NCBI GenBank assembly: GCA_902526005.1
Contig: CABZIW010000001.1
Span: 158,988 to 222,987 of the forward strand
Length of the DNA stretch: 64,000 nucleotides
Origin: an uncultured Pelagibacteraceae bacterium
GTDB lineage: Bacteria; Pseudomonadota; Alphaproteobacteria; Pelagibacterales; AG-422-B15
Direction of reading: 5' to 3'
Position numbers and translations under genes: made by a program. Each line of letters opens with the position of its first letter. Positions within the stretch are counted from its first letter, which is position 1. Shown piece after piece: positions 1 through 64,000 of the stretch. The notes beneath the pieces are model-generated. The model saw nothing but the letters and a program-made list of their open reading frames with translations. It was not told the DNA's origin and did not search any database.

Positions 1-661
1 CTTCAAAATGATCGCCAATATGTACTAATTCTTCAAATTTATCTAGTAAAATAATATCTTTTTCCGCAATTTTACCTATTTTTACTCTTCTTAACTCAGA
101 AACATAGGCATATGTTCCAAGCATTTTTCCTAAATCTCTCGCTATTGATCGCACATAAGTCCCAGTTGAACATTCCATTATGAAAGAATACTCATTTTTA
201 TTTTTAGGACCTGAACATTCTATACTTTTTATAAAAACATCTTTGGCTTTGAGTTCAAATTTTTGATTATTTCTCGCAAGTTTATAAGCCCTTTTACCAT
301 TAACCTTTACTGCAGAAAATTGTGGGGGTATTTGTCTTTGTTTTCCAATAAACTTTTTAATACATTGATCTATTTCATCTAATGTGGGCAAAATATTTGA
401 TTTTTTAATTGTCTTTCCAGTAATATCATCGGTATCTTTCAGCTCCCCGAAAACTACGTTAAATTTATAGACTTTATTTTGGTTGAGATAATGAATGCTT
501 TTAGTTGCTTCACCTAAAGCAATTGCAAGTATTCCTGTTGCAAAAGGGTCTAAAGTACCAGTATGTCCAATTTTTTTAATATTTAAAATTTTTTTAAGCC
601 TTTTAATTACTTTAAATGATGTAATGTTTTTTGGTTTGTCTATAAATATCCAACCGTTCAT
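1..661 (-). CDS. truB: tRNA pseudouridine(55) synthase TruB (3' end truncated by window edge)
   Basis: Minus-strand translation MNGWIFIDKPKNITSFKVIKRLKK...GHTGTLDPFATGILAIALGEATK; ATGA overlap with rbfA stop; not in ORF track because it runs off the window. Confidence 0.93.
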   Translation of the reverse strand, partial: MNGWIFIDKPKNITSFKVIKRLKKILNIKKIGHTGTLDPFATGILAIALGEATKSIHYLNQNKVYKFNVVFGELKDTDDITGKTIKKSNILPTLDEIDQCIKKFIGKQRQIPPQFSAVKVNGKRAYKLARNNQKFELKAKDVFIKSIECSGPKNKNEYSFIMECSTGTYVRSIARDLGKMLGTYAYVSELRRVKIGKIAEKDIILLDKFEELVHIGDHFE

Positions 662-1053
662 GATTTAATTTCTTTTAAATCATTGAGGACTTTCTCTGAT
701 CTAAGTAATTTTTCTATGTTACTTATTTCATTAACGCTTTTGTCATTTCTGAAAACAAGTTTAGGAGAAAACTTTAAATTTATTAAACTTGTAACTTCTC
801 TTGAGAGATATTGCTTACAGGAATTTAATTTTAAAATAATTTCAGTTTCAACAATTTTTTCATGAGCTACTACATAGACATATGCAATCTTTAAATCAGA
901 GTTCATTTCCACTTTTACAACATTAATTGGAAACTCGAAAGGTGTATCAAGTGGCAATTCATTTTTTACCAAAACCTCGCTTATAGCTTTTCTGATTATC
1001 TCAGAGACTTTGTGTGATCTATTGGTCTTTTCAGTTTTTCGTTTTAAAATCAC
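658..1053 (-). CDS. rbfA: 30S ribosome-binding factor RbfA
   Basis: Size, RbfA-like sequence, located between infB and truB. Confidence 0.9.
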   Translation of the reverse strand: MILKRKTEKTNRSHKVSEIIRKAISEVLVKNELPLDTPFEFPINVVKVEMNSDLKIAYVYVVAHEKIVETEIILKLNSCKQYLSREVTSLINLKFSPKLVFRNDKSVNEISNIEKLLRSEKVLNDLKEIKS

Positions 1054-3452
1054 AATGATTGTGCTATTTCTTCAATACTAAATGCTTCAATGAAATCGCC
1101 TACTTCGAAATCATTAAATTCTCTTATGCTTATCCCGCATTCTGTTCCAGATTTTACCTCATTGGCCTCATTTTTTTCTCTTTTTAAACTAAGAATATCT
1201 CCATCATAAATTGTTTTTTCATTTCTTGTTACTTTAACTTTCGCACTTTTGTTAACTGAACCTTCAACTACTCTACAGCCTGCAATTGCACCAATTTTTG
1301 AAACTTTAAAAATTTGTAAAACTTCAGCTTTACCAATGAAATTTTCTTTGATTGTAGGTTTTAATTTACCACTAGCAAAATTAGATACAAACTCAATAAG
1401 CTCATAAATAATATTAAAGTTTTGTATCGAAAGATTGTTTATTTTTGCTTTGGCCTTTGCTTCTTTTGTAGTACTGGAATTGAATGATAACAATAATGCA
1501 CTTGATGCTGATGCAAGAGCTACATCGCTCTCATTAATGAAACCAACCCCAGAGTGAATTACATTAATTATTATTTTGTCACTTTTTATATTTTCTAATT
1601 GATGAACTATAGCCTCTGATGAACCGCGAGTATCAGCTTTTATTACAACTTCTAATATTTCTTTACTATTTTCGAGTGAACCAAAGGCTAAATCATTATC
1701 TATATTTTTAATTTTTTTTGGTAAAACTTTCTTTTTCTTAATTTGACTTCTAATTTCACACAATTCTCTGGCTTTTTCATCACTTTCAACAGTTACAAAA
1801 CTGTCTCCAGCCTCAGGTGGCTCATTAAGACCCAATACTTGTACTGGCATAGATGAAACCGCCTCCATTAGATTTTGTCCTTTATCATTCAGTATTGCCC
1901 TAACTTTTCCATATTCACTTCCAGCAACAGCTATGTCGCCAACTTTTAATTTTCCATTTGTTACAATAATATTACAAAGAGGTCCTCTTCCTTTATCCAC
2001 ATTTGCTTCAATTACTGTTGCTTCAGCAAAAGTTTCGTTATTTGTTTTCAATTCTGAGAGCTCAGCCTGTAAGACAATAGCTTCAAGTAATTTATCAATA
2101 TTACTACCTGTTTCAGCTGATACTTCAACTGATTGGATCTCACCTGATAAATCTTCAACTATTAAATCTTCTGAGAGAAGTTGCTCTTTTATTTTTTGAG
2201 GATTTGATTCTGGTTTATCACATTTGTTAATAGCAACAATAATAGGTACCTTAGCAGACTTTGCATGTGAGATGGCTTCTTTAGTTTGTGGCATTACTCC
2301 ATCATCAGCAGCAACTATTAAGACTACAATATCTGTTACGTTGGCACCTCGTGCACGCATATCTGTGAAAGCTGCATGTCCAGGAGTATCAATAAAAGTA
2401 ATTTTTTTACTATTATGCATTACTTCATATGCACCAATATGTTGAGTGATACCTCCACTCTCCCCTGAAACAACATTGGAATTTCTAATTTTATCCAATA
2501 AAGAAGTTTTACCATGGTCAACGTGACCCATTATGGTCACTATCGGTGATCTAATGTCATTTTTTCCCGCTTTAATATCTTTTGAAATAAGGTCTTTTTC
2601 AAGATCTTCTATATTTTCTCTTTTGAAGTTGTGACCGAATTCTGTTACCAAAATTTCTGCTGTATCAGCATCAATTGACTCATTTATTGTGGCCATCATA
2701 CCCATTTTCATTAATGATTTTATTAAGTCCCCTGACTTTTCAGTCATTCTGTTTGCTAGTTCTTTTACAGTTATGAATTCGGGTATGTATACGTCTCTAA
2801 CAAGTTTTTTTGCAGGCTCCTGCTCCGAATAAGTTTTTTTGGTTTTTTGTTTTGCTCTTTTATAGGCCGCAAGGCTTCTTGTTCTTTCATCAATGTCACT
2901 CAAGGCTGTAACAATAGTAACTTTTCTTTCTCTAATTTTCTTTCTGCCAAATGTGTTTTGAGTTTTCTTTCTATCTTCAGTTTCATCTGGTTTTTCAGAG
3001 TTTTTTTTCTTATCTGAATCCCTTTTAAGATCTCTACCATCTACAATATCAATATTATTATTTTTATTCTCTATGAAAGAGGGATTCTGTTTTTCTACCT
3101 GATTTGGCGATTTTCCAGATCTAATTTTATCTATTTCATCTTTTTTTTCTTTTTTACTATCAGCTTGAAGGATTCTTTTTTGTTCATCTTTTGATAACGG
3201 TTTAAGTACAACACCTGATTTATTTGTGGTTTTTTCAATGTTTTCTTGAAGATTTTTTTCAATAGTATTTTTCTTTTTTGTACTTGGAATTTGGGATTGA
3301 GTTTCTGTGCCGATACTTCTTTTGTATCTCTTTTTTTCAACAATAACCGTTTTACCTGCTTCAATATTTCTTTTTGGTGCAATTAAAGGTTTGGTACCCA
3401 GCTTTAAACTTAAGGTCCTACTTTTTTTTGTTTTATCTTTGGTATCTGTCAT
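1050..3452 (-). CDS. infB: Translation initiation factor IF-2
   Basis: GTPase motifs [26 protein letters not shown]; Lys-rich N-terminal domain. Confidence 0.98.
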
Positions 3453-3473
3453 TACTAAAATCTATAAATTAAA

Positions 3474-5009
3474 TTATTCAAGCCATATTTTTCTAGCTTC
3501 CATGATTAATTGATCGCCTTCTTCACGCGTTAAATTAAACTCCTCTAGTAGCCCCGTTACTTTTGAGTCTTTGTCTCCTTTAACTTCCAAATAGCCGATT
3601 AGATCATCTGTTGTTAATCCAGCAAAGTCATCAAGAGTTTTAACATCGTTCTCTGCTAACTTAACTACCATTGCCTTTGATAGTAAATCAAACTGAATTA
3701 AATCATTTGATACTTTCATGTTTTTAATTTTTGTTTGATCTTCGTCGTCTTTATCTGACAAAAATTTCTTTGCTCTGTCTATTAATTCTGTAACAATTTC
3801 TTCATCAAAACCCTCAATAGATAATAATTCTGATTTATCTGTATCTATTACTTCTTCAACACTTCCAAACCCCTCACTTACAAGTAGCTGTGCAAGTGTT
3901 TCATCAACATCTAAAGATGAAACGAATATATCTGTTTTATTTGTAAAGTCCTCTTGTCGCTTAGATGATTCTTCATCTTCAGTTAATATATCAATCTCAT
4001 ATCCAGTTAATTCAGTTGCAAGTTTAACATTTTGCCCTCTTCTTCCTATAGCAAGACTTAAGTGTTCCTCGGACACTACAACTTCAATTTTGTTTTGGTC
4101 TTCATCAAGAACAACTTTTAATACTTCAGCAGGAGAAAGTGAGGCGATTGCTAAATTTGCGACATTATCAGACCAATTTATAATATCAATTTTCTCTCCT
4201 TGTAACTCATTAACCACTGCTTGAACTCGACTACCCCTCATTCCGACGCACGCGCCAACAGGGTCAATTGAACCATCTTCCGTAAAAACTGCTATTTTAG
4301 CTCGACTGCCGGGATCACGTGCCACACTTTTAATACTAATAATTCCATCGTAAATCTCTGGCACCTCTTGAGTAAATAGTTTTGCCATAAATTGTGGATG
4401 GGATCTGGACAAGAATATTTGTGGTCCCTTTAATTCTGCTCTCACGTCATAAATGTACGCTCTTACCCTATCACCATTACGTAGATTTTCTCTAGGAATT
4501 GTTTGATCTTTTCTAACAACACCCTCAGCTTTACCAAGATCTAGTATAATATTTCCAAACTCCATTCTTTTAACAATTCCATTTACAATTTCACCAACCC
4601 TATCTTTATATTCGTTGTACTGTCTTTCTCTTTCTGCCTCACGGACTTTAGAATTAATTACTTGTTTTGCAGTTTGCGCGGCTATTCTTCCAAAATCTAA
4701 AGGAGGAAGTGGATCAAGCAGTTGGTCACCTATTTGAGCAGCTCCATTTATTTTTTTTGCTGCTTTAAGAGTAATTTCAAGAAATTTATTTTTAACATCA
4801 TCAACAACGAGCATTTTTCTTGATATTGAAATATCTCCGTTGTCTTGATTAATTTCTACTATAACTTCATTTTCTTCGCCATAATTACTCTTGGCTGCTT
4901 TAGCAATTGCCTCTTCTAGAGCCGCTATAACAATTGATTTATCTATCATTTTTTCTTGAGCAACAGCTTCAGCAATTCTTAGAATTTCAATTTTATTTGC
5001 ACTAACCAT
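3474..5009 (-). CDS. nusA: Transcription termination/antitermination protein NusA
   Basis: S1/KH domains (VGACVGMRGSRVQAVVNELQGEKIDII, AIGRRGQNVKLA), C-terminal acidic repeats; SD-like AAGGA upstream of ATG. Confidence 0.97.
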   Translation of the reverse strand: MVSANKIEILRIAEAVAQEKMIDKSIVIAALEEAIAKAAKSNYGEENEVIVEINQDNGDISISRKMLVVDDVKNKFLEITLKAAKKINGAAQIGDQLLDPLPPLDFGRIAAQTAKQVINSKVREAERERQYNEYKDRVGEIVNGIVKRMEFGNIILDLGKAEGVVRKDQTIPRENLRNGDRVRAYIYDVRAELKGPQIFLSRSHPQFMAKLFTQEVPEIYDGIISIKSVARDPGSRAKIAVFTEDGSIDPVGACVGMRGSRVQAVVNELQGEKIDIINWSDNVANLAIASLSPAEVLKVVLDEDQNKIEVVVSEEHLSLAIGRRGQNVKLATELTGYEIDILTEDEESSKRQEDFTNKTDIFVSSLDVDETLAQLLVSEGFGSVEEVIDTDKSELLSIEGFDEEIVTELIDRAKKFLSDKDDEDQTKIKNMKVSNDLIQFDLLSKAMVVKLAENDVKTLDDFAGLTTDDLIGYLEVKGDKDSKVTGLLEEFNLTREEGDQLIMEARKIWLE

Positions 5010-5025
5010 ATGTATCCTTCAGTGT

Positions 5026-5053
5026 AAAAAAAAAGTGGGCTTAACCCACTTTT
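5026..5053 (-). terminator. Intrinsic terminator / candidate attenuator in nusA leader
   Basis: Minus strand AAAAGTGGG-TTAAG-CCCACTTTTTTTTT: 9-bp stem, 5-nt loop, T9 tract; ends 16 nt before nusA ATG. Confidence 0.8.
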
Positions 5054-5079
5054 GTTTGAATTAGCAATATTTTCTAAAG

Positions 5080-5108
5080 TCTATACACCTGTAATATTAA
5101 TTAATCAA
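5080..5108 (-). promoter_or_regulatory. Candidate sigma70-type promoter for nusA leader
   Basis: TTGATT - 17 nt - TATAGA on minus strand, upstream of the hairpin. Confidence 0.45.
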
Positions 5109-5128
5109 GTAAGTAAAATAAAGTTATT

Positions 5129-5824
5129 TTATAGAGTTAACATATAGATTTTTCCCCCATTTTCTATTGCTTTTCTTTGATATTTTGAAATTCCATATAA
5201 TTCATCGTTTTTATTAAGTGTAGATGAACTAAATGTCCCGAAACTATCTTTATGTTCATTTAAGAGACTTACAGTGTCTCTCAGATAATCTGAAGAATCG
5301 GTAGTCATATATATTGAGTTTTTTGATTTTATTATTTTATTTAAAAGACTTAATATTTCGTATGACATTAATCTTCTTTTATGATGTCTTTTCTTTACCC
5401 ATGGATCCGGGTTAATAAGAAAAATTTTATCAATGGATTTATGTGGCATTACTTCTAAAAAATAAAAACTATTTAAATTGCTTAACCTTATATTTTTTAA
5501 TCCAAACTCTAAAATTGATTCAAGAACTTTTGCAATACCATTTAAATAAACTTCGACACCTATAAATAATTCATTTGGTCTAGAAATTGCATTTTTAATC
5601 AAAAACTCACCATTTCCAAAACCAATTTCAATATTGGTCTTGTCATAATGGTCAGGTATATCTATTTTTCTATTTATTTTATCGTTGTTGAGACATTCGA
5701 TGACATCCTGATCGAAAGAAAAATCTTTATAAAACTTATTTATCAATTTTTTTTTAGGTAAAGAAATTTTTTTGGATATTTTTCTTCCATGAAAGGAATA
5801 ATACTGAGGATATTTGTTTTTCAA
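5129..5824 (-). CDS. trmB: tRNA (guanine-N7)-methyltransferase TrmB
   Basis: IEIGFGNGEFL SAM motif, INPDPWVKKRHHKRR signature. Confidence 0.93.
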   Translation of the reverse strand: MKNKYPQYYSFHGRKISKKISLPKKKLINKFYKDFSFDQDVIECLNNDKINRKIDIPDHYDKTNIEIGFGNGEFLIKNAISRPNELFIGVEVYLNGIAKVLESILEFGLKNIRLSNLNSFYFLEVMPHKSIDKIFLINPDPWVKKRHHKRRLMSYEILSLLNKIIKSKNSIYMTTDSSDYLRDTVSLLNEHKDSFGTFSSSTLNKNDELYGISKYQRKAIENGGKIYMLTL

Positions 5825-5841
5825 TAAAAACAGGAACTTTT

Positions 5842-6999
5842 CTAAAGTTTTTTTGCTAAGTCAATGTTTTCCCAAGAAAATGATCCATCACTCTCTGCTT
5901 CTCTTCCAAAATGACCGTAAGCTGCACTCTTTTTATAAATCGGTTTATGTAAATTAAGGTGATCCCTTATACCTCTAGGTGTAAGATCAATGTTGGATGT
6001 AATTTTTTTAATGAGATCTTCATCTGACATCTGAGAAGTTCCATGTGTATCAACATAGATTGAAAGCGGGTCTGAGACGCCAATTGCATACGCAAGTTGT
6101 AGGGTACATTTATCTGCAATCCCAGACGCAACAACATTTTTAGCAATGTATCTTGTGATATATGCTGCTGATCTATCAACCTTAGTAGGATCTTTTCCTG
6201 AAAATGCACCTCCACCATGTGGGGCCGCTCCACCGTAAGTATCAACTATTATTTTTCTTCCTGTCAGCCCTGTATCTCCATCAGGACCTCCTATTACAAA
6301 CTTTCCAGTAGGATTAATTAATATTTCAGTTTCATTACTAATCCACTCTTCAGGCATAATATTTTTAATTATCGGAATAATAATTTCACTCACTCCTCGT
6401 TGATCAAGATTTTCATCATGCTGTGTAGAAACTACTATTTTAGTACATTTCTCTGGTGAGCCATTATCATATTGAAGCGTGACTTGACTTTTAGAGTCGG
6501 GTTGTATTCCTGGTGTTTCGCCTTTCTTTCTTTTAAATGCCATTTTTTCTAAAATTTTATGCGAGTAGTATATTGGTGCAGGCATTAATGACGGTGTTTC
6601 TTTGCAAGCGTAGCCAAACATGATTCCTTGATCACCCGCACCTTGATCTTTATTTCCTGATGCATCAACTCCCATTGCTATATCAGCAGATTGACTATGT
6701 ACACCTGAACAGTCAAAAGAAAACTTTTCCCAGTGAAAACCTTCTTGTTCATATCCAATCTCTTTCACTGCATTTCTTGCAAGCGTCTCGTAATCACACT
6801 TATAATTTTCTGGACCTCTTACTTCTCCAGCCATCACTACTTTATTTGTTGTTACTAACGTTTCCATTGCTACCCTAGAATTTTCAGGATTTTCCTGAGA
6901 GAGAAAATCATCAACTACAGAATCTGAAATTATATCACATACCTTATCTGGGTGACCTTCTGAAACTGACTCACTTGTAAAAAGATACTTGTTGCTCAT
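5842..6999 (-). CDS. metK: S-adenosylmethionine synthetase
   Basis: [47 protein letters not shown]. Confidence 0.98.
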
Positions 7000-7004
7000 A
7001 CGTT

Positions 7005-8438
7005 TTAACTATTTTGTTTAAAGCGAACAGCATAGCCAATTATAAAAAATAAAACTATTAAAAAATATGCAAAGAGATTTCCATAATCTCTATAGACAGT
7101 AGTCTCCAATTTCTTGGGGATTTTCACATCTAAATAAGTGTTTTCACCAATATTTGTGACATTTAAAATTTCTCCAATTGGGCTTATTAAGCCTGAAAAT
7201 CCTTTATTAGAAGATCTGACTAGAGGTATCCCAAGTTCAATTGATCTAAAGAGAGCGTGCGTGAAATGTTGACGAGGGCCACTAAAGTTTCCAAACCATC
7301 CATCATTACTTATGTTTACTAATAAATTAGTGTTATTTGAAATACTATTACGAACGAAGTTTGGGAAAATCACTTCGTAACATATAAGTGGCAATATATT
7401 TGCCTTAAATACCTGGTCACTACTTCCTTTAGTCAATTCGTTTTCAAAAAACTTATTTTCACTAAATAAAATATGCATCAAACTTGACAATGGAAAATAC
7501 TCTCCAAAAGGTACAAGAATTTTTTTATCATAAGTAAATCCATTATAATTGATTGAATTATAAAATTTATTTTGATCTCTTCTAATATATCCAACTAACC
7601 AGTTTTCTGGTGTAGTTGGATTAAGACCCAACGAGGTTTCAGGAAAAACTGTAATTAAGTTAGAAGACCCCATTATCGCAGTATTCTCAATCGATTTCTT
7701 CGTCCATTTATCTTTTTGATTAAAATATGTATGTATTATTCTTAATTCATTTTCTGAATAGATCGTTTGATTATTATTAATTCTATACGAACCGTATAGA
7801 TATAATAAAGCGAGAATTAAAATTGCAGTATATAAATAAAATTTATTTTTTATATCAGCAATGTAGCTAAATATACAAACTGAGCAAAATACAGTTATTA
7901 GTCCAAGCCCATAGACTCCAAAAATTGATGCTGATTGTGAGTAACTTAATGACCATGACCAACTATATCCAACTAAATTCCATGGCAGACCTGTAAATAA
8001 AACACTTCTTAAAAATTCAAAAATTATCCATATTGAACTGAAATAAAATAATTTTGAGTTGGACTTGCTCCATAAAAAAGCATTGATAAGTTGCATTACG
8101 CCAAAAAAAATAGAGATAGAAAGAGGAAAAAAAATTAAAATAATTGGTGCTACATAAAACAACTTTGCATCAAGTTCTATTATTGAGTTTGAAACCCAAT
8201 ACATACTTAATAGAAAAAAACCAAAACCAAAGCAAATACCGTTAAAAAAAAAAATTTTATAATATCTTTTAAAATTTTCAAAAATATAGTTATTGATTAA
8301 AAAATAAGTTCCAATTGCAATTAAAGACAAGAATGGAACTTTGAATGGCTCAAAACTAAATGCTAAGAGTATTCCCAATAAAAAACAGGTAGCATGTAAG
8401 TAAAATCTTCTTAGTGGAATAAATTCCAATAATTTCAT
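7005..8438 (-). CDS. lnt: Apolipoprotein N-acyltransferase
   Basis: Multi-TM N-terminus plus nitrilase domain ([35 protein letters not shown]). Confidence 0.95.
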
Positions 8439-9274
8439 TATTTTTTAGGTGTTGTTACTTTAACAGATTTAATTTTCATTGGATCTGCATCTTTTATTTC
8501 AAAGGTCGTGCCTGAAGTATGTTTTATAATTTCCCCTCTTTGCGGAACTCGACCCGTTATTGAAAAAATTAATCCTCCTAGTGTGTCAACATCATCATTA
8601 TCATATGAATTCAAAAATTCGACATTGGTTACTTTCTGAAGTTCATCTATTTCAATTCTAGCACTAGCCTCGAAAGTATTTACAGAGGATTTAATGAGCA
8701 TTGGCAAGTTCTTTTCGTCATGTTCATCTTCAATTTCACCAGTAATTTCCTCAATTACATCCTCAATTGTAACAAGACCATCAGTACAGCCATACTCATC
8801 TATTACAATACCCATATGTAATCTGGTTAACTGCATTTTTAACAATAAATCAAGCACTGGCATTGAAGGAGGGATTTCTAAAATCTCTCTTTTTAAATTT
8901 TGAAGAAAATTCGTTTCCGTTTTTTTTTGATTTTGATAATTTACCAAATCCTTTATGTGAATCATGCCAATAATATTATCAAGATTTTTTTCATATATTG
9001 GTACTCTAGAGTGAGCTTCCTTTATAAAAACCTCAAGCACTTTTGCAAAGCTGTCATTTAATTCTACTGCACCAATATCAGCCCTTGGTATCATTATATC
9101 TGACGATCTGATGCCATCAATTTTTAAGATATTTAGAAGCATCAATCTTTCGTGCTTTGAAATTCCCTCAGTGCCTTTCAAGTCATTATCTAAAACAGTT
9201 TCAATACTTTGTTTTAGATTACTATTTTCAGTATTTTTCTTAAAAAGCAATTTTTTAAATAATTTTCTGATCAT
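8438..9274 (-). CDS. CBS-domain / CorC-HlyC family protein
   Basis: MIPRADIGAVE, HSRVPIYEKNLDNIIGMIHIKDL, IDEYGCTDGLVTIEDVIEEITGEIEDE. Confidence 0.92.
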   Translation of the reverse strand: MIRKLFKKLLFKKNTENSNLKQSIETVLDNDLKGTEGISKHERLMLLNILKIDGIRSSDIMIPRADIGAVELNDSFAKVLEVFIKEAHSRVPIYEKNLDNIIGMIHIKDLVNYQNQKKTETNFLQNLKREILEIPPSMPVLDLLLKMQLTRLHMGIVIDEYGCTDGLVTIEDVIEEITGEIEDEHDEKNLPMLIKSSVNTFEASARIEIDELQKVTNVEFLNSYDNDDVDTLGGLIFSITGRVPQRGEIIKHTSGTTFEIKDADPMKIKSVKVTTPKK

Positions 9275-9726
9275 GATAAGTGCTTTATATTATCAAATAT
9301 TAAATTTTCGAACTTATTCATTCGCTTAAACTGTTTTTCAGTATTGTGATCATAACCCAACAGATGAAGCATTCCATGAATTGTCATCTTACACAAATGG
9401 TCGTACTTTTTAACTTTTTGTTCAATGGACTCCTCCAATAAAGTTTGATTTGATAAAACAATATCACCTAAAAGGTGAATACCATCTGAAGTAGATTGCA
9501 TTGGAAATGATAGAACATTTGTTGGTTTATTTTTATTTCTATATTGATTATTAAGTTTCTTAATTTCATTATTTGAGGTTAAAAAAATACTAACGACAAT
9601 ATCTTCATCAATTTTTATATCCATTTGCTTAAGCGTTTCATTTACAGCTTGTCCAATATATTTTTTGAAATGTGGAAAATGTTTTTTCCATCCTTTGTCC
9701 CCAATATTATAAGTTATCTTAGTCAT
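9271..9726 (-). CDS. ybeY: Endoribonuclease YbeY
   Basis: TNVLSFP and HGMLHLLGYDH motifs. Confidence 0.95.
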   Translation of the reverse strand: MTKITYNIGDKGWKKHFPHFKKYIGQAVNETLKQMDIKIDEDIVVSIFLTSNNEIKKLNNQYRNKNKPTNVLSFPMQSTSDGIHLLGDIVLSNQTLLEESIEQKVKKYDHLCKMTIHGMLHLLGYDHNTEKQFKRMNKFENLIFDNIKHLS

Positions 9727-9729
9727 TAA

Positions 9730-10749
9730 TTATGATTTTTGATCAAAAAGGTCTTTTATTTGGTCATCGTATGAATCATACGCATTGATAATTTTTGTGA
9801 CCATTTCATCTCTGACAATGTCTTTTGATCCTAGCTCAACAACTTCAATATTATCAATTTTTTCCAGGATTTTAATTGATTTTAATAACCCTGAATCACT
9901 TTTTCTATTGAGGTCTATTTGAGATGGATCACCCGTAACTACCATTCTAGAATTTTTACCACATCTAGTTAAGAACATTTTTATTTGTGTATGTGTTGCA
10001 TTTTGGGCTTCATCTAAGATTACAAATGAATTATTTAATGTCCTGCCTCTCATAAAAGCTAGAGGAGCTATTTCAATTTCAGCAGATTCAATTTTTCTTA
10101 TCGCTATATCTGATGGCATAAGATCGTAAAGACTGTCGTACAATGGTCTCAGGTAAGGATCTACCTTTTCTTTTAAATCACCAGGTAAGAAACCAAGTTT
10201 TTCTCCAGCTTCTACTGCTGGTCTAGATAGAATTATTCTATCAAATTTATTATCTAGTAATTGAGAAACTGCTGCTGCAACTGCCAGGAATGTTTTGCCT
10301 GTTCCAGCTGGACCAACTGCAAAGATAATTTTCTTTCTTTGAAGAATATCTAAATAATGATTTTGCATTTTACTTTTACCAATAACATCAAGTTTTGATG
10401 TCTTGGTGACTGTCAAGTTTCTTATTTTATCATTGTCATTTAAAAATTGCATTTTTAGATTCTCCTGAATTAAATTAATATTATTTCCTTTTCTGTTAGA
10501 TTTTAAACCCTGTTGTGTTTTTAAAATTGCATTTCGCAAAATATTTCTGTATTTTTTTTCACCTTTAATAATTAGTTGATTTCCTTTTTGAAATACCTTA
10601 ATGGGAAGCTGATCTTCAAAAAAATTTAAATTTTCATTGTTAACTCCAAATATCTCTACAACATCTAAGTTATCAATATTTATTATGGAAGATCCTGACG
10701 ACAGGTCTTTTTGATTTTCGGATATAGATTTTATTTGTTTATTTTTCAA
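9730..10749 (-). CDS. PhoH family ATPase
   Basis: FAVGPAGTGKTFLAVAAAV, RPAVEAGEKLGFLPGDLKEKVDPYLRPLYD, FVILDEAQNAT. Confidence 0.95.
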   Translation of the reverse strand: MKNKQIKSISENQKDLSSGSSIINIDNLDVVEIFGVNNENLNFFEDQLPIKVFQKGNQLIIKGEKKYRNILRNAILKTQQGLKSNRKGNNINLIQENLKMQFLNDNDKIRNLTVTKTSKLDVIGKSKMQNHYLDILQRKKIIFAVGPAGTGKTFLAVAAAVSQLLDNKFDRIILSRPAVEAGEKLGFLPGDLKEKVDPYLRPLYDSLYDLMPSDIAIRKIESAEIEIAPLAFMRGRTLNNSFVILDEAQNATHTQIKMFLTRCGKNSRMVVTGDPSQIDLNRKSDSGLLKSIKILEKIDNIEVVELGSKDIVRDEMVTKIINAYDSYDDQIKDLFDQKS

Positions 10750-10767
10750 ATTAAGCGGATAATCAAT

Positions 10768-12075
10768 TTAACAAATACCATATAAGCTCTTGTGGTTGCA
10801 AGATGTAATATCAATATCTTTTTCATAACCTGGCACTAGATCATTAGACTTTATATAAACTGATTGCATAAAGGGCGTTCTTCCAAAGAAATATTCAGGA
10901 TTACTTAAACTTTGATTCTCAATTAAAACTTTTACAGTTCTATTACAAAACTGTTTATTAAAGTAGTATTGAATTTTCTTTAATTTTTCTTGCAACACTA
11001 ACAGTCTTTCTTTTTTTACTGAAATTGGAGTATCGTCGACTTCTGTCGATGACTTAGTTCCAGGTCTTGAACTATAAATAAATGAATAAGATTGAGTAAA
11101 CTCAATATCATCAATAAGTTTTAATGTATCATTAAAATCTTGATCTGTTTCACCTGGATAGCCAACAATAAAATCTGAAGATATTTCTATATCTGGCTTT
11201 GCTTTCTTTAACCTATCGATAGTTCTTCGATAAAAATTGGGATCATATTTTCTGTTCATTTTTTTTAAAATTGACTCTGAACCAGACTGAACAGGTAAAT
11301 GAATAAATGGCATAAGCTTATCATTTGTAGCATGTATATTAATTAAATCATCACTCATATTTACTGGATGCGAGGTTGTATATCTAATTCTTTTCACGTT
11401 TTCATTTTTACTAATTTCTTCTATAAGATCAGAAATATTTACTCTTACTCCATTGTTAATAGACTCATAAGCATTAACATTTTGACCAAGTAAGACAATT
11501 TCTTTTGCGCCATTATTAGTAAGAACATTTACTTCTTTTAATATCGATTCTAAAGGACGGGAGTACTCTGGTCCTCTTGTGTAAGGAACAACACAGAACG
11601 AACAAAATTTATCACAACCTTCCTGAATGGTTATATATGATGAAACACCTTGCTTTCTTTTTTGTTCACTTAGATAATCAAATTTTTCATTTACAATAAA
11701 TTCAGTGTTGAGCTGTTTCGGGTATTTATTTAAATCATCAATCATTTGTGGTAGTAAATGATAACTTTGTGGACCCAAAATTATATCAATCGACTTATTT
11801 TTATTAAACATTTCTGAGTTTTCAGCCTGGGCTACGCAACCGACAACAGCAATAGTTTGTTCCTTCTTATATTTATTTACTCTTCCAATATCAGAATAGA
11901 GTTTATGGGCGGCCTTATCTCTAATATTACATGTATTAAATACAATCAGATCAGCATCTTCAGCATATTTATTTAGCTTCAAACCTTTATTTTCTAAAAT
12001 TGAAGTTATTTTTTCACTATCGTAAATATTCATTTGGCATCCATAAGATTTTACGAAAAAAGTTGAATGGCTCAT
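10768..12075 (-). CDS. miaB: tRNA-2-methylthio-N6-dimethylallyladenosine synthase MiaB
   Basis: KSYGCQMNIYDSE, radical-SAM CDKFCSFCVVPYTRGPE. Confidence 0.97.
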   Translation of the reverse strand: MSHSTFFVKSYGCQMNIYDSEKITSILENKGLKLNKYAEDADLIVFNTCNIRDKAAHKLYSDIGRVNKYKKEQTIAVVGCVAQAENSEMFNKNKSIDIILGPQSYHLLPQMIDDLNKYPKQLNTEFIVNEKFDYLSEQKRKQGVSSYITIQEGCDKFCSFCVVPYTRGPEYSRPLESILKEVNVLTNNGAKEIVLLGQNVNAYESINNGVRVNISDLIEEISKNENVKRIRYTTSHPVNMSDDLINIHATNDKLMPFIHLPVQSGSESILKKMNRKYDPNFYRRTIDRLKKAKPDIEISSDFIVGYPGETDQDFNDTLKLIDDIEFTQSYSFIYSSRPGTKSSTEVDDTPISVKKERLLVLQEKLKKIQYYFNKQFCNRTVKVLIENQSLSNPEYFFGRTPFMQSVYIKSNDLVPGYEKDIDITSCNHKSLYGIC

Positions 12076-12852
12076 TTAATTAACTTTTATGCTTTGATTT
12101 AAACCACTTAATATCTGCTTCTCACAATGAGCTGCCAGTTCTTTTCGATTCTTAAAGTTATTTACGCTCATGAGATCATGAAAAATGATATCTACTGTAA
12201 TTCTACCAGATCTGAGAAAATTTGCCATTGCTGCAACCATTGAGGTATCGCCGACCCAAGCAATGTTTCGTCTTAAATAAATACCCATCGGAATATTATT
12301 TAACTTTGAATAACATATTGAAATTGGCTGAATTTTAATCTCATTATTGTTGTCAAAAGCGCACTCAAGCATAGAAGATTTGAAATTCTTAATACCGTTT
12401 CCATCAGACGTCGTACCTTCCGGAAAGATAATAAAATTTTCACCAGCTTTTAGTTTTTTTTGAATTAAATAATTATATTCAACAATTTTATTTTTATTTT
12501 CATTATCTATAAAAAAAGTATTACTTAACATTGCTAAAAAACCAAAAATTCCCATTTGTGATACTTCTTTCTTAGCTATGAATCGTGCATTAAGTAGTGT
12601 TCCTAAACAAATTATATCAAACCAAGAAACATGGTTTGCTATATAGAGAACTCCCATATTTTTTTTGTTAAGTCTTGTTGTGTTAAAATTAATATTAATA
12701 CCTGTAACTATTTTTATCATTTGATAAAAGTAAAGAGGATAAATCCTCTTTAACTTAAATCCAATGATGTTACAAAAAATTTGGATAGGTATAGAAAAAG
12801 CTATAATTAAAAGTAGAAAAATCAAAATAAAAACGAGTCTTAAAATAGACAT
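12076..12852 (-). CDS. 1-acyl-sn-glycerol-3-phosphate acyltransferase (PlsC-like)
   Basis: NHVSWFD, FIIFPEGTTSDG acyltransferase motifs; N-terminal TM. Confidence 0.9.
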   Translation of the reverse strand: MSILRLVFILIFLLLIIAFSIPIQIFCNIIGFKLKRIYPLYFYQMIKIVTGININFNTTRLNKKNMGVLYIANHVSWFDIICLGTLLNARFIAKKEVSQMGIFGFLAMLSNTFFIDNENKNKIVEYNYLIQKKLKAGENFIIFPEGTTSDGNGIKNFKSSMLECAFDNNNEIKIQPISICYSKLNNIPMGIYLRRNIAWVGDTSMVAAMANFLRSGRITVDIIFHDLMSVNNFKNRKELAAHCEKQILSGLNQSIKVN

Positions 12853-13272
12853 CTAATTATTTTTTTTTATTTTGATTCCATAAAGCTCTAACCTATGATC
12901 AACAAGGTTGTATCCGAGCGACTTTGCAACAGAACGTTGAATCTCTTCAATTTCTTCATTTGTGAATTCGTGAATTTCTCCTGTTTCAATATCAATCAAA
13001 TGATCGTGATGATGGTCTTCAATAGCCTCATATCTTGATCTACCATCTTTAAATTCATGTTTTTCAATAGCACCATATTCTTCAAAAAGTTTTACAGTCC
13101 TGTAGACCGTTGCAATACTAATATTTTTATCTTGCTCGTTGGCATTAAGAAATATTTCATTTACATCAGGGTGGCCATTGGCACTCATCTCTGTAATAAC
13201 ATCGGCAATAATATTTCTTTGCTCTGTCATTCTTAACCCTTTATCTCTGCACATTTTTTTTACGTCAATCAT
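12853..13272 (-). CDS. Fur-family transcriptional regulator
   Basis: LRMTEQRNIIADVI, SIATVYRTVKLFEEYGAI, HHHDHLIDIETGEIHEF. Confidence 0.93.
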   Translation of the reverse strand: MIDVKKMCRDKGLRMTEQRNIIADVITEMSANGHPDVNEIFLNANEQDKNISIATVYRTVKLFEEYGAIEKHEFKDGRSRYEAIEDHHHDHLIDIETGEIHEFTNEEIEEIQRSVAKSLGYNLVDHRLELYGIKIKKNN

Positions 13273-13281
13273 TTAAACCAC

Positions 13282-13908
13282 TCAAAAATAATTATTTATA
13301 TATAATGGTTTTGGGTCAATTTTATCAATCATATTATTATCAATTATTTCTGGTAATTCTTTCAAATTATAATCTATTAAATGAAAATTCTCTTTTATTT
13401 TACGAAAACTTCTATTTTTTACTGATTTTTTAAGTAAATTAATATTGCAAATATATATTGTTGAACTGTTGTATCTTAACTTTTCATTATCAAAATTAAC
13501 TAATGTAGGTGAATTAATGCTCTTATTGCCTTTGAATGATTGGATAAAAAATTCATTATTTCTAAAGTGCAAAATTATACATTTTGTTTTTCTAATTTTA
13601 CTCAGACCCATTTTAAAATTGATTAATTCAAATTTAGATAATCCAAATACATTTAAATTCATGGTCAACTTAAGAGCTTTAGCAAAAGTTAATGCAGTTC
13701 TAATACCAGTAAAACTTCCTGGACCTGTAATAATATAAATTGATTTTATTTTTTTTATATTTGTATGCGATTTTTTTAAAAATCTATCAATCTCAATAAT
13801 TAATATTTCGGAAATATTTTTTTTTATTTTTAATTCTTTATTAACTGATTTACCATTATATATTAAAGCTAATTTAAATGACTGAGTAAAATCTAAAATA
13901 AGAAACAT
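13282..13908 (-). CDS. tsaB: tRNA threonylcarbamoyladenosine biosynthesis protein TsaB (divergent)
   Basis: YIITGPGSFTGIRTALTFAKAL signature; N-terminal LILDFTQS. Confidence 0.85.
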   Translation of the reverse strand: MFLILDFTQSFKLALIYNGKSVNKELKIKKNISEILIIEIDRFLKKSHTNIKKIKSIYIITGPGSFTGIRTALTFAKALKLTMNLNVFGLSKFELINFKMGLSKIRKTKCIILHFRNNEFFIQSFKGNKSINSPTLVNFDNEKLRYNSSTIYICNINLLKKSVKNRSFRKIKENFHLIDYNLKELPEIIDNNMIDKIDPKPLYINNYF

Positions 13909-13949
13909 AATATTGCTATTTTTTACATATAGACTAAAAATTAGATGAT

Positions 13950-14984
13950 ATGAATAATTTTTTTTTTAATAATTTAAGCAAAAATTATTTTTTATTTTTA
14001 ATAATTTTCTCCTCATATACTTTACCTGCTCTTTCTGAGTCTGGTGTTTCGGTGTTCATGTATCATAGATTTGGAGAAGACAAATACCCTTCTACTAATG
14101 TTAGTGAAGAGCAATTTTTTTCGCATATAGATTACATTCTTAATAATGAAATTAAGATTATTAAGTTAGAAGAATTGATTAAAGATCTAGATCAAAATAA
14201 AAAATTTAATGACAAGACTGTGGCGTTTTCTGTTGATGATGCATATAGCTCATTTTATAAAATTGCTTGGCCAATTTTTAGAGATAATGAAATTCCTGTC
14301 ACTTTATTTCTGTCTACTGAAATAATTGACAATAGAACAAATGGTTACATGACTTGGGAAGAAATCAAAACATTTGTTGATGAGGGCGGAAGCATTGGTC
14401 AACATACATCTACACATTTACACATGCCATTAAATTCCATTTCGGAAATAAAAGAAGACATTTTAAATTCTCATAAAAGCTGGATTAAAAATATTGGATA
14501 CATACCAAAACTATTTGCCTATCCTTACGGAGAATCTAGTAATGAAGTGATTGATATACTCAAGGAGTTTGGTATTTCGCATGCATTTGGTCAACACTCA
14601 GGGGTTATTTCCAGTTTTGATAATCAATACTATTTACCTAGGTTTTCACTCAATGAAAGATTTGGAGATATTGATAGATTTGAATTTGCAGTTAATGCTT
14701 ATTCTCTAAATATAAAGGATTTTTTGCCAGGAGATATGTTTTTGATCGATAACAAAAAACCCTTAATTGAGTTTAGTATTTTAAATAATTTGAAAGGAAG
14801 CCCTATAGATTGTTTTTCTAATCCTGGTGGCAAATGGGATAAGCAAGAAATAATAAATATAAAAAAAAATAGATACCAAATAAAATTAAAAGAAGATTAT
14901 TTAAGTGGAAGAGCGCGTCTAAATTGTACAACAAAGGTTGATGATGAATGGTATTGGTTTGGATATCAGTTTTTAGTTAAATGA
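13950..14984 (+). CDS. Polysaccharide deacetylase family protein, exported
   Basis: Signal peptide; MYHRFGEDKYPSTNVS, VAFSVDDAYSS, IGQHTSTHLHM, FAYPYGE motifs of NodB-like CE4 family. Confidence 0.9.
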   Translation: MNNFFFNNLSKNYFLFLIIFSSYTLPALSESGVSVFMYHRFGEDKYPSTNVSEEQFFSHIDYILNNEIKIIKLEELIKDLDQNKKFNDKTVAFSVDDAYSSFYKIAWPIFRDNEIPVTLFLSTEIIDNRTNGYMTWEEIKTFVDEGGSIGQHTSTHLHMPLNSISEIKEDILNSHKSWIKNIGYIPKLFAYPYGESSNEVIDILKEFGISHAFGQHSGVISSFDNQYYLPRFSLNERFGDIDRFEFAVNAYSLNIKDFLPGDMFLIDNKKPLIEFSILNNLKGSPIDCFSNPGGKWDKQEIINIKKNRYQIKLKEDYLSGRARLNCTTKVDDEWYWFGYQFLVK

Positions 14985-15945
14985 TATCAGTAATCAGCGG
15001 AGTCTGCTGATCAATACTTAAGTTTTCAAAATCTTGAAAGTCATTTATTTCAATAATATTTTTAATTTTATCAATATAATCATCTTCAATAGAGTAACTA
15101 GATAAAAACTCAGCTAAATAAGTACCTTTCAGAGGTATCTTATTTGAACGCAGCACAAATCTATTAATGCGAAACTCATTATAGTGAAAATTTGTATTTA
15201 GATTTTTCATATAAGACGCTACAGACTCACTTAAATTATTAAAAGATTTAATTTTATATTTAGCATCAGTTTCTCTTTCGTTTGGAATGATACCATCGTT
15301 AGTTTTACCCCAAATGTACTGCCCAAAAAGTGCATTACCCTCGTATGCAAATCTAGAAGTGCCCCATCCGCTCTCTATAACAGCCTGAGCTAGTGCGAGT
15401 GAAACTGGTATTTCATCAACTTTTATTAATAGAGAATCTAAAGTATCGGCCTTATATTCTTCCATTAAATTTTGAACCCAAATAGCTTCTTTTCGTGATA
15501 TTTGATCAAAGCTACTTTTGATTAATTTTATATTCTGGTTCAAAGATGAAATTTTGCTATTTTCTTGGACTATTAACGGTAATGTAATTTTTATAAATAA
15601 TTCTTTTCTATTTTTAATGGATTTTATACTTTTTAGATCCTTAGGTAGTTGAGACACTTTTATATTTGGTATCGACTTAGTTTCTCTGATTTGATCAATC
15701 CTAGTATCGTAAATTAGTTCATTTTGCTGTAGAGATTTTGCAGTTTTTAAATCAATTATGTAAGAAGCCTGCATATCTTTTTCAGCATGGTTTAAAGGCA
15801 TATCTTTCATCGTATATGACTTTTGATAAAAGGTATTGGTATATATCAGCGAAGTTAAAACCGATAGGACGATGAGTAAAAAAATAAAATAATATATTTT
15901 AAATAGAAATTTAATATTTTTATCTTGAGTAATTAAAATATTCAT
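14977..15945 (-). CDS. Bax-like glucosaminidase-domain protein, membrane anchored
   Basis: ALAQAVIESGWGTSRFAYEGNALFGQYIWG; N-terminal TM; start trimmed from the 15996 ORF start to the internal Met (MNILIT) to avoid overlap with nfuA-like gene. Confidence 0.85.
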   Translation of the reverse strand: MNILITQDKNIKFLFKIYYFIFLLIVLSVLTSLIYTNTFYQKSYTMKDMPLNHAEKDMQASYIIDLKTAKSLQQNELIYDTRIDQIRETKSIPNIKVSQLPKDLKSIKSIKNRKELFIKITLPLIVQENSKISSLNQNIKLIKSSFDQISRKEAIWVQNLMEEYKADTLDSLLIKVDEIPVSLALAQAVIESGWGTSRFAYEGNALFGQYIWGKTNDGIIPNERETDAKYKIKSFNNLSESVASYMKNLNTNFHYNEFRINRFVLRSNKIPLKGTYLAEFLSSYSIEDDYIDKIKNIIEINDFQDFENLSIDQQTPLITDII

Positions 15946-15958
15946 AGCGATTATTCTT

Positions 15959-16522
15959 CTATAATACCTGCTCAACTTTTTTGACTTCAGGAACATTATG
16001 TTTAAGCATATTTTCGATACCGTTTTTCAATGTAACCGTTGCACTTGGACAACCTGCGCAGCTCCCTTTTAAGGAAAGATAAGCTGTACCACTTTCATAT
16101 TTTATAAATTTTACGTCTCCACCATCTTGCATAATTGCCGGTCTGATCTTTGATAATAATATACTGTTGATCATATTAACTACTTTCAGGTCATCGTCAT
16201 GAAACTGTATATTATCTAATTCATTGATGTCATCGTCTCTTTTATCAATAGCTGGAAGGCCAGAGTTGAGATGATTAGAAATTACATGTAATACTGAAGC
16301 CTTAAGTTGATCCCAGGTATAATCATTTTTATTAACTGAGATACAATTTTTGTTAAATAATACATTATCAACCCCTTTTATTTTGAAAAGTTCGTCTGCT
16401 AATACTGAGTTTCTGTTAACTTGTGATTTATTGAATTCAATTGGTTGCTCACACAGCTCATGATCAGTAAGAATGAACTTTAGTGAATTTGGATTTGGAG
16501 TTGATTCGGTTTGTATAAACAT
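15959..16522 (-). CDS. NifU-like Fe-S scaffold/carrier (Nfu type)
   Basis: N-terminal MFIQTESTPNPNSLKF, C-terminal CAGCPSATVTLKNGIE. Confidence 0.95.
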   Translation of the reverse strand: MFIQTESTPNPNSLKFILTDHELCEQPIEFNKSQVNRNSVLADELFKIKGVDNVLFNKNCISVNKNDYTWDQLKASVLHVISNHLNSGLPAIDKRDDDINELDNIQFHDDDLKVVNMINSILLSKIRPAIMQDGGDVKFIKYESGTAYLSLKGSCAGCPSATVTLKNGIENMLKHNVPEVKKVEQVL

Positions 16523-16609
16523 AATGTTTCTAAAGTTATATAGATAGATTCATAAAATTTTAAAGTTTAGATGCAGTTATTTATTAAGTTACTGAAATTT
16601 AATTGATTT

Positions 16610-17086
16610 TTAATCTGATCGAGATGCTAAATCATCTATTAGCTCGTCTGAAAGTCCTTGTGGAATTATAACAATAGGCACAGGTAACTTTCCAGATTTT
16701 TGTCCTGCCAAAAGTGATACAAGTGGTCCGGGTTGATCTGACTCAGCCGCAGCTAGAACAAGAAATCTAATCGCGTTGTCCTCTTCTAGTGTCTCTATAA
16801 TTTTTTCACTTGTGGTACCCTCTTTTATAATAAGCTCAGGAACAATATTAGTTAGATCATTAATTACCTTAGACCATTTTTGAAGTTTTTCTTGTGCTTT
16901 CTCTCTTGCTTCTTGAAGTATTATATCTTCTATTGACTGCCATTGTTGTGGATCGAATTGTTCTATCACATTTAACAATGCTATTCCTCCCTTTGTACTC
17001 TGCGCACGCTTAGCAGCAAATCTGATTGCAACGTTCAATTCCTCAGAGTCATCAACTATTACTAAAAATTTTGATCTATGCTTCAT
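16610..17086 (-). CDS. Universal stress protein (UspA family)
   Basis: FLVIVDDSEELNVAIRFAAKRA; VLAAAESDQPG; position next to trpS/murJ/nfu as in other alphaproteobacteria. Confidence 0.88.
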   Translation of the reverse strand: MKHRSKFLVIVDDSEELNVAIRFAAKRAQSTKGGIALLNVIEQFDPQQWQSIEDIILQEAREKAQEKLQKWSKVINDLTNIVPELIIKEGTTSEKIIETLEEDNAIRFLVLAAAESDQPGPLVSLLAGQKSGKLPVPIVIIPQGLSDELIDDLASRSD

Positions 17087-19634
17087 TTCTATGTAGTCCT
17101 ACAATGTCATATACATCATTAATTGTTTTTTGCGCAATTTGATTTGCTTTATTTTGGCCATCTAATAATATTTCTGAAAGATAGCCTATGTCTTGCATTA
17201 GTTTTTTAACTTCTGTTGTTATTGGTTTTAGTCGTTCTACCAACACATCAGATAAATCAGACTTAAATTTAGAAAAATTTTGACCTTCATATTGTTCAAC
17301 TAGCTTATGTTTTTCAATTGCAGAAAAGCCTGAATAAATATTAAGCAAGTTATTAACCTCAGCTAATTTTTTTACTTCCTCAATTTTTCCTGGCATCACT
17401 GCATCTGCGGTTTTTGCTTTTTTTATCTTTTTTATAATTTCATCACTCTCATCTAAAAGACTTATACGTGAGTATTCAGATAGATCTGATTTACTCATTT
17501 TTTGACTTCCATCTTTAAGAGACATAATTCTTGAAATATTCTTATCTATAATTGGCTCAGGAATCGGAAAAAAGTTCTCGCAATTAAAATCCCGATTAAA
17601 TTTCTGTGCAATATCTCTAGTGAGTTCAAGATGCTGCTTTTGATCATCTCCAACTGGAACATGTGTTGCTTTATAAACTAGTATGTCAGCAGCCATTAAA
17701 TTAGGATAAATAAATAGACCCGAACTGGCATTCTCTTTATCTTTCCCAGCTTTGTCTTTAAACTGTGTCATTCGATTCAACCATCCCATTCTTGTAACGC
17801 AATTAAATATCCAAGCTAACTCTGAATGGGCGGATACACTGCTTTGATTAAATATTACACTATTCTTTGGATCTATACCGGATGCTATATAAGTTGCTGC
17901 AACTTCTAGAGTATTTCTTTTTAAAATCTTAGGATCTTGTTTTACAGTTATCGCATGTAAATCAACTATACAAAAAAAACAATTATAGTTATTTTGCATG
18001 TTTACAAAATTTTTAATTGCCCCAAGATAATTACCTATATGAAGATCACCTGATGGTTGAACCCCTGATAAGACAGTATTGTTATTAATTTTACTCATTT
18101 TTTGCAAAATCTTTTTAATTTCAGAATATTTAAACGGCTTGTAAAATGAAATTAGAATAAAATAAAGCAATATTGAAGAAAGTACTGAAAATAAAAGAAA
18201 TATAATTTCATAGCCTTGAAGAAAATTAAATAGAATTTCCAAATAGTTTTCTAAAAAAATTAAATACAGATACATGATAAACGAAACAATAATAATAATT
18301 GCGCCAGGGAAGATAATTCCTCTACTAATTTGATAATAATTATTTTTATACAAGCTATAATTCGTCAATAAAACGCTTATCCATGCTGATAAACTAGTAG
18401 CTATCGGAATTCCAATAAAACCTACATTCACAAATAAGACTATACTTAAGGTTGTATTTAAGACTAAATTTGTTGCAGTGATATACAAGGTAGGTCTTGC
18501 ATTCTCATATGCAAAAAATATTGGTGTATAAATTTTCATTAGAATAAAAGCTACAAGACCTAAAGAATAGAATTTGAGAGCTTTAGAGGTAAATAATGAA
18601 GAGTTTTCGTTAAATTCACCTCTTTCGAAAAGTACGGCTATTATTTGCTCTGAGAGTGCAAAAATTCCTACAGATGCAGGAACTGCAAGCAGCAATGAGT
18701 AAACTAATGTTTGTTCTATTGTATCATGAATTTTTTCAAAACTCTCCGATCTTATCTTACTTGAAATTGAGGGCAGCATGGCAACACCAATTGCTATGCC
18801 AATAAGGGCAAGAGGTAATTGGTAGATGCGATCAGCATAATAAAGATATGAAATGGCACCACTCTCATATGAGGCAATGATTGTTCCAATTAAAATATTT
18901 ATCTGCAACAACCCAGATGAAAAAAAACTTGCTGTAAACAACTTTATAAAACGCTTAACATAACTAGTGTATATTTTTTTAGTAAAGAAAAAAAATATTT
19001 TTTCTCTGGCTAAAGCAATAATAAGAAATGCTATCTGTAACAGACCAGCAACAATAACGCTCCAGGATAAGAATGTTAAAAAATCAGCTGCTGTATAAGC
19101 GGCAGTGATCAGTGCTATTATTAATGTTATATTTAATATTATTGGAAGAGCTGCTGACAATGCAAACTTGTTATGTGAATTAAGAATTGATGAGCAAATT
19201 GACGAGATACTTATTAAAATTAAAAAAGGAAAAATAATTCTTGAAACTGCAACCAGCTCATTAAATTTATCACTATCGTTTGTAAATCCAGGGGCTAAAA
19301 TTGCAACAAAGGATGGCATAAAAACTTCAATTATTAGAACCACCAGAGATGAAGCTACTAAAAAAATCAGAAAAATACTCCCTGAAAATTTTTTTGACTC
19401 ATGACTAAGATTGTCTTTAATTAATTTAGTATAAATAGGTACAAATGCTGAGTTAAGTGCTCCTTCTGAAAAAATTCTTCTAAACGTATTTGGCAGCCTA
19501 AAAGCAACAAAGAAAATATCAGCTATTACTCCTGTTCCTAAAAAGTTAGCAATCAAAATATCTCTTAAAAAACCAAAAACTCTACTTATCGATGTAAATA
19601 AAGAATAAATAAGTGAGGACCTTATAACGTTCAT
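17076..19634 (-). CDS. murJ-trpS: Single ORF: lipid II flippase MurJ (about 19634-18099) fused in frame to tryptophanyl-tRNA synthetase TrpS (18098-17076)
   Basis: MurJ MVIN motifs (SRVFGFLRDILIANFLG, FSEGALNSAFVPIY) then full class-Ic aaRS (TVLSGVQPSGDLHIGNYLGA, KMSKSD); no stop between them. Confidence 0.85.
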   Translation of the reverse strand: MNVIRSSLIYSLFTSISRVFGFLRDILIANFLGTGVIADIFFVAFRLPNTFRRIFSEGALNSAFVPIYTKLIKDNLSHESKKFSGSIFLIFLVASSLVVLIIEVFMPSFVAILAPGFTNDSDKFNELVAVSRIIFPFLILISISSICSSILNSHNKFALSAALPIILNITLIIALITAAYTAADFLTFLSWSVIVAGLLQIAFLIIALAREKIFFFFTKKIYTSYVKRFIKLFTASFFSSGLLQINILIGTIIASYESGAISYLYYADRIYQLPLALIGIAIGVAMLPSISSKIRSESFEKIHDTIEQTLVYSLLLAVPASVGIFALSEQIIAVLFERGEFNENSSLFTSKALKFYSLGLVAFILMKIYTPIFFAYENARPTLYITATNLVLNTTLSIVLFVNVGFIGIPIATSLSAWISVLLTNYSLYKNNYYQISRGIIFPGAIIIIVSFIMYLYLIFLENYLEILFNFLQGYEIIFLLFSVLSSILLYFILISFYKPFKYSEIKKILQKMSKINNNTVLSGVQPSGDLHIGNYLGAIKNFVNMQNNYNCFFCIVDLHAITVKQDPKILKRNTLEVAATYIASGIDPKNSVIFNQSSVSAHSELAWIFNCVTRMGWLNRMTQFKDKAGKDKENASSGLFIYPNLMAADILVYKATHVPVGDDQKQHLELTRDIAQKFNRDFNCENFFPIPEPIIDKNISRIMSLKDGSQKMSKSDLSEYSRISLLDESDEIIKKIKKAKTADAVMPGKIEEVKKLAEVNNLLNIYSGFSAIEKHKLVEQYEGQNFSKFKSDLSDVLVERLKPITTEVKKLMQDIGYLSEILLDGQNKANQIAQKTINDVYDIVGLHRNEA

Positions 19635-19756
19635 ATAAACATTGTTTATTAATCTATTTTGATTTAAATAACTTCAAAAATAAAGGTTCATTCAATATAT
19701 ATCTTTTGAAATTGAAAAGCAGGTAAAAACCTATATAAAATCCAAAAAAAGAAAAT

Positions 19757-22024
19757 ATGACAAAAAAAGATAGGGAAGAGCATTTCAGCGAAAAAGAAGC
19801 ATTAGTGTTTCATACCCAAGGTAAGCCAGGCAAAATAGAAATTAAAGCTACGAAACCTCTAGAGACACAAAGAGACCTTTCATTAGCTTACTCTCCTGGT
19901 GTTGCGGCTCCTGTAAATGCTATAGCACAAGACATAAGCACAGTTTACGACTATACAAGCAAGGGTAATATAGTTGCAGTAATATCAAATGGAACTGCAA
20001 TATTAGGCCTTGGAAACTTAGGAGCTCATGCATCAAAACCAGTTATGGAGGGAAAATCTGTTTTATTTAAAAGATTTTCAGATATCGACTCAATTGATTT
20101 AGAAATTGATACCGAAGATGCTGAAAAATTTATTAACTCTGTAAAGTATTTAGGACCTTCTTTTGGAGGAATAAATCTTGAAGACATTAAAGCTCCTGAG
20201 TGTTTTATAATCGAAGACTCACTAAGAGAACAAATGGACATACCTATTTTCCATGATGATCAACATGGAACAGCAATTATATCTGCTGCAGCACTTATAA
20301 ATGCAATGGACCTTACAGGAAAAAAAATTAATGAAGCCAAAATTGTTGTTAATGGAGCAGGTGCTGCAGGTATTGCATGTCTGGAGCTCTTAAAAGCGAT
20401 GGGTATGCCAAATGAAAATGCAATATTATGTGATACCAAAGGAGTTATTCATACTGAAAGAAAAGAAAATATGAACCAGTGGAAATCTGCACATGCAGTG
20501 AAAACAAAGTGTAGAACTCTTGAAGATGCATTAAATGGAACTGATATTTTTTTTGGTCTCTCAATTGGCAATATCATTAGTCAAAAAATGGTTTTATCTA
20601 TGGCAGAAAAACCAATTATTTTTGCAATGGCTAATCCTGAACCTGAAATATTGCCTGAAAAGATTAAAGAATGTAGAAAAGACGCAATTATTGCTACTGG
20701 AAGATCAGATTATCCTAATCAGGTTAATAATGTACTAGGATTCCCCTATATATTTAGAGGTGCATTAGATGTAAGGGCAAAAACAATTAATCTTGAAATG
20801 AAGATCGCTGCGGCTAAAGCAATAGCTGATCTAGCCAAGGAAGATGTGCCAGATGAGGTAGCCAATGCTTATCCTGGGAAAAGACCTCAATACGGTCCAG
20901 ATTATATTATTCCTTCTCCCTTTGATCCAAGACTTATTAGTAAGGTTCCTCCAGCAGTTGCTAAAGCTGCAATGGATACTGGTGTTGCAAGGAAAGCAAT
21001 TGTAGATATTGAAAATTACTCGAATGAATTATCAGCTAGACTCAATCCTTCTGCTGGTCTTCTACAAAAAGTTTTTCAAGAAGTAAAAGAAAATCCAAAA
21101 AGAGTAATTTTTACTGAAGGTGAAGAAGAAGACATGATCAGAGCTGCAGTAATATTTCTCAACAATAGAATGGGCACTCCGATATTAATTGGAAGAGATG
21201 ACGTCATAAAAGATAAAATGCAGGAAATGGGGTTAGATTTTTTTGATCAAATGGAAATTCACAGTACTAGGAATAAATCTGAACATGATAGGTATGCTGA
21301 ACATATCTATCATCGTTTACAAAGAAAAGGGTTTTTAAAAAAGGATTGTTTAGATCTACTCAATCGGGAAAGAAATGTTTTTGCGGCATGTATGGTATCT
21401 TTAAAAGAAGCTGACGCAATGGTTTGTGGTTTAACAAGAAGCTATGCTGCGTCATTAGAAAGTATTGAATATGTTCTTGATCCAATACCTAATAAAACCA
21501 TTCTTGGCCTGACTGTGATGTTATGTAACGGAAGAACTATTTTTGTCGCTGACTCAAATGTGCATGATATGCCTAACGCTTCACAATTAGCAAATATTAC
21601 GCAAGAAAGTGCTGAAGTAGTGAGAGAAATATTTGGCGTTGAACCGAGAGCTGCGCTGGTTTCATATTCAAACTTTGGTAAGCCATTTACTGAAAGGTCA
21701 GTATATATGAGAGATGCAAAGAAAATTCTTGATGAAAGAAATGTTGATTTTGAATACGACGGAGAAATGGGTGCTAATACTGCTCTGAATGAAAATTTAA
21801 TGAGTCTTTATCCATTTTGTAAATTATCCGGCCCTGCAAACTTGTTAATTATGCCAGCTATTCACAGTGCAAGCATATCAACTAAGATGCTTCAGGAATT
21901 AGGAGGAGGTACACTAGTTGGACCATACTTGGTTGGCTTTAAAGAAAGTATACAAATTGCACCTTTGGGAGCAAATGTTGCTGACATTGTTAACTTAGCT
22001 GCATTATCAGCCTTTAAAAGTTAG
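19757..22024 (+). CDS. maeB: NADP-dependent malic enzyme with C-terminal phosphotransacetylase-like domain
   Basis: Malic domain LAYSPGVAAP, FHDDQHGTAII; C-terminal PTA-like domain (RVIFTEGEEEDMIRAA...DGEMGANTALNE). Confidence 0.95.
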   Translation: MTKKDREEHFSEKEALVFHTQGKPGKIEIKATKPLETQRDLSLAYSPGVAAPVNAIAQDISTVYDYTSKGNIVAVISNGTAILGLGNLGAHASKPVMEGKSVLFKRFSDIDSIDLEIDTEDAEKFINSVKYLGPSFGGINLEDIKAPECFIIEDSLREQMDIPIFHDDQHGTAIISAAALINAMDLTGKKINEAKIVVNGAGAAGIACLELLKAMGMPNENAILCDTKGVIHTERKENMNQWKSAHAVKTKCRTLEDALNGTDIFFGLSIGNIISQKMVLSMAEKPIIFAMANPEPEILPEKIKECRKDAIIATGRSDYPNQVNNVLGFPYIFRGALDVRAKTINLEMKIAAAKAIADLAKEDVPDEVANAYPGKRPQYGPDYIIPSPFDPRLISKVPPAVAKAAMDTGVARKAIVDIENYSNELSARLNPSAGLLQKVFQEVKENPKRVIFTEGEEEDMIRAAVIFLNNRMGTPILIGRDDVIKDKMQEMGLDFFDQMEIHSTRNKSEHDRYAEHIYHRLQRKGFLKKDCLDLLNRERNVFAACMVSLKEADAMVCGLTRSYAASLESIEYVLDPIPNKTILGLTVMLCNGRTIFVADSNVHDMPNASQLANITQESAEVVREIFGVEPRAALVSYSNFGKPFTERSVYMRDAKKILDERNVDFEYDGEMGANTALNENLMSLYPFCKLSGPANLLIMPAIHSASISTKMLQELGGGTLVGPYLVGFKESIQIAPLGANVADIVNLAALSAFKS

Positions 22025-22983
22025 TTTTTCAAAAAATAAGCGATCTCTTTAAGTGCTTGTTTCGCCTCAGGCAAAAAACCAAATATTTGCCAAACATGAG
22101 GTAGATTTTTGTATACACTTAAAGTCACTTCATTATTTCCATCTTTTATTTTAGATTCAAGATCCAGGGAGTCGCTATACAATATTTCAATATCACTAAC
22201 TTGTATCAAGGTTTTTGGATAGTTAGAGTATTTTGCGAATACTGGAGATATAAGAGGATTTTTATAATCTTGATTTGGGGCGTACCATTCTTTGACAGTT
22301 TTCTGCATAGAGAGCGATGTGTTTAACCAATTATCGTAAGATAAATAAGGATCTGACTTTGAATTTTCCTTGATGCTTCTTCCCTCGCCGGTAAGATCTG
22401 TCCATGGAGATAATAAAAATAGTTTTGAAGGTAATTTTTGATTTAGCTTTTGTAATTTTAATGTGCTGACTAAAGTTAAATTGCCTCCAGCTGAGTCCCC
22501 TCCAAAATAAATATTTTCATTTTTAAATCCTCTTTCTAATAAGGCATTATAACTGCTTATAGTTTCGTCGATTGCTTTAGGAAAATTATTTTCAGGTGAT
22601 AATGAGTAATCAATAGCAAATATTTGAATTGAAGACAACTTAGCTAATGTTACAAGCATATTTTGATGTGTCTCCGGTGATCCAGCTACATAACCCCCTC
22701 CATGAAGATAAAGTATACATTTTTCTTTATCGGAGTTTTTATTTATAAAATGTAAAGTTCTTGTTTCACTTAAATAAATTTCTTTAATATCGATAGATGA
22801 TTTGCTTTTATTGAAGATTAATTTTTGTAAAAGTTTAGAGCCTAATGAAATATCTTGATCAATGTAACCTTCCTGGTTCATCATCTTTCTTGCTTCGATG
22901 TAGGATCTTTCTTCAACAGGAGGCTGAACATCTTTTACATATTTTTTAAGCATGAAGTTGAGTATTTTTGATTGTATGCTCAT
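22021..22983 (-). CDS. Alpha/beta hydrolase (HSL-type esterase/lipase)
   Basis: LYLHGGGYVAGSPETH oxyanion motif, GGDSAGGNL nucleophile elbow, catalytic H (LPHVWQIF). Confidence 0.9.
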   Translation of the reverse strand: MSIQSKILNFMLKKYVKDVQPPVEERSYIEARKMMNQEGYIDQDISLGSKLLQKLIFNKSKSSIDIKEIYLSETRTLHFINKNSDKEKCILYLHGGGYVAGSPETHQNMLVTLAKLSSIQIFAIDYSLSPENNFPKAIDETISSYNALLERGFKNENIYFGGDSAGGNLTLVSTLKLQKLNQKLPSKLFLLSPWTDLTGEGRSIKENSKSDPYLSYDNWLNTSLSMQKTVKEWYAPNQDYKNPLISPVFAKYSNYPKTLIQVSDIEILYSDSLDLESKIKDGNNEVTLSVYKNLPHVWQIFGFLPEAKQALKEIAYFLKN

Positions 22984-22989
22984 ATCAAA

Positions 22990-23922
22990 TTAATTAGTTT
23001 TTAGAAGCTGATCCCAAATTATTTTTGAAATATCAATCTTATGAAGTTTTTTGATTTCTTGTATGCAGGTTGGTGACGTAACATTAATTTCCGTCAAATA
23101 TTTACCAATTACATCAATACCTACAAAAAAAAGTCCTTCATCTTTTAAAAATCCTTCGATTGCCTTACAAATATTTAAATCTTGTCTTGATATTTTGACC
23201 GCTTCACAGTTGCCGCCCACATGAATATTTGAGCGTATTTCGTTGTTCTTGGGTATCCTTCTCAATGCTGCAATTGGTTCTCCATTAACAAGAATTATTC
23301 TTTTATCTCCATGTTTGATTTCTGGAAGAAATTTTTGAATTACAAATGGCTCTTTAAGCTGGTCTATGAAACGTTCGATGATTTGATTATAGTTTTCATC
23401 TTGTTTATCAAGTAAAAATATACTTTCGCCTCCATTGCCGTAGAGGGGTTTAATTACGCACTTTCCATTTTGTTTTATAAAATCATTTATTTCTTTTTTT
23501 TCTCTAGTGATAACTGTTGGAGGTATTATTTCTTTATAAGATAGCATTGAAATTTTTTCTGGTGCGTTTCTTATCCCATTTGGATGATTGATAAACTTAG
23601 TCGTCCCTTTTACTTGTTCTAAGAGATGCATAGAAGAAATATATTCCATGTTATAAGGCGGATCCTGTCGAATGAAAACATAATTGAAATTATCAACCCT
23701 TACTTGTTTAGGATAACCAATTACATAATTTTTTAATTTATTATCTTTAAAAGAAATTTCTCTTGCCTGTGCATATACCAAATTATTTTTAAATGTCAGA
23801 CTACTTGGTAAAAAATAAAAATTCTTATTTTTTCTTTTTTGGGACTCTAGAATTAATGGTAAGGAACTATCAGTCTTGATATTGAGCTTATCAATTTCAT
23901 CAATTTGAAAACCTACGTTCAT
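22990..23922 (-). CDS. gshB: Glutathione synthase
   Basis: VFIRQDPPYNMEYI, ATP-grasp core GKCVIKPLYGNGGESIF, FVGIDVIGKYLTEINVTSPTCIQEI. Confidence 0.95.
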   Translation of the reverse strand: MNVGFQIDEIDKLNIKTDSSLPLILESQKRKNKNFYFLPSSLTFKNNLVYAQAREISFKDNKLKNYVIGYPKQVRVDNFNYVFIRQDPPYNMEYISSMHLLEQVKGTTKFINHPNGIRNAPEKISMLSYKEIIPPTVITREKKEINDFIKQNGKCVIKPLYGNGGESIFLLDKQDENYNQIIERFIDQLKEPFVIQKFLPEIKHGDKRIILVNGEPIAALRRIPKNNEIRSNIHVGGNCEAVKISRQDLNICKAIEGFLKDEGLFFVGIDVIGKYLTEINVTSPTCIQEIKKLHKIDISKIIWDQLLKTN

Positions 23923-23927
23923 TTAAA

Positions 23928-24518
23928 CTAAAATTCATCAGTTTTAATTGTAATATAGTCTATAACTTCTTCAACACCATATACTTCTCTAGCAATATTA
24001 ATTACTAAATCTCTTTCATCCTCGCTTCCAGCAATACCTATGATGTAGACCAGCTTATTAACTGTCTCAATACTATAATTTAATGAATTAACATTTTCAT
24101 TTAATATAAGTTTTCCCTTTACCTTTGTGCTTATAACAAGATCATCAGCAAAGTTAATTATATTATCTGAGTTTGATATTTGGATTTCATTAATAACAGT
24201 TTGTACTCCTTTTACTCCCCAAGCAATCCGTGTTGCTTCAATTTTAAGATCTATATTCTCTATTGTCCCAGTTAATAACACTCTTCCTTGTGACACCTCA
24301 ACATCAATATTAAAAAATAATTTTTCGTTTTGATCAAAATATGTATTTTTTATTAAAGTTTTAATAATTGTATCATCAACAAACTCTCCAATTGATCTAT
24401 CTTCTTGATTGACTGTAACTACCTTAACAGCTGTGCCGGTTGCTACTTGTGCACAGTGAGCTATCAAGATAGAGGGTAGAATTATATAAACTAAAGTATA
24501 AACAAACTTAATGTGCAT
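23928..24518 (-). CDS. BON-domain exported protein
   Basis: Signal peptide; two BON-like repeats (VLLTGTIENIDLKIEATRIAWGVKGVQTVINEI; VYIIGIAGSEDERDLVINIAREVYGVEEVIDYI). Confidence 0.85.
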   Translation of the reverse strand: MHIKFVYTLVYIILPSILIAHCAQVATGTAVKVVTVNQEDRSIGEFVDDTIIKTLIKNTYFDQNEKLFFNIDVEVSQGRVLLTGTIENIDLKIEATRIAWGVKGVQTVINEIQISNSDNIINFADDLVISTKVKGKLILNENVNSLNYSIETVNKLVYIIGIAGSEDERDLVINIAREVYGVEEVIDYITIKTDEF

Positions 24519-24549
24519 TATAAATCATTATTATATATCAAAATTAATA

Positions 24550-25440
24550 TCATTGCTTATTTTTTATTAGTAACTGATATACCTCTCTTTTTGAAAGATT
24601 AAAGAAAGTTGAAATAATTTTTGAAATTTTAGATGTATTAAGCCCTGCAGCAATAAGTTGATCAGATAATATTGAAATTTCTTCATTTGAAATTTTATTT
24701 TCTTTACTTTGACAAAGAGGCTTAACCACAAATGTTATTTCACCTAAAATTTTTTTTCTGTTTCTCAGTTTTTCAATTACTTCTGTAATATTCGAGTTAA
24801 TGACTTCTTCATTCTTTTTAGTTAATTCTCTTACGAATGTTACCTCACAACTACCATAATGATCATTGATAAAATTAAGTGTTTTTAAAATTCGCAGAGG
24901 TGATTCAAAAAATATTACTGCACATTCAAGTTTTTTTATCAAATCCAATTCTTTTAGAGCTTCATTTTTATGTCTTGGAAAGAAACTTCTAAACATAAAA
25001 GATTTTTGAGCAAAACTTGACAAAACATAGCTTGATATAGTTGCTGATGGTCCAGGTAATGAAAATACATTAATTTTTTTTTCGTCACAAAGTTTTATGA
25101 GATCTGAACCAGGATCCGAAATTATTGGTGTACCGGCATCAGATATTATTGCAATTGATAATCCCGCTTGTAATTTTTTTATTATTAATGGAATAGAGTT
25201 TTTTGAGTTGAATTTATGAAATGGTTTTAGTTGGGTTTTAATGCCATATTTATTCGTTAATTTCTTACTTATACGAGTATCTTCACATAAGATTAAATCT
25301 ACACAAGACAGAATTTTAAGAGATCGTAGGGTAATATCACCTAAATTACCAATTGGAGTTGCCACAATGTATAATCCATTTTGAACCTTTTCGTATTCTA
25401 ATAATTCATTAATATAATCTTTGTTTAGCTTTATGTTCAT
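24550..25440 (-). CDS. rsmI: 16S rRNA (cytidine-2'-O)-methyltransferase RsmI
   Basis: GLYIVATPIGNLGDITLRSLKIL, CEDTRISKKL, AIISDAGTPIISDPG. Confidence 0.96.
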   Translation of the reverse strand: MNIKLNKDYINELLEYEKVQNGLYIVATPIGNLGDITLRSLKILSCVDLILCEDTRISKKLTNKYGIKTQLKPFHKFNSKNSIPLIIKKLQAGLSIAIISDAGTPIISDPGSDLIKLCDEKKINVFSLPGPSATISSYVLSSFAQKSFMFRSFFPRHKNEALKELDLIKKLECAVIFFESPLRILKTLNFINDHYGSCEVTFVRELTKKNEEVINSNITEVIEKLRNRKKILGEITFVVKPLCQSKENKISNEEISILSDQLIAAGLNTSKISKIISTFFNLSKREVYQLLIKNKQ

Positions 25441-26733
25441 ATGTATCTAAAAAAAAAATTTATACTACTAATAGCTGTCTTTACATTCATTGGCTTTCTA
25501 AGTTGTGAGACTCCAAATAATCACCAAAATGAAACTACCACATATAATAAATCTATAAAATTAGATAATAAGAATATAAATAATAATTCATTATCATCGC
25601 AGAATTTGAATGAAGAAAAAGATACTGCTCAAAGGGAATTTCTTAATATTGTTTTGATGCTCCCTATAAGCGGTAAACATTATCAAATAGGTAAATCATT
25701 ATTAAACTCTGCTCAATTGGCTGTTGAAAAAAAAAATAATAAGAAAATAATATTTACAATAATTGATACAGGTGATGAAGAGCAGTTACTATCTCGATTA
25801 TATAGCGTACTTGAAAATGATATAGATATAATTATCGGGCCAGTTTTCTCTGATAAAGCAAATCAGGTCAGGGAGGTTACAAAAAATAAAGATATACCCA
25901 TTATTGCATTTTCTAATAATTCTAAAATACAAGACAACAGGTTATATGTATTTGGGCTTAAATTAGAAGATGAAATAAAGGAATTATTAACCTATTCCAT
26001 TAAGCGTAATTTAAAAAAATATGCTGTATTAGTTCCAAGAAATGAGTTTGGAAGTCGTGTTGAAAAAGAAATTAAACAATTTCAGTCTAAAAATAATTTA
26101 TCAACCTTTAACTTTACTTTCTATAATCCAAATTCTCAAGATTTTTATGATGTTTCAAAGAATGTTTCTAATTTTGAAGAAAGAAAAGCTAATTTAGAAA
26201 AGAAGATTAAACAATTGGAAAAAGAAAATTCTGAAAAAGCTAAAGAGGAATTGAAGAAGTTAAAAAAATTAGATACTTACGGTGAATTAAATTTTGAAGC
26301 CTTGATAATTTTTGCGCAAAATTTTCAAGAGGTGTCAAACTTCAGTTCTATACTTCCATATTACGACGTAGACCCTAAAAAAGTGCAATATATTGGAAGT
26401 TCATTGTGGGCTAAAAATTTATCACTAAAAGAACCAGGTTTAGATAATGGATACTTCGCTTCACTTGACATAGATAATCGGAGAAAATTTGAGGATATGT
26501 ATTTAGAAATTTTCAATACTAAGCCACACTCTTTAGCGGCGTTAAGTTATGATATTATTGGACTCATCAGTAATCTTCATCAAGACAAAAACAATTTCAC
26601 AATAGAAAAGCTGCATAACTCCAATGGCTTTATTGGTATAAACGGATGGTTTAAAATGAATTCAAATGGCAATGTTTCACGTCAACCAAAAATATATAAA
26701 ATAAGGAATCAAAAATTTAGTCTTTTAAATTAA
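25441..26733 (+). CDS. Penicillin-binding protein activator / LppC-like lipoprotein with periplasmic-binding fold
   Basis: Lipobox FLSC; LMLPISGKHYQIGKSLLNSAQLAV; divergent from rsmI as lpoA is in other proteobacteria. Confidence 0.85.
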   Translation: MYLKKKFILLIAVFTFIGFLSCETPNNHQNETTTYNKSIKLDNKNINNNSLSSQNLNEEKDTAQREFLNIVLMLPISGKHYQIGKSLLNSAQLAVEKKNNKKIIFTIIDTGDEEQLLSRLYSVLENDIDIIIGPVFSDKANQVREVTKNKDIPIIAFSNNSKIQDNRLYVFGLKLEDEIKELLTYSIKRNLKKYAVLVPRNEFGSRVEKEIKQFQSKNNLSTFNFTFYNPNSQDFYDVSKNVSNFEERKANLEKKIKQLEKENSEKAKEELKKLKKLDTYGELNFEALIIFAQNFQEVSNFSSILPYYDVDPKKVQYIGSSLWAKNLSLKEPGLDNGYFASLDIDNRRKFEDMYLEIFNTKPHSLAALSYDIIGLISNLHQDKNNFTIEKLHNSNGFIGINGWFKMNSNGNVSRQPKIYKIRNQKFSLLN

Positions 26734-27344
26734 TCAATAAATCTTTCCAAATACGTTTTCATTTTTTTAAATGCTATTGATCGATGACTTATTCTTTCCT
26801 TATAATCGAAATTCATTTCACCAAATGTTTTTTTATAACCAGTTGGTACAAAAATAGGATCATATCCAAAACCATTTTTACCCAGAGGGGGAAACTGAAC
26901 ATGTCCATATTTTTTTCCTTCGAATACTCTGTAATTATTATCTGGAAAATAAATGGATAAAGCACAACAAAAAAAAGCTTTTCGAGAGCTCTTGTTTACA
27001 TAATTATTTTTTTGAATTTTTTTATGTATTTTTCTGATTGCCGTGTTGAAATTTTTATCCTTTCCTGCCCATCTGGCTGAATATATTCCAGGCTGATTAC
27101 CAAGCGATAGAATACAAAGGCCACTATCGTCAGCTATGGCAGGAATGCCTGATTTTTTGGCAGCATTTTTTGATTTTATTAGAGAATTTTCTTTAAAAGT
27201 TTTTCCGTTTTCGATTGGTTCATTGATACAAAATTTTTTTGCAGAGTAAATTTTAAATCCCATTGGCTTTAATAAAGATCTGATTTCTCTTACCTTTCCT
27301 TCGTTATGGCTGGCAATAACTATTTCTTTTATATTTTTAATCAC
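26730..27344 (-). CDS. rdgB: XTP/dITP pyrophosphohydrolase (RdgB/HAM1)
   Basis: IASHNEGKVREIRSLL, AIADDSGLCI, GFGYDPIF, SHRSIAFKKM. Confidence 0.96.
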   Translation of the reverse strand: MIKNIKEIVIASHNEGKVREIRSLLKPMGFKIYSAKKFCINEPIENGKTFKENSLIKSKNAAKKSGIPAIADDSGLCILSLGNQPGIYSARWAGKDKNFNTAIRKIHKKIQKNNYVNKSSRKAFFCCALSIYFPDNNYRVFEGKKYGHVQFPPLGKNGFGYDPIFVPTGYKKTFGEMNFDYKERISHRSIAFKKMKTYLERFID

Positions 27345-28050
27345 TTAAAATTTTTTTTTGTATTTTGATGATCTCAGAGATCCCTGATTTTGCAAGCTCC
27401 AACATTGCATTAAATGACCTCTCCTCACAAAGCTTCTTTTCCGAAGTCATCTGTACTTCAACTAGTTTACCACTTTCTGTTATTACAAAATTTGCATCTA
27501 CTTCAGCATTTTGATCTTCCTTAAAATCTAAGTCTAAATAAGGTTCACCATTTATAATTCCACAGCTGATTGCGGCAACATATTCACTAATTGGATTTTT
27601 TTTTATAATTTTTTTATTAAGCATATGATTTATGCATAATTGAAGTGCGATAAATGATCCTGAAATTGAAGCGGTTCTTGTTCCACCATCTGCTTGAATA
27701 ACATCACAATCTATTATTATTTGTAATTCTCTTAAATCTTCTAAATTAACTATAGATCTTAATGATCTTCCAATTAGTCTTTGTATTTCCTGTGTTCTAC
27801 CAGATTGTTTACCTTTGGCGGCCTCTCTAGACATTCTCTCAGAAGTTGATCTTGGTAACATCCCGTATTCTGCTGTTACCCACCCAGTCTCTGAATTTTT
27901 TAACCATCTTGGTAAATTTCTATCAAGCGATGCACTACAGATTACATGCGTATCGCCACATTTAATTAAGCATGAGCCTTCCGGATTGTATGAAAAATTA
28001 GGAATTATTTCTATATCTCTTAATTGGTTAATATTTCTATTATTTCTCAT
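27337..28050 (-). CDS. rph: Ribonuclease PH
   Basis: GWVTAEYGMLPRSTSERMSREAAKGKQSGRTQEIQRLIGRSLR. Confidence 0.97.
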   Translation of the reverse strand: MRNNRNINQLRDIEIIPNFSYNPEGSCLIKCGDTHVICSASLDRNLPRWLKNSETGWVTAEYGMLPRSTSERMSREAAKGKQSGRTQEIQRLIGRSLRSIVNLEDLRELQIIIDCDVIQADGGTRTASISGSFIALQLCINHMLNKKIIKKNPISEYVAAISCGIINGEPYLDLDFKEDQNAEVDANFVITESGKLVEVQMTSEKKLCEERSFNAMLELAKSGISEIIKIQKKILSD

Positions 28051-28109
28051 TGAGTGATAAATTATACTATGTATTGACGAAAATAATATAGATCATTACA
28101 TAATTAAAT

Positions 28110-28661
28110 ATGGCCAAAAATAAAAATAAAAAAAATTTAGACCCCAAGCCAACTAAAGTAGATGAAAATTCTGAAGTAAAAACAGAAGATGCGGGCGCTG
28201 ATGATAGTGATAAGCTGAAAGATCTTGAAAGTAGGCTTCTAACCAGCTTAGCTGAAAATGAAAATCTAAGAAAAAGATTTGATAGAGAAAAAGAAGACTT
28301 AAGCAATTATGTGATTTCAAATTTCGCAAAAGAGATACTATCAGTTCTCGATAATCTACAAAGAGCTATAGCTTCAGTTAAAGTAAAAGAATTAAAAGAA
28401 AAATCAGACAGTCTTTCACAACTATTTGAGGGAATTGAGCTTACCGAAAAACAAATTATATCTACTTTTGAAAGATTTAAGATTGAACAAATTAAATCAC
28501 TGGGTGAGCAATTTGATCCGAATATCCACCAAGCGATGTTTGAAGTTGAAAAGGATGATCAAGAAGCAGGAACTGTTGCTGAGGTTGTTCAAGAGGGATA
28601 TAAAATTGGAGATAGACTTCTAAGACCAGCACTTGTAGGCGTAGTAAAGAAAAAAAGTTAA
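28110..28661 (+). CDS. grpE: Nucleotide exchange factor GrpE
   Basis: LLTSLAENENLRKRFDREKED; FEGIELTEKQII; GYKIGDRLLRPALVGVVKK; upstream of dnaK. Confidence 0.95.
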   Translation: MAKNKNKKNLDPKPTKVDENSEVKTEDAGADDSDKLKDLESRLLTSLAENENLRKRFDREKEDLSNYVISNFAKEILSVLDNLQRAIASVKVKELKEKSDSLSQLFEGIELTEKQIISTFERFKIEQIKSLGEQFDPNIHQAMFEVEKDDQEAGTVAEVVQEGYKIGDRLLRPALVGVVKKKS

Positions 28662-28726
28662 ATAATATCAATATGATAGTATAATAATAATTAACAATCT
28701 CATTTTACTCTTTTTTTAAGCAAGGG

Positions 28727-28755
28727 GTTGTACTGCAAAATCAACTACCCATATA
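28727..28755 (+). promoter_or_regulatory. RpoH (sigma32)-like promoter of dnaK
   Basis: GTTGTA - 14 nt - ACCCATATA, close to the CTTGAA/CCCCATNTA heat-shock consensus; about 30 nt upstream of dnaK ATG. Confidence 0.6.
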
Positions 28756-28784
28756 TAGAACAAATATCAATTCAGAGTAAGAAT

Positions 28785-30710
28785 ATGGCAAAAGTAATAG
28801 GAATAGATTTAGGGACTACAAATAGTTGTATCTCGATAATGGATGGAAAGGACCCTAAGGTTATCGAAAATGCTGAAGGATCTAGAACTACGCCTTCAAT
28901 TATAAGTTTTGGAAGTGATGAAGAAAAGTTAGTTGGACAACCTGCAAAAAGGCAAGGCGTCACAAACCCTGAAAATACATTTTTTGCGATCAAGAGACTT
29001 ATAGGTAGGTCTTTCGAAGACCCAATGGTCAAAAAAGATGCTGACATGGTGCCTTTTAAAATTATTAAATCTGAAAATGGTGATGCATGGGTAGAGTCAG
29101 GATCTGAAAAATATTCACCATCTCAAATTTCTGCTTTTGTACTTCAAAAATTAAAAGAAGATGCAGAAAGGTATTTAGGAGAAAAAGTTGAAAAAGCAGT
29201 CATCACTGTTCCTGCTTACTTTAATGATGCTCAAAGACAAGCTACTAAAGATGCTGGTAAAATAGCTGGACTTGAGGTTGAAAGAATAGTCAATGAGCCA
29301 ACTGCTGCTGCACTAGCATATGGTTTAGATAAGAAGGATGGCAAAACTATTGCTGTATATGATTTGGGTGGTGGTACTTTTGATATTTCAATCTTAGAAA
29401 TTGGTGATGGAGTTTTTGAAGTAAAGTCAACTAATGGTGATACATTTTTAGGTGGTGAGGACTTTGACACTCGTCTTTTAAATTATCTTGCTGAAGAATT
29501 TAAGAAAGAAAATAATATTGACCTTACTCAAGATAAATTAGCGCTCCAAAGATTGAAAGAATCTGCTGAGAAGGCTAAGATCGAATTATCTTCAACATCT
29601 CAAACAGAAATTAATTTACCATTTATTACAGCTGATCAATCAGGTCCTAAACATTTAAATATCAAGGTGACAAGGGCAAAGCTTGAAACACTTGTTGATG
29701 ATTTAATTGAAAAAACAATTAAACCATGTGATGCCGCTCTTAAGGATGCCGGTTTGAGTGCCGGCGAAATTGACGAGGTAGTCTTGGTTGGTGGAATGAC
29801 AAGAATGCCAAAAGTGATAGAAACTGTTAAAAACTTTTTTGGCAAAGAACCAAATAAAGGAGTGAACCCAGATGAAGTTGTTGCACAAGGTGCAGCTATT
29901 CAAGCTGGCATTCTTCAAGGGGACGTTAAGGATGTATTATTGCTTGATGTTACACCTCTATCCCTTGGTATTGAAACTCTTGGTGGCGTCTTTACAAAAT
30001 TAATTGATAAAAATACAACAATTCCAACAAAAAAAAGTCAGGTGTTTTCAACTGCTGATGACAATCAAACTGCTGTAACAATACGAGTGTGTCAGGGTGA
30101 GAGAGAAATGGCTGCTGATAATAAATTACTTGGCAACTTTGACTTAGTAGGCATACCACCTGCACCTAGGGGTATTCCTCAAATTGAAGTAACATTTGAT
30201 ATTGACGCTAATGGTATTGTAAATGTGTCTGCAAAAGACAAAGGTACAGGAAAAGAACAACAAATTAAAATACAAGCGTCGGGTGGTTTGAGTGAAGAAG
30301 AGATCGACAAAATGGTCAAGGAAGCTGAAGCTAACGCGGAAGCAGATAAGAAAAAGCGAGAAGGCGTTGATGTTAAAAACCAAGCAGACACAATGATACA
30401 CTCTGCTGAGAAAAATCTAAAAGAGTTTGGTGATAAGGTTTCTGAGCAAGAAAAGAATGCAATTGAAAATGATATTAAGGCTTTAAAAGAAGCTGTCGCT
30501 TCAGACGACACCGATAAGATTAAAAGTGGACTTGAAGCATTAACTCAATCGTCTATGAAATTAGGTGAAGCAATGTATAAGGCTCAACAGCAAGATGCTC
30601 CTAATCCAAACGAGCCATCTGACAATACAGCTGCTGGATCTGGCCAGAATAATGAAAAGGTTGTTGATGCTGAATTTGAGGAAGTTAAAGAAGATAATAA
30701 GCAATCGTAA
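28785..30710 (+). CDS. dnaK: Chaperone DnaK (Hsp70); start corrected from ORF-track 28728 to the [15 protein letters not shown] Met
   Basis: [43 protein letters not shown]. Confidence 0.98.
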
Positions 30711-30722
30711 GCAGGTAAGCTT

Positions 30723-31859
30723 ATGTCAAAAAGAGACTATTATGAAGTTCTTGGCGTTTCCAAGTCAGCTGATGACTCTGAAATAAAAAAAGCCTATAGA
30801 AAACTAGCAATGAAATACCATCCTGATCGTAATCAGGGTGATGCAGATGCGGAAGTTAAATTCAAAGAGGCGAGTGAGGCATACGCTGTACTTCATGATA
30901 AAGAAAAACGTTCAGCTTACGACCAGTTTGGTCATGCGGCAGTGGATGGTAACACAGGCCAGGGCGGTTTTGGTTTTGATTTTAATTCATCAGCTTTTCA
31001 AGATATTTTTGAAGACTTTTTTGGAGACTCATCCTTTTTTGGTGGCGGGGGAAATCGTAGAAGAAAATCAAATAATCGTGGCTCAGACTTAAGATATGAT
31101 ATTAATGTTAGTCTTGAAGAAGCGTTTAATGGTAAAAAATTTAAAGTAAAAATTCCAACTCAAGTTCAATGCGACTCTTGTTCAGGTTCTGGCGCATCTC
31201 AAGGAAGTCAGCCAGTAACTTGTCAGTCATGTGGAGGAAGGGGACAGATTCGCTCGCAGCAGGGTTTTTTTTCAATTCAACAAACTTGTCCAACTTGTCA
31301 GGGAAGTGGTTCAACTATTTCAGATCCATGCAGACCATGTAGCGGAACTGGGAGAACGCAGAAAACAAAGAGTTTGATGGTGAAAATACCAAAAGGCGTT
31401 GATGACGGTTCTAGAATAAGACTATCTGGAGAAGGTGAAGCGGGTCTAAACGGCGGGCAGCAGGGGGACTTGTATATATTTGTAAATGTAAATGAGCACG
31501 AAATATTTGCTCGTGAGAATGAAAATTTATTTGCTGAGGTCCCAATATCTATGGTCGATGCTGCTGTTGGCGGCGCTATTGACATACCGACAATAGATGG
31601 CGGTAAAGCAAGGCTAAAAATACCTCAAGGTACTCAATCTGGTGACCAATTCAGATTAAAATCAAAAGGCATGCCTAATGTTCGAAACGGTTATTTAGGT
31701 GATTTGTATATTCAGGCAAAAGTTGAAACACCAGTAAATTTAAGTAAGAAGCAAATTGAAATATTGAAATCCTTTCAAGAAACCAGTGATCAAAATGAGA
31801 GTCCTTTAGCATCGGCATTTTTTAAAAAAGCTAAGGATTTTTGGAAAACAAAAGCTTAA
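30723..31859 (+). CDS. dnaJ: Chaperone DnaJ
   Basis: J domain with HPD, G/F region, four CXXCXGXG zinc motifs. Confidence 0.98.
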
Positions 31860-31898
31860 AAAACTTACTTTTTCAATTATTTCGATTATCCTAAATTA

Positions 31899-32708
31899 AT
31901 GAAAAAAATAAAAATTGTCATAACTGGCGTAACCGGACGCATGGGGATACAAATCGCTAAAAGAGTTTTGAAAGATAAATCACTTGTTTTATATGGTGCA
32001 ACCGAGCGAAGTGGGCATAAAGCTATTGGCAAGGATTTAGGTCAATTACTCAAAACGAAAAAATTAAAAATTAAAGTCACAGATAATATAATTCCATTAT
32101 TTGCTAAAACTGACGCTGTTATTGACTTCACAACTCCTGAAGCAACTTTGATACATACAAAATATGCAGCTCAAGCTAGAATAGTACATATAATTGGAAC
32201 TACAGGTTTTAATAGCTCTCAATTAAAAAAAATTAAACTCGCTGCGCAGCATGCAACAATCATAAAATCAGGTAATATGAGTTTAGGTATAAACCTAATA
32301 AATAAATTAATTAAAATAAGTTCCTCAAGTTTAAAAAATGATTTTGACACAATAATAAACGAAACGCATCATCGACATAAAATTGATGCACCTTCAGGCA
32401 CTGCAGTAATGATGGGGCAAGCTGCAGCAGAAGGTAAAAATAAAAAATTTGAAAATATAAAAAAAATCTCTCGTCTAAACATAAAGGCTAAAAGTACTAA
32501 AGATAAAATTGTAGTCTCATCCTTCCGCAAAGGTGAAGTAATTGGTGATCACGAAATTATTTTTTCAAGCAGGGATGAGAATATTACAATCAAGCATACA
32601 GCAAAAGATAGGGGTATTTTTGCTAACGGAGCAATACAAGCTGTGAAATGGGGTATGAACAAAAAACCTGGCCTATTTGACATGTCGGATGTGTTAAATA
32701 TAAGTTAG
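31899..32708 (+). CDS. dapB: 4-hydroxy-tetrahydrodipicolinate reductase
   Basis: ITGVTGRMG, DFTTPEATL, ETHHRHKIDAPSGTA. Confidence 0.97.
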   Translation: MKKIKIVITGVTGRMGIQIAKRVLKDKSLVLYGATERSGHKAIGKDLGQLLKTKKLKIKVTDNIIPLFAKTDAVIDFTTPEATLIHTKYAAQARIVHIIGTTGFNSSQLKKIKLAAQHATIIKSGNMSLGINLINKLIKISSSSLKNDFDTIINETHHRHKIDAPSGTAVMMGQAAAEGKNKKFENIKKISRLNIKAKSTKDKIVVSSFRKGEVIGDHEIIFSSRDENITIKHTAKDRGIFANGAIQAVKWGMNKKPGLFDMSDVLNIS

Positions 32709-32725
32709 GCTGAAAAAGAACCATA

Positions 32726-33379
32726 ATGTTAAAGGCTGATAAGGCAAAAAAAATTATTAGTATTTTAAATAAAATTTATCCCGAAACCCCAATTCCACTA
32801 AATCATAAAAATAATTTTGAATTATTAATTTCTGTTCTTCTAAGTGCGCAGTGTACGGACAAAAGAGTCAATGAAGTAACTCCTTTACTTTTTAAGAAAG
32901 CAAATAATCCTGCGAAAATGGAGAAGCTGCCGGTCAAAACCATTTATAATATTGTTAGACCCTGTGGTCTTGCTCCACAAAAATCAAAAGCTATCTCAAA
33001 GCTATCAAAAATATTAATGAAAAATTATAGTGGTGAGGTTCCAGAAACCTTTGAAGATCTAGAGGCGCTTCCTGGAGTAGGGCATAAAACAGCTAGTGTT
33101 GTAATGTCACAGGGTTTTGGTCACCCAGCATTTCCTGTTGATACTCATATTCATCGACTTGCCCAAAGATGGGGGTTAACAAATGGTAAGAGTGTAAAGC
33201 AAACTGAACATGATTTAAAAAAAATATTTCCTGAAAAACTATGGAACAAGTTACATTTACAAATAATATTTTATGGAAGGGAATATTGTGAGGCTCGAAG
33301 TTGTTTTGGAATAGAGTGTAAAATATGTAAAACTTGTTATCCAACTAGAAAAAAGCCAATTAAAACAAAAAAAGCATAA
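32726..33379 (+). CDS. nth: Endonuclease III
   Basis: LLSAQCTDKRVNEVTP, LPGVGHKTASVV, 4Fe-4S cysteine cluster at C-terminus. Confidence 0.97.
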   Translation: MLKADKAKKIISILNKIYPETPIPLNHKNNFELLISVLLSAQCTDKRVNEVTPLLFKKANNPAKMEKLPVKTIYNIVRPCGLAPQKSKAISKLSKILMKNYSGEVPETFEDLEALPGVGHKTASVVMSQGFGHPAFPVDTHIHRLAQRWGLTNGKSVKQTEHDLKKIFPEKLWNKLHLQIIFYGREYCEARSCFGIECKICKTCYPTRKKPIKTKKA

Positions 33380-33438
33380 ATAGTTATAAAAATAAAACAC
33401 CTTTAACTGTCTATTGTTTGCTGATAACTTTATTCATT

Positions 33439-34170
33439 ATGATTAATAAAGAAGTAGCACTCATTATCGGCGCGGGTGACAGCCTTGGTTCTGCTATAGC
33501 GAGAGTATTTGCACAAAATAACTTCATTACTGTAGTTGCTAGAAGGAACGGGGATCAATTATCGCCACTTAAAGAAGAAATAGAAAAAAACGGCGGAAAG
33601 TGTTTCACATATAGTTTGGACGCGAGAAAAGAAGAAGATGTAATTAACTTTATTAATAAGATTGAAACAGAAATTGGTGCAATTAATGTAGCCGTATATA
33701 ACATTGGAGCTAACATTCGTTTCAATATTTTAGAAACAACCTCAAAAAAATATTATAAAGTATGGGAAATGGCGACTTTTGGAGCTTTTTTAATGGGAAG
33801 AGAAGTAACAAGAAAAATGATACCAAGAAAAAAAGGGACAATCATATTTACCGGCGCGACAGCCAGTATAAGAGGTAAAGAAGGATTTGCTGCATTCTCC
33901 GGTGCTAAACAAGCGAAAAGAGCTTTGGCACAAAGTATGGCGAAAGAATTAGCGCCAAAAGGTATTCATGTCGCCCATGTTATTGTAGATGGAGCAATTG
34001 ATACGCCGTGGGTGAATAAGCTTTTTCCTGAGTATGTCAAAGAAAAGAAAAAAATTGATGGTTTGATGAAGCCAGATGATATTGCGCAAAACTACTTGAT
34101 GATACATAATCAACCAAAAAATGCGTGGACGTTTGAGTTAGATTTACGTCCTTGGGTGGAGACATGGTGA
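33439..34170 (+). CDS. SDR-family oxidoreductase
   Basis: Rossmann IIGAGDSLGSAIARVF, FTGATASIRG; start at MINKEVAL. Confidence 0.88.
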   Translation: MINKEVALIIGAGDSLGSAIARVFAQNNFITVVARRNGDQLSPLKEEIEKNGGKCFTYSLDARKEEDVINFINKIETEIGAINVAVYNIGANIRFNILETTSKKYYKVWEMATFGAFLMGREVTRKMIPRKKGTIIFTGATASIRGKEGFAAFSGAKQAKRALAQSMAKELAPKGIHVAHVIVDGAIDTPWVNKLFPEYVKEKKKIDGLMKPDDIAQNYLMIHNQPKNAWTFELDLRPWVETW

Positions 34171-35117
34171 GTCAAGAATTTGACATTGTTGGTATAGGAA
34201 ATGCAATTGTAGATGTAATCACCGATGTCGATGATGAATTTATAAATCAACAAGAGCTAAGAAAAGGGCTTATGTCACTCGTAAATTTAGATACTATCAA
34301 ATCCCTATCAAACAAAATTGAGATAAAAGCTAATGTCTCTGGAGGATCAGTTGCAAACTCTATCGTTGCATTAGCTCAAAATAATATCAAATCTGCTTTC
34401 ATTGGGAAAGTAGGTAAAGACGAAGTTGGAAATTCGTTCATTCGAGGTCTTGAAAAAGAAAAAGTTTTTTTTGCAAATCAGGCCCAGTCAGATGAAAGTG
34501 AAACTGGAAGATGTCTAGTGATGGTAACACCAGATGCACAACGAACAATGAGTACATATTTAGGAATTTCTCAAAAGCTAAAATCAAATGATATCAATGA
34601 GGATGTTATAGCACAGTCAAAAATTACTTATCTTGAAGGATACCTTTGGGATCTTGATGATGCGCAAGAAGCAATTAAAAAAGCAATAAAAATTTCTAAA
34701 GAAGCAAACAGGTTAGTTGCATTTAGTGTGTCTGATGTTTTTTGCATTGAACGATTTAGAGAAAGTTTTTTAAATCTAGTTAATAATGAAGCTGATATAA
34801 TTTTTGCAAATGAAGAGGAAATTAAATCGCTGTATCAAAAGGATAGTCTTGATGATTGTCTCGAAATTATAAGTCAGCATGATAAAATATTTGCTATCAC
34901 ACTTGGTGAAAAAGGTGCGATGATTGTTCATAAAGATCAATGTGTTAAGATAAAAGCTCAGCAAATTAAAAATTTAGTCGATACTACTGGGGCAGGAGAT
35001 TTGTTTGCTGCAGGCTTCTTACTTGGATATATTAATGGTGAAAATTTAGAGCAATGTGGAAATGAGGGTGTAATATTCGCCTCGAAGATAATTCAAATTT
35101 ATGGAGCAAGACTATGA
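34164..35117 (+). CDS. PfkB-family (adenosine kinase-like) sugar kinase
   Basis: DIVGIGNAIVDVI, GGSVANSIVALAQ, DTTGAGDLFAAGFLLGY. Confidence 0.9.
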   Translation: MVSQEFDIVGIGNAIVDVITDVDDEFINQQELRKGLMSLVNLDTIKSLSNKIEIKANVSGGSVANSIVALAQNNIKSAFIGKVGKDEVGNSFIRGLEKEKVFFANQAQSDESETGRCLVMVTPDAQRTMSTYLGISQKLKSNDINEDVIAQSKITYLEGYLWDLDDAQEAIKKAIKISKEANRLVAFSVSDVFCIERFRESFLNLVNNEADIIFANEEEIKSLYQKDSLDDCLEIISQHDKIFAITLGEKGAMIVHKDQCVKIKAQQIKNLVDTTGAGDLFAAGFLLGYINGENLEQCGNEGVIFASKIIQIYGARL

Positions 35118-35959
35118 GTAAAAAATCTATTATGATCACAGGTGTCTCTACTGGTATTGGACTAGGAACACTCAGTTATTTTGTAAAAAACGGTTTTCAT
35201 GTTTATGGAAGTGTTCGTAATTCAAAAGATGCAAGCAGATTAAAAAAAATTTATAAAGATAATTTTACACCTTTAATCTTTGATGTAACAAAAGAAGCTC
35301 AGCTAAAAAAGGCAGTCGTATTTTTGAAAAAGGATATTAAAAATTCGAACCTTCTTGCTTTGGTCAATAACGCAGGTGTAGCAATATCTGGTCCTCTATT
35401 GCATCAAAAAGTGAAAGATTTTGAAAAACAAATTGATATTAATTTAAATGGCGCATTTAGAGTCATAAAATATTTTGCGCCATTATGTGGAGCAGAAAAA
35501 AATAATAGTTCGAAGAAGGGTGTAATTTTCAATATAAGTTCGATTTCTGGAAAAATTGGTATGCCTGGTGTTGGAGCATATACTGCATCTAAATTTGGAT
35601 TGGAAGGCTTAAGTCATAGTTTAAGAAGAGAGTTGATGAGGTACGGAGTAGATGTAGTGGTTATTGGACCAGGTCCAATAAAAACCGAAATTTTTGATAA
35701 AATTGACAAAAAATTCATACAAAGCCTCAAAAAAACCGATTATGCAAATGATGCGAAAGGAATACCGAAAAGAATGAAAAACGCTAAGAAGATTGCCTTT
35801 CCTGCTGAGGAAGTGGGAAAATTAGTTTTTAATGCGCTACATAATCCAAACAGAAAAACAAGGTATGCCATTACACCTAGTAGAATGATGTACTGGACTC
35901 TTCCGATGTTATTGCCTGACAGAATTTTAGATCGGTTAATCAAAAGTCGATCAGGATAA
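35114..35959 (+). CDS. SDR-family oxidoreductase
   Basis: TGVSTGIGLGTLSYF, VNNAGVAISGPL, YTASKFGLEG. Confidence 0.9.
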   Translation: MSKKSIMITGVSTGIGLGTLSYFVKNGFHVYGSVRNSKDASRLKKIYKDNFTPLIFDVTKEAQLKKAVVFLKKDIKNSNLLALVNNAGVAISGPLLHQKVKDFEKQIDINLNGAFRVIKYFAPLCGAEKNNSSKKGVIFNISSISGKIGMPGVGAYTASKFGLEGLSHSLRRELMRYGVDVVVIGPGPIKTEIFDKIDKKFIQSLKKTDYANDAKGIPKRMKNAKKIAFPAEEVGKLVFNALHNPNRKTRYAITPSRMMYWTLPMLLPDRILDRLIKSRSG

Positions 35960-36934
35960 TTGTAAAATTTTATTTACTTTATTAATAACATCTTTTGGCG
36001 ATATCAAATTAACATTACTACCTCCAAAATCTACCGATGATATAAAATGAATATTTTCAAATTGATCGTTTAAAAACTTAATAGCACTTGTCGGACCACA
36101 AATTTTTAACAGTGGACATAAATTTGTTGATAGCATTTGACCTGTTCCACTATCATTTGCAATTGCTATATCAAGAAATTTTGTGGTACCCATAACTACT
36201 TCTAATCCAAGATAATTTTTCAAAGTTTCTTCTGGAAATATTGGGTTTTTAATTTGTTTAATTATTTCTTTTTTCATATGAGTTTCCTGTGGACCTAAAA
36301 AATAAACAATATTAAACCCTTTATCTTCAAAATATTTTGCTACATTCATATAGTTTTCAAATGACCAAATTCTTTTTGGGGTATTAGAACCGGGTGATAT
36401 TCCTAAATATTTTTTGTTTGCAGAAAATATTCTTTTTAATTCATTAACAATTTCTTTTGGGATTGTGATGTGGCTTTTTTTACTGTCTTTAAACGTGGAG
36501 ACTAAATCAAGCATTTCAATTATGCTTTGAATATAAAATTTTCTTTTTTTGGAAATATTATTGGGTCTGATATCAGAAAAAAACCAGTTAGCTGAGGATG
36601 ATATAAATTTTTTATTTTTAATTCTACGAAGTGCCATTGTTCTAATCACGGTCTTTTGAGTATCAATAATTATATCAAAATTCTCAGACTCTAAGTCGTA
36701 CACTGGCGAAATTTTTTTCCAGAAGAAAGGGTTAAGATTTGCTTTTTCCCAAACTTTATCAATATAATCAGACGTATATTTTTTTAACCTTGCATTGTAT
36801 TCAGTATATATCTTATCTGTCATCCAATGTATTTCAAAATCAGGAAACCTGCTTTTTAATTGATTTACAATTTGAAGCTTTAATATTCCATCACCTATTT
36901 GCTCTCCATTACTAAAGATCAATACTTTTTTCAT
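35951..36934 (-). CDS. Glycosyltransferase family 9 (heptosyltransferase-like)
   Basis: VLIFSNGEQIGDGILKLQIVNQLK, YLGISPGSNTPKRIW, IANDSGTGQMLS. Confidence 0.82.
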   Translation of the reverse strand: MKKVLIFSNGEQIGDGILKLQIVNQLKSRFPDFEIHWMTDKIYTEYNARLKKYTSDYIDKVWEKANLNPFFWKKISPVYDLESENFDIIIDTQKTVIRTMALRRIKNKKFISSSANWFFSDIRPNNISKKRKFYIQSIIEMLDLVSTFKDSKKSHITIPKEIVNELKRIFSANKKYLGISPGSNTPKRIWSFENYMNVAKYFEDKGFNIVYFLGPQETHMKKEIIKQIKNPIFPEETLKNYLGLEVVMGTTKFLDIAIANDSGTGQMLSTNLCPLLKICGPTSAIKFLNDQFENIHFISSVDFGGSNVNLISPKDVINKVNKILQLS

Positions 36935-36943
36935 GATGAAATA

Positions 36944-37951
36944 TTAATTTGGTTCAGATATTTTAATTATTAATTTGCCCTCATTTTCACCAGAAAATAA
37001 TTTTTTTATTGCACTACCTGCATTTTCGATACCTGGAATGATATGATTTTTATATTTGATTTTATCCTCTTTAAGCCATTGAGCTATATCTTGATATGCC
37101 TCCATATATCTTTTGAAATAGTCAAAAACAATAAAGCCTTTTAGTTTTATTCTTTTTATAAGCAAATTTCCCCATGCTGGACCTGGTACAACTGACTCGG
37201 CATTGTATCCTGAAATAAGACCACAAAGGCTTATTCGACCGTTAATATTCATGCGAGTTAAGACTGCCTCAGTAATACTGCCACCTACATTTTCAAAATA
37301 TATGTCAATACCATCAGGACAGGTTTCTTTTAATTTTTGTCTAAGATTTTCAGACTTATAATTAATAGCAGAATCAATCCCCAATTCATCTACAAGCCAT
37401 TTACATTTTGTATCTGAGCCTGCAATCCCTATTACTCTACAGCCTTTAATTTTTCCTATTTGACATACAATTGATCCAACGGCGCCAGCTGCTGCAGAAA
37501 CAACTAAGGTTTCGCCAGGTTGTGGATCAGTAATATCAAGCAAACCAAAGTAAGCTGTAAGGCCAGTCATTCCTAAAATACTCATGTAACAATCAAGAGG
37601 AAAACCAGTTCCTTGAGGAATTTGCCTTACTCCTTTCCCATCACTTAAACAGTATTGCTGCCATCCACCCATACAGTTAACAATTTCACCTTTTTTAAAT
37701 TTTTCATTTTTACTCTCTTCGATTATGCCTATTGTACCACCTCTCATGGTGTCTCCAGTTTGCATCGCATCAACATAAGATTTTTGTCCACTCATCCACC
37801 CGCGGTTTGCAGGATCTAAAGAGAGATATATGTTTCTTATTAAAATTTGACTATCTAAAAGACTGGGAACTTCATTTTCCTCCAAAACTAAGTCCCCTTC
37901 GCTAATTTCACCAACTGGAAATTTTTTTAAAATCCATTGTTTATTTTTCAT
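36944..37951 (-). CDS. NADP-dependent MDR-family oxidoreductase (CurA/prostaglandin reductase-like)
   Basis: YLSLDPANRGWMSGQKSY, VSAAAGAVGSIVCQIGKIKGCRVIGIAGS. Confidence 0.9.
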   Translation of the reverse strand: MKNKQWILKKFPVGEISEGDLVLEENEVPSLLDSQILIRNIYLSLDPANRGWMSGQKSYVDAMQTGDTMRGGTIGIIEESKNEKFKKGEIVNCMGGWQQYCLSDGKGVRQIPQGTGFPLDCYMSILGMTGLTAYFGLLDITDPQPGETLVVSAAAGAVGSIVCQIGKIKGCRVIGIAGSDTKCKWLVDELGIDSAINYKSENLRQKLKETCPDGIDIYFENVGGSITEAVLTRMNINGRISLCGLISGYNAESVVPGPAWGNLLIKRIKLKGFIVFDYFKRYMEAYQDIAQWLKEDKIKYKNHIIPGIENAGSAIKKLFSGENEGKLIIKISEPN

Positions 37952-38402
37952 TATTATCTCCAATCATTTTTTTAAAATTTACCTGAGGCATATCAACACT
38001 TACACAAGTTGATGTTGAGGTAACAATAGTCCTATTGTTTTGCTCCAATCTACCCTCCAAGAATACAATATTTTTTCCAGATTTCACCACTCGCCCATAT
38101 CCAATAACTTTCCCCGGTTTAGTTGGATACAAAAAATTTGTTTTCAATTCTATTGTTGGTGGTCTTTTTTTGAAATGATTTTGAAATATAAAAGCTAATG
38201 CAGTTGCATCATCTACCATTCCACTAACAATACCTCCTTGGACGTCACCTGCAGGATTGCAATATTTTTTATCAATATCAAACTCAACTTTGATATTGCC
38301 AGCTGTGGTATCAACTTCAAGAACAGTCATATTAAAAAGATCGAATAATTTATTCTTATTAAACAGCTTGATGAGTTCAGCATCTGAGATTTTTTCAGTC
38401 AT
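37941..38402 (-). CDS. PaaI-type hotdog thioesterase
   Basis: NPAGDVQGGIVSGMVDDATALAF hotdog signature. Confidence 0.85.
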   Translation of the reverse strand: MTEKISDAELIKLFNKNKLFDLFNMTVLEVDTTAGNIKVEFDIDKKYCNPAGDVQGGIVSGMVDDATALAFIFQNHFKKRPPTIELKTNFLYPTKPGKVIGYGRVVKSGKNIVFLEGRLEQNNRTIVTSTSTCVSVDMPQVNFKKMIGDNNEK

Positions 38403-38407
38403 ATTGA

Positions 38408-38797
38408 TTATTCGTATTCAGGTTTTTCAGGAAATACCATTGGTCCCAATGGTCTTCCTGCGAGTAAATGAAAGTGTAAGTGAGGTACTTCTTGATGTGC
38501 ATCCTTACCAGCATTTGCGATGAGCCTGTATCCTCCTCCTCCAGCTTTTTCACTTATACCCAACATATCTGCTACGTTTGAAATAGCCCGGTTGAAACCA
38601 ACTATTTCTTCGTCTGAAGCATTTGCACTAAAATCATTTATGTCTATGTATTCCCCTTTTGGAATTACTAAGGCATGTGAAGGTGCTTGCGGACGAATAT
38701 CTTTGAATGACAGGACATATTCATCCTCATAAATTTTATCACAAGGGATTTCACCTCTTAAAATCTTAGCAAAAATATTGTCCTTATCATATGACAT
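38408..38797 (-). CDS. HIT-family hydrolase
   Basis: IFAKILRGEIPCDKIYED, HLHFHLLAGR. Confidence 0.95.
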   Translation of the reverse strand: MSYDKDNIFAKILRGEIPCDKIYEDEYVLSFKDIRPQAPSHALVIPKGEYIDINDFSANASDEEIVGFNRAISNVADMLGISEKAGGGGYRLIANAGKDAHQEVPHLHFHLLAGRPLGPMVFPEKPEYE

Positions 38798-39108
38798 TAA
38801 TCTCTAAGTCCTGTTTTACCCTCTCTTTTTTCTAACTCTTCATAAACTTGATCAGGAGTAATATCAAATTTTTTCAACATGACTAACAAATGATAAATAA
38901 GATCTGCCGATTCATAAATTATTTGCTCTACATTATCTTCTTCAGCGGCCTCCACAGTTTCAAGTGACTCCTCTTTTAGCTTTTCTATACATTTACTTTT
39001 ACCTTCTGATATAAGTTTTGCCGTATAAGATTTTGAAGGGTCTTCATTAGCATGTGAAATAATTGTATCAAAGAGCCGAGCTAATACATCAACTTTTTTA
39101 CTGCTCAT
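38797..39108 (-). CDS. hisE: Phosphoribosyl-ATP pyrophosphohydrolase
   Basis: KLKEESLETVEAAEEDNVEQIIYESADLIYHLLVML. Confidence 0.93.
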   Translation of the reverse strand: MSSKKVDVLARLFDTIISHANEDPSKSYTAKLISEGKSKCIEKLKEESLETVEAAEEDNVEQIIYESADLIYHLLVMLKKFDITPDQVYEELEKREGKTGLRD

Positions 39109-39392
39109 TCCACTCCCTCAACAATTGCAAAAATTCTATCCTTTTCGTCTCCCAAGATTTTTTTTGCATTTTGATATTCTTCTGAGTTATAAGCCTGTTT
39201 AGCTATTTCAATTGTCTCATACTCAACTATGACGTTTCTTTTAAACTCTTTACCTTCCATAGTTGTTTGCTCGCCACCCCGTACTAAAAATTTACCATTG
39301 TATTTTTTGACCACCTCAGTTGCATATTCTGCATATAATTTTTGCTTATCCGGATGTAACACATTGACTTTTACTACCCAATAACCTTTCAT
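39105..39392 (-). CDS. DUF1330-family protein
   Basis: MKGYWVVKVNVLHPDKQKLYAEYA...KFLVRGGE. Confidence 0.8.
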   Translation of the reverse strand: MKGYWVVKVNVLHPDKQKLYAEYATEVVKKYNGKFLVRGGEQTTMEGKEFKRNVIVEYETIEIAKQAYNSEEYQNAKKILGDEKDRIFAIVEGVE

Positions 39393-39394
39393 AA

Positions 39395-40153
39395 TTAAAT
39401 CCTAACTGCTATATTTCGTTCAGCAAGATATGTTTTTACATCTTTAATACTATATTCTCCGAAATGAAAAATAGAGGCAGCTAATAGAGCACTAGCTCCC
39501 CCCTTTAATACTCCTTCAACAAAGTGCTCAAGGTTTCCAACGCCACCTGAAGCAATAACAGGAATATCAACAGCGGATGAGACAGTACTCAATAATTCAG
39601 TGTCAAATCCTATTTTTGTTCCATCTCTATCCATTGAGGTTAATAATATCTCACCAGCTCCTAAATTAGCTACTTCAATGCAATATTCTAATGCATCAAT
39701 ATCTGTGGACTTTCTTCCACCATGGGTAAATATATTCCAACTTTTATCTCCATTTTTTTTTGCATCTACTGCTATAACTATTGTTGAGGAACCATATTTC
39801 TTTGCCGCTTCTGCAACCATGTCAATGTTTTCAACTGCAGCTGTATTTATAGACACTTTATCTGCTCCATGGTGCAGCAAACGAGATATATCATCAATGG
39901 TCCTGACACCTCCACCTACAGTGAGTGGTATGAAACAATTTTCAGCAGTTTTTTTTACAACTTCAAAGAGGGTTTCTCTATCGTCACTTGATGCAGTTAT
40001 ATCTAGAAAGCATAGTTCATCAGCTCCCTCAGAATTATAGATTTTTGCTTGTTCAACAGGATCGCCAGCATCAATTAAGTCAACAAAATTGACACCTTTG
40101 ACAACTCTCCCTTGATCAACATCTAAACAGGGTATGATTCTTTTTTTAAGCAT
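39395..40153 (-). CDS. hisF: Imidazole glycerol phosphate synthase subunit HisF
   Basis: [33 protein letters not shown]. Confidence 0.98.
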
Positions 40154-40154
40154 T

Positions 40155-40877
40155 CTATCTAACTATCTTTAATGCCTCAGCAATATCAATATTTTTGTCA
40201 TAAATTGCTTTACCTACAATTACACCTTTTATTTGTGAGTAATTTTTTTTCTTTAGGTTAATAAGGTCCGAGATATTTGATACCCCACCTGATGCAACAC
40301 AGTCAATTTTTGTTTGGAACATTACATTTTCTAGCATTTCAAAGTTAATTCCTCGCTTCATACCATCCCTCATAACGTCAGTAATTATTATTGAGTTGAT
40401 TTTAAGATCTTCTATACTTTTTAAGAAATCAGAAATTTGTAAATCTTTTACATCTTTCCAACCTTTTGTAGCAATTTGGTTCTGCTTAATGTCGAGAGCA
40501 ATTGAAATTCTATTAGGATAATTGCAAACTGATTTCTCAAAAAAAGTTTTATTTTCAAACGCTGATGTTCCAATAATAACATTATTAATACCAATGTTAA
40601 TGAGTCTTTCAACTCTTTCTATATTTCTTACTCCGCCACCGAACTGAATCTTAAGATTTGTATTTTTTTTTATTTGCTCAATAGATTTAATATTTTCAAA
40701 ATTGCCCTTAAGCGCACCATCTAAGTCAACGCAATGCAAATATTCCACTCCAGTGTCTTCAAAAATTTTAGCCTGTTCTAACGGTGACTCATTGTATGTT
40801 GTAGATTGTTTAAAATCACCTTGTATTAATCTTACACATTTACCGTCTTTTAAATCAATTGCTGGAAATAAAATCAT
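40155..40877 (-). CDS. hisA: ProFAR isomerase HisA
   Basis: [33 protein letters not shown]. Confidence 0.96.
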
Positions 40878-41512
40878 GAAGGTTCCCACTCGAGAAAGTT
40901 TGTAATTATTTGTTTTCCGTTATTATGACTTTTTTCTGGATGAAATTGTGTACCAAAAATATTTTCCTTGAGTACTGCTGCAGTAATTGGATTTGGATAT
41001 TTTGTAGTTGCAATACAATTTTCATTTTTGTGAGTTCTAAAGTAGAAACTGTGCACAAAATAAAAATCAGAATTTTGTGAAATATTATTCAATAATTCAT
41101 GATTGCGAAAAGTGACTTCATTCCATCCCATGTGTGGAATTTTATAATCAGCTGGAGTATCGATCTTGATTACTTCTCCGGGTATCCATCCAAAGCCCTC
41201 ACATTCACCAAATTCTAAAGATTTTTCTGCTAGTAATTGCATTCCAACACAAATGCCCATAAAAGCTTTTTTTTCTCCAATTACCACTTGTTCAAGGCTT
41301 TCAAATAGACCGTCTATTTTGTGAATTGCGTTCTTACAATCTTGAAAAGCTCCAACTCCAGGAAGAACTAATTTATCGGCGTTTAATATTTCAGATGGTG
41401 TGTTTGTAACAATAATTTCATATGGATTTTCTGAGTTATTGTTTACGGCTTCAAATGCCTTGTGTACTGAATGTAAATTTCCTGAGCCGTAGTTGATAAT
41501 TACTAACTTCAT
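40874..41512 (-). CDS. hisH: Imidazole glycerol phosphate synthase subunit HisH
   Basis: VIINYGSGNLHSVHKAF, MGICVGMQLLAEKS, GTQFHPEKSHNNG. Confidence 0.97.
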   Translation of the reverse strand: MKLVIINYGSGNLHSVHKAFEAVNNNSENPYEIIVTNTPSEILNADKLVLPGVGAFQDCKNAIHKIDGLFESLEQVVIGEKKAFMGICVGMQLLAEKSLEFGECEGFGWIPGEVIKIDTPADYKIPHMGWNEVTFRNHELLNNISQNSDFYFVHSFYFRTHKNENCIATTKYPNPITAAVLKENIFGTQFHPEKSHNNGKQIITNFLEWEPS

Positions 41513-41967
41513 TTATTCATTTGTTTAATAGTATCAATAACTTCCTCTACATGATTATTTACTTTCACTTTTCTCCAAACCTTTACGACCTTGCCATTCA
41601 TAATAAGAAATGTAGATCTATCTATACCCTTGTAAGTTCTGCCATACATACTTTTTTTAATCCATACACCAAATTTTTCACAGATTTTATCAGTCTCATC
41701 AGAAAGAAGATCAAATTTTAATTTGTATTTTTCAGCAAATTTATTTTGTTTTTGAACGGTATCTTTAGATATACCATAAACTCTTACCTTTAGATTGTTT
41801 AACTTTCGAAGATTGCTTTGGAAATCACAAGACTCTTTTGTACAACCTGGAGTATCTGCTTTAGGATAAAAATAAATTACCGTGTCCTCTTTTGTAGGAA
41901 ATTTAACTTCTTCATCTTTCTGATTTTTAAGTTTGAATGAAGGTAGTTTTTGGCCTTCTTTAATCAT
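41509..41967 (-). CDS. Thiol peroxidase, Bcp/PrxQ type
   Basis: YFYPKADTPGCTKESCDF. Confidence 0.93.
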   Translation of the reverse strand: MIKEGQKLPSFKLKNQKDEEVKFPTKEDTVIYFYPKADTPGCTKESCDFQSNLRKLNNLKVRVYGISKDTVQKQNKFAEKYKLKFDLLSDETDKICEKFGVWIKKSMYGRTYKGIDRSTFLIMNGKVVKVWRKVKVNNHVEEVIDTIKQMNK

Positions 41968-41969
41968 TG

Positions 41970-42569
41970 TTAAAGTTGTCCTTTGGTAGAAGGAATGTTC
42001 ATTCCCTCTCGCTCGTTAATCGCAACAGCATTTCTTAAACTTCTTGCCAAAGCCTTAAAGCAAGATTCAATTATATGATGGTTGTTTTCTCCATAAATAT
42101 TTTCCACATGTAATGTTGTTCCACTTGCTTGTGCAAAAGCTTGGAACCATTCTTTAAATAATTCAGTATCAAAGTCACCTTGAGAAGATGTTATCTTTGG
42201 AGCACTAAATTTTACTTTCCAAATTAAATAAGGTCTATTTGATAGATCAAGTGCAACTCTTGATAATGTTTCATCCATGGGAATATATGAGTGCGCATAA
42301 CGTGTAATACCTTGTCGATTACCTAATGCTTTTGATAAACATTCGCCAATTGCAATGCCTGTATCCTCAGTTGTATGGTGATAATCAATGTGAGTATCTC
42401 CTGTTGCTTTTATCTTCATATCAATCAGTGAGTGCTTTGACAATTGTTCAAGCATGTGATCAAGAAATCCTATGCCAGTCTTGATATCGTACTTACCTGT
42501 TCCGTCGATATTAATATCGACAGAGATAGAGGTTTCTTTCGTGTCTCTTTTATACTCTGCTGTTCTCAT
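41970..42569 (-). CDS. hisB: Imidazoleglycerol-phosphate dehydratase
   Basis: [34 protein letters not shown]. Confidence 0.97.
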
Positions 42570-42646
42570 AACAAAATCCAGTCGGTTTCTATCAATAAAT
42601 CACTGAATTATCTATAAAAAATGTAATTTTTAGTGAAAAGTCAGGG

Positions 42647-42676
42647 CTTGAAGTTAATAAATAAATAGCCACATAA
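42647..42676 (+). promoter_or_regulatory. RpoH (sigma32)-like promoter of hslVU
   Basis: CTTGAA (exact -35) - 16 nt - CCACATAA just upstream of hslV ATG. Confidence 0.5.
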
Positions 42677-42684
42677 CACTCAGC

Positions 42685-43236
42685 ATGGAAAATCAACAAA
42701 GTCAATCATGGCACGGCACAACTATTATTAGTGTAAGAAAAGGCAATCAGGTTGTTGTCGCGGGAGACGGACAAGTTAGTCTTGGAAATACAGTTATAAA
42801 AGGCACTGCCCAAAAAGTTAGAAAAATAGGTGATGGTAGTGTTATCGTTGGCTTTGCCGGAGCAACTGCGGATGCATTTACTTTATTTGAGAGACTGGAA
42901 GCGAAACTAGAAAAGCATCCTAAACAGCTTACCAGAGCATGTGTTGAACTGGCGAAAGATTGGCGTACCGACAAATATTTAAGGCGCCTAGAAGCACTTC
43001 TTACAGTTGCAGACTCTTCTACATCACTTCTAATTACTGGAATGGGTGATGTGTTAGACCCTGAAGGGTCACTTATTGGAATTGGTAGCGGTGGTAATTA
43101 TGCACTATCCGCTGCTAAAGCGCTGATTGATACTGATCTTACCGCTGAAGAAATTGCTTTAAAGTCACTAAAAATTGCTGGCGAAATTTGTGTTTTCACA
43201 AACAGCAATGTTACACTTGAAAAAATTGAGTATTAG
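42685..43236 (+). CDS. hslV: ATP-dependent protease subunit HslV
   Basis: [25 protein letters not shown]. Confidence 0.98.
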
Positions 43237-43239
43237 ATA

Positions 43240-44544
43240 ATGCAAGCATTTTCACCAAGGGAAATTGTTTCCGAACTTGATAGATATATTATTGGCCAAG
43301 ATGATGCAAAAAAATCTGTAGCCATAGCATTAAGGAATCGTTGGCGACGTCAGCAATTACCAGAGGATATGAGAGAAGAGGTTCTTCCAAAAAATATTTT
43401 AATGATTGGTCCTACTGGAATTGGTAAAACTGAAATTTCTAGAAGGCTCTCAAAATTAGCACAAGCACCGTTTATAAAAGTTGAAGCAACAAAGTTTACA
43501 GAAGTTGGGTATGTAGGTAGAGATGTGGAATCTATTGTTCGTGATTTGATTGAAATAGCAATTACAATGGTTCGTGAAATAAAGAGAAAAGAAGTAAAGG
43601 CAAAAGCACAATTAGCTGCTGAAGAACGTGTGTTAGACGCTTTAGTTGGACCAGGTTCAGGGCCTGCTACAAGAGAAAGTTTCAGAAAAAAACTTAGAAA
43701 TAATGAACTCAATGAAAAAGAAATTGAAATAGCTGTTCAAGATACAGGATCATTTCCAACAATTGACCTTCAAGGTGGACAGGGTGCTGGTATAGGAATG
43801 ATAAATCTAAACGACATGCTTGGTAAAGCTATGGGACCAAAAACTAAAAAGAAGAAAACAACAGTTGCCGACTCTTATGAGATTTTGGTTAATGAGGAGT
43901 CAGATAAATTAATTGATACTGATCACATTGTGAATGAGGCAAAAAAAGCTGTCGAAGACAATGGCATTGTATTTATTGATGAAATAGACAAAGTTTGCGC
44001 AAGAAGTGAAAGGGTTGGTGGTGATGTTTCAAGGGAAGGTGTTCAAAGAGATTTGTTACCTTTAATTGAGGGAACAACAGTTAATACTAAACACGGAACA
44101 ATCAAAACTGATCACATACTTTTTATAGCTTCTGGAGCCTTTCAACTGTCAAAACCATCTGATCTATTGCCAGAATTACAGGGCAGATTGCCAATAAGGG
44201 TCAATCTCAAAGCACTTTCACAAGAGGACTTTAAACGTATCCTAACAGAACCCAAATATAGCTTGATAAAACAGTATGAGGCACTGATGGGTACTGAAGA
44301 TGTAAAAATCAGTTTCAGCGAGGACGGAATAGATGCAATTGCAACCTTAGCTGTGGATATAAACTCAACTATTGAAAATATTGGTGCTCGCCGTTTGCAT
44401 ACCATTCTTGAGAGAGTATTAGAAGATATTAGTTTCTCAGCGGCCGATAAAGGTGGAGAAAAAATTACAATTGATGCAAACTACGTTAAAGATAATGTGA
44501 ATGAGTTATCTAAAGATACTGATCTTTCTAAATTCATTCTCTAA
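43240..44544 (+). CDS. hslU: HslU ATPase
   Basis: [44 protein letters not shown]. Confidence 0.98.
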
Positions 44545-44549
44545 TTTTT

Positions 44550-44978
44550 ATGTCACTAAAAACAAAAAAGACTCATTTAAATAAGATAAAGGTTCGTTAC
44601 TCAGAAGTTGATTGTCAGAGAATAGTTTATAATTCACATTATTTGACATATTTTGACATTTCTCTCAGTGAGATGCTCGAAGACTGTTTCGATCAGGATG
44701 AATATGTGAAACAGACTAATAACGATTTTCACACAGTTGGTGTGCAAATGAATTTTAAAAGTCCTGCAAGATTAAATGATCATCTCGAAGTTTACACAGG
44801 GATAAAAAAACTTGGAAACTCGAGTATGACATTTACACAAGAAATTTATAGATCTGGATCTGATGAAATTATAAATGAAGCAGTTATTACTTGGGTTAAC
44901 ACAGACCAAAAAAGTATGAAGTCCTCTAAAATTCCAGATAATATAAAAGAAAAGTTAAAAAGGTATTTGATAGATTAA
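44550..44978 (+). CDS. Acyl-CoA thioesterase (4HBT/YbgC-like hotdog)
   Basis: VRYSEVDCQRIVYNSHYLTYFD. Confidence 0.88.
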   Translation: MSLKTKKTHLNKIKVRYSEVDCQRIVYNSHYLTYFDISLSEMLEDCFDQDEYVKQTNNDFHTVGVQMNFKSPARLNDHLEVYTGIKKLGNSSMTFTQEIYRSGSDEIINEAVITWVNTDQKSMKSSKIPDNIKEKLKRYLID

Positions 44979-45589
44979 TCAGAGGTCGCCGTTAATAACC
45001 AATTAGAAGTTTTTTTATCTTTTATTTTTTCAAAAGTCCAAACATCTGTAATTTTTTGCACCTGATTAAGACTGCCTGAAATTACTTCATCTTTACTGTT
45101 TTTAATACATGTAATCATTTCAGAAATAAATCTCACTGTTACTTCCATAGGATTTTTTTTCAGGTCTTTGTGAACAATTTCAGATTTTTCTATACCTATA
45201 AAATTAAATTCTACAGTTTCATTTTTACTATTTCGTTCATCTATTACTGACGTAAAGCTATTTAATACTTCATTAGATAGCAAAGGCTTAAGGGCATCTT
45301 TATTGCCATTTTCAAAATTTGTGACGATCGTTTCATATGCATTTGATGCGCCGCGTAAAAAATCATCTTTATCAAACCAACCATCTTCTCTTGAACCTGA
45401 AGCAACTTTTGGTTCGATAGTTACAATTTTTTCTTCTGAGGATTGTTGAGGAGTTTCATAGTTATATGAAGTTTTATCTGTTTTTTCATGGCCAGTACGC
45501 CTTCCAAGTACACTTCTAAGGCGCAAAAGAACTATTCCTGCTATTATTGCGAGGATTAGGATGTCAATATATTGAAAGGCTTCACTCAT
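44975..45589 (-). CDS. Tim44-like domain protein, membrane anchored
   Basis: N-terminal TM then LRSVLGRRTGHE; Tim44-like C-terminal domain; adjacent to fxsA/secB as in other alphaproteobacteria. Confidence 0.88.
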   Translation of the reverse strand: MSEAFQYIDILILAIIAGIVLLRLRSVLGRRTGHEKTDKTSYNYETPQQSSEEKIVTIEPKVASGSREDGWFDKDDFLRGASNAYETIVTNFENGNKDALKPLLSNEVLNSFTSVIDERNSKNETVEFNFIGIEKSEIVHKDLKKNPMEVTVRFISEMITCIKNSKDEVISGSLNQVQKITDVWTFEKIKDKKTSNWLLTATSD

Positions 45590-45656
45590 ATAGTTAAATA
45601 TTATAGAGTCCTTATTTAGGTATTTAAACTAAACTTTCAACAATTACTTACTTATT

Positions 45657-46085
45657 TTGTTTTTATTTATCGCACTTTTTATACTGATCCCAATCATTGA
45701 AATTAGTTTATTTATTGAAATTGGGAGCATTATTGGATCGTTCTACACCATAATGCTTATATTCATCACTGCAATTGTGGGTGTATTTTTTGTCCGTCAA
45801 CAAGGGATAAGCACATTTCAAAAGTTAACATCTCAATTGCAAAATTTAGAAACACCTGTTCAAACGATGTTTGAGGGGCTAGTCATTCTTGTCTCTGGTA
45901 TTCTTTTAATTACTCCTGGGTTTTTCACTGATGCTGTAGGTTTTCTGGGATTGATACCATTCTCGAGAATAATTTTCATAAAGTTGGTAGCAAGTTACAT
46001 TCTTTCTAGATATGGTAAGCGAAATAATCAAAATGAAAATACCATTGAAGGTGAATTCATTGATATTGATGAAGAGGAAAAATAA
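45657..46085 (+). CDS. FxsA family membrane protein
   Basis: PIIEISLFIEIGSIIG, LLITPGFFTDAVGFLGLIP; TTG start. Confidence 0.88.
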   Translation: MFLFIALFILIPIIEISLFIEIGSIIGSFYTIMLIFITAIVGVFFVRQQGISTFQKLTSQLQNLETPVQTMFEGLVILVSGILLITPGFFTDAVGFLGLIPFSRIIFIKLVASYILSRYGKRNNQNENTIEGEFIDIDEEEK

Positions 46086-46087
46086 TA

Positions 46088-46510
46088 GTGGATGTAAAAA
46101 CAAAAATTATCACACAATTTGTTAGAGACTTATCATTTGAAAATCCTAATGGACCAGGATCATTTCAACCAGGTAGCGATCGACCCAATATTAATGCAAA
46201 TGTTGATGTCAAAGCACAAAATAGAAAAGATACCAATATTTATGAAGTCGAGCTGAACGTGAGTGTAAATGCTTCACGCGCGGATCAGAGTTTGTACATT
46301 GTAGACCTAAAGTACGTTGGAATATTTGAAATTGAAAATCTTACTGACGATGTTAAGGAAGCTTACTTACTAGTAGAATGTCCGCGACAACTTTTTCCAT
46401 TTGCAAGAAGAATTATTTACGACTTACATGCTGATGGAGCTCTACCACCACTTATGTTAGACCCTGTGAACTTTGCTGAACTTTATAAAAAGAAAACAAG
46501 TAATAATTAA
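46088..46510 (+). CDS. secB: Protein-export chaperone SecB
   Basis: FVRDLSFENPNGP, CPRQLFPFARRII. Confidence 0.93.
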   Translation: MDVKTKIITQFVRDLSFENPNGPGSFQPGSDRPNINANVDVKAQNRKDTNIYEVELNVSVNASRADQSLYIVDLKYVGIFEIENLTDDVKEAYLLVECPRQLFPFARRIIYDLHADGALPPLMLDPVNFAELYKKKTSNN

Positions 46511-47319
46511 TAGCGTAACAATTTAGGTTCACCGTCCACAATTTCAAAAACTGGCTCAACATTAGGTATGTCATCTTTATCTTTGTTATTCATGTTGAGC
46601 AAAAGCTCGGATGTATCTGTGTAACCACAAATCATTTCAAGATTTTTTATTGTTGGCATAATCATAGGAAAATTTCCAGATTTACTCTCTTGAAGGGCTT
46701 CTTCAGGATTAATCCATTTGCTTTCAACTCCCTCCACTCCATCGTGTACGGCTACCTGATCGGTTGTACGAGCTATAAAAAATCTAGTACTGTATCTTCT
46801 TTTCTCTATTTTTGGAGTAACCCAGTGTGAAATATAAGCAAGTTCATTTGTTGCTAATTCTAGATTTAAAGTATCTATCATTTCATAAAAAATATTTTCA
46901 CCTTTTAGAATTTTGCTTTTGTATTGATCTATTATTTTTAGATCATCCTTGTTGAGAACGGTATTTATTAAATTTACTCCCTTTTTATTTGCAAGAAGAA
47001 TTCCACTTTCTTCAAAGCACTCCCTGATACATGCAGCCCAATATGAAAGGCCATTTTTTTTTAATCCAAGTCTTTCAGATGCCAAGGCATCATCAAGATG
47101 AGGGCTGTATTTTGAATAATTATTTGAGATATCTTCATTATCAATTTTACCCCCTGGAAATACCCATACACCACCAAAATTTGTTTTCATCGATCTTTTA
47201 ATCATAAACACTTCTACCCGCTGGTTGGTGTCTCGTATAAGCAGTACTGATGCGGCTGGCGTAGGCACTTTTTGATAATTGCCATTATCGCTAGGAGTAT
47301 GATTAATTTTGTTATTCAC
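46507..47319 (-). CDS. NUDIX hydrolase
   Basis: GGVWVFPGGKIDNED...ACIRECFEESGILL. Confidence 0.85.
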   Translation of the reverse strand: MNNKINHTPSDNGNYQKVPTPAASVLLIRDTNQRVEVFMIKRSMKTNFGGVWVFPGGKIDNEDISNNYSKYSPHLDDALASERLGLKKNGLSYWAACIRECFEESGILLANKKGVNLINTVLNKDDLKIIDQYKSKILKGENIFYEMIDTLNLELATNELAYISHWVTPKIEKRRYSTRFFIARTTDQVAVHDGVEGVESKWINPEEALQESKSGNFPMIMPTIKNLEMICGYTDTSELLLNMNNKDKDDIPNVEPVFEIVDGEPKLLRY

Positions 47320-48022
47320 TTGTTTGATTATTTTTAGACTGATTAATTTTTTTCCAAATAGAGTGCTCGCCTAATGTTTGAATAAATTCTTCATGCAGTT
47401 TTTTTTCTTGATCAGAAATTCGGGGTGCTAAATTTCTATTCTTGATCTTTTCAGTGTCAAAAGATGAGGTAGAATTCGCTGTTACTGACTTGGTGCTTAG
47501 ATCCAGGCTTAGCTCACGAGCATCCATTAGTTCTATGTACACACGGGCTAAGAGCTCAGTATCAATTGTAGCTGAATGTTTTTCTCTCTGCTTGTTATCA
47601 ATTGCAAATCTTTTACAAAGCGCATCAAGTGAAACACTCTGGCCAGGAAATTTTTCTCTAGCAATCGAGACTGTGTCAATTTTATCATTTTTAAGAGACT
47701 CTTTACCACAGGTATTCAGCTCGTAATTTAAGAAACCAACATCGAAGTCCACATTGTGAGCAATAATTGGATCCGTGCCTAAAAATTCTAAGAACTCTGA
47801 TACAATGTTCTCAAACAAAGGTTTGTCTTTTAAAAATTCGTAGCTCAATCCATGCACCTTAAATGATGAGTCAGGCACATCTCGCCGGGGGTTAATATAT
47901 TGTTGGTATGTTTTACCAGTGGGAAGATAATCAATTATCTCTATCGCAGCAATTTCAATGACTCTGTGACCCTCTGAAGGCCTTAGTCCGGTGGTTTCTG
48001 TATCAAGTACGACTTGTCTCAT
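47312..48022 (-). CDS. dnaQ: DNA polymerase III epsilon subunit
   Basis: VLDTETTGL, AHNVDFDVGFLN, HSATIDTELLA exonuclease motifs. Confidence 0.96.
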   Translation of the reverse strand: MRQVVLDTETTGLRPSEGHRVIEIAAIEIIDYLPTGKTYQQYINPRRDVPDSSFKVHGLSYEFLKDKPLFENIVSEFLEFLGTDPIIAHNVDFDVGFLNYELNTCGKESLKNDKIDTVSIAREKFPGQSVSLDALCKRFAIDNKQREKHSATIDTELLARVYIELMDARELSLDLSTKSVTANSTSSFDTEKIKNRNLAPRISDQEKKLHEEFIQTLGEHSIWKKINQSKNNQTSE

Positions 48023-48642
48023 TGATTAAAGAAGGTATTCCACGCCTTTGGATTAATCAATTTAATTTTTGCAGCAACTTCTTTTACCTCTGATTTGGTA
48101 TCTTCAATATTATTATCGGTTGAAATGATGTAATCCGCTTTTTTTAATTTGTCTCTGTCTGGCATTTGTTGATCTTTAATAGCATTAAAAATCTCTAATG
48201 GTACTTTTCTCTCCTGCACCACTCTGGATTGTTGTGTTGCTTCAGACGCTGTCACCACAACAGAAACATCCACATATTTTTCTCCTCCAGTTTCAAAAAG
48301 TAATGGGATGTCTAAAACACAACCCATCTTTCCTTCATCGATTAATTTTTTTATGTAAATTATTTGGTACTTCCTTGTTACAGGATGAACAATTTGTTCT
48401 AGGTCTCTAAATTTATCAGGGTCTTTATTTAGAATATCTCTTAATGCTAATCGATTCACTACACCATCTTTCGTTGAGCCTGGAAACTGTCTCTCTACTT
48501 TTTCTATGACCTCTTCATCGTTTTCGTATATATAATGAACTGTATCGTCAGCATTATAAATGCCGTAACCGTGATCTTTAAACATTTGCGCAACAGTTGA
48601 TTTTCCCATTCCAATAGATCCTGTTATACCAACCAACAACAT
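48019..48642 (-). CDS. coaE: Dephospho-CoA kinase
   Basis: VGITGSIGMGKSTVAQMF, DIPLLFETG. Confidence 0.97.
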   Translation of the reverse strand: MLLVGITGSIGMGKSTVAQMFKDHGYGIYNADDTVHYIYENDEEVIEKVERQFPGSTKDGVVNRLALRDILNKDPDKFRDLEQIVHPVTRKYQIIYIKKLIDEGKMGCVLDIPLLFETGGEKYVDVSVVVTASEATQQSRVVQERKVPLEIFNAIKDQQMPDRDKLKKADYIISTDNNIEDTKSEVKEVAAKIKLINPKAWNTFFNQ

Positions 48643-48645
48643 TAG

Positions 48646-49458
48646 TTAACCCCCCAATACACTCATTAATTCCTCATCAATTTCAGGCATTATATCGTGC
48701 CACACATTAAATGACTGGGCAGCTTGATGGATTAGCATCTCCAATCCATTTTGAACCGTACAGCCGCTTTCCTCGGCGTGTTTTAGAAAAGTTGTCTTGC
48801 TTGGGTTATATATAAGATCGTAAACATGTGCAGATGAATTTAGGCTATCAAAGTCTATTAAATTGTTTTCTTCGCCTTCTTGTTGTCCCAAGCTTGTGGT
48901 GTTAACAACTAAATGTGAGGATTTAATAAACTCACTGATTGTTCTTTCTGTTAAAACTGTTGCCTCAACACCAAGATCACTGCAAAGCAACTCTGCGTTT
49001 TCTCTTGTTCTATTATAAATGCCAATCTCACACTTCATATGTGTTAACGCATACACAACCGCCCTTGCTGATCCGCCGGCTCCAAGCACCAAACACAACT
49101 TGTTATTTAGGCCTTTATTTGCAATTGATTTTTCAAAACCAATCGGGTCGGTGTTATCCCCATAAATACCATCTTTATTTACTATGAGCGTGTTGACTGC
49201 TTTGAGGGTTCTTGCAACATCAGATGTGTTATCACAATATTTATATGCGTCCTCCTTGAGGGGAACTGTAACGTTTAAGCCGTAGTAACCCTCTTCTATT
49301 AAACGATCAACATCCCTAATAAAGTTTTCTTTTTTTACATTTATTTTTTGGTAAGCGCCCACATCAATTTTCTTGCTTTCAATCCAGTGATTATGGATTT
49401 TAGGTGAAAGACTATGATCTATTGGGTCTCCAATAACTGCTGTTTTTTTACGTGCCAT
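48646..49458 (-). CDS. aroE: Shikimate dehydrogenase
   Basis: VIGDPIDHSLSPKIHN, LNVTVPLKEDAYKYCD, LGAGGSARAVVYAL. Confidence 0.96.
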   Translation of the reverse strand: MARKKTAVIGDPIDHSLSPKIHNHWIESKKIDVGAYQKINVKKENFIRDVDRLIEEGYYGLNVTVPLKEDAYKYCDNTSDVARTLKAVNTLIVNKDGIYGDNTDPIGFEKSIANKGLNNKLCLVLGAGGSARAVVYALTHMKCEIGIYNRTRENAELLCSDLGVEATVLTERTISEFIKSSHLVVNTTSLGQQEGEENNLIDFDSLNSSAHVYDLIYNPSKTTFLKHAEESGCTVQNGLEMLIHQAAQSFNVWHDIMPEIDEELMSVLGG

Positions 49459-50053
49459 TGTTTTCAAATAGAAGATTGTTGTCCCAAAGGAACTGGGTTA
49501 ATTGAATTAATGATATGCCTTGTATTGAAAAAAGGTCACTCCCAACATTTTCAAAAAGTTTAATTCCTTCTTCCTCAATTGCATAGACACCTACAAGACC
49601 AAGAATATTGTCATCGACATTATTTAAATATTCTTTTATCAGGTCCTCACTCAGCTTTCGCATATGCATTTTAGATCTTTCTACATGCTTCCAAATAATA
49701 TTGTTGTCTTGAGCGACTGTTGTGGCAGTTATGAGTGTGTGGATACATCCGCTCATTTTCAACAATTGGTCTTTTGCTTCGTTTCTATCCCTAGCCTTAT
49801 TAACTAATTCACCTTTCAGATCTAGCCCTTGGTCTGATCCAATAACAAAGGCATTTTTATTAGACATTGAGGGTTTCAAGGCTTTCATCTCTGCAAGTTT
49901 AACTACGACCTCTTCGGGTGTATTTTTACTCATCGACAACTTTACCTCGTCCTCATCTACTCCATGAGAAACAGGCTCAAAGTTAATACCCGCATTGCGT
50001 AACAATTTAATTCTTGTTTCACTTTTAGAAGCCAAAATTATGTCCCTGTTCAT
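49448..50053 (-). CDS. maf: Maf-family nucleotide pyrophosphatase
   Basis: ILASKSETRIKLLRNAGINFE, VIGSDQGL. Confidence 0.93.
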   Translation of the reverse strand: MNRDIILASKSETRIKLLRNAGINFEPVSHGVDEDEVKLSMSKNTPEEVVVKLAEMKALKPSMSNKNAFVIGSDQGLDLKGELVNKARDRNEAKDQLLKMSGCIHTLITATTVAQDNNIIWKHVERSKMHMRKLSEDLIKEYLNNVDDNILGLVGVYAIEEEGIKLFENVGSDLFSIQGISLIQLTQFLWDNNLLFENNGT

Positions 50054-50327
50054 AAACCTGTATAACCCCCCCTAAGACCTGTGAGTACTTTTACTATCTT
50101 TTCCCATTATTAATTTTTAACTTATTTTTCTATCTTTATTGAGAATTTTTGCAAACTTTGTTCACTTGTTAGAGATATTGCAGTTTTCTTCCACGTCGGT
50201 GTATAAGGTTAAAAAGCATATAATTCAAAGCGATTGTTCTGTGTATCGAATTGTGGGCAAAAAGCGACTTTTTATATATACACAATTCCACAGGAACATA
50301 AACAACTACAATTATATATATAATATA
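50054..50327. other. oriC: Candidate chromosomal replication origin (oriC)
   Basis: Largest non-coding gap in window; maf|hemE strand switch; degenerate DnaA boxes at 50057-50065, 50158-50166, 50240-50248, 50252-50260, 50276-50284; inverted repeat GAATTGTG(50248-50255)/CACAATTC(50281-50288); TA-rich DUE-like tract; parAB/parS about 10 kb away. Confidence 0.65.
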
Positions 50328-51314
50328 ATGAGTATATTTATAGATACACTTAAAGGTCAAAAAACAAAACCATCACCAGTTTGGTTAATGAGACAAGCAG
50401 GAAGACATTTGCCTGAATACATAAGTATCAGAAAACAATTTGCAAACCTTATGGATATGTTTCTTGATCCTTTGACAATATCTGAAGTTTCTCTGCAGCC
50501 TGTAAACAGATATGGTATGGATGCCTGTATTGTGTTTTCAGACATTTTAATAACCCCTTTTGCTGCGGGCTCAAGCGTTAGTTTTGTTGATGGGCAAGGC
50601 CCTGTAATAAAGTTCAATGAGAACATGAGCTATAATCTTGAAAAAACCTTACCTCTTGCAAAAGGAATAAAAAAAATTAAAGAAAATACAAGTGTCCCCT
50701 TAATAGGATTTGCTGGCGGAGCATGGACGACACTGTTTTATTGTTTATATGATAAGAATGAACGTCAAAATCTAAAATTCGAAGACGTTGTTAAAAAGAC
50801 TTCACAAATAGACAATTTAATCGAGCAAATGACACTTGCGATTATTAAACACGCAGAAATGCAAATTGATTGTGGAATTGATGCCTTTCAAATATTTGAA
50901 TCAGCGGCAGGACACTTAAATAATGAACAGTTTAATAAATGGTGTGTTCAACCTACAAAAAAAATTATTGAGAGTATAAAAAAAATAAAAGACATTCCTA
51001 TTATTGGCTTTCCTAGAAACACTAATCTTGCATGTTATAAAAAATATTCAAATATAGATAAGCTTGACTGTATTACCTTAGACTATAATTTTCCTTTAGA
51101 TAAAATTAATGAACTAAACGATAAAATTGTTTTTCAAGGAAACTTGGATCCTAAACACCTATTAAAAGACTCTCAAAATCTTAGTCAGAAAATTGAAGAA
51201 ATATTGTTTGCTTTTAGAGAAAGACCACATATTTTTAATTTAGGACATGGAGTTTTACCCGAGACATCAATTGAGAAGGTTGAGCAAATGCTCTTACAGA
51301 TAAGGTCAACATGA
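50328..51314 (+). CDS. hemE: Uroporphyrinogen decarboxylase; start corrected from 50139 to MSIFIDTLKGQ
   Basis: PVWLMRQAGRHLPEY, FSDILITPFAAG, GNLDPKHLL, NLGHGVLPET. Confidence 0.97.
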   Translation: MSIFIDTLKGQKTKPSPVWLMRQAGRHLPEYISIRKQFANLMDMFLDPLTISEVSLQPVNRYGMDACIVFSDILITPFAAGSSVSFVDGQGPVIKFNENMSYNLEKTLPLAKGIKKIKENTSVPLIGFAGGAWTTLFYCLYDKNERQNLKFEDVVKKTSQIDNLIEQMTLAIIKHAEMQIDCGIDAFQIFESAAGHLNNEQFNKWCVQPTKKIIESIKKIKDIPIIGFPRNTNLACYKKYSNIDKLDCITLDYNFPLDKINELNDKIVFQGNLDPKHLLKDSQNLSQKIEEILFAFRERPHIFNLGHGVLPETSIEKVEQMLLQIRST

Positions 51315-52330
51315 AAACAGCGGTCGTTTTATTTAACTTGGGAGGACCAGATAAACAAGAAAGCGTAAAACCTTTTTTATTTAATCTATTTAATGATCCC
51401 AACATATTTAGACTTCCAAATCCCTTCAGGTATTTATTGGCAAGATTTATATCTTCCCGTCGTACCAAAGAGGCCACTGAAATTTATGCCGAAATAGGCG
51501 GTAAATCTCCTATTCTTGAAATTACAAACTCCCAAGCGGAGGCTCTTCAGAAAGAATTAAAAAACAAAGGCATCGAGAACAAGGTATTTGTTTGCATGAG
51601 ATATTGGCATCCAATGACAGCTGAGGTAGTTTCAAAAGTCAAAGACTATAAACCAGATAAAATATTTTTACTGCCCCTGTATCCACAGTACTCCACTACA
51701 ACAACAAAATCTTCTCTGGATGCATGGTTCAACGAAGCACAAAACCAGGAATTAAATACAAAAACAAAATATACCTGTTGTTATCCATATGACGCAAAAC
51801 TAATTAAAGCCCATCAGAAACTGATCCAAAATAAAATAAACCACGTCAAAGATAAAAAAGTAAGAGTTCTATTTTCCGCCCACAGTTTACCTGTATCAAT
51901 AATTAAAAAAGGTGATCCATATCAGTGGCAAGTGGAGCAAACAGTAAAGGCGGTCATACAAGGCATTCATGGTTATGAAGATCATGTTTTGGCTTATCAA
52001 AGTAAAGTTACCCCAGTTAAATGGCTTGAACCAACAACACCAAGTGAAATTGAAAATGCAATTAGCGAAGATAGGGCGCTTGTTATTGTCCCAATTGCGT
52101 TTGTTTCAGATCACTCTGAAACACTTGTTGAATTAGATATCGAGTACCAAGAACTAGCAAGTGAACTGGGTTGTAAGCATTATTATAGATCTGAGTCATT
52201 AAATATTGATCAAACATTTATAGAAAGCTTATCTGAAATAGTTAGTGAGTCTGAGAAAATTGAGAGTGGTAATATCAGGCAAAAAATATGTCCAGCAACG
52301 TTTAAACAATGTGATCAAGAATTAAGATGA
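51311..52330 (+). CDS. hemH: Ferrochelatase
   Basis: VLFNLGGPDKQESVKPFLFNLFNDPNI, SAHSLPVSII, AFVSDHSETLVELDIEY. Confidence 0.96.
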   Translation: MKTAVVLFNLGGPDKQESVKPFLFNLFNDPNIFRLPNPFRYLLARFISSRRTKEATEIYAEIGGKSPILEITNSQAEALQKELKNKGIENKVFVCMRYWHPMTAEVVSKVKDYKPDKIFLLPLYPQYSTTTTKSSLDAWFNEAQNQELNTKTKYTCCYPYDAKLIKAHQKLIQNKINHVKDKKVRVLFSAHSLPVSIIKKGDPYQWQVEQTVKAVIQGIHGYEDHVLAYQSKVTPVKWLEPTTPSEIENAISEDRALVIVPIAFVSDHSETLVELDIEYQELASELGCKHYYRSESLNIDQTFIESLSEIVSESEKIESGNIRQKICPATFKQCDQELR

Positions 52331-52770
52331 GTTCAATTTTTTTATATAATTTATTTCTTAGTTTACACATCATCAGTGTTATAGCTTGGATGGCCGGCTT
52401 ATTATATTTGCCAAGATTATTTGTTTATCATTGGAGTAAAGAGGTAGGGTCTGATTCTTCAGAGACTTTTAAATTAATGGAATTACGTTTACTTAAAATT
52501 ATTATGAATCCAGCAATGATATTTTCATGGTTGTTTGGTTTAGCGTTGATATCAAATTTAGGTTTTGATGCGCTGTTTCAATTATGGCTTCAATTAAAAA
52601 TCATTTTTGTGATTCTCATGTCTGGAGTTCATGGGTATTTCTCAAAATTAACAAGAGAGTTTCAAGAGGATAAAAGGCCAAAATCAGAGCGCTTTTTTAG
52701 AATTATCAATGAATTTCCAACGGTTTTGATGATAATTGTCGTATTTCTGGTTATTTTTAAACCAATATAA
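52327..52770 (+). CDS. hemJ: Protoporphyrinogen oxidase HemJ
   Basis: HIISVIAWMAGLLYLPRLFVYH; C-terminal RIINEFPT; adjacent to hemH. Confidence 0.92.
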   Translation: MSSIFLYNLFLSLHIISVIAWMAGLLYLPRLFVYHWSKEVGSDSSETFKLMELRLLKIIMNPAMIFSWLFGLALISNLGFDALFQLWLQLKIIFVILMSGVHGYFSKLTREFQEDKRPKSERFFRIINEFPTVLMIIVVFLVIFKPI

Positions 52771-52847
52771 AACTTGCTATATTTAACGATTACGGTTAGA
52801 AAGCAGCTTCCGAACTATTTTCCACATTATCATCATCATCAATAAAA

Positions 52848-54113
52848 ATGGCTAAAAACTTAAAATTAAGAGACCTTAAGAAAAAAACTCCACAAGAACT
52901 TCTTGTTTATGCGGAGGAACTTGGCGTTGAAAATGCCAGTTCAATGCGTACACAAGATATGCTGTTTGAAATACTGAAAACTCTTGCGAGTGACAGTAAA
53001 GATATTGACGGTGAAGGTGTTTTAGAAGTTTTACAGGATGGGTTTGGTTTTTTAAGATCAATGGAGGCCAACTATCTTCCAGGTCCTGATGATATTTATG
53101 TAAGCCCAAGTCAAATTAAAAGATTTGGATTAAGATCAGGAGACACTGTTGAAGGTCCAATTAGAGCACCAAAGGACGGTGAACGTTATTTTGCATTATT
53201 AAAAATTGATACAATCAACTACGAAGCAACCGAAAAAAGTAAAAACAAGATTAACTTTGATAACCTGACACCTCTTTACCCTGATGAACAAATCAGATTA
53301 GAAACCGAAAAACCAGCAAGCGATCAAAGTTCAAGAGTAATTGATTTGGTTGCACCAATTGGTAAGGGTCAAAGGGCACTTATTGTTTCACCACCAAGAA
53401 CAGGTAAAACGGTTTTACTGCAAAATATTGCACATTCAATTACTGATAATCATCCAGAATGTTACTTGATGGTTTTATTAATTGATGAGAGACCAGAGGA
53501 AGTTACTGATATGCAACGTTCTGTAAAAGGTGAGGTTGTGAGTTCAACTTTTGATGAGCCCGCATCACGTCACGTACAGGTTGCTGAAATGGTTATCAAT
53601 AAAGCAAAAAGATTAGTAGAGCATAAAAAAGATGTCGTTATTCTTTTAGACTCCATTACAAGATTGGGTCGTGCTTACAACACGGTTGTTCCAAGTTCAG
53701 GAAAAGTATTAACAGGTGGTGTTGATGCAAACGCACTACAAAGACCAAAGAGATTTTTTGGTGCAGCCAGAAATATTGAAGATGGCGGATCGCTGACCAT
53801 TATTTCAACTGCTCTGATTGATACAGGAAGTAGAATGGATGAGGTAATTTTTGAGGAATTTAAAGGAACTGGTAACTCAGAAATTATATTGGACAGAAAA
53901 GTTGCTGATAAAAGAATATATCCTGCAATTGATATTACGAAGTCTGGCACTCGAAAAGAAGAGATACTCCTTGATAAAGACGAGCTTCAGAAAATGTATG
54001 TCCTCAGACGCATTCTCAACCCAATGGGAACAATGGACTCTATCGAGTTTTTATTAGGTAAACTTAAAGAAACGAAGGATAACGCAGATTTCTTTCAATC
54101 AATGAATAAATAA
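52848..54113 (+). CDS. rho: Transcription termination factor Rho
   Basis: [45 protein letters not shown]. Confidence 0.98.
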
Positions 54114-54114
54114 T

Positions 54115-54154
54115 ATTAAAATTTAGTATTAAAAATTTAGTATTAAAAATTTTT
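54115..54154 (+). repeat. AT-rich near-tandem repeat, about 3 copies of TATTAAAA(A)TTTAG, 13-14 nt period
   Basis: tattaaaatttag|tattaaaaatttag|tattaaaaattttt between rho and the barrel gene. Confidence 0.7.
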
Positions 54155-54180
54155 CAATCCATAATTATTCTGCATAACGA

Positions 54181-55074
54181 ATGAGACGCGTCCTATTCAT
54201 TATCATACTCTTTTGTTCATCCATTGCTTTTGGAAGCGAGGTTACAAATACACTTTTGAAAAAAGTGGCTAAAACGGCTGAGGAAAAAGCTGAATTAGCA
54301 GTGAATGATATTTTTAAAAATGTTGATGTTGACCTCTCAGGCTTTTACAAAGGTAAGCCGTCATTCGGTATAAGTACCATTCTTCCTTTATATGAAAAAA
54401 ATAATATCAATAATTTCTTTCAAGGTCATTTATCGACGCAAGCGGATATAGAAATATTGAACCTTGGTTTTGTTCAAAGAAGAAGTCTATTAGAAAATAA
54501 ACTGATTGTTGGTTATAATTTTTTTTATGATCTTGATTTAGATAATTCTCATGAAAGATTTGGTATTGGAGCAGATATGCTAACCAGTCTTGGAGATGTA
54601 CATTTAAATTATTATGACGCAATAACTGACTATGTAGTTGTGAATGGCTTAAAGGAGTATACGCTAGATGGATATGATGCACAGATTGCATTTCCCCTTC
54701 CGTATTTACCCTACTCAAAAATTTATGCTGAAGTATTTTCATGGAATGGCATTAACAGTTCAAGAGATCTTGAAGGCGAAACATTTAGTATAAAAAATAA
54801 ACTTCCTTTCGGAATGAGTTTAGAATTTGGAAAAACGAGTTTTGATCAATTGTCTCGTGACGAGGAGTTTGTGATTTTAAATATTAATCTTTTTGAATTT
54901 AAAAAAACTAAACAACCATTATCAAGTGAATTGAGAAAAATGTACTCAACCGTACCATATGAATTGTACAATTTTACTGATGTGAGTGACCGTAAGTATG
55001 AAAAGGTCAGAAGAGAAAATAAAATAAAAAAACAAACAAACCGAACTGGAACAGTTAGAATTGTAGGATATTAA
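54181..55074 (+). CDS. Inverse-autotransporter-type (intimin/invasin) outer-membrane beta-barrel protein lacking a passenger
   Basis: Signal peptide; FGISTILPLYEKNNINNFFQGHLSTQ, VGYNFFYDLDLDNSHERFGIGADML, YTLDGYDAQIAFPLPYLPYSKIYAEVF; C-terminal VRRENKI resembles the linker following inverse-autotransporter barrels. Confidence 0.75.
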   Translation: MRRVLFIIILFCSSIAFGSEVTNTLLKKVAKTAEEKAELAVNDIFKNVDVDLSGFYKGKPSFGISTILPLYEKNNINNFFQGHLSTQADIEILNLGFVQRRSLLENKLIVGYNFFYDLDLDNSHERFGIGADMLTSLGDVHLNYYDAITDYVVVNGLKEYTLDGYDAQIAFPLPYLPYSKIYAEVFSWNGINSSRDLEGETFSIKNKLPFGMSLEFGKTSFDQLSRDEEFVILNINLFEFKKTKQPLSSELRKMYSTVPYELYNFTDVSDRKYEKVRRENKIKKQTNRTGTVRIVGY

Positions 55075-55075
55075 A

Positions 55076-56011
55076 ATGCAGAAAAAATTATTTTTCATAA
55101 TATCCTTGTTAATTTTTTCAGGAATGTTTAACGGCAAACTCTTCGCTATAAATGGATATGAAAACTGCCCTATGGTAGATGGAAAAATTGATGTATCAGA
55201 ACTTGTAAATATCGTTCCTTTTTCTGGCAATTTAAGGACCTGCGATGCGCCGGTCACAAATTACATTTTAAATTTCAACAAACTTGCTGTGTGTACTTCC
55301 GATCCTAATGATTATATTTTAGGCAATTCAACAGCTGACCCGTGCTATTATCTCTGGAATACAGCTGAGGGGAATGAAGCCATTTCTGTTGGCATAGACA
55401 AACTAGGTAATGAATTTAGCTTTCCTGCCACTCTTCCACCATCAGGAACATATACTTCGGGTTATGCTGAAATTTCAGCCACAATTCCAATTTATGTGGA
55501 ACTTGAATTTGACGAAGAATTGATGTTTGGTGGCAATAGCGCAGGAACAGGCTGGAGTATACCTTCTCCATCAAAATTTATTGGTGGAGGTGATCGCAAC
55601 ATGTCTATGCAGGATGGTATTAATGGAAATTTGTTTGGTTTTACAGAGGCATTTTCAGAATCACAGCCGTCATTTAATGATTATAGTTTTACATACAACT
55701 CTTTATCAACAACTGAATTTCTTAATACACGTATTAGTTACACTGCCCTATCTCATAACGGTAATTATCGTTCAGTTTTCTTACTTAATGACAGTGGTAG
55801 ACTTGCAAGCACATATAGTGATGTCTCGTCATTAATTATTAAAGATGAATTTTCCACACCTATAACGATTACTGACCGAACAAGCACAGTTACCTATAAA
55901 TATTCAACTGATTATGCGGCAAGAATTACAGTTGTGCCTTCAGGATCGGGCGGATGGTTTGTTACATCGATTTTATTTGGTGATACGCAATTTAGGATGG
56001 AATTTGAATAA
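55076..56011 (+). CDS. Uncharacterised exported protein (311 aa, signal peptide, four N-terminal-half Cys, beta-rich)
   Basis: Signal peptide MQKKLFFIISLLIFSGMFNGKLFA; no family recognised; begins 1 nt after barrel stop codon. Confidence 0.8.
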   Translation: MQKKLFFIISLLIFSGMFNGKLFAINGYENCPMVDGKIDVSELVNIVPFSGNLRTCDAPVTNYILNFNKLAVCTSDPNDYILGNSTADPCYYLWNTAEGNEAISVGIDKLGNEFSFPATLPPSGTYTSGYAEISATIPIYVELEFDEELMFGGNSAGTGWSIPSPSKFIGGGDRNMSMQDGINGNLFGFTEAFSESQPSFNDYSFTYNSLSTTEFLNTRISYTALSHNGNYRSVFLLNDSGRLASTYSDVSSLIIKDEFSTPITITDRTSTVTYKYSTDYAARITVVPSGSGGWFVTSILFGDTQFRMEFE

Positions 56012-56551
56012 TTATCCCTTAGCCTCTACAATTGAAGTAAGTTTATAATTCTTTCCTATTTTCTTTGACCCTCCAATATTTTTTAGATCAATTATAAAAT
56101 AAAACTCAATCGATTTAGCTTTACACTTCCTAACTAATTGTGCTGATGCGAGTGCAGTACCTCCTGTTGCAATCAGATCATCAATTATCAGCACTCTATC
56201 TTGTTCATTGATAGAGTTTTTATGAATTTGTATTTCATCTATGCCGTACTCTAGTTTATATTTTTGTTTCAAAATTTTTCCAGGAAGTTTATCTTTTTTT
56301 CTGATGGGAACAAATGGGATCTCTGTTTTAAAAGAAACTGCAGAACCAAAAATAAATCCACGCGCTTCAACTGCAGCAATTTTCGTAAACTTGTTTTTCT
56401 TAACATATTTGGAAATCTCAAGAACAACTTCTTTGAAAAGTTTCTTATTATCTGTAATAGATGTTATATCCTGAAACAGAATTCCCTTTTTTGGAAAATC
56501 AGGAATTACCCTAATTTTCTTCTTGAGTTTATTTTTTAGTTTTTTGTTCAA
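56012..56551 (-). CDS. apt: Adenine phosphoribosyltransferase
   Basis: IPDFPKKGILFQDITSI, AVEARGFIFGSAVS, VLIIDDLIATGGTALA. Confidence 0.96.
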   Translation of the reverse strand: MNKKLKNKLKKKIRVIPDFPKKGILFQDITSITDNKKLFKEVVLEISKYVKKNKFTKIAAVEARGFIFGSAVSFKTEIPFVPIRKKDKLPGKILKQKYKLEYGIDEIQIHKNSINEQDRVLIIDDLIATGGTALASAQLVRKCKAKSIEFYFIIDLKNIGGSKKIGKNYKLTSIVEAKG

Positions 56552-56984
56552 TGTTCAGTAAATTTCTTTTGGTACTTAACCCGCCCACTGATGTAAATCC
56601 AGTGAGTTTGCCATCACTGCCCACGACCCTATGACATGGAACTGTCATCATCAGATTGTTTCTTCCCAATGCGCCCCCAACAGCTCGAGGCGAAGTTCTT
56701 AATTTCCTTGCAATGTCTCCATAAGTTGTTGTTCTACCATAAGGTATTCTTTGTAAATAATTCCAAACACGGTTTTGAAATTTTGTGCCCATTTGTCTAG
56801 TTGGAAAATTAAGGGATCGTCTTTTGCGCGCAAGATACATTTTAATTTGAAGCGCAGATCTTTTTAGAAGCTTATTTTCTGTCTTGTTAGGCTTTTTCCT
56901 TGTTCTATGAACTGCAATTATTCTATTTTTGCTTGAGACAAGCTCAATATTGCCAATGATTGATTTGAAAACGTAGCTGCTCAT
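56529..56984 (-). CDS. Methylated-DNA--protein-cysteine methyltransferase
   Basis: FQNRVWNYLQRIPYGRTTTYGDIA, VPCHRVVGSDGKLTGF. Confidence 0.95.
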   Translation of the reverse strand: MSSYVFKSIIGNIELVSSKNRIIAVHRTRKKPNKTENKLLKRSALQIKMYLARKRRSLNFPTRQMGTKFQNRVWNYLQRIPYGRTTTYGDIARKLRTSPRAVGGALGRNNLMMTVPCHRVVGSDGKLTGFTSVGGLSTKRNLLNIEQKTKK

Positions 56985-57014
56985 ATATATAAGATATTAT
57001 AATTTTTTGACCTT

Positions 57015-57335
57015 ATGACTAACAAATTTTTTGAAAGACACGTATTTTTTTGTACAAACCAAAGACCTGAAGGTCACCCAAAAGGTTGTTGTGCTTCTAA
57101 AAATTCAACAGTGCTTCGAGCCTATATGAAGAAAAAAACAAAAGAATTAGTCTCCGATAAGAAAATAAGAATAAATGCATCAGGCTGTTTAGATCATTGT
57201 GAATTTGGTCCCACACTTGTTGTTTATCCAGATAATGTTTGGTACTCGTGTAAAACAGAAGGAGAGGTGGACCAAGTAATCAATGAACATCTTATTAATG
57301 ACCGTATCGCTGAAAACCTCCAAATAAAAAAATGA
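57015..57335 (+). CDS. (2Fe-2S) thioredoxin-like ferredoxin
   Basis: HVFFCTNQRPEGHPKGCC, NASGCLDHCEFGPTLVVYPDNVWY. Confidence 0.9.
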   Translation: MTNKFFERHVFFCTNQRPEGHPKGCCASKNSTVLRAYMKKKTKELVSDKKIRINASGCLDHCEFGPTLVVYPDNVWYSCKTEGEVDQVINEHLINDRIAENLQIKK

Positions 57336-58627
57336 CAATTTTTGCACTATCGACTGCCAGTGGTGTTGCGGGGTTAGCGGTTGTAAGAGTCTCTGGACAT
57401 CTAGCGCTCACAGCTCTTAAAACCATTTCTAGAAAGAGTCACTTCGATCCAAACGTCTTAACAAAATCAGAATTTTATGATCCAGAAAGCGGTAACTTAA
57501 TTGACAAAGGTCTTGCTGTGTTTTTCTCAAAACCAAAAAGTTTCACAGGTGAAGATGTTGTTGAGTTTCATGTTCATGGCGGCCATACAACTGTTCAGCT
57601 TTTACTTAAATCGCTTTCTAATATTGATCAGTTGAGACTTGCTCAACCCGGTGAATTTTCAAAAAGAGCATTTGTGAATAACAAAATGGATCTTACAGCA
57701 ATTGAAGCTATGGGTGATCTAATTAATGCGCAAACTGAAATCCAACATAATCAAGCACTGTCTCAGATGAATGGCTCACTGAATAAATTATATTTGTCAT
57801 GGAGAAAGTCTCTAATAGAGTTAGTAGCTTATCTTGAAGCGGATATAGATTTTGCAGATGAAGACATTCCTGAAAATGTTCTTAACAACATCAATTCGAA
57901 AATTGAAAAAGTTTTAGACGAAATGAATGAGCACTTAAAACAAAGTAATCAAGGAGAAATATTAAGAGACGGTTATAAAGTCGCCATCATTGGATCTCCA
58001 AATGTTGGCAAATCAAGTTTGATAAATTCACTTGCCAATCGTGATGTTGCAATTGTGTCTGATAGGGAGGGCACGACCAGAGACGCGATTGAAGCAAGGC
58101 TAAATATTGCAGGATTTCCAGTCATTTTAACAGACACTGCAGGTTTAAGAGACACTGAAGATGAGATCGAAAAAAAAGGAATTGAAATAACTCAAAGTAA
58201 AATAAAAGAAGCAAATTTAGTTTTGGAATTATTTGACGATCCAAATGATGTTGAGTTACATCAGGATCGACTTACAGTTCTAAATAAATGTGACTTGCAT
58301 AATAATTATAAAAAAGAAGGCTGTATCAATATTTCAGTTTCAAATGGAAGTGGTATTGATAATTTAATCAATAAAATTGCTAAGCACGTATCAAGCAAAT
58401 TCATAAGTTACACCGATACAATACCAACAAAAACTCGATACATTCTAGGTGTTCAAAATTCAATACAAAGTTTACTCAGTGCAAAAAGTATAGATTTAAA
58501 AGTTAATTCTGAACTTATGGTTGAAGAGTTAAGATTAGCCATTCAAGAAATCGGAAAAATAACTGGTCATGTTGATGTTGAAGAATATTTAGAAGTTATT
58601 TTTAAAGATTTTTGCATCGGTAAATAA
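57332..58627 (+). CDS. mnmE: tRNA modification GTPase MnmE
   Basis: IIGSPNVGKSSLINSLA, DTAGLRDTEDEIEKKGI, C-terminal FKDFCIGK. Confidence 0.97.
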   Translation: MTIFALSTASGVAGLAVVRVSGHLALTALKTISRKSHFDPNVLTKSEFYDPESGNLIDKGLAVFFSKPKSFTGEDVVEFHVHGGHTTVQLLLKSLSNIDQLRLAQPGEFSKRAFVNNKMDLTAIEAMGDLINAQTEIQHNQALSQMNGSLNKLYLSWRKSLIELVAYLEADIDFADEDIPENVLNNINSKIEKVLDEMNEHLKQSNQGEILRDGYKVAIIGSPNVGKSSLINSLANRDVAIVSDREGTTRDAIEARLNIAGFPVILTDTAGLRDTEDEIEKKGIEITQSKIKEANLVLELFDDPNDVELHQDRLTVLNKCDLHNNYKKEGCINISVSNGSGIDNLINKIAKHVSSKFISYTDTIPTKTRYILGVQNSIQSLLSAKSIDLKVNSELMVEELRLAIQEIGKITGHVDVEEYLEVIFKDFCIGK

Positions 58628-58675
58628 AAAAATAATTGATTGCAATTAGTCTAAGTTAATTTAATTAACTTAATC

Positions 58676-60544
58676 ATGACTAGTTATGATGTTGTTGTAG
58701 TTGGAGGAGGGCATGCTGGCTGTGAAGCTGCGACTACTTCTGCACGTGTTGGTGCAAAAACCCTCTTAATCAGCCATAAATTCGATACCATTGGTGAGAT
58801 GTCCTGTAACCCTGCAATCGGTGGTCTTGGTAAGGGCCATTTAGTAAGGGAAATCGATGCTCTGGATGGAATAATGGGGCGTATAGCTGACTTATCAAGT
58901 ATTCAATATAGATTACTCAATAGAACAAAAGGCCCTGCAGTAAGAGGACCAAGAGCTCAATCGGATAGAAAGCTCTATAAAAAACACATGCAGGAGAAGA
59001 TTGAAAATACACAAAATTTAGAACTTTTGTTTGACCCTGTAGAAGATTTAATTTTTGATAATAATAAACAAATTGCTGGTGTGATTTGCGCAAGTGGTAA
59101 AAAAATATCTACCAAAAAAGTTATCATTACAACTGGTACATTTTTGAATGGCTTAATCCACTTAGGTGACAAAACCATTCCGGCTGGAAGACATGGCGAT
59201 TCTGCCTCAATAGGACTTGCTAACTCACTCTATAAAACTGGCTTTAATATCGGACGTTTAAAAACTGGGACACCTGCGAGACTGGATAAAAATACAATAG
59301 ACTTTTCTAAGCTTGAAAAACAGGAAGCTGACGATGAGCACTCTTACTTTTCATTTTTAACTACAAAAACTTATAATGAACAATTACCGTGCCACATGAC
59401 GTATACAAATGAGGCCGTTCACAATATAATTCAAAAAAATATAACAAAATCAGCTATTTACTCAGGTCAAATCAGCGGTACAGGGCCAAGATATTGCCCT
59501 TCTGTAGAAGATAAAGTTGTAAAATTTGCAGATAAATTGAGGCATCAAATTTTCTTAGAACCAGAAGGACTTGATAGTGATTTAATATATCCAAATGGCA
59601 TCTCAACTTCACTCCCGCCAGATGTACAGGACGAATTCATAAGTAAAATCAATGGTTTAGAGAGTGCTAAAATAGTAAGGCACGGTTATGCAATTGAATA
59701 TGATTTTATTGATCCACAAGAACTTTACCAAACATTGGAAACAAAAAAAATAAAAGGTCTTTATCTTGCTGGCCAAATAAACGGCACAACAGGTTATGAG
59801 GAAGCTGCTGCGCAAGGGCTTGTAGCAGGTTTGAATGCTGCTATCTCCCTAAGTAATAAAGAACATGTTTTTTCAAGAAACGACTCATACATTGGTGTAA
59901 TGATTGACGACTTAACTCTAAAAGGGGTTACTGAGCCCTACAGAATGTTCACTTCTAGGGCAGAATACAGATTGTTATTAAGAGCAGATAATGCAGATTT
60001 AAGACTAACAAAGATTGGGTACAATTTAGGGTTAGTTGAAGCTGGCAGATATGAAAAGTATTCAGCTAAAAAAATTGAACTAGAAAAAGTCAATAAAATT
60101 GTTAAAAATCAATATGTTACACCTAATGCACTTTCAAAGATTGGGGTTCAAATTAATCAAGATGGCAAAAAAAGATCAGCTTTTGACTTATTAGCTTATC
60201 CTAATATCGATATTGATAAAATAGATGAGATCTTTGACTTAAATCTAAAGCAATATAGTAATGAAATTCTTGATCAAATAACAACAGAGGCTCATTACAA
60301 AGGCTATCTTAAAAAGCAAGAAAGTGAGATCATTTCACTTACTAAAGAAGAAAAAGTTGAAATTCCACCTAATCTTAAATACGAATTAATTCCCAGTTTA
60401 TCAACAGAAATCATTGAAAAACTAACAAAAATTAAGCCTAAAAACTTATCTCAAGCATCAAGAATTGATGGTGTAACACCTGCAGCCCTCAGTGTTATTT
60501 TATCATATATAAAAACCAAAGCTAAATCACAAAAATTAGCTTAA
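58676..60544 (+). CDS. mnmG: tRNA uridine-5-carboxymethylaminomethyl synthesis enzyme MnmG
   Basis: YDVVVVGGGHAGCEAA, MSCNPAIGGLGKGHLVREIDALDGIMG. Confidence 0.98.
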   Translation: MTSYDVVVVGGGHAGCEAATTSARVGAKTLLISHKFDTIGEMSCNPAIGGLGKGHLVREIDALDGIMGRIADLSSIQYRLLNRTKGPAVRGPRAQSDRKLYKKHMQEKIENTQNLELLFDPVEDLIFDNNKQIAGVICASGKKISTKKVIITTGTFLNGLIHLGDKTIPAGRHGDSASIGLANSLYKTGFNIGRLKTGTPARLDKNTIDFSKLEKQEADDEHSYFSFLTTKTYNEQLPCHMTYTNEAVHNIIQKNITKSAIYSGQISGTGPRYCPSVEDKVVKFADKLRHQIFLEPEGLDSDLIYPNGISTSLPPDVQDEFISKINGLESAKIVRHGYAIEYDFIDPQELYQTLETKKIKGLYLAGQINGTTGYEEAAAQGLVAGLNAAISLSNKEHVFSRNDSYIGVMIDDLTLKGVTEPYRMFTSRAEYRLLLRADNADLRLTKIGYNLGLVEAGRYEKYSAKKIELEKVNKIVKNQYVTPNALSKIGVQINQDGKKRSAFDLLAYPNIDIDKIDEIFDLNLKQYSNEILDQITTEAHYKGYLKKQESEIISLTKEEKVEIPPNLKYELIPSLSTEIIEKLTKIKPKNLSQASRIDGVTPAALSVILSYIKTKAKSQKLA

Positions 60545-60554
60545 TATCAAAATA

Positions 60555-61178
60555 ATGATTGATTCGCCTGATGCTCTAAAGGAGCTCTTGCCAAATGTTT
60601 CACGTGAAACAATTGAAAAATTGGCTGAATTCAGGGAAATGATTTTGGCAGAAGACCAAAACTTAATTTCAAAGAATGATAAAAACTTTATCTGGATAAG
60701 ACATTTCTATGATTCTTTAAGATTAGTGCAGTTTATAAATAGCAATGGAAATGATATCATTGATATTGGTAGCGGTGCTGGCCTTCCAGGTATACCAGTT
60801 TCGATAATATTTGGCTCGAAAAATAAGGTTTTTTTGTGTGAAAATAGACCTAAAAGAGTATCGTTTCTTAATAAATGTATTGTTAACTTAGATCTTAAAA
60901 ATACTGAAGTGATTCCCATTAAAGCAGAAAAAATTGAAAATAAAAAATTTGATATCATTTTAGCAAGAGCTGTTAGTCAATTAAATCATTTATTATCAAT
61001 AAGTTATAATATATGCAAAAAAAACACTACATTGCTTCTGCATAAAGGTGTACATATAGATGAAGAGATCGTGCAAGCTACTAAATATTGGGATTTTACT
61101 CATGTATTGTATGAAAATGAAAGAAAAAAGGGTTCTTTTATTTTGGAATTAAAAAATATAATAAAATCAATAACTTAA
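60555..61178 (+). CDS. rsmG: 16S rRNA (guanine527-N7)-methyltransferase RsmG
   Basis: VSRETIEKLAEF, IDIGSGAGLPGIPVSI. Confidence 0.95.
   Translation: MIDSPDALKELLPNVSRETIEKLAEFREMILAEDQNLISKNDKNFIWIRHFYDSLRLVQFINSNGNDIIDIGSGAGLPGIPVSIIFGSKNKVFLCENRPKRVSFLNKCIVNLDLKNTEVIPIKAEKIENKKFDIILARAVSQLNHLLSISYNICKKNTTLLLHKGVHIDEEIVQATKYWDFTHVLYENERKKGSFILELKNIIKSIT
60596..60611. promoter_or_regulatory. parS: parS centromere site (TGTTTCACGTGAAACA)
   Basis: Exact match to the canonical 16-bp palindromic ParB site, inside rsmG about 0.6 kb upstream of parAB. Confidence 0.95.
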
Positions 61179-61966
61179 TGAAAAATAAAATAATAGCTAT
61201 CTCAAATCAGAAAGGTGGAGTGGGAAAAACTACAACAGCAATAAACTTATCCACAGCCTTAGCTGCTATTGGGGAAAAAGTTTTAATTATTGATCTCGAC
61301 CCTCAAGGAAATGCTAGTACGGGTTTAGGTATAGATTATCAAAACAGAAATAATTCAATTTATGAAGTTCTTGCATCTCAATGCAATTTATTTGATGCAA
61401 TTCAAAATACTGTAATAGAAAATTTAAAAATCATTCCATCTACTGTGGATCTATCAGGTATTGAACCTGAACTTGCTGAAGTAAATGATAGAGCTTTTAC
61501 ACTTAAAAAAATTTTAACAGACCAAAACTCATTAAATGATTTTAGTTTTGTTTTTATTGATTGCCCACCAGCTTTAAGCCTTCTCACTGTCATGGCAATG
61601 ACCGCAGCTGACTCCGTTATAGTCCCACTTCAATGTGAATTTTTTGCTTTAGAAGGTCTTAGTCAATTAATAAAAACAATTGATAGGGTTAAACAAAATC
61701 TAAATCAAAATCTAACAATCGATGGAATAGTTTTAACAATGTTTGATGGAAGAAATAAACTTTCTTCACAAGTTGCTGACGATGTTAAAAAACATTTAAG
61801 TCAACAAGTATATGAAACCATCATACCCCGTAACGTAAGAGTTTCAGAAGCTCCTTCATTTGGTATGCCTGCATTAATTTATGATCAAAAGGCTGCTGGT
61901 AGCCAGGCATATTTAAGATTAGCGGATGAGATCATAAGACAAAACAAAGAACAGGAGGCAGCATAA
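61178..61966 (+). CDS. parA: Chromosome partitioning ATPase ParA
   Basis: ISNQKGGVGKTTTAINLSTALA, DLDPQGNASTGLG. Confidence 0.97.
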   Translation: MKNKIIAISNQKGGVGKTTTAINLSTALAAIGEKVLIIDLDPQGNASTGLGIDYQNRNNSIYEVLASQCNLFDAIQNTVIENLKIIPSTVDLSGIEPELAEVNDRAFTLKKILTDQNSLNDFSFVFIDCPPALSLLTVMAMTAADSVIVPLQCEFFALEGLSQLIKTIDRVKQNLNQNLTIDGIVLTMFDGRNKLSSQVADDVKKHLSQQVYETIIPRNVRVSEAPSFGMPALIYDQKAAGSQAYLRLADEIIRQNKEQEAA

Positions 61967-62826
61967 TGAGTTCATCAATTTCAAAAAAAGGTTTAGGTCG
62001 CGGACTTTCATCGCTTATGGGTGATACTAAAGATGACTCAATTCAAAATGAAACTTCAAATCAAGAAACAAAAATTTCAATTTCAAATTTAAAACCAAGC
62101 CCGTCACAGCCTCGAAGATTATTTGATAAAAATAGTATTAATGAATTAGCTGAATCCATAAAATCAAAAGGGCTTGTTCAACCAATATTAGTTAGACCCT
62201 CACAAACAGAGTCTGGAACATATGAAATTATTGCAGGTGAGAGAAGATGGCGAGCAGCCCAAATTGCACAACTTCATGAAGTTCCTGCAGTTATTAGAAA
62301 ACTAGATGATCAAGAAGCATTGGAAATAGCAATTATAGAAAATGTACAACGTTCTGATCTATCTCCAATCGAAGAAGCTGCGGGATATAAAAGATTAATT
62401 GAAAACTACGGACATACCCAAGAAGCACTTGCAGAAATTGTTGGTAAAAGCAGAAGTCATATTGCAAACATAATTAGATTACTTGGTTTACCTCAGTCTA
62501 TTCAAGATATGATTTCAGAGGGAAAGATTTCATCAGGTCATGCCCGAGCTATCATGAATAGTGCTTTTCCAGAACAACTAGCAGAAAAAATTGTAAGCGA
62601 AAATTTAAGCGTAAGAGCCGCAGAAGACCTCGCTAAACAGAGAAAGCCAGGCGTCAAGAAAGTTAAATTAAAAGATCCTGATACTATTGATTTAGAAAAT
62701 AACTTAACAGCAAGGCTCGGATTAAGTGTATCGATTGATCACAAAGGAAAAAAGGGCGGTTCAATAAAAATAGAATATAAATCTCTTGATCAGTTAGAAT
62801 TAGTGACTGCTAAATTAAAAAATTAA
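61966..62826 (+). CDS. parB: Chromosome partitioning protein ParB
   Basis: KKGLGRGLSSLMGD, IAGERRWRAAQ, ENVQRSDLSPIEEA, HTH GKSRSHIANIIRLLGLP. Confidence 0.97.
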   Translation: MSSSISKKGLGRGLSSLMGDTKDDSIQNETSNQETKISISNLKPSPSQPRRLFDKNSINELAESIKSKGLVQPILVRPSQTESGTYEIIAGERRWRAAQIAQLHEVPAVIRKLDDQEALEIAIIENVQRSDLSPIEEAAGYKRLIENYGHTQEALAEIVGKSRSHIANIIRLLGLPQSIQDMISEGKISSGHARAIMNSAFPEQLAEKIVSENLSVRAAEDLAKQRKPGVKKVKLKDPDTIDLENNLTARLGLSVSIDHKGKKGGSIKIEYKSLDQLELVTAKLKN

Positions 62827-63848
62827 TTTTTAAAATATTGCCTTCCATTATTTGCAATTAATAATATTGATTTTTCACAATTTATATTTGCTAATTTACT
62901 GTTCAATTTGCATGTAACCTCAGTTTCCAGTAGTCTGTTAAGACTTGCCTCAATGCTTCGTAAGGGCCATTTGAAACAATGTTTTTGAAAGTTGTCTTTA
63001 TCTTTCCAGAAAACAGGTGGTTTCAGTATCTTTATTGAACTATCAAAGTTATTGCCTTTTTTCATTTCAATTTTAGTTTGTTGAACTCTTAATAAGTAGT
63101 TTATTAGACTTCTTACGAGGCTAATTGGACTTGTTCCCTCAGATAAAAGTTTATTTATTACTTTGGAACTCTTAGATGTATTTCCAAACATGACATGTTC
63201 GTTCATTTTATTTAAGTTTTGAGAGCTTGAGTCATTGAGTAAAATCTTAATTTCTTCAAGCTTAATTTTTGAATTAGAGTTCTTATAAAATATTTCAATT
63301 TTTTCAAGTTCACGCTTGCTTATCATGCGGTCATTACTTAGTGATTGTAATAGATAATTTTTTATATCGTGGTTTAATTCAAATTTATTTTTTCTGGTAA
63401 ATTCCTCAATATTTTTCATTATTGAACGGCTATCATCTTCATAACATGGAAGCGATAAACAAGTTTTGTGTTCTTCAAAAAATTTTCTAATTTTTGAAGA
63501 TTTACTTAAATTACCCTCTCTTATAATTAGAGCTCCTTGTCTCGGTGCCTTTAAAACAATTTCTTCAATTATGCTTAAGTGTTTATCTTTTATTCCATCA
63601 GCAATAACAATTTTATTTTTGAAGAACATGGAAACCGACCGAATAATTGCTTCTAGAGAGCCTGGGTCGTCATCTAAATCTTTTCCATTAAAACTAACTT
63701 CTTCATATTCACCTTGCGAAAAATAATTTTTTGTTATTTTTATTATTTGGTCTTTTACAAGACCCTCATTTGGACCATATATTAAAATATTTAAAAACTG
63801 TGTATTGTCTTTAATGATTTTTTCTAACTGATATTCCTTAATGACCAT
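62823..63848 (-). CDS. holA: DNA polymerase III delta subunit HolA
   Basis: LIYGPNEGLVKDQI; overall HolA layout; position next to parB. Confidence 0.88.
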   Translation of the reverse strand: MVIKEYQLEKIIKDNTQFLNILIYGPNEGLVKDQIIKITKNYFSQGEYEEVSFNGKDLDDDPGSLEAIIRSVSMFFKNKIVIADGIKDKHLSIIEEIVLKAPRQGALIIREGNLSKSSKIRKFFEEHKTCLSLPCYEDDSRSIMKNIEEFTRKNKFELNHDIKNYLLQSLSNDRMISKRELEKIEIFYKNSNSKIKLEEIKILLNDSSSQNLNKMNEHVMFGNTSKSSKVINKLLSEGTSPISLVRSLINYLLRVQQTKIEMKKGNNFDSSIKILKPPVFWKDKDNFQKHCFKWPLRSIEASLNRLLETEVTCKLNSKLANINCEKSILLIANNGRQYFKN

Positions 63849-64000
63849 TTATCTTGAAATACTACTTTGGATTCTAGACGTCATTAACTGAATAGCATTT
63901 TTTGTAGCAATTTTGGTCATACTTTGTCTTGTATCTTCATTGACTATTTCTGAACCAGTAACATCATATTGAGCAAAACCCCGCGTGGTTCCAGTGGAAA
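63849..64000 (-). CDS. lptE: Probable LptE C-terminus (truncated by window edge)
   Basis: Open frame ending ...STGTTRGFAQYDVTGSEIVNEDTRQSMTKIATKNAIQLMTSRIQSSISR*; position upstream of holA. Confidence 0.5.
   Translation of the reverse strand, partial: STGTTRGFAQYDVTGSEIVNEDTRQSMTKIATKNAIQLMTSRIQSSISR

Follow-up and report, generated by a model that had tools for sequence, protein, structure and literature searches.

The window, a 64,000-nt stretch of DNA, covers positions 158988-222987 of a 376-kb contig (C1) from the 1.23-Mb genome of an ocean bacterium of the SAR11 group. The divergently oriented genes maf and hemE are separated by a non-coding intergenic gap of 274 nt, located at 209 kb of the contig. 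The genes from 46507 to 50053 all run leftward and those from 50328 to 56011 all run rightward, as the original prediction had described. Its description of the gap as the largest non-coding interval also holds, as the window yielded no true gap of greater length. What looks like a 286-nt gap near 39.2 kb (39.1-39.4 kb) is occupied by a gene of 95 aa. The region between rho and apt (54181-56011) contains two ORFs with signal-peptide-like starts and without assigned function. A search for structured RNA in the maf-hemE gap gave no Rfam match at E values up to 1. The gap and its surroundings contain the following features:

49448-50053, minus strand: maf, the left neighbour, assigned by ORF position and synteny, with its start at 50053
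50054-50327, no strand: candidate oriC intergenic region, 271-275 nt in 30 genus members, with box-like sites and the inversion axis
50198-50206, minus strand: DnaA box GGTGTATAA with 1 mismatch, in a conserved register; aligned with TGTGGGTAA in the divergent clade
50253-50260, minus strand: GTGGGCAA element, a weak box-like site identical in 30 of 30 aligned genus members
50273-50303, plus strand: conserved core TATATATACACANNNNCACARNNACATAAAC, a 31-nt pattern with exactly one copy per genome in 30 of 30 genomes
50276-50284, plus strand: core DnaA box ATATACACA, invariant in 30 of 30 aligned genus members and in the divergent member G019
50300-50319, plus strand: trinucleotide-periodic stretch at the DnaA-trio position, from the alignment; CTAATACTA in relatives and ACAACTACAATTAT here
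50306-50345, no strand: probable DNA unwinding element, the least stable 40-mer of the region, weaker than 99.97% of the 40-mers of the window (nearest-neighbour sum)
50328-51314, plus strand: hemE, the right neighbour, a classic alphaproteobacterial origin boundary gene (PMC1914354), with its ATG at 50328
60596-60611, no strand: perfect parS TGTTTCACGTGAAACA inside rsmG, 0 mismatches; all other sites on the 376-kb contig have at least 2
61178-62826, plus strand: parA-parB, in conserved synteny

Sequence comparisons within the genus showed that the distance between maf and hemE stays at 271-275 nt across the 30 members, while hemE drops to 56% identity. The right-hand core of the gap, TTTTTATATATACACA-N4-CACAGG-N-ACATAAAC, is almost invariant in the genus, and the 31-nt core pattern has zero copies in the backward-read control. 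A probable AT-rich unwinding segment of the kind present in Cori-type origins lies at 50306-50345 (top 0.03% of low stability), so that the DNA bordering hemE is close to the weakest duplex in the window.

The original prediction reported a cluster of DnaA-box-like sites including one 8/9 match. This match is ATATACACA at 50276-50284, and the cluster is above chance at two or fewer mismatches (15 sites vs. 5.3 in shuffles, with 0 of 200 shuffles reaching 15). Two further boxes had been overlooked: GGTGTATAA at 50198-50206, which also has one mismatch, and TGTTCATAA, whose positions 50047-50055 span the start of maf. Counting only boxes with at most one mismatch, the gap of this genome has 2 vs. 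0.56 in shuffles, which is not significant (P 0.12), and it contains no perfect DnaA box; elsewhere on the contig, several stretches of 300 nt also contain three such boxes. At the same threshold, there are 3-4 sites in the gaps of genus relatives (P 0.00-0.055), four in the divergent clade of the genus, where several members have a perfect TGTGGATAA among them, and 2-7 in the sister-family gaps. The position of the core box is retained in much of the sister family, with TTATTCACA there in several Pelagibacteraceae. The predicted inverted repeat is present, formed by GAATTGTG (50248-50255) and CACAATTC (50281-50288), but its palindromy is lost in the divergent clade, which keeps only the two box-like elements within it. 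CtrA sites (TTAA-N7-TTAA) are not enriched in the gap, where one 1-mismatch site was found vs. 0.76 expected per 300 nt, and no IHF site was found in the gap. Since ctrA is reported missing in Pelagibacter (PMC2877005), CtrA sites are not necessarily expected there.

The gene block hslVU...dnaQ-coaE-aroE-maf-gap-hemE-hemH...rho-mnmEG-rsmG-parAB is kept in most of the sister-family genomes checked. In 10 of the 11 sister-family genomes inspected, maf-aroE-coaE-dnaQ, mostly with hslVU, stands on one side of the block and hemE-hemH-hemJ-rho, mostly followed by mnmEG-rsmG-parAB, on the other. COG1806 sits in these 10 genomes between maf and a gap of ~280-330 nt that reaches hemE; in the exception, G036, hemE was found only as a weak match, near hemH/hemJ. 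COG1806 (PF03618) is present in 23 of 23 sister-family (Pelagibacteraceae) genomes vs. 0 of 36 genomes of the genus, and the divergent genus member G019 has the maf-gap-hemE order without COG1806. The arrangement of the Cori type, with COG1806 across the origin from hemE, is thus not found here. The mapped origin of Caulobacter and that of Rickettsia have the order COG1806-gap-hemE (PMC1914354). The predicted hemE-side origin neighbourhood is borne out, with hemE adjoining the gap and the hemE-hemH...rho synteny kept; one correction is that the partner of hemE in Caulobacter and Rickettsia is COG1806 rather than maf. Judged from gene content, the genus lost the left boundary gene COG1806 and kept the origin, so that maf, next in line, now abuts the origin. 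COG1806 is an ancestral neighbour and not a functional requirement, because Wolbachia-type origins are also without it (PMC1914354). The expectation of parS and parAB near the origin agrees with the perfect parS found together with parAB 10 kb from the gap.

Orthologues of the contig were placed on the closed SAR11 genomes G041 and, more sparsely sampled, G043. Comparison with G041 showed 94 inverted orthologue pairs within 135 kb, 93 of which lie on opposite sides of the gap, with a distance correlation of 0.966 and an axis at a median of +2.2 kb from the gap (IQR +0.2 to +4.7). Around the gap, a core reaching ~11.6 kb to the left and 21.8 kb to the right is collinear, and the gene order outside it is mirrored. 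The comparison with G043, with its sparser sampling, gives the same mirror picture. Setting the axis at dnaA for comparison carries no information, since dnaA is reflected along with its surroundings, and this comparison was left aside. Bacterial chromosomes are known to undergo inversions that are symmetric about the axis from origin to terminus (PMC5850607). A symmetric-inversion axis, which is one mark of a bacterial oriC, thus lies at the maf-hemE gap.

From the left end of the contig, the raw cumulative GC skew declines until ~176 kb; it stays level as far as ~290 kb and climbs beyond. The switch of gene polarity falls in this broad zone too (176-290 kb of the contig). The formal minima of skew and polarity are near 247 kb, and the gap lies at 209 kb. 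The raw skew is only broadly compatible with an origin at the gap, and dnaA at 144 kb fits the switch of skew and polarity worse. Corrected for gene orientation, the GC skew at 4-fold sites has its best break at 210 kb; the right side is C-rich, contrary to the G-rich leading strand usually seen, and the sign differs between G041 and G043. Because the raw minimum is broad, the corrected sign is reversed and the signs of the relatives are inconsistent, skew was not counted as support.

Symmetric inversions centre on the terminus too, and together with the reverse sign of the corrected 4-fold skew this would allow the axis at the gap to be the terminus instead of the origin. However, parS and parAB lie close by, the hemE synteny is shared with the mapped Caulobacter origin, the gap contains DnaA boxes, and the raw skew falls on the left and rises further right. 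The parS, the boxes and the synteny mark the axis as the origin end, and a terminus at this position is scarcely credible. The gap might also be nothing more than a promoter region for the divergent genes maf and hemE, both of which start at it, with the AT-rich stretch abutting hemE. Promoters can be present in the gap as well, but a purely promoter function is highly unlikely in view of a gap length fixed over large divergence, the box enrichment and the mirror axis. The sister family, moreover, keeps the box and the trio position though COG1806 stands on the left.

In many bacteria the origin lies upstream of dnaA, and the original prediction had named dnaA as the place where the origin might be found instead. 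The dnaA gene lies on the same contig (C1:142603-144022), ~15-16 kb left of the window and 66 kb left of the gap. An origin in the dnaA-rpsT gap (C1:144023-144338), ~66 kb to the left, would make the maf-hemE gap merely regulatory. The dnaA-rpsT gap is long (316 nt here, 310-318 nt in the genus) and AT-rich, and its length and sequence are strongly conserved, with a conservation within the genus at least equal to that of the maf-hemE gap. However, it is poor in DnaA boxes, with 0-1 one-mismatch boxes in 26 of 27 genomes, and the gene-polarity contrast is much lower there (64.6k vs. 102.8k). In several sister genomes (Pelagibacteraceae), dnaA lies 60-64 kb to the right of the origin. Since its distance from hemE is similar in the two families (~60-66 kb) while its side is reversed, dnaA is a passenger of symmetric inversions that swapped sides between families. 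The dnaA-rpsT gap is probably a regulatory leader, an origin at dnaA is very improbable, and the origin at the maf-hemE gap stands. Synteny, conservation across families, the proximity of parS/parAB and the mirror-image inversions centred on the gap support the original prediction of a candidate oriC. On these comparative grounds, the maf-hemE gap is very probably the chromosomal oriC, of the hemE-linked alphaproteobacterial type.

The rule of the basal unwinding system describes a DnaA-box, a spacer of up to 16 nt and at least three trios of 3'-NAN-5' (PMC8287927). Most relatives checked conform to the published rule. The closed genome G041 has TTATTCACA, a 10-nt spacer and CTAATACTA, and the divergent clade has ATATACACA, an 18-nt spacer and CTAATACTA, the spacer being ~10 if a weak second box between them counts. 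The sister family has DnaA boxes and a DnaA-trio-like CTAATACTA at the equivalent position. After the core box of the clade studied here, where ATATACACA is followed by ACAACTACAATTAT, no row conforming to the rule was found. Matches to the rule elsewhere in the gap number 7 vs. 4.7 in shuffles; the rule is too permissive and thus unusable as stand-alone evidence. In the encoded DnaA, the motif for box binding, GRDHTTVIHAVKK, appears intact. From its gene 66 kb off, this protein would bind the box cluster, made up of the invariant box at 50276-50284 and of weak sites spread over the gap. The basal unwinding system offers an analogy for the next step: DnaA would spread rightward along a single strand of the trinucleotide-periodic stretch and open the extremely AT-rich DNA that immediately precedes hemE, with this side and order of unwinding presumed. 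A DnaA-guided opening rightward, toward hemE, is likely on this analogy. The helicase would load at the opened segment, forks would depart both ways, and ParB on parS, 10 kb rightward, would segregate the new origins. The trio row of the clade may have drifted from CTAATACTA to ACA/ACT/ACA, with alternate trios without the conserved middle base and with perfect boxes gone; that DnaA opens this origin via an altered single-strand motif is a tentative and rather unlikely suggestion.

SAR11 bacteria are among the ocean's most abundant, and the right origin is needed when growth is estimated from read-depth slopes. The dnaA gene is a misleading origin landmark in the SAR11 group, although the start of one closed genome, G040, which is linearised at dnaA, suggests it. 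An origin placed at dnaA is misplaced, because dnaA is 60-70 kb off in the SAR11 genomes examined, on a side that varies by family. The conserved core offers an easy origin anchor for the AG-422-B15 lineage.

The candidate origin resembles the basal unwinding system of B. subtilis (DnaA-boxes and DnaA-trios) in its core box followed by a trinucleotide-periodic stretch and AT-rich DNA, with CTAATACTA in relatives, whereas in its own clade the core box is not followed by three trios as the strict rule has it. Like the Caulobacter crescentus Cori (COG1806/CC0001-hemE) and the Rickettsia origins, it has hemE on one side, DnaA boxes and an AT-rich segment, and sister-family relatives retain COG1806 on the other side. 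In contrast to these origins, it is without COG1806 and has maf as its neighbour, it is shorter (274 nt vs. ~400), its boxes are more degenerate, and CtrA or IHF sites are not enriched. As in the Wolbachia, Ehrlichia and Anaplasma origins (COG1253-hemE), hemE is kept and the left neighbour is exchanged, but the left neighbour here is maf, which came to adjoin the origin when a gene was lost and not through rearrangement. The origin is thus of the ordinary alphaproteobacterial kind, and what is new here is the lost neighbour gene and, possibly, the drifted trios.
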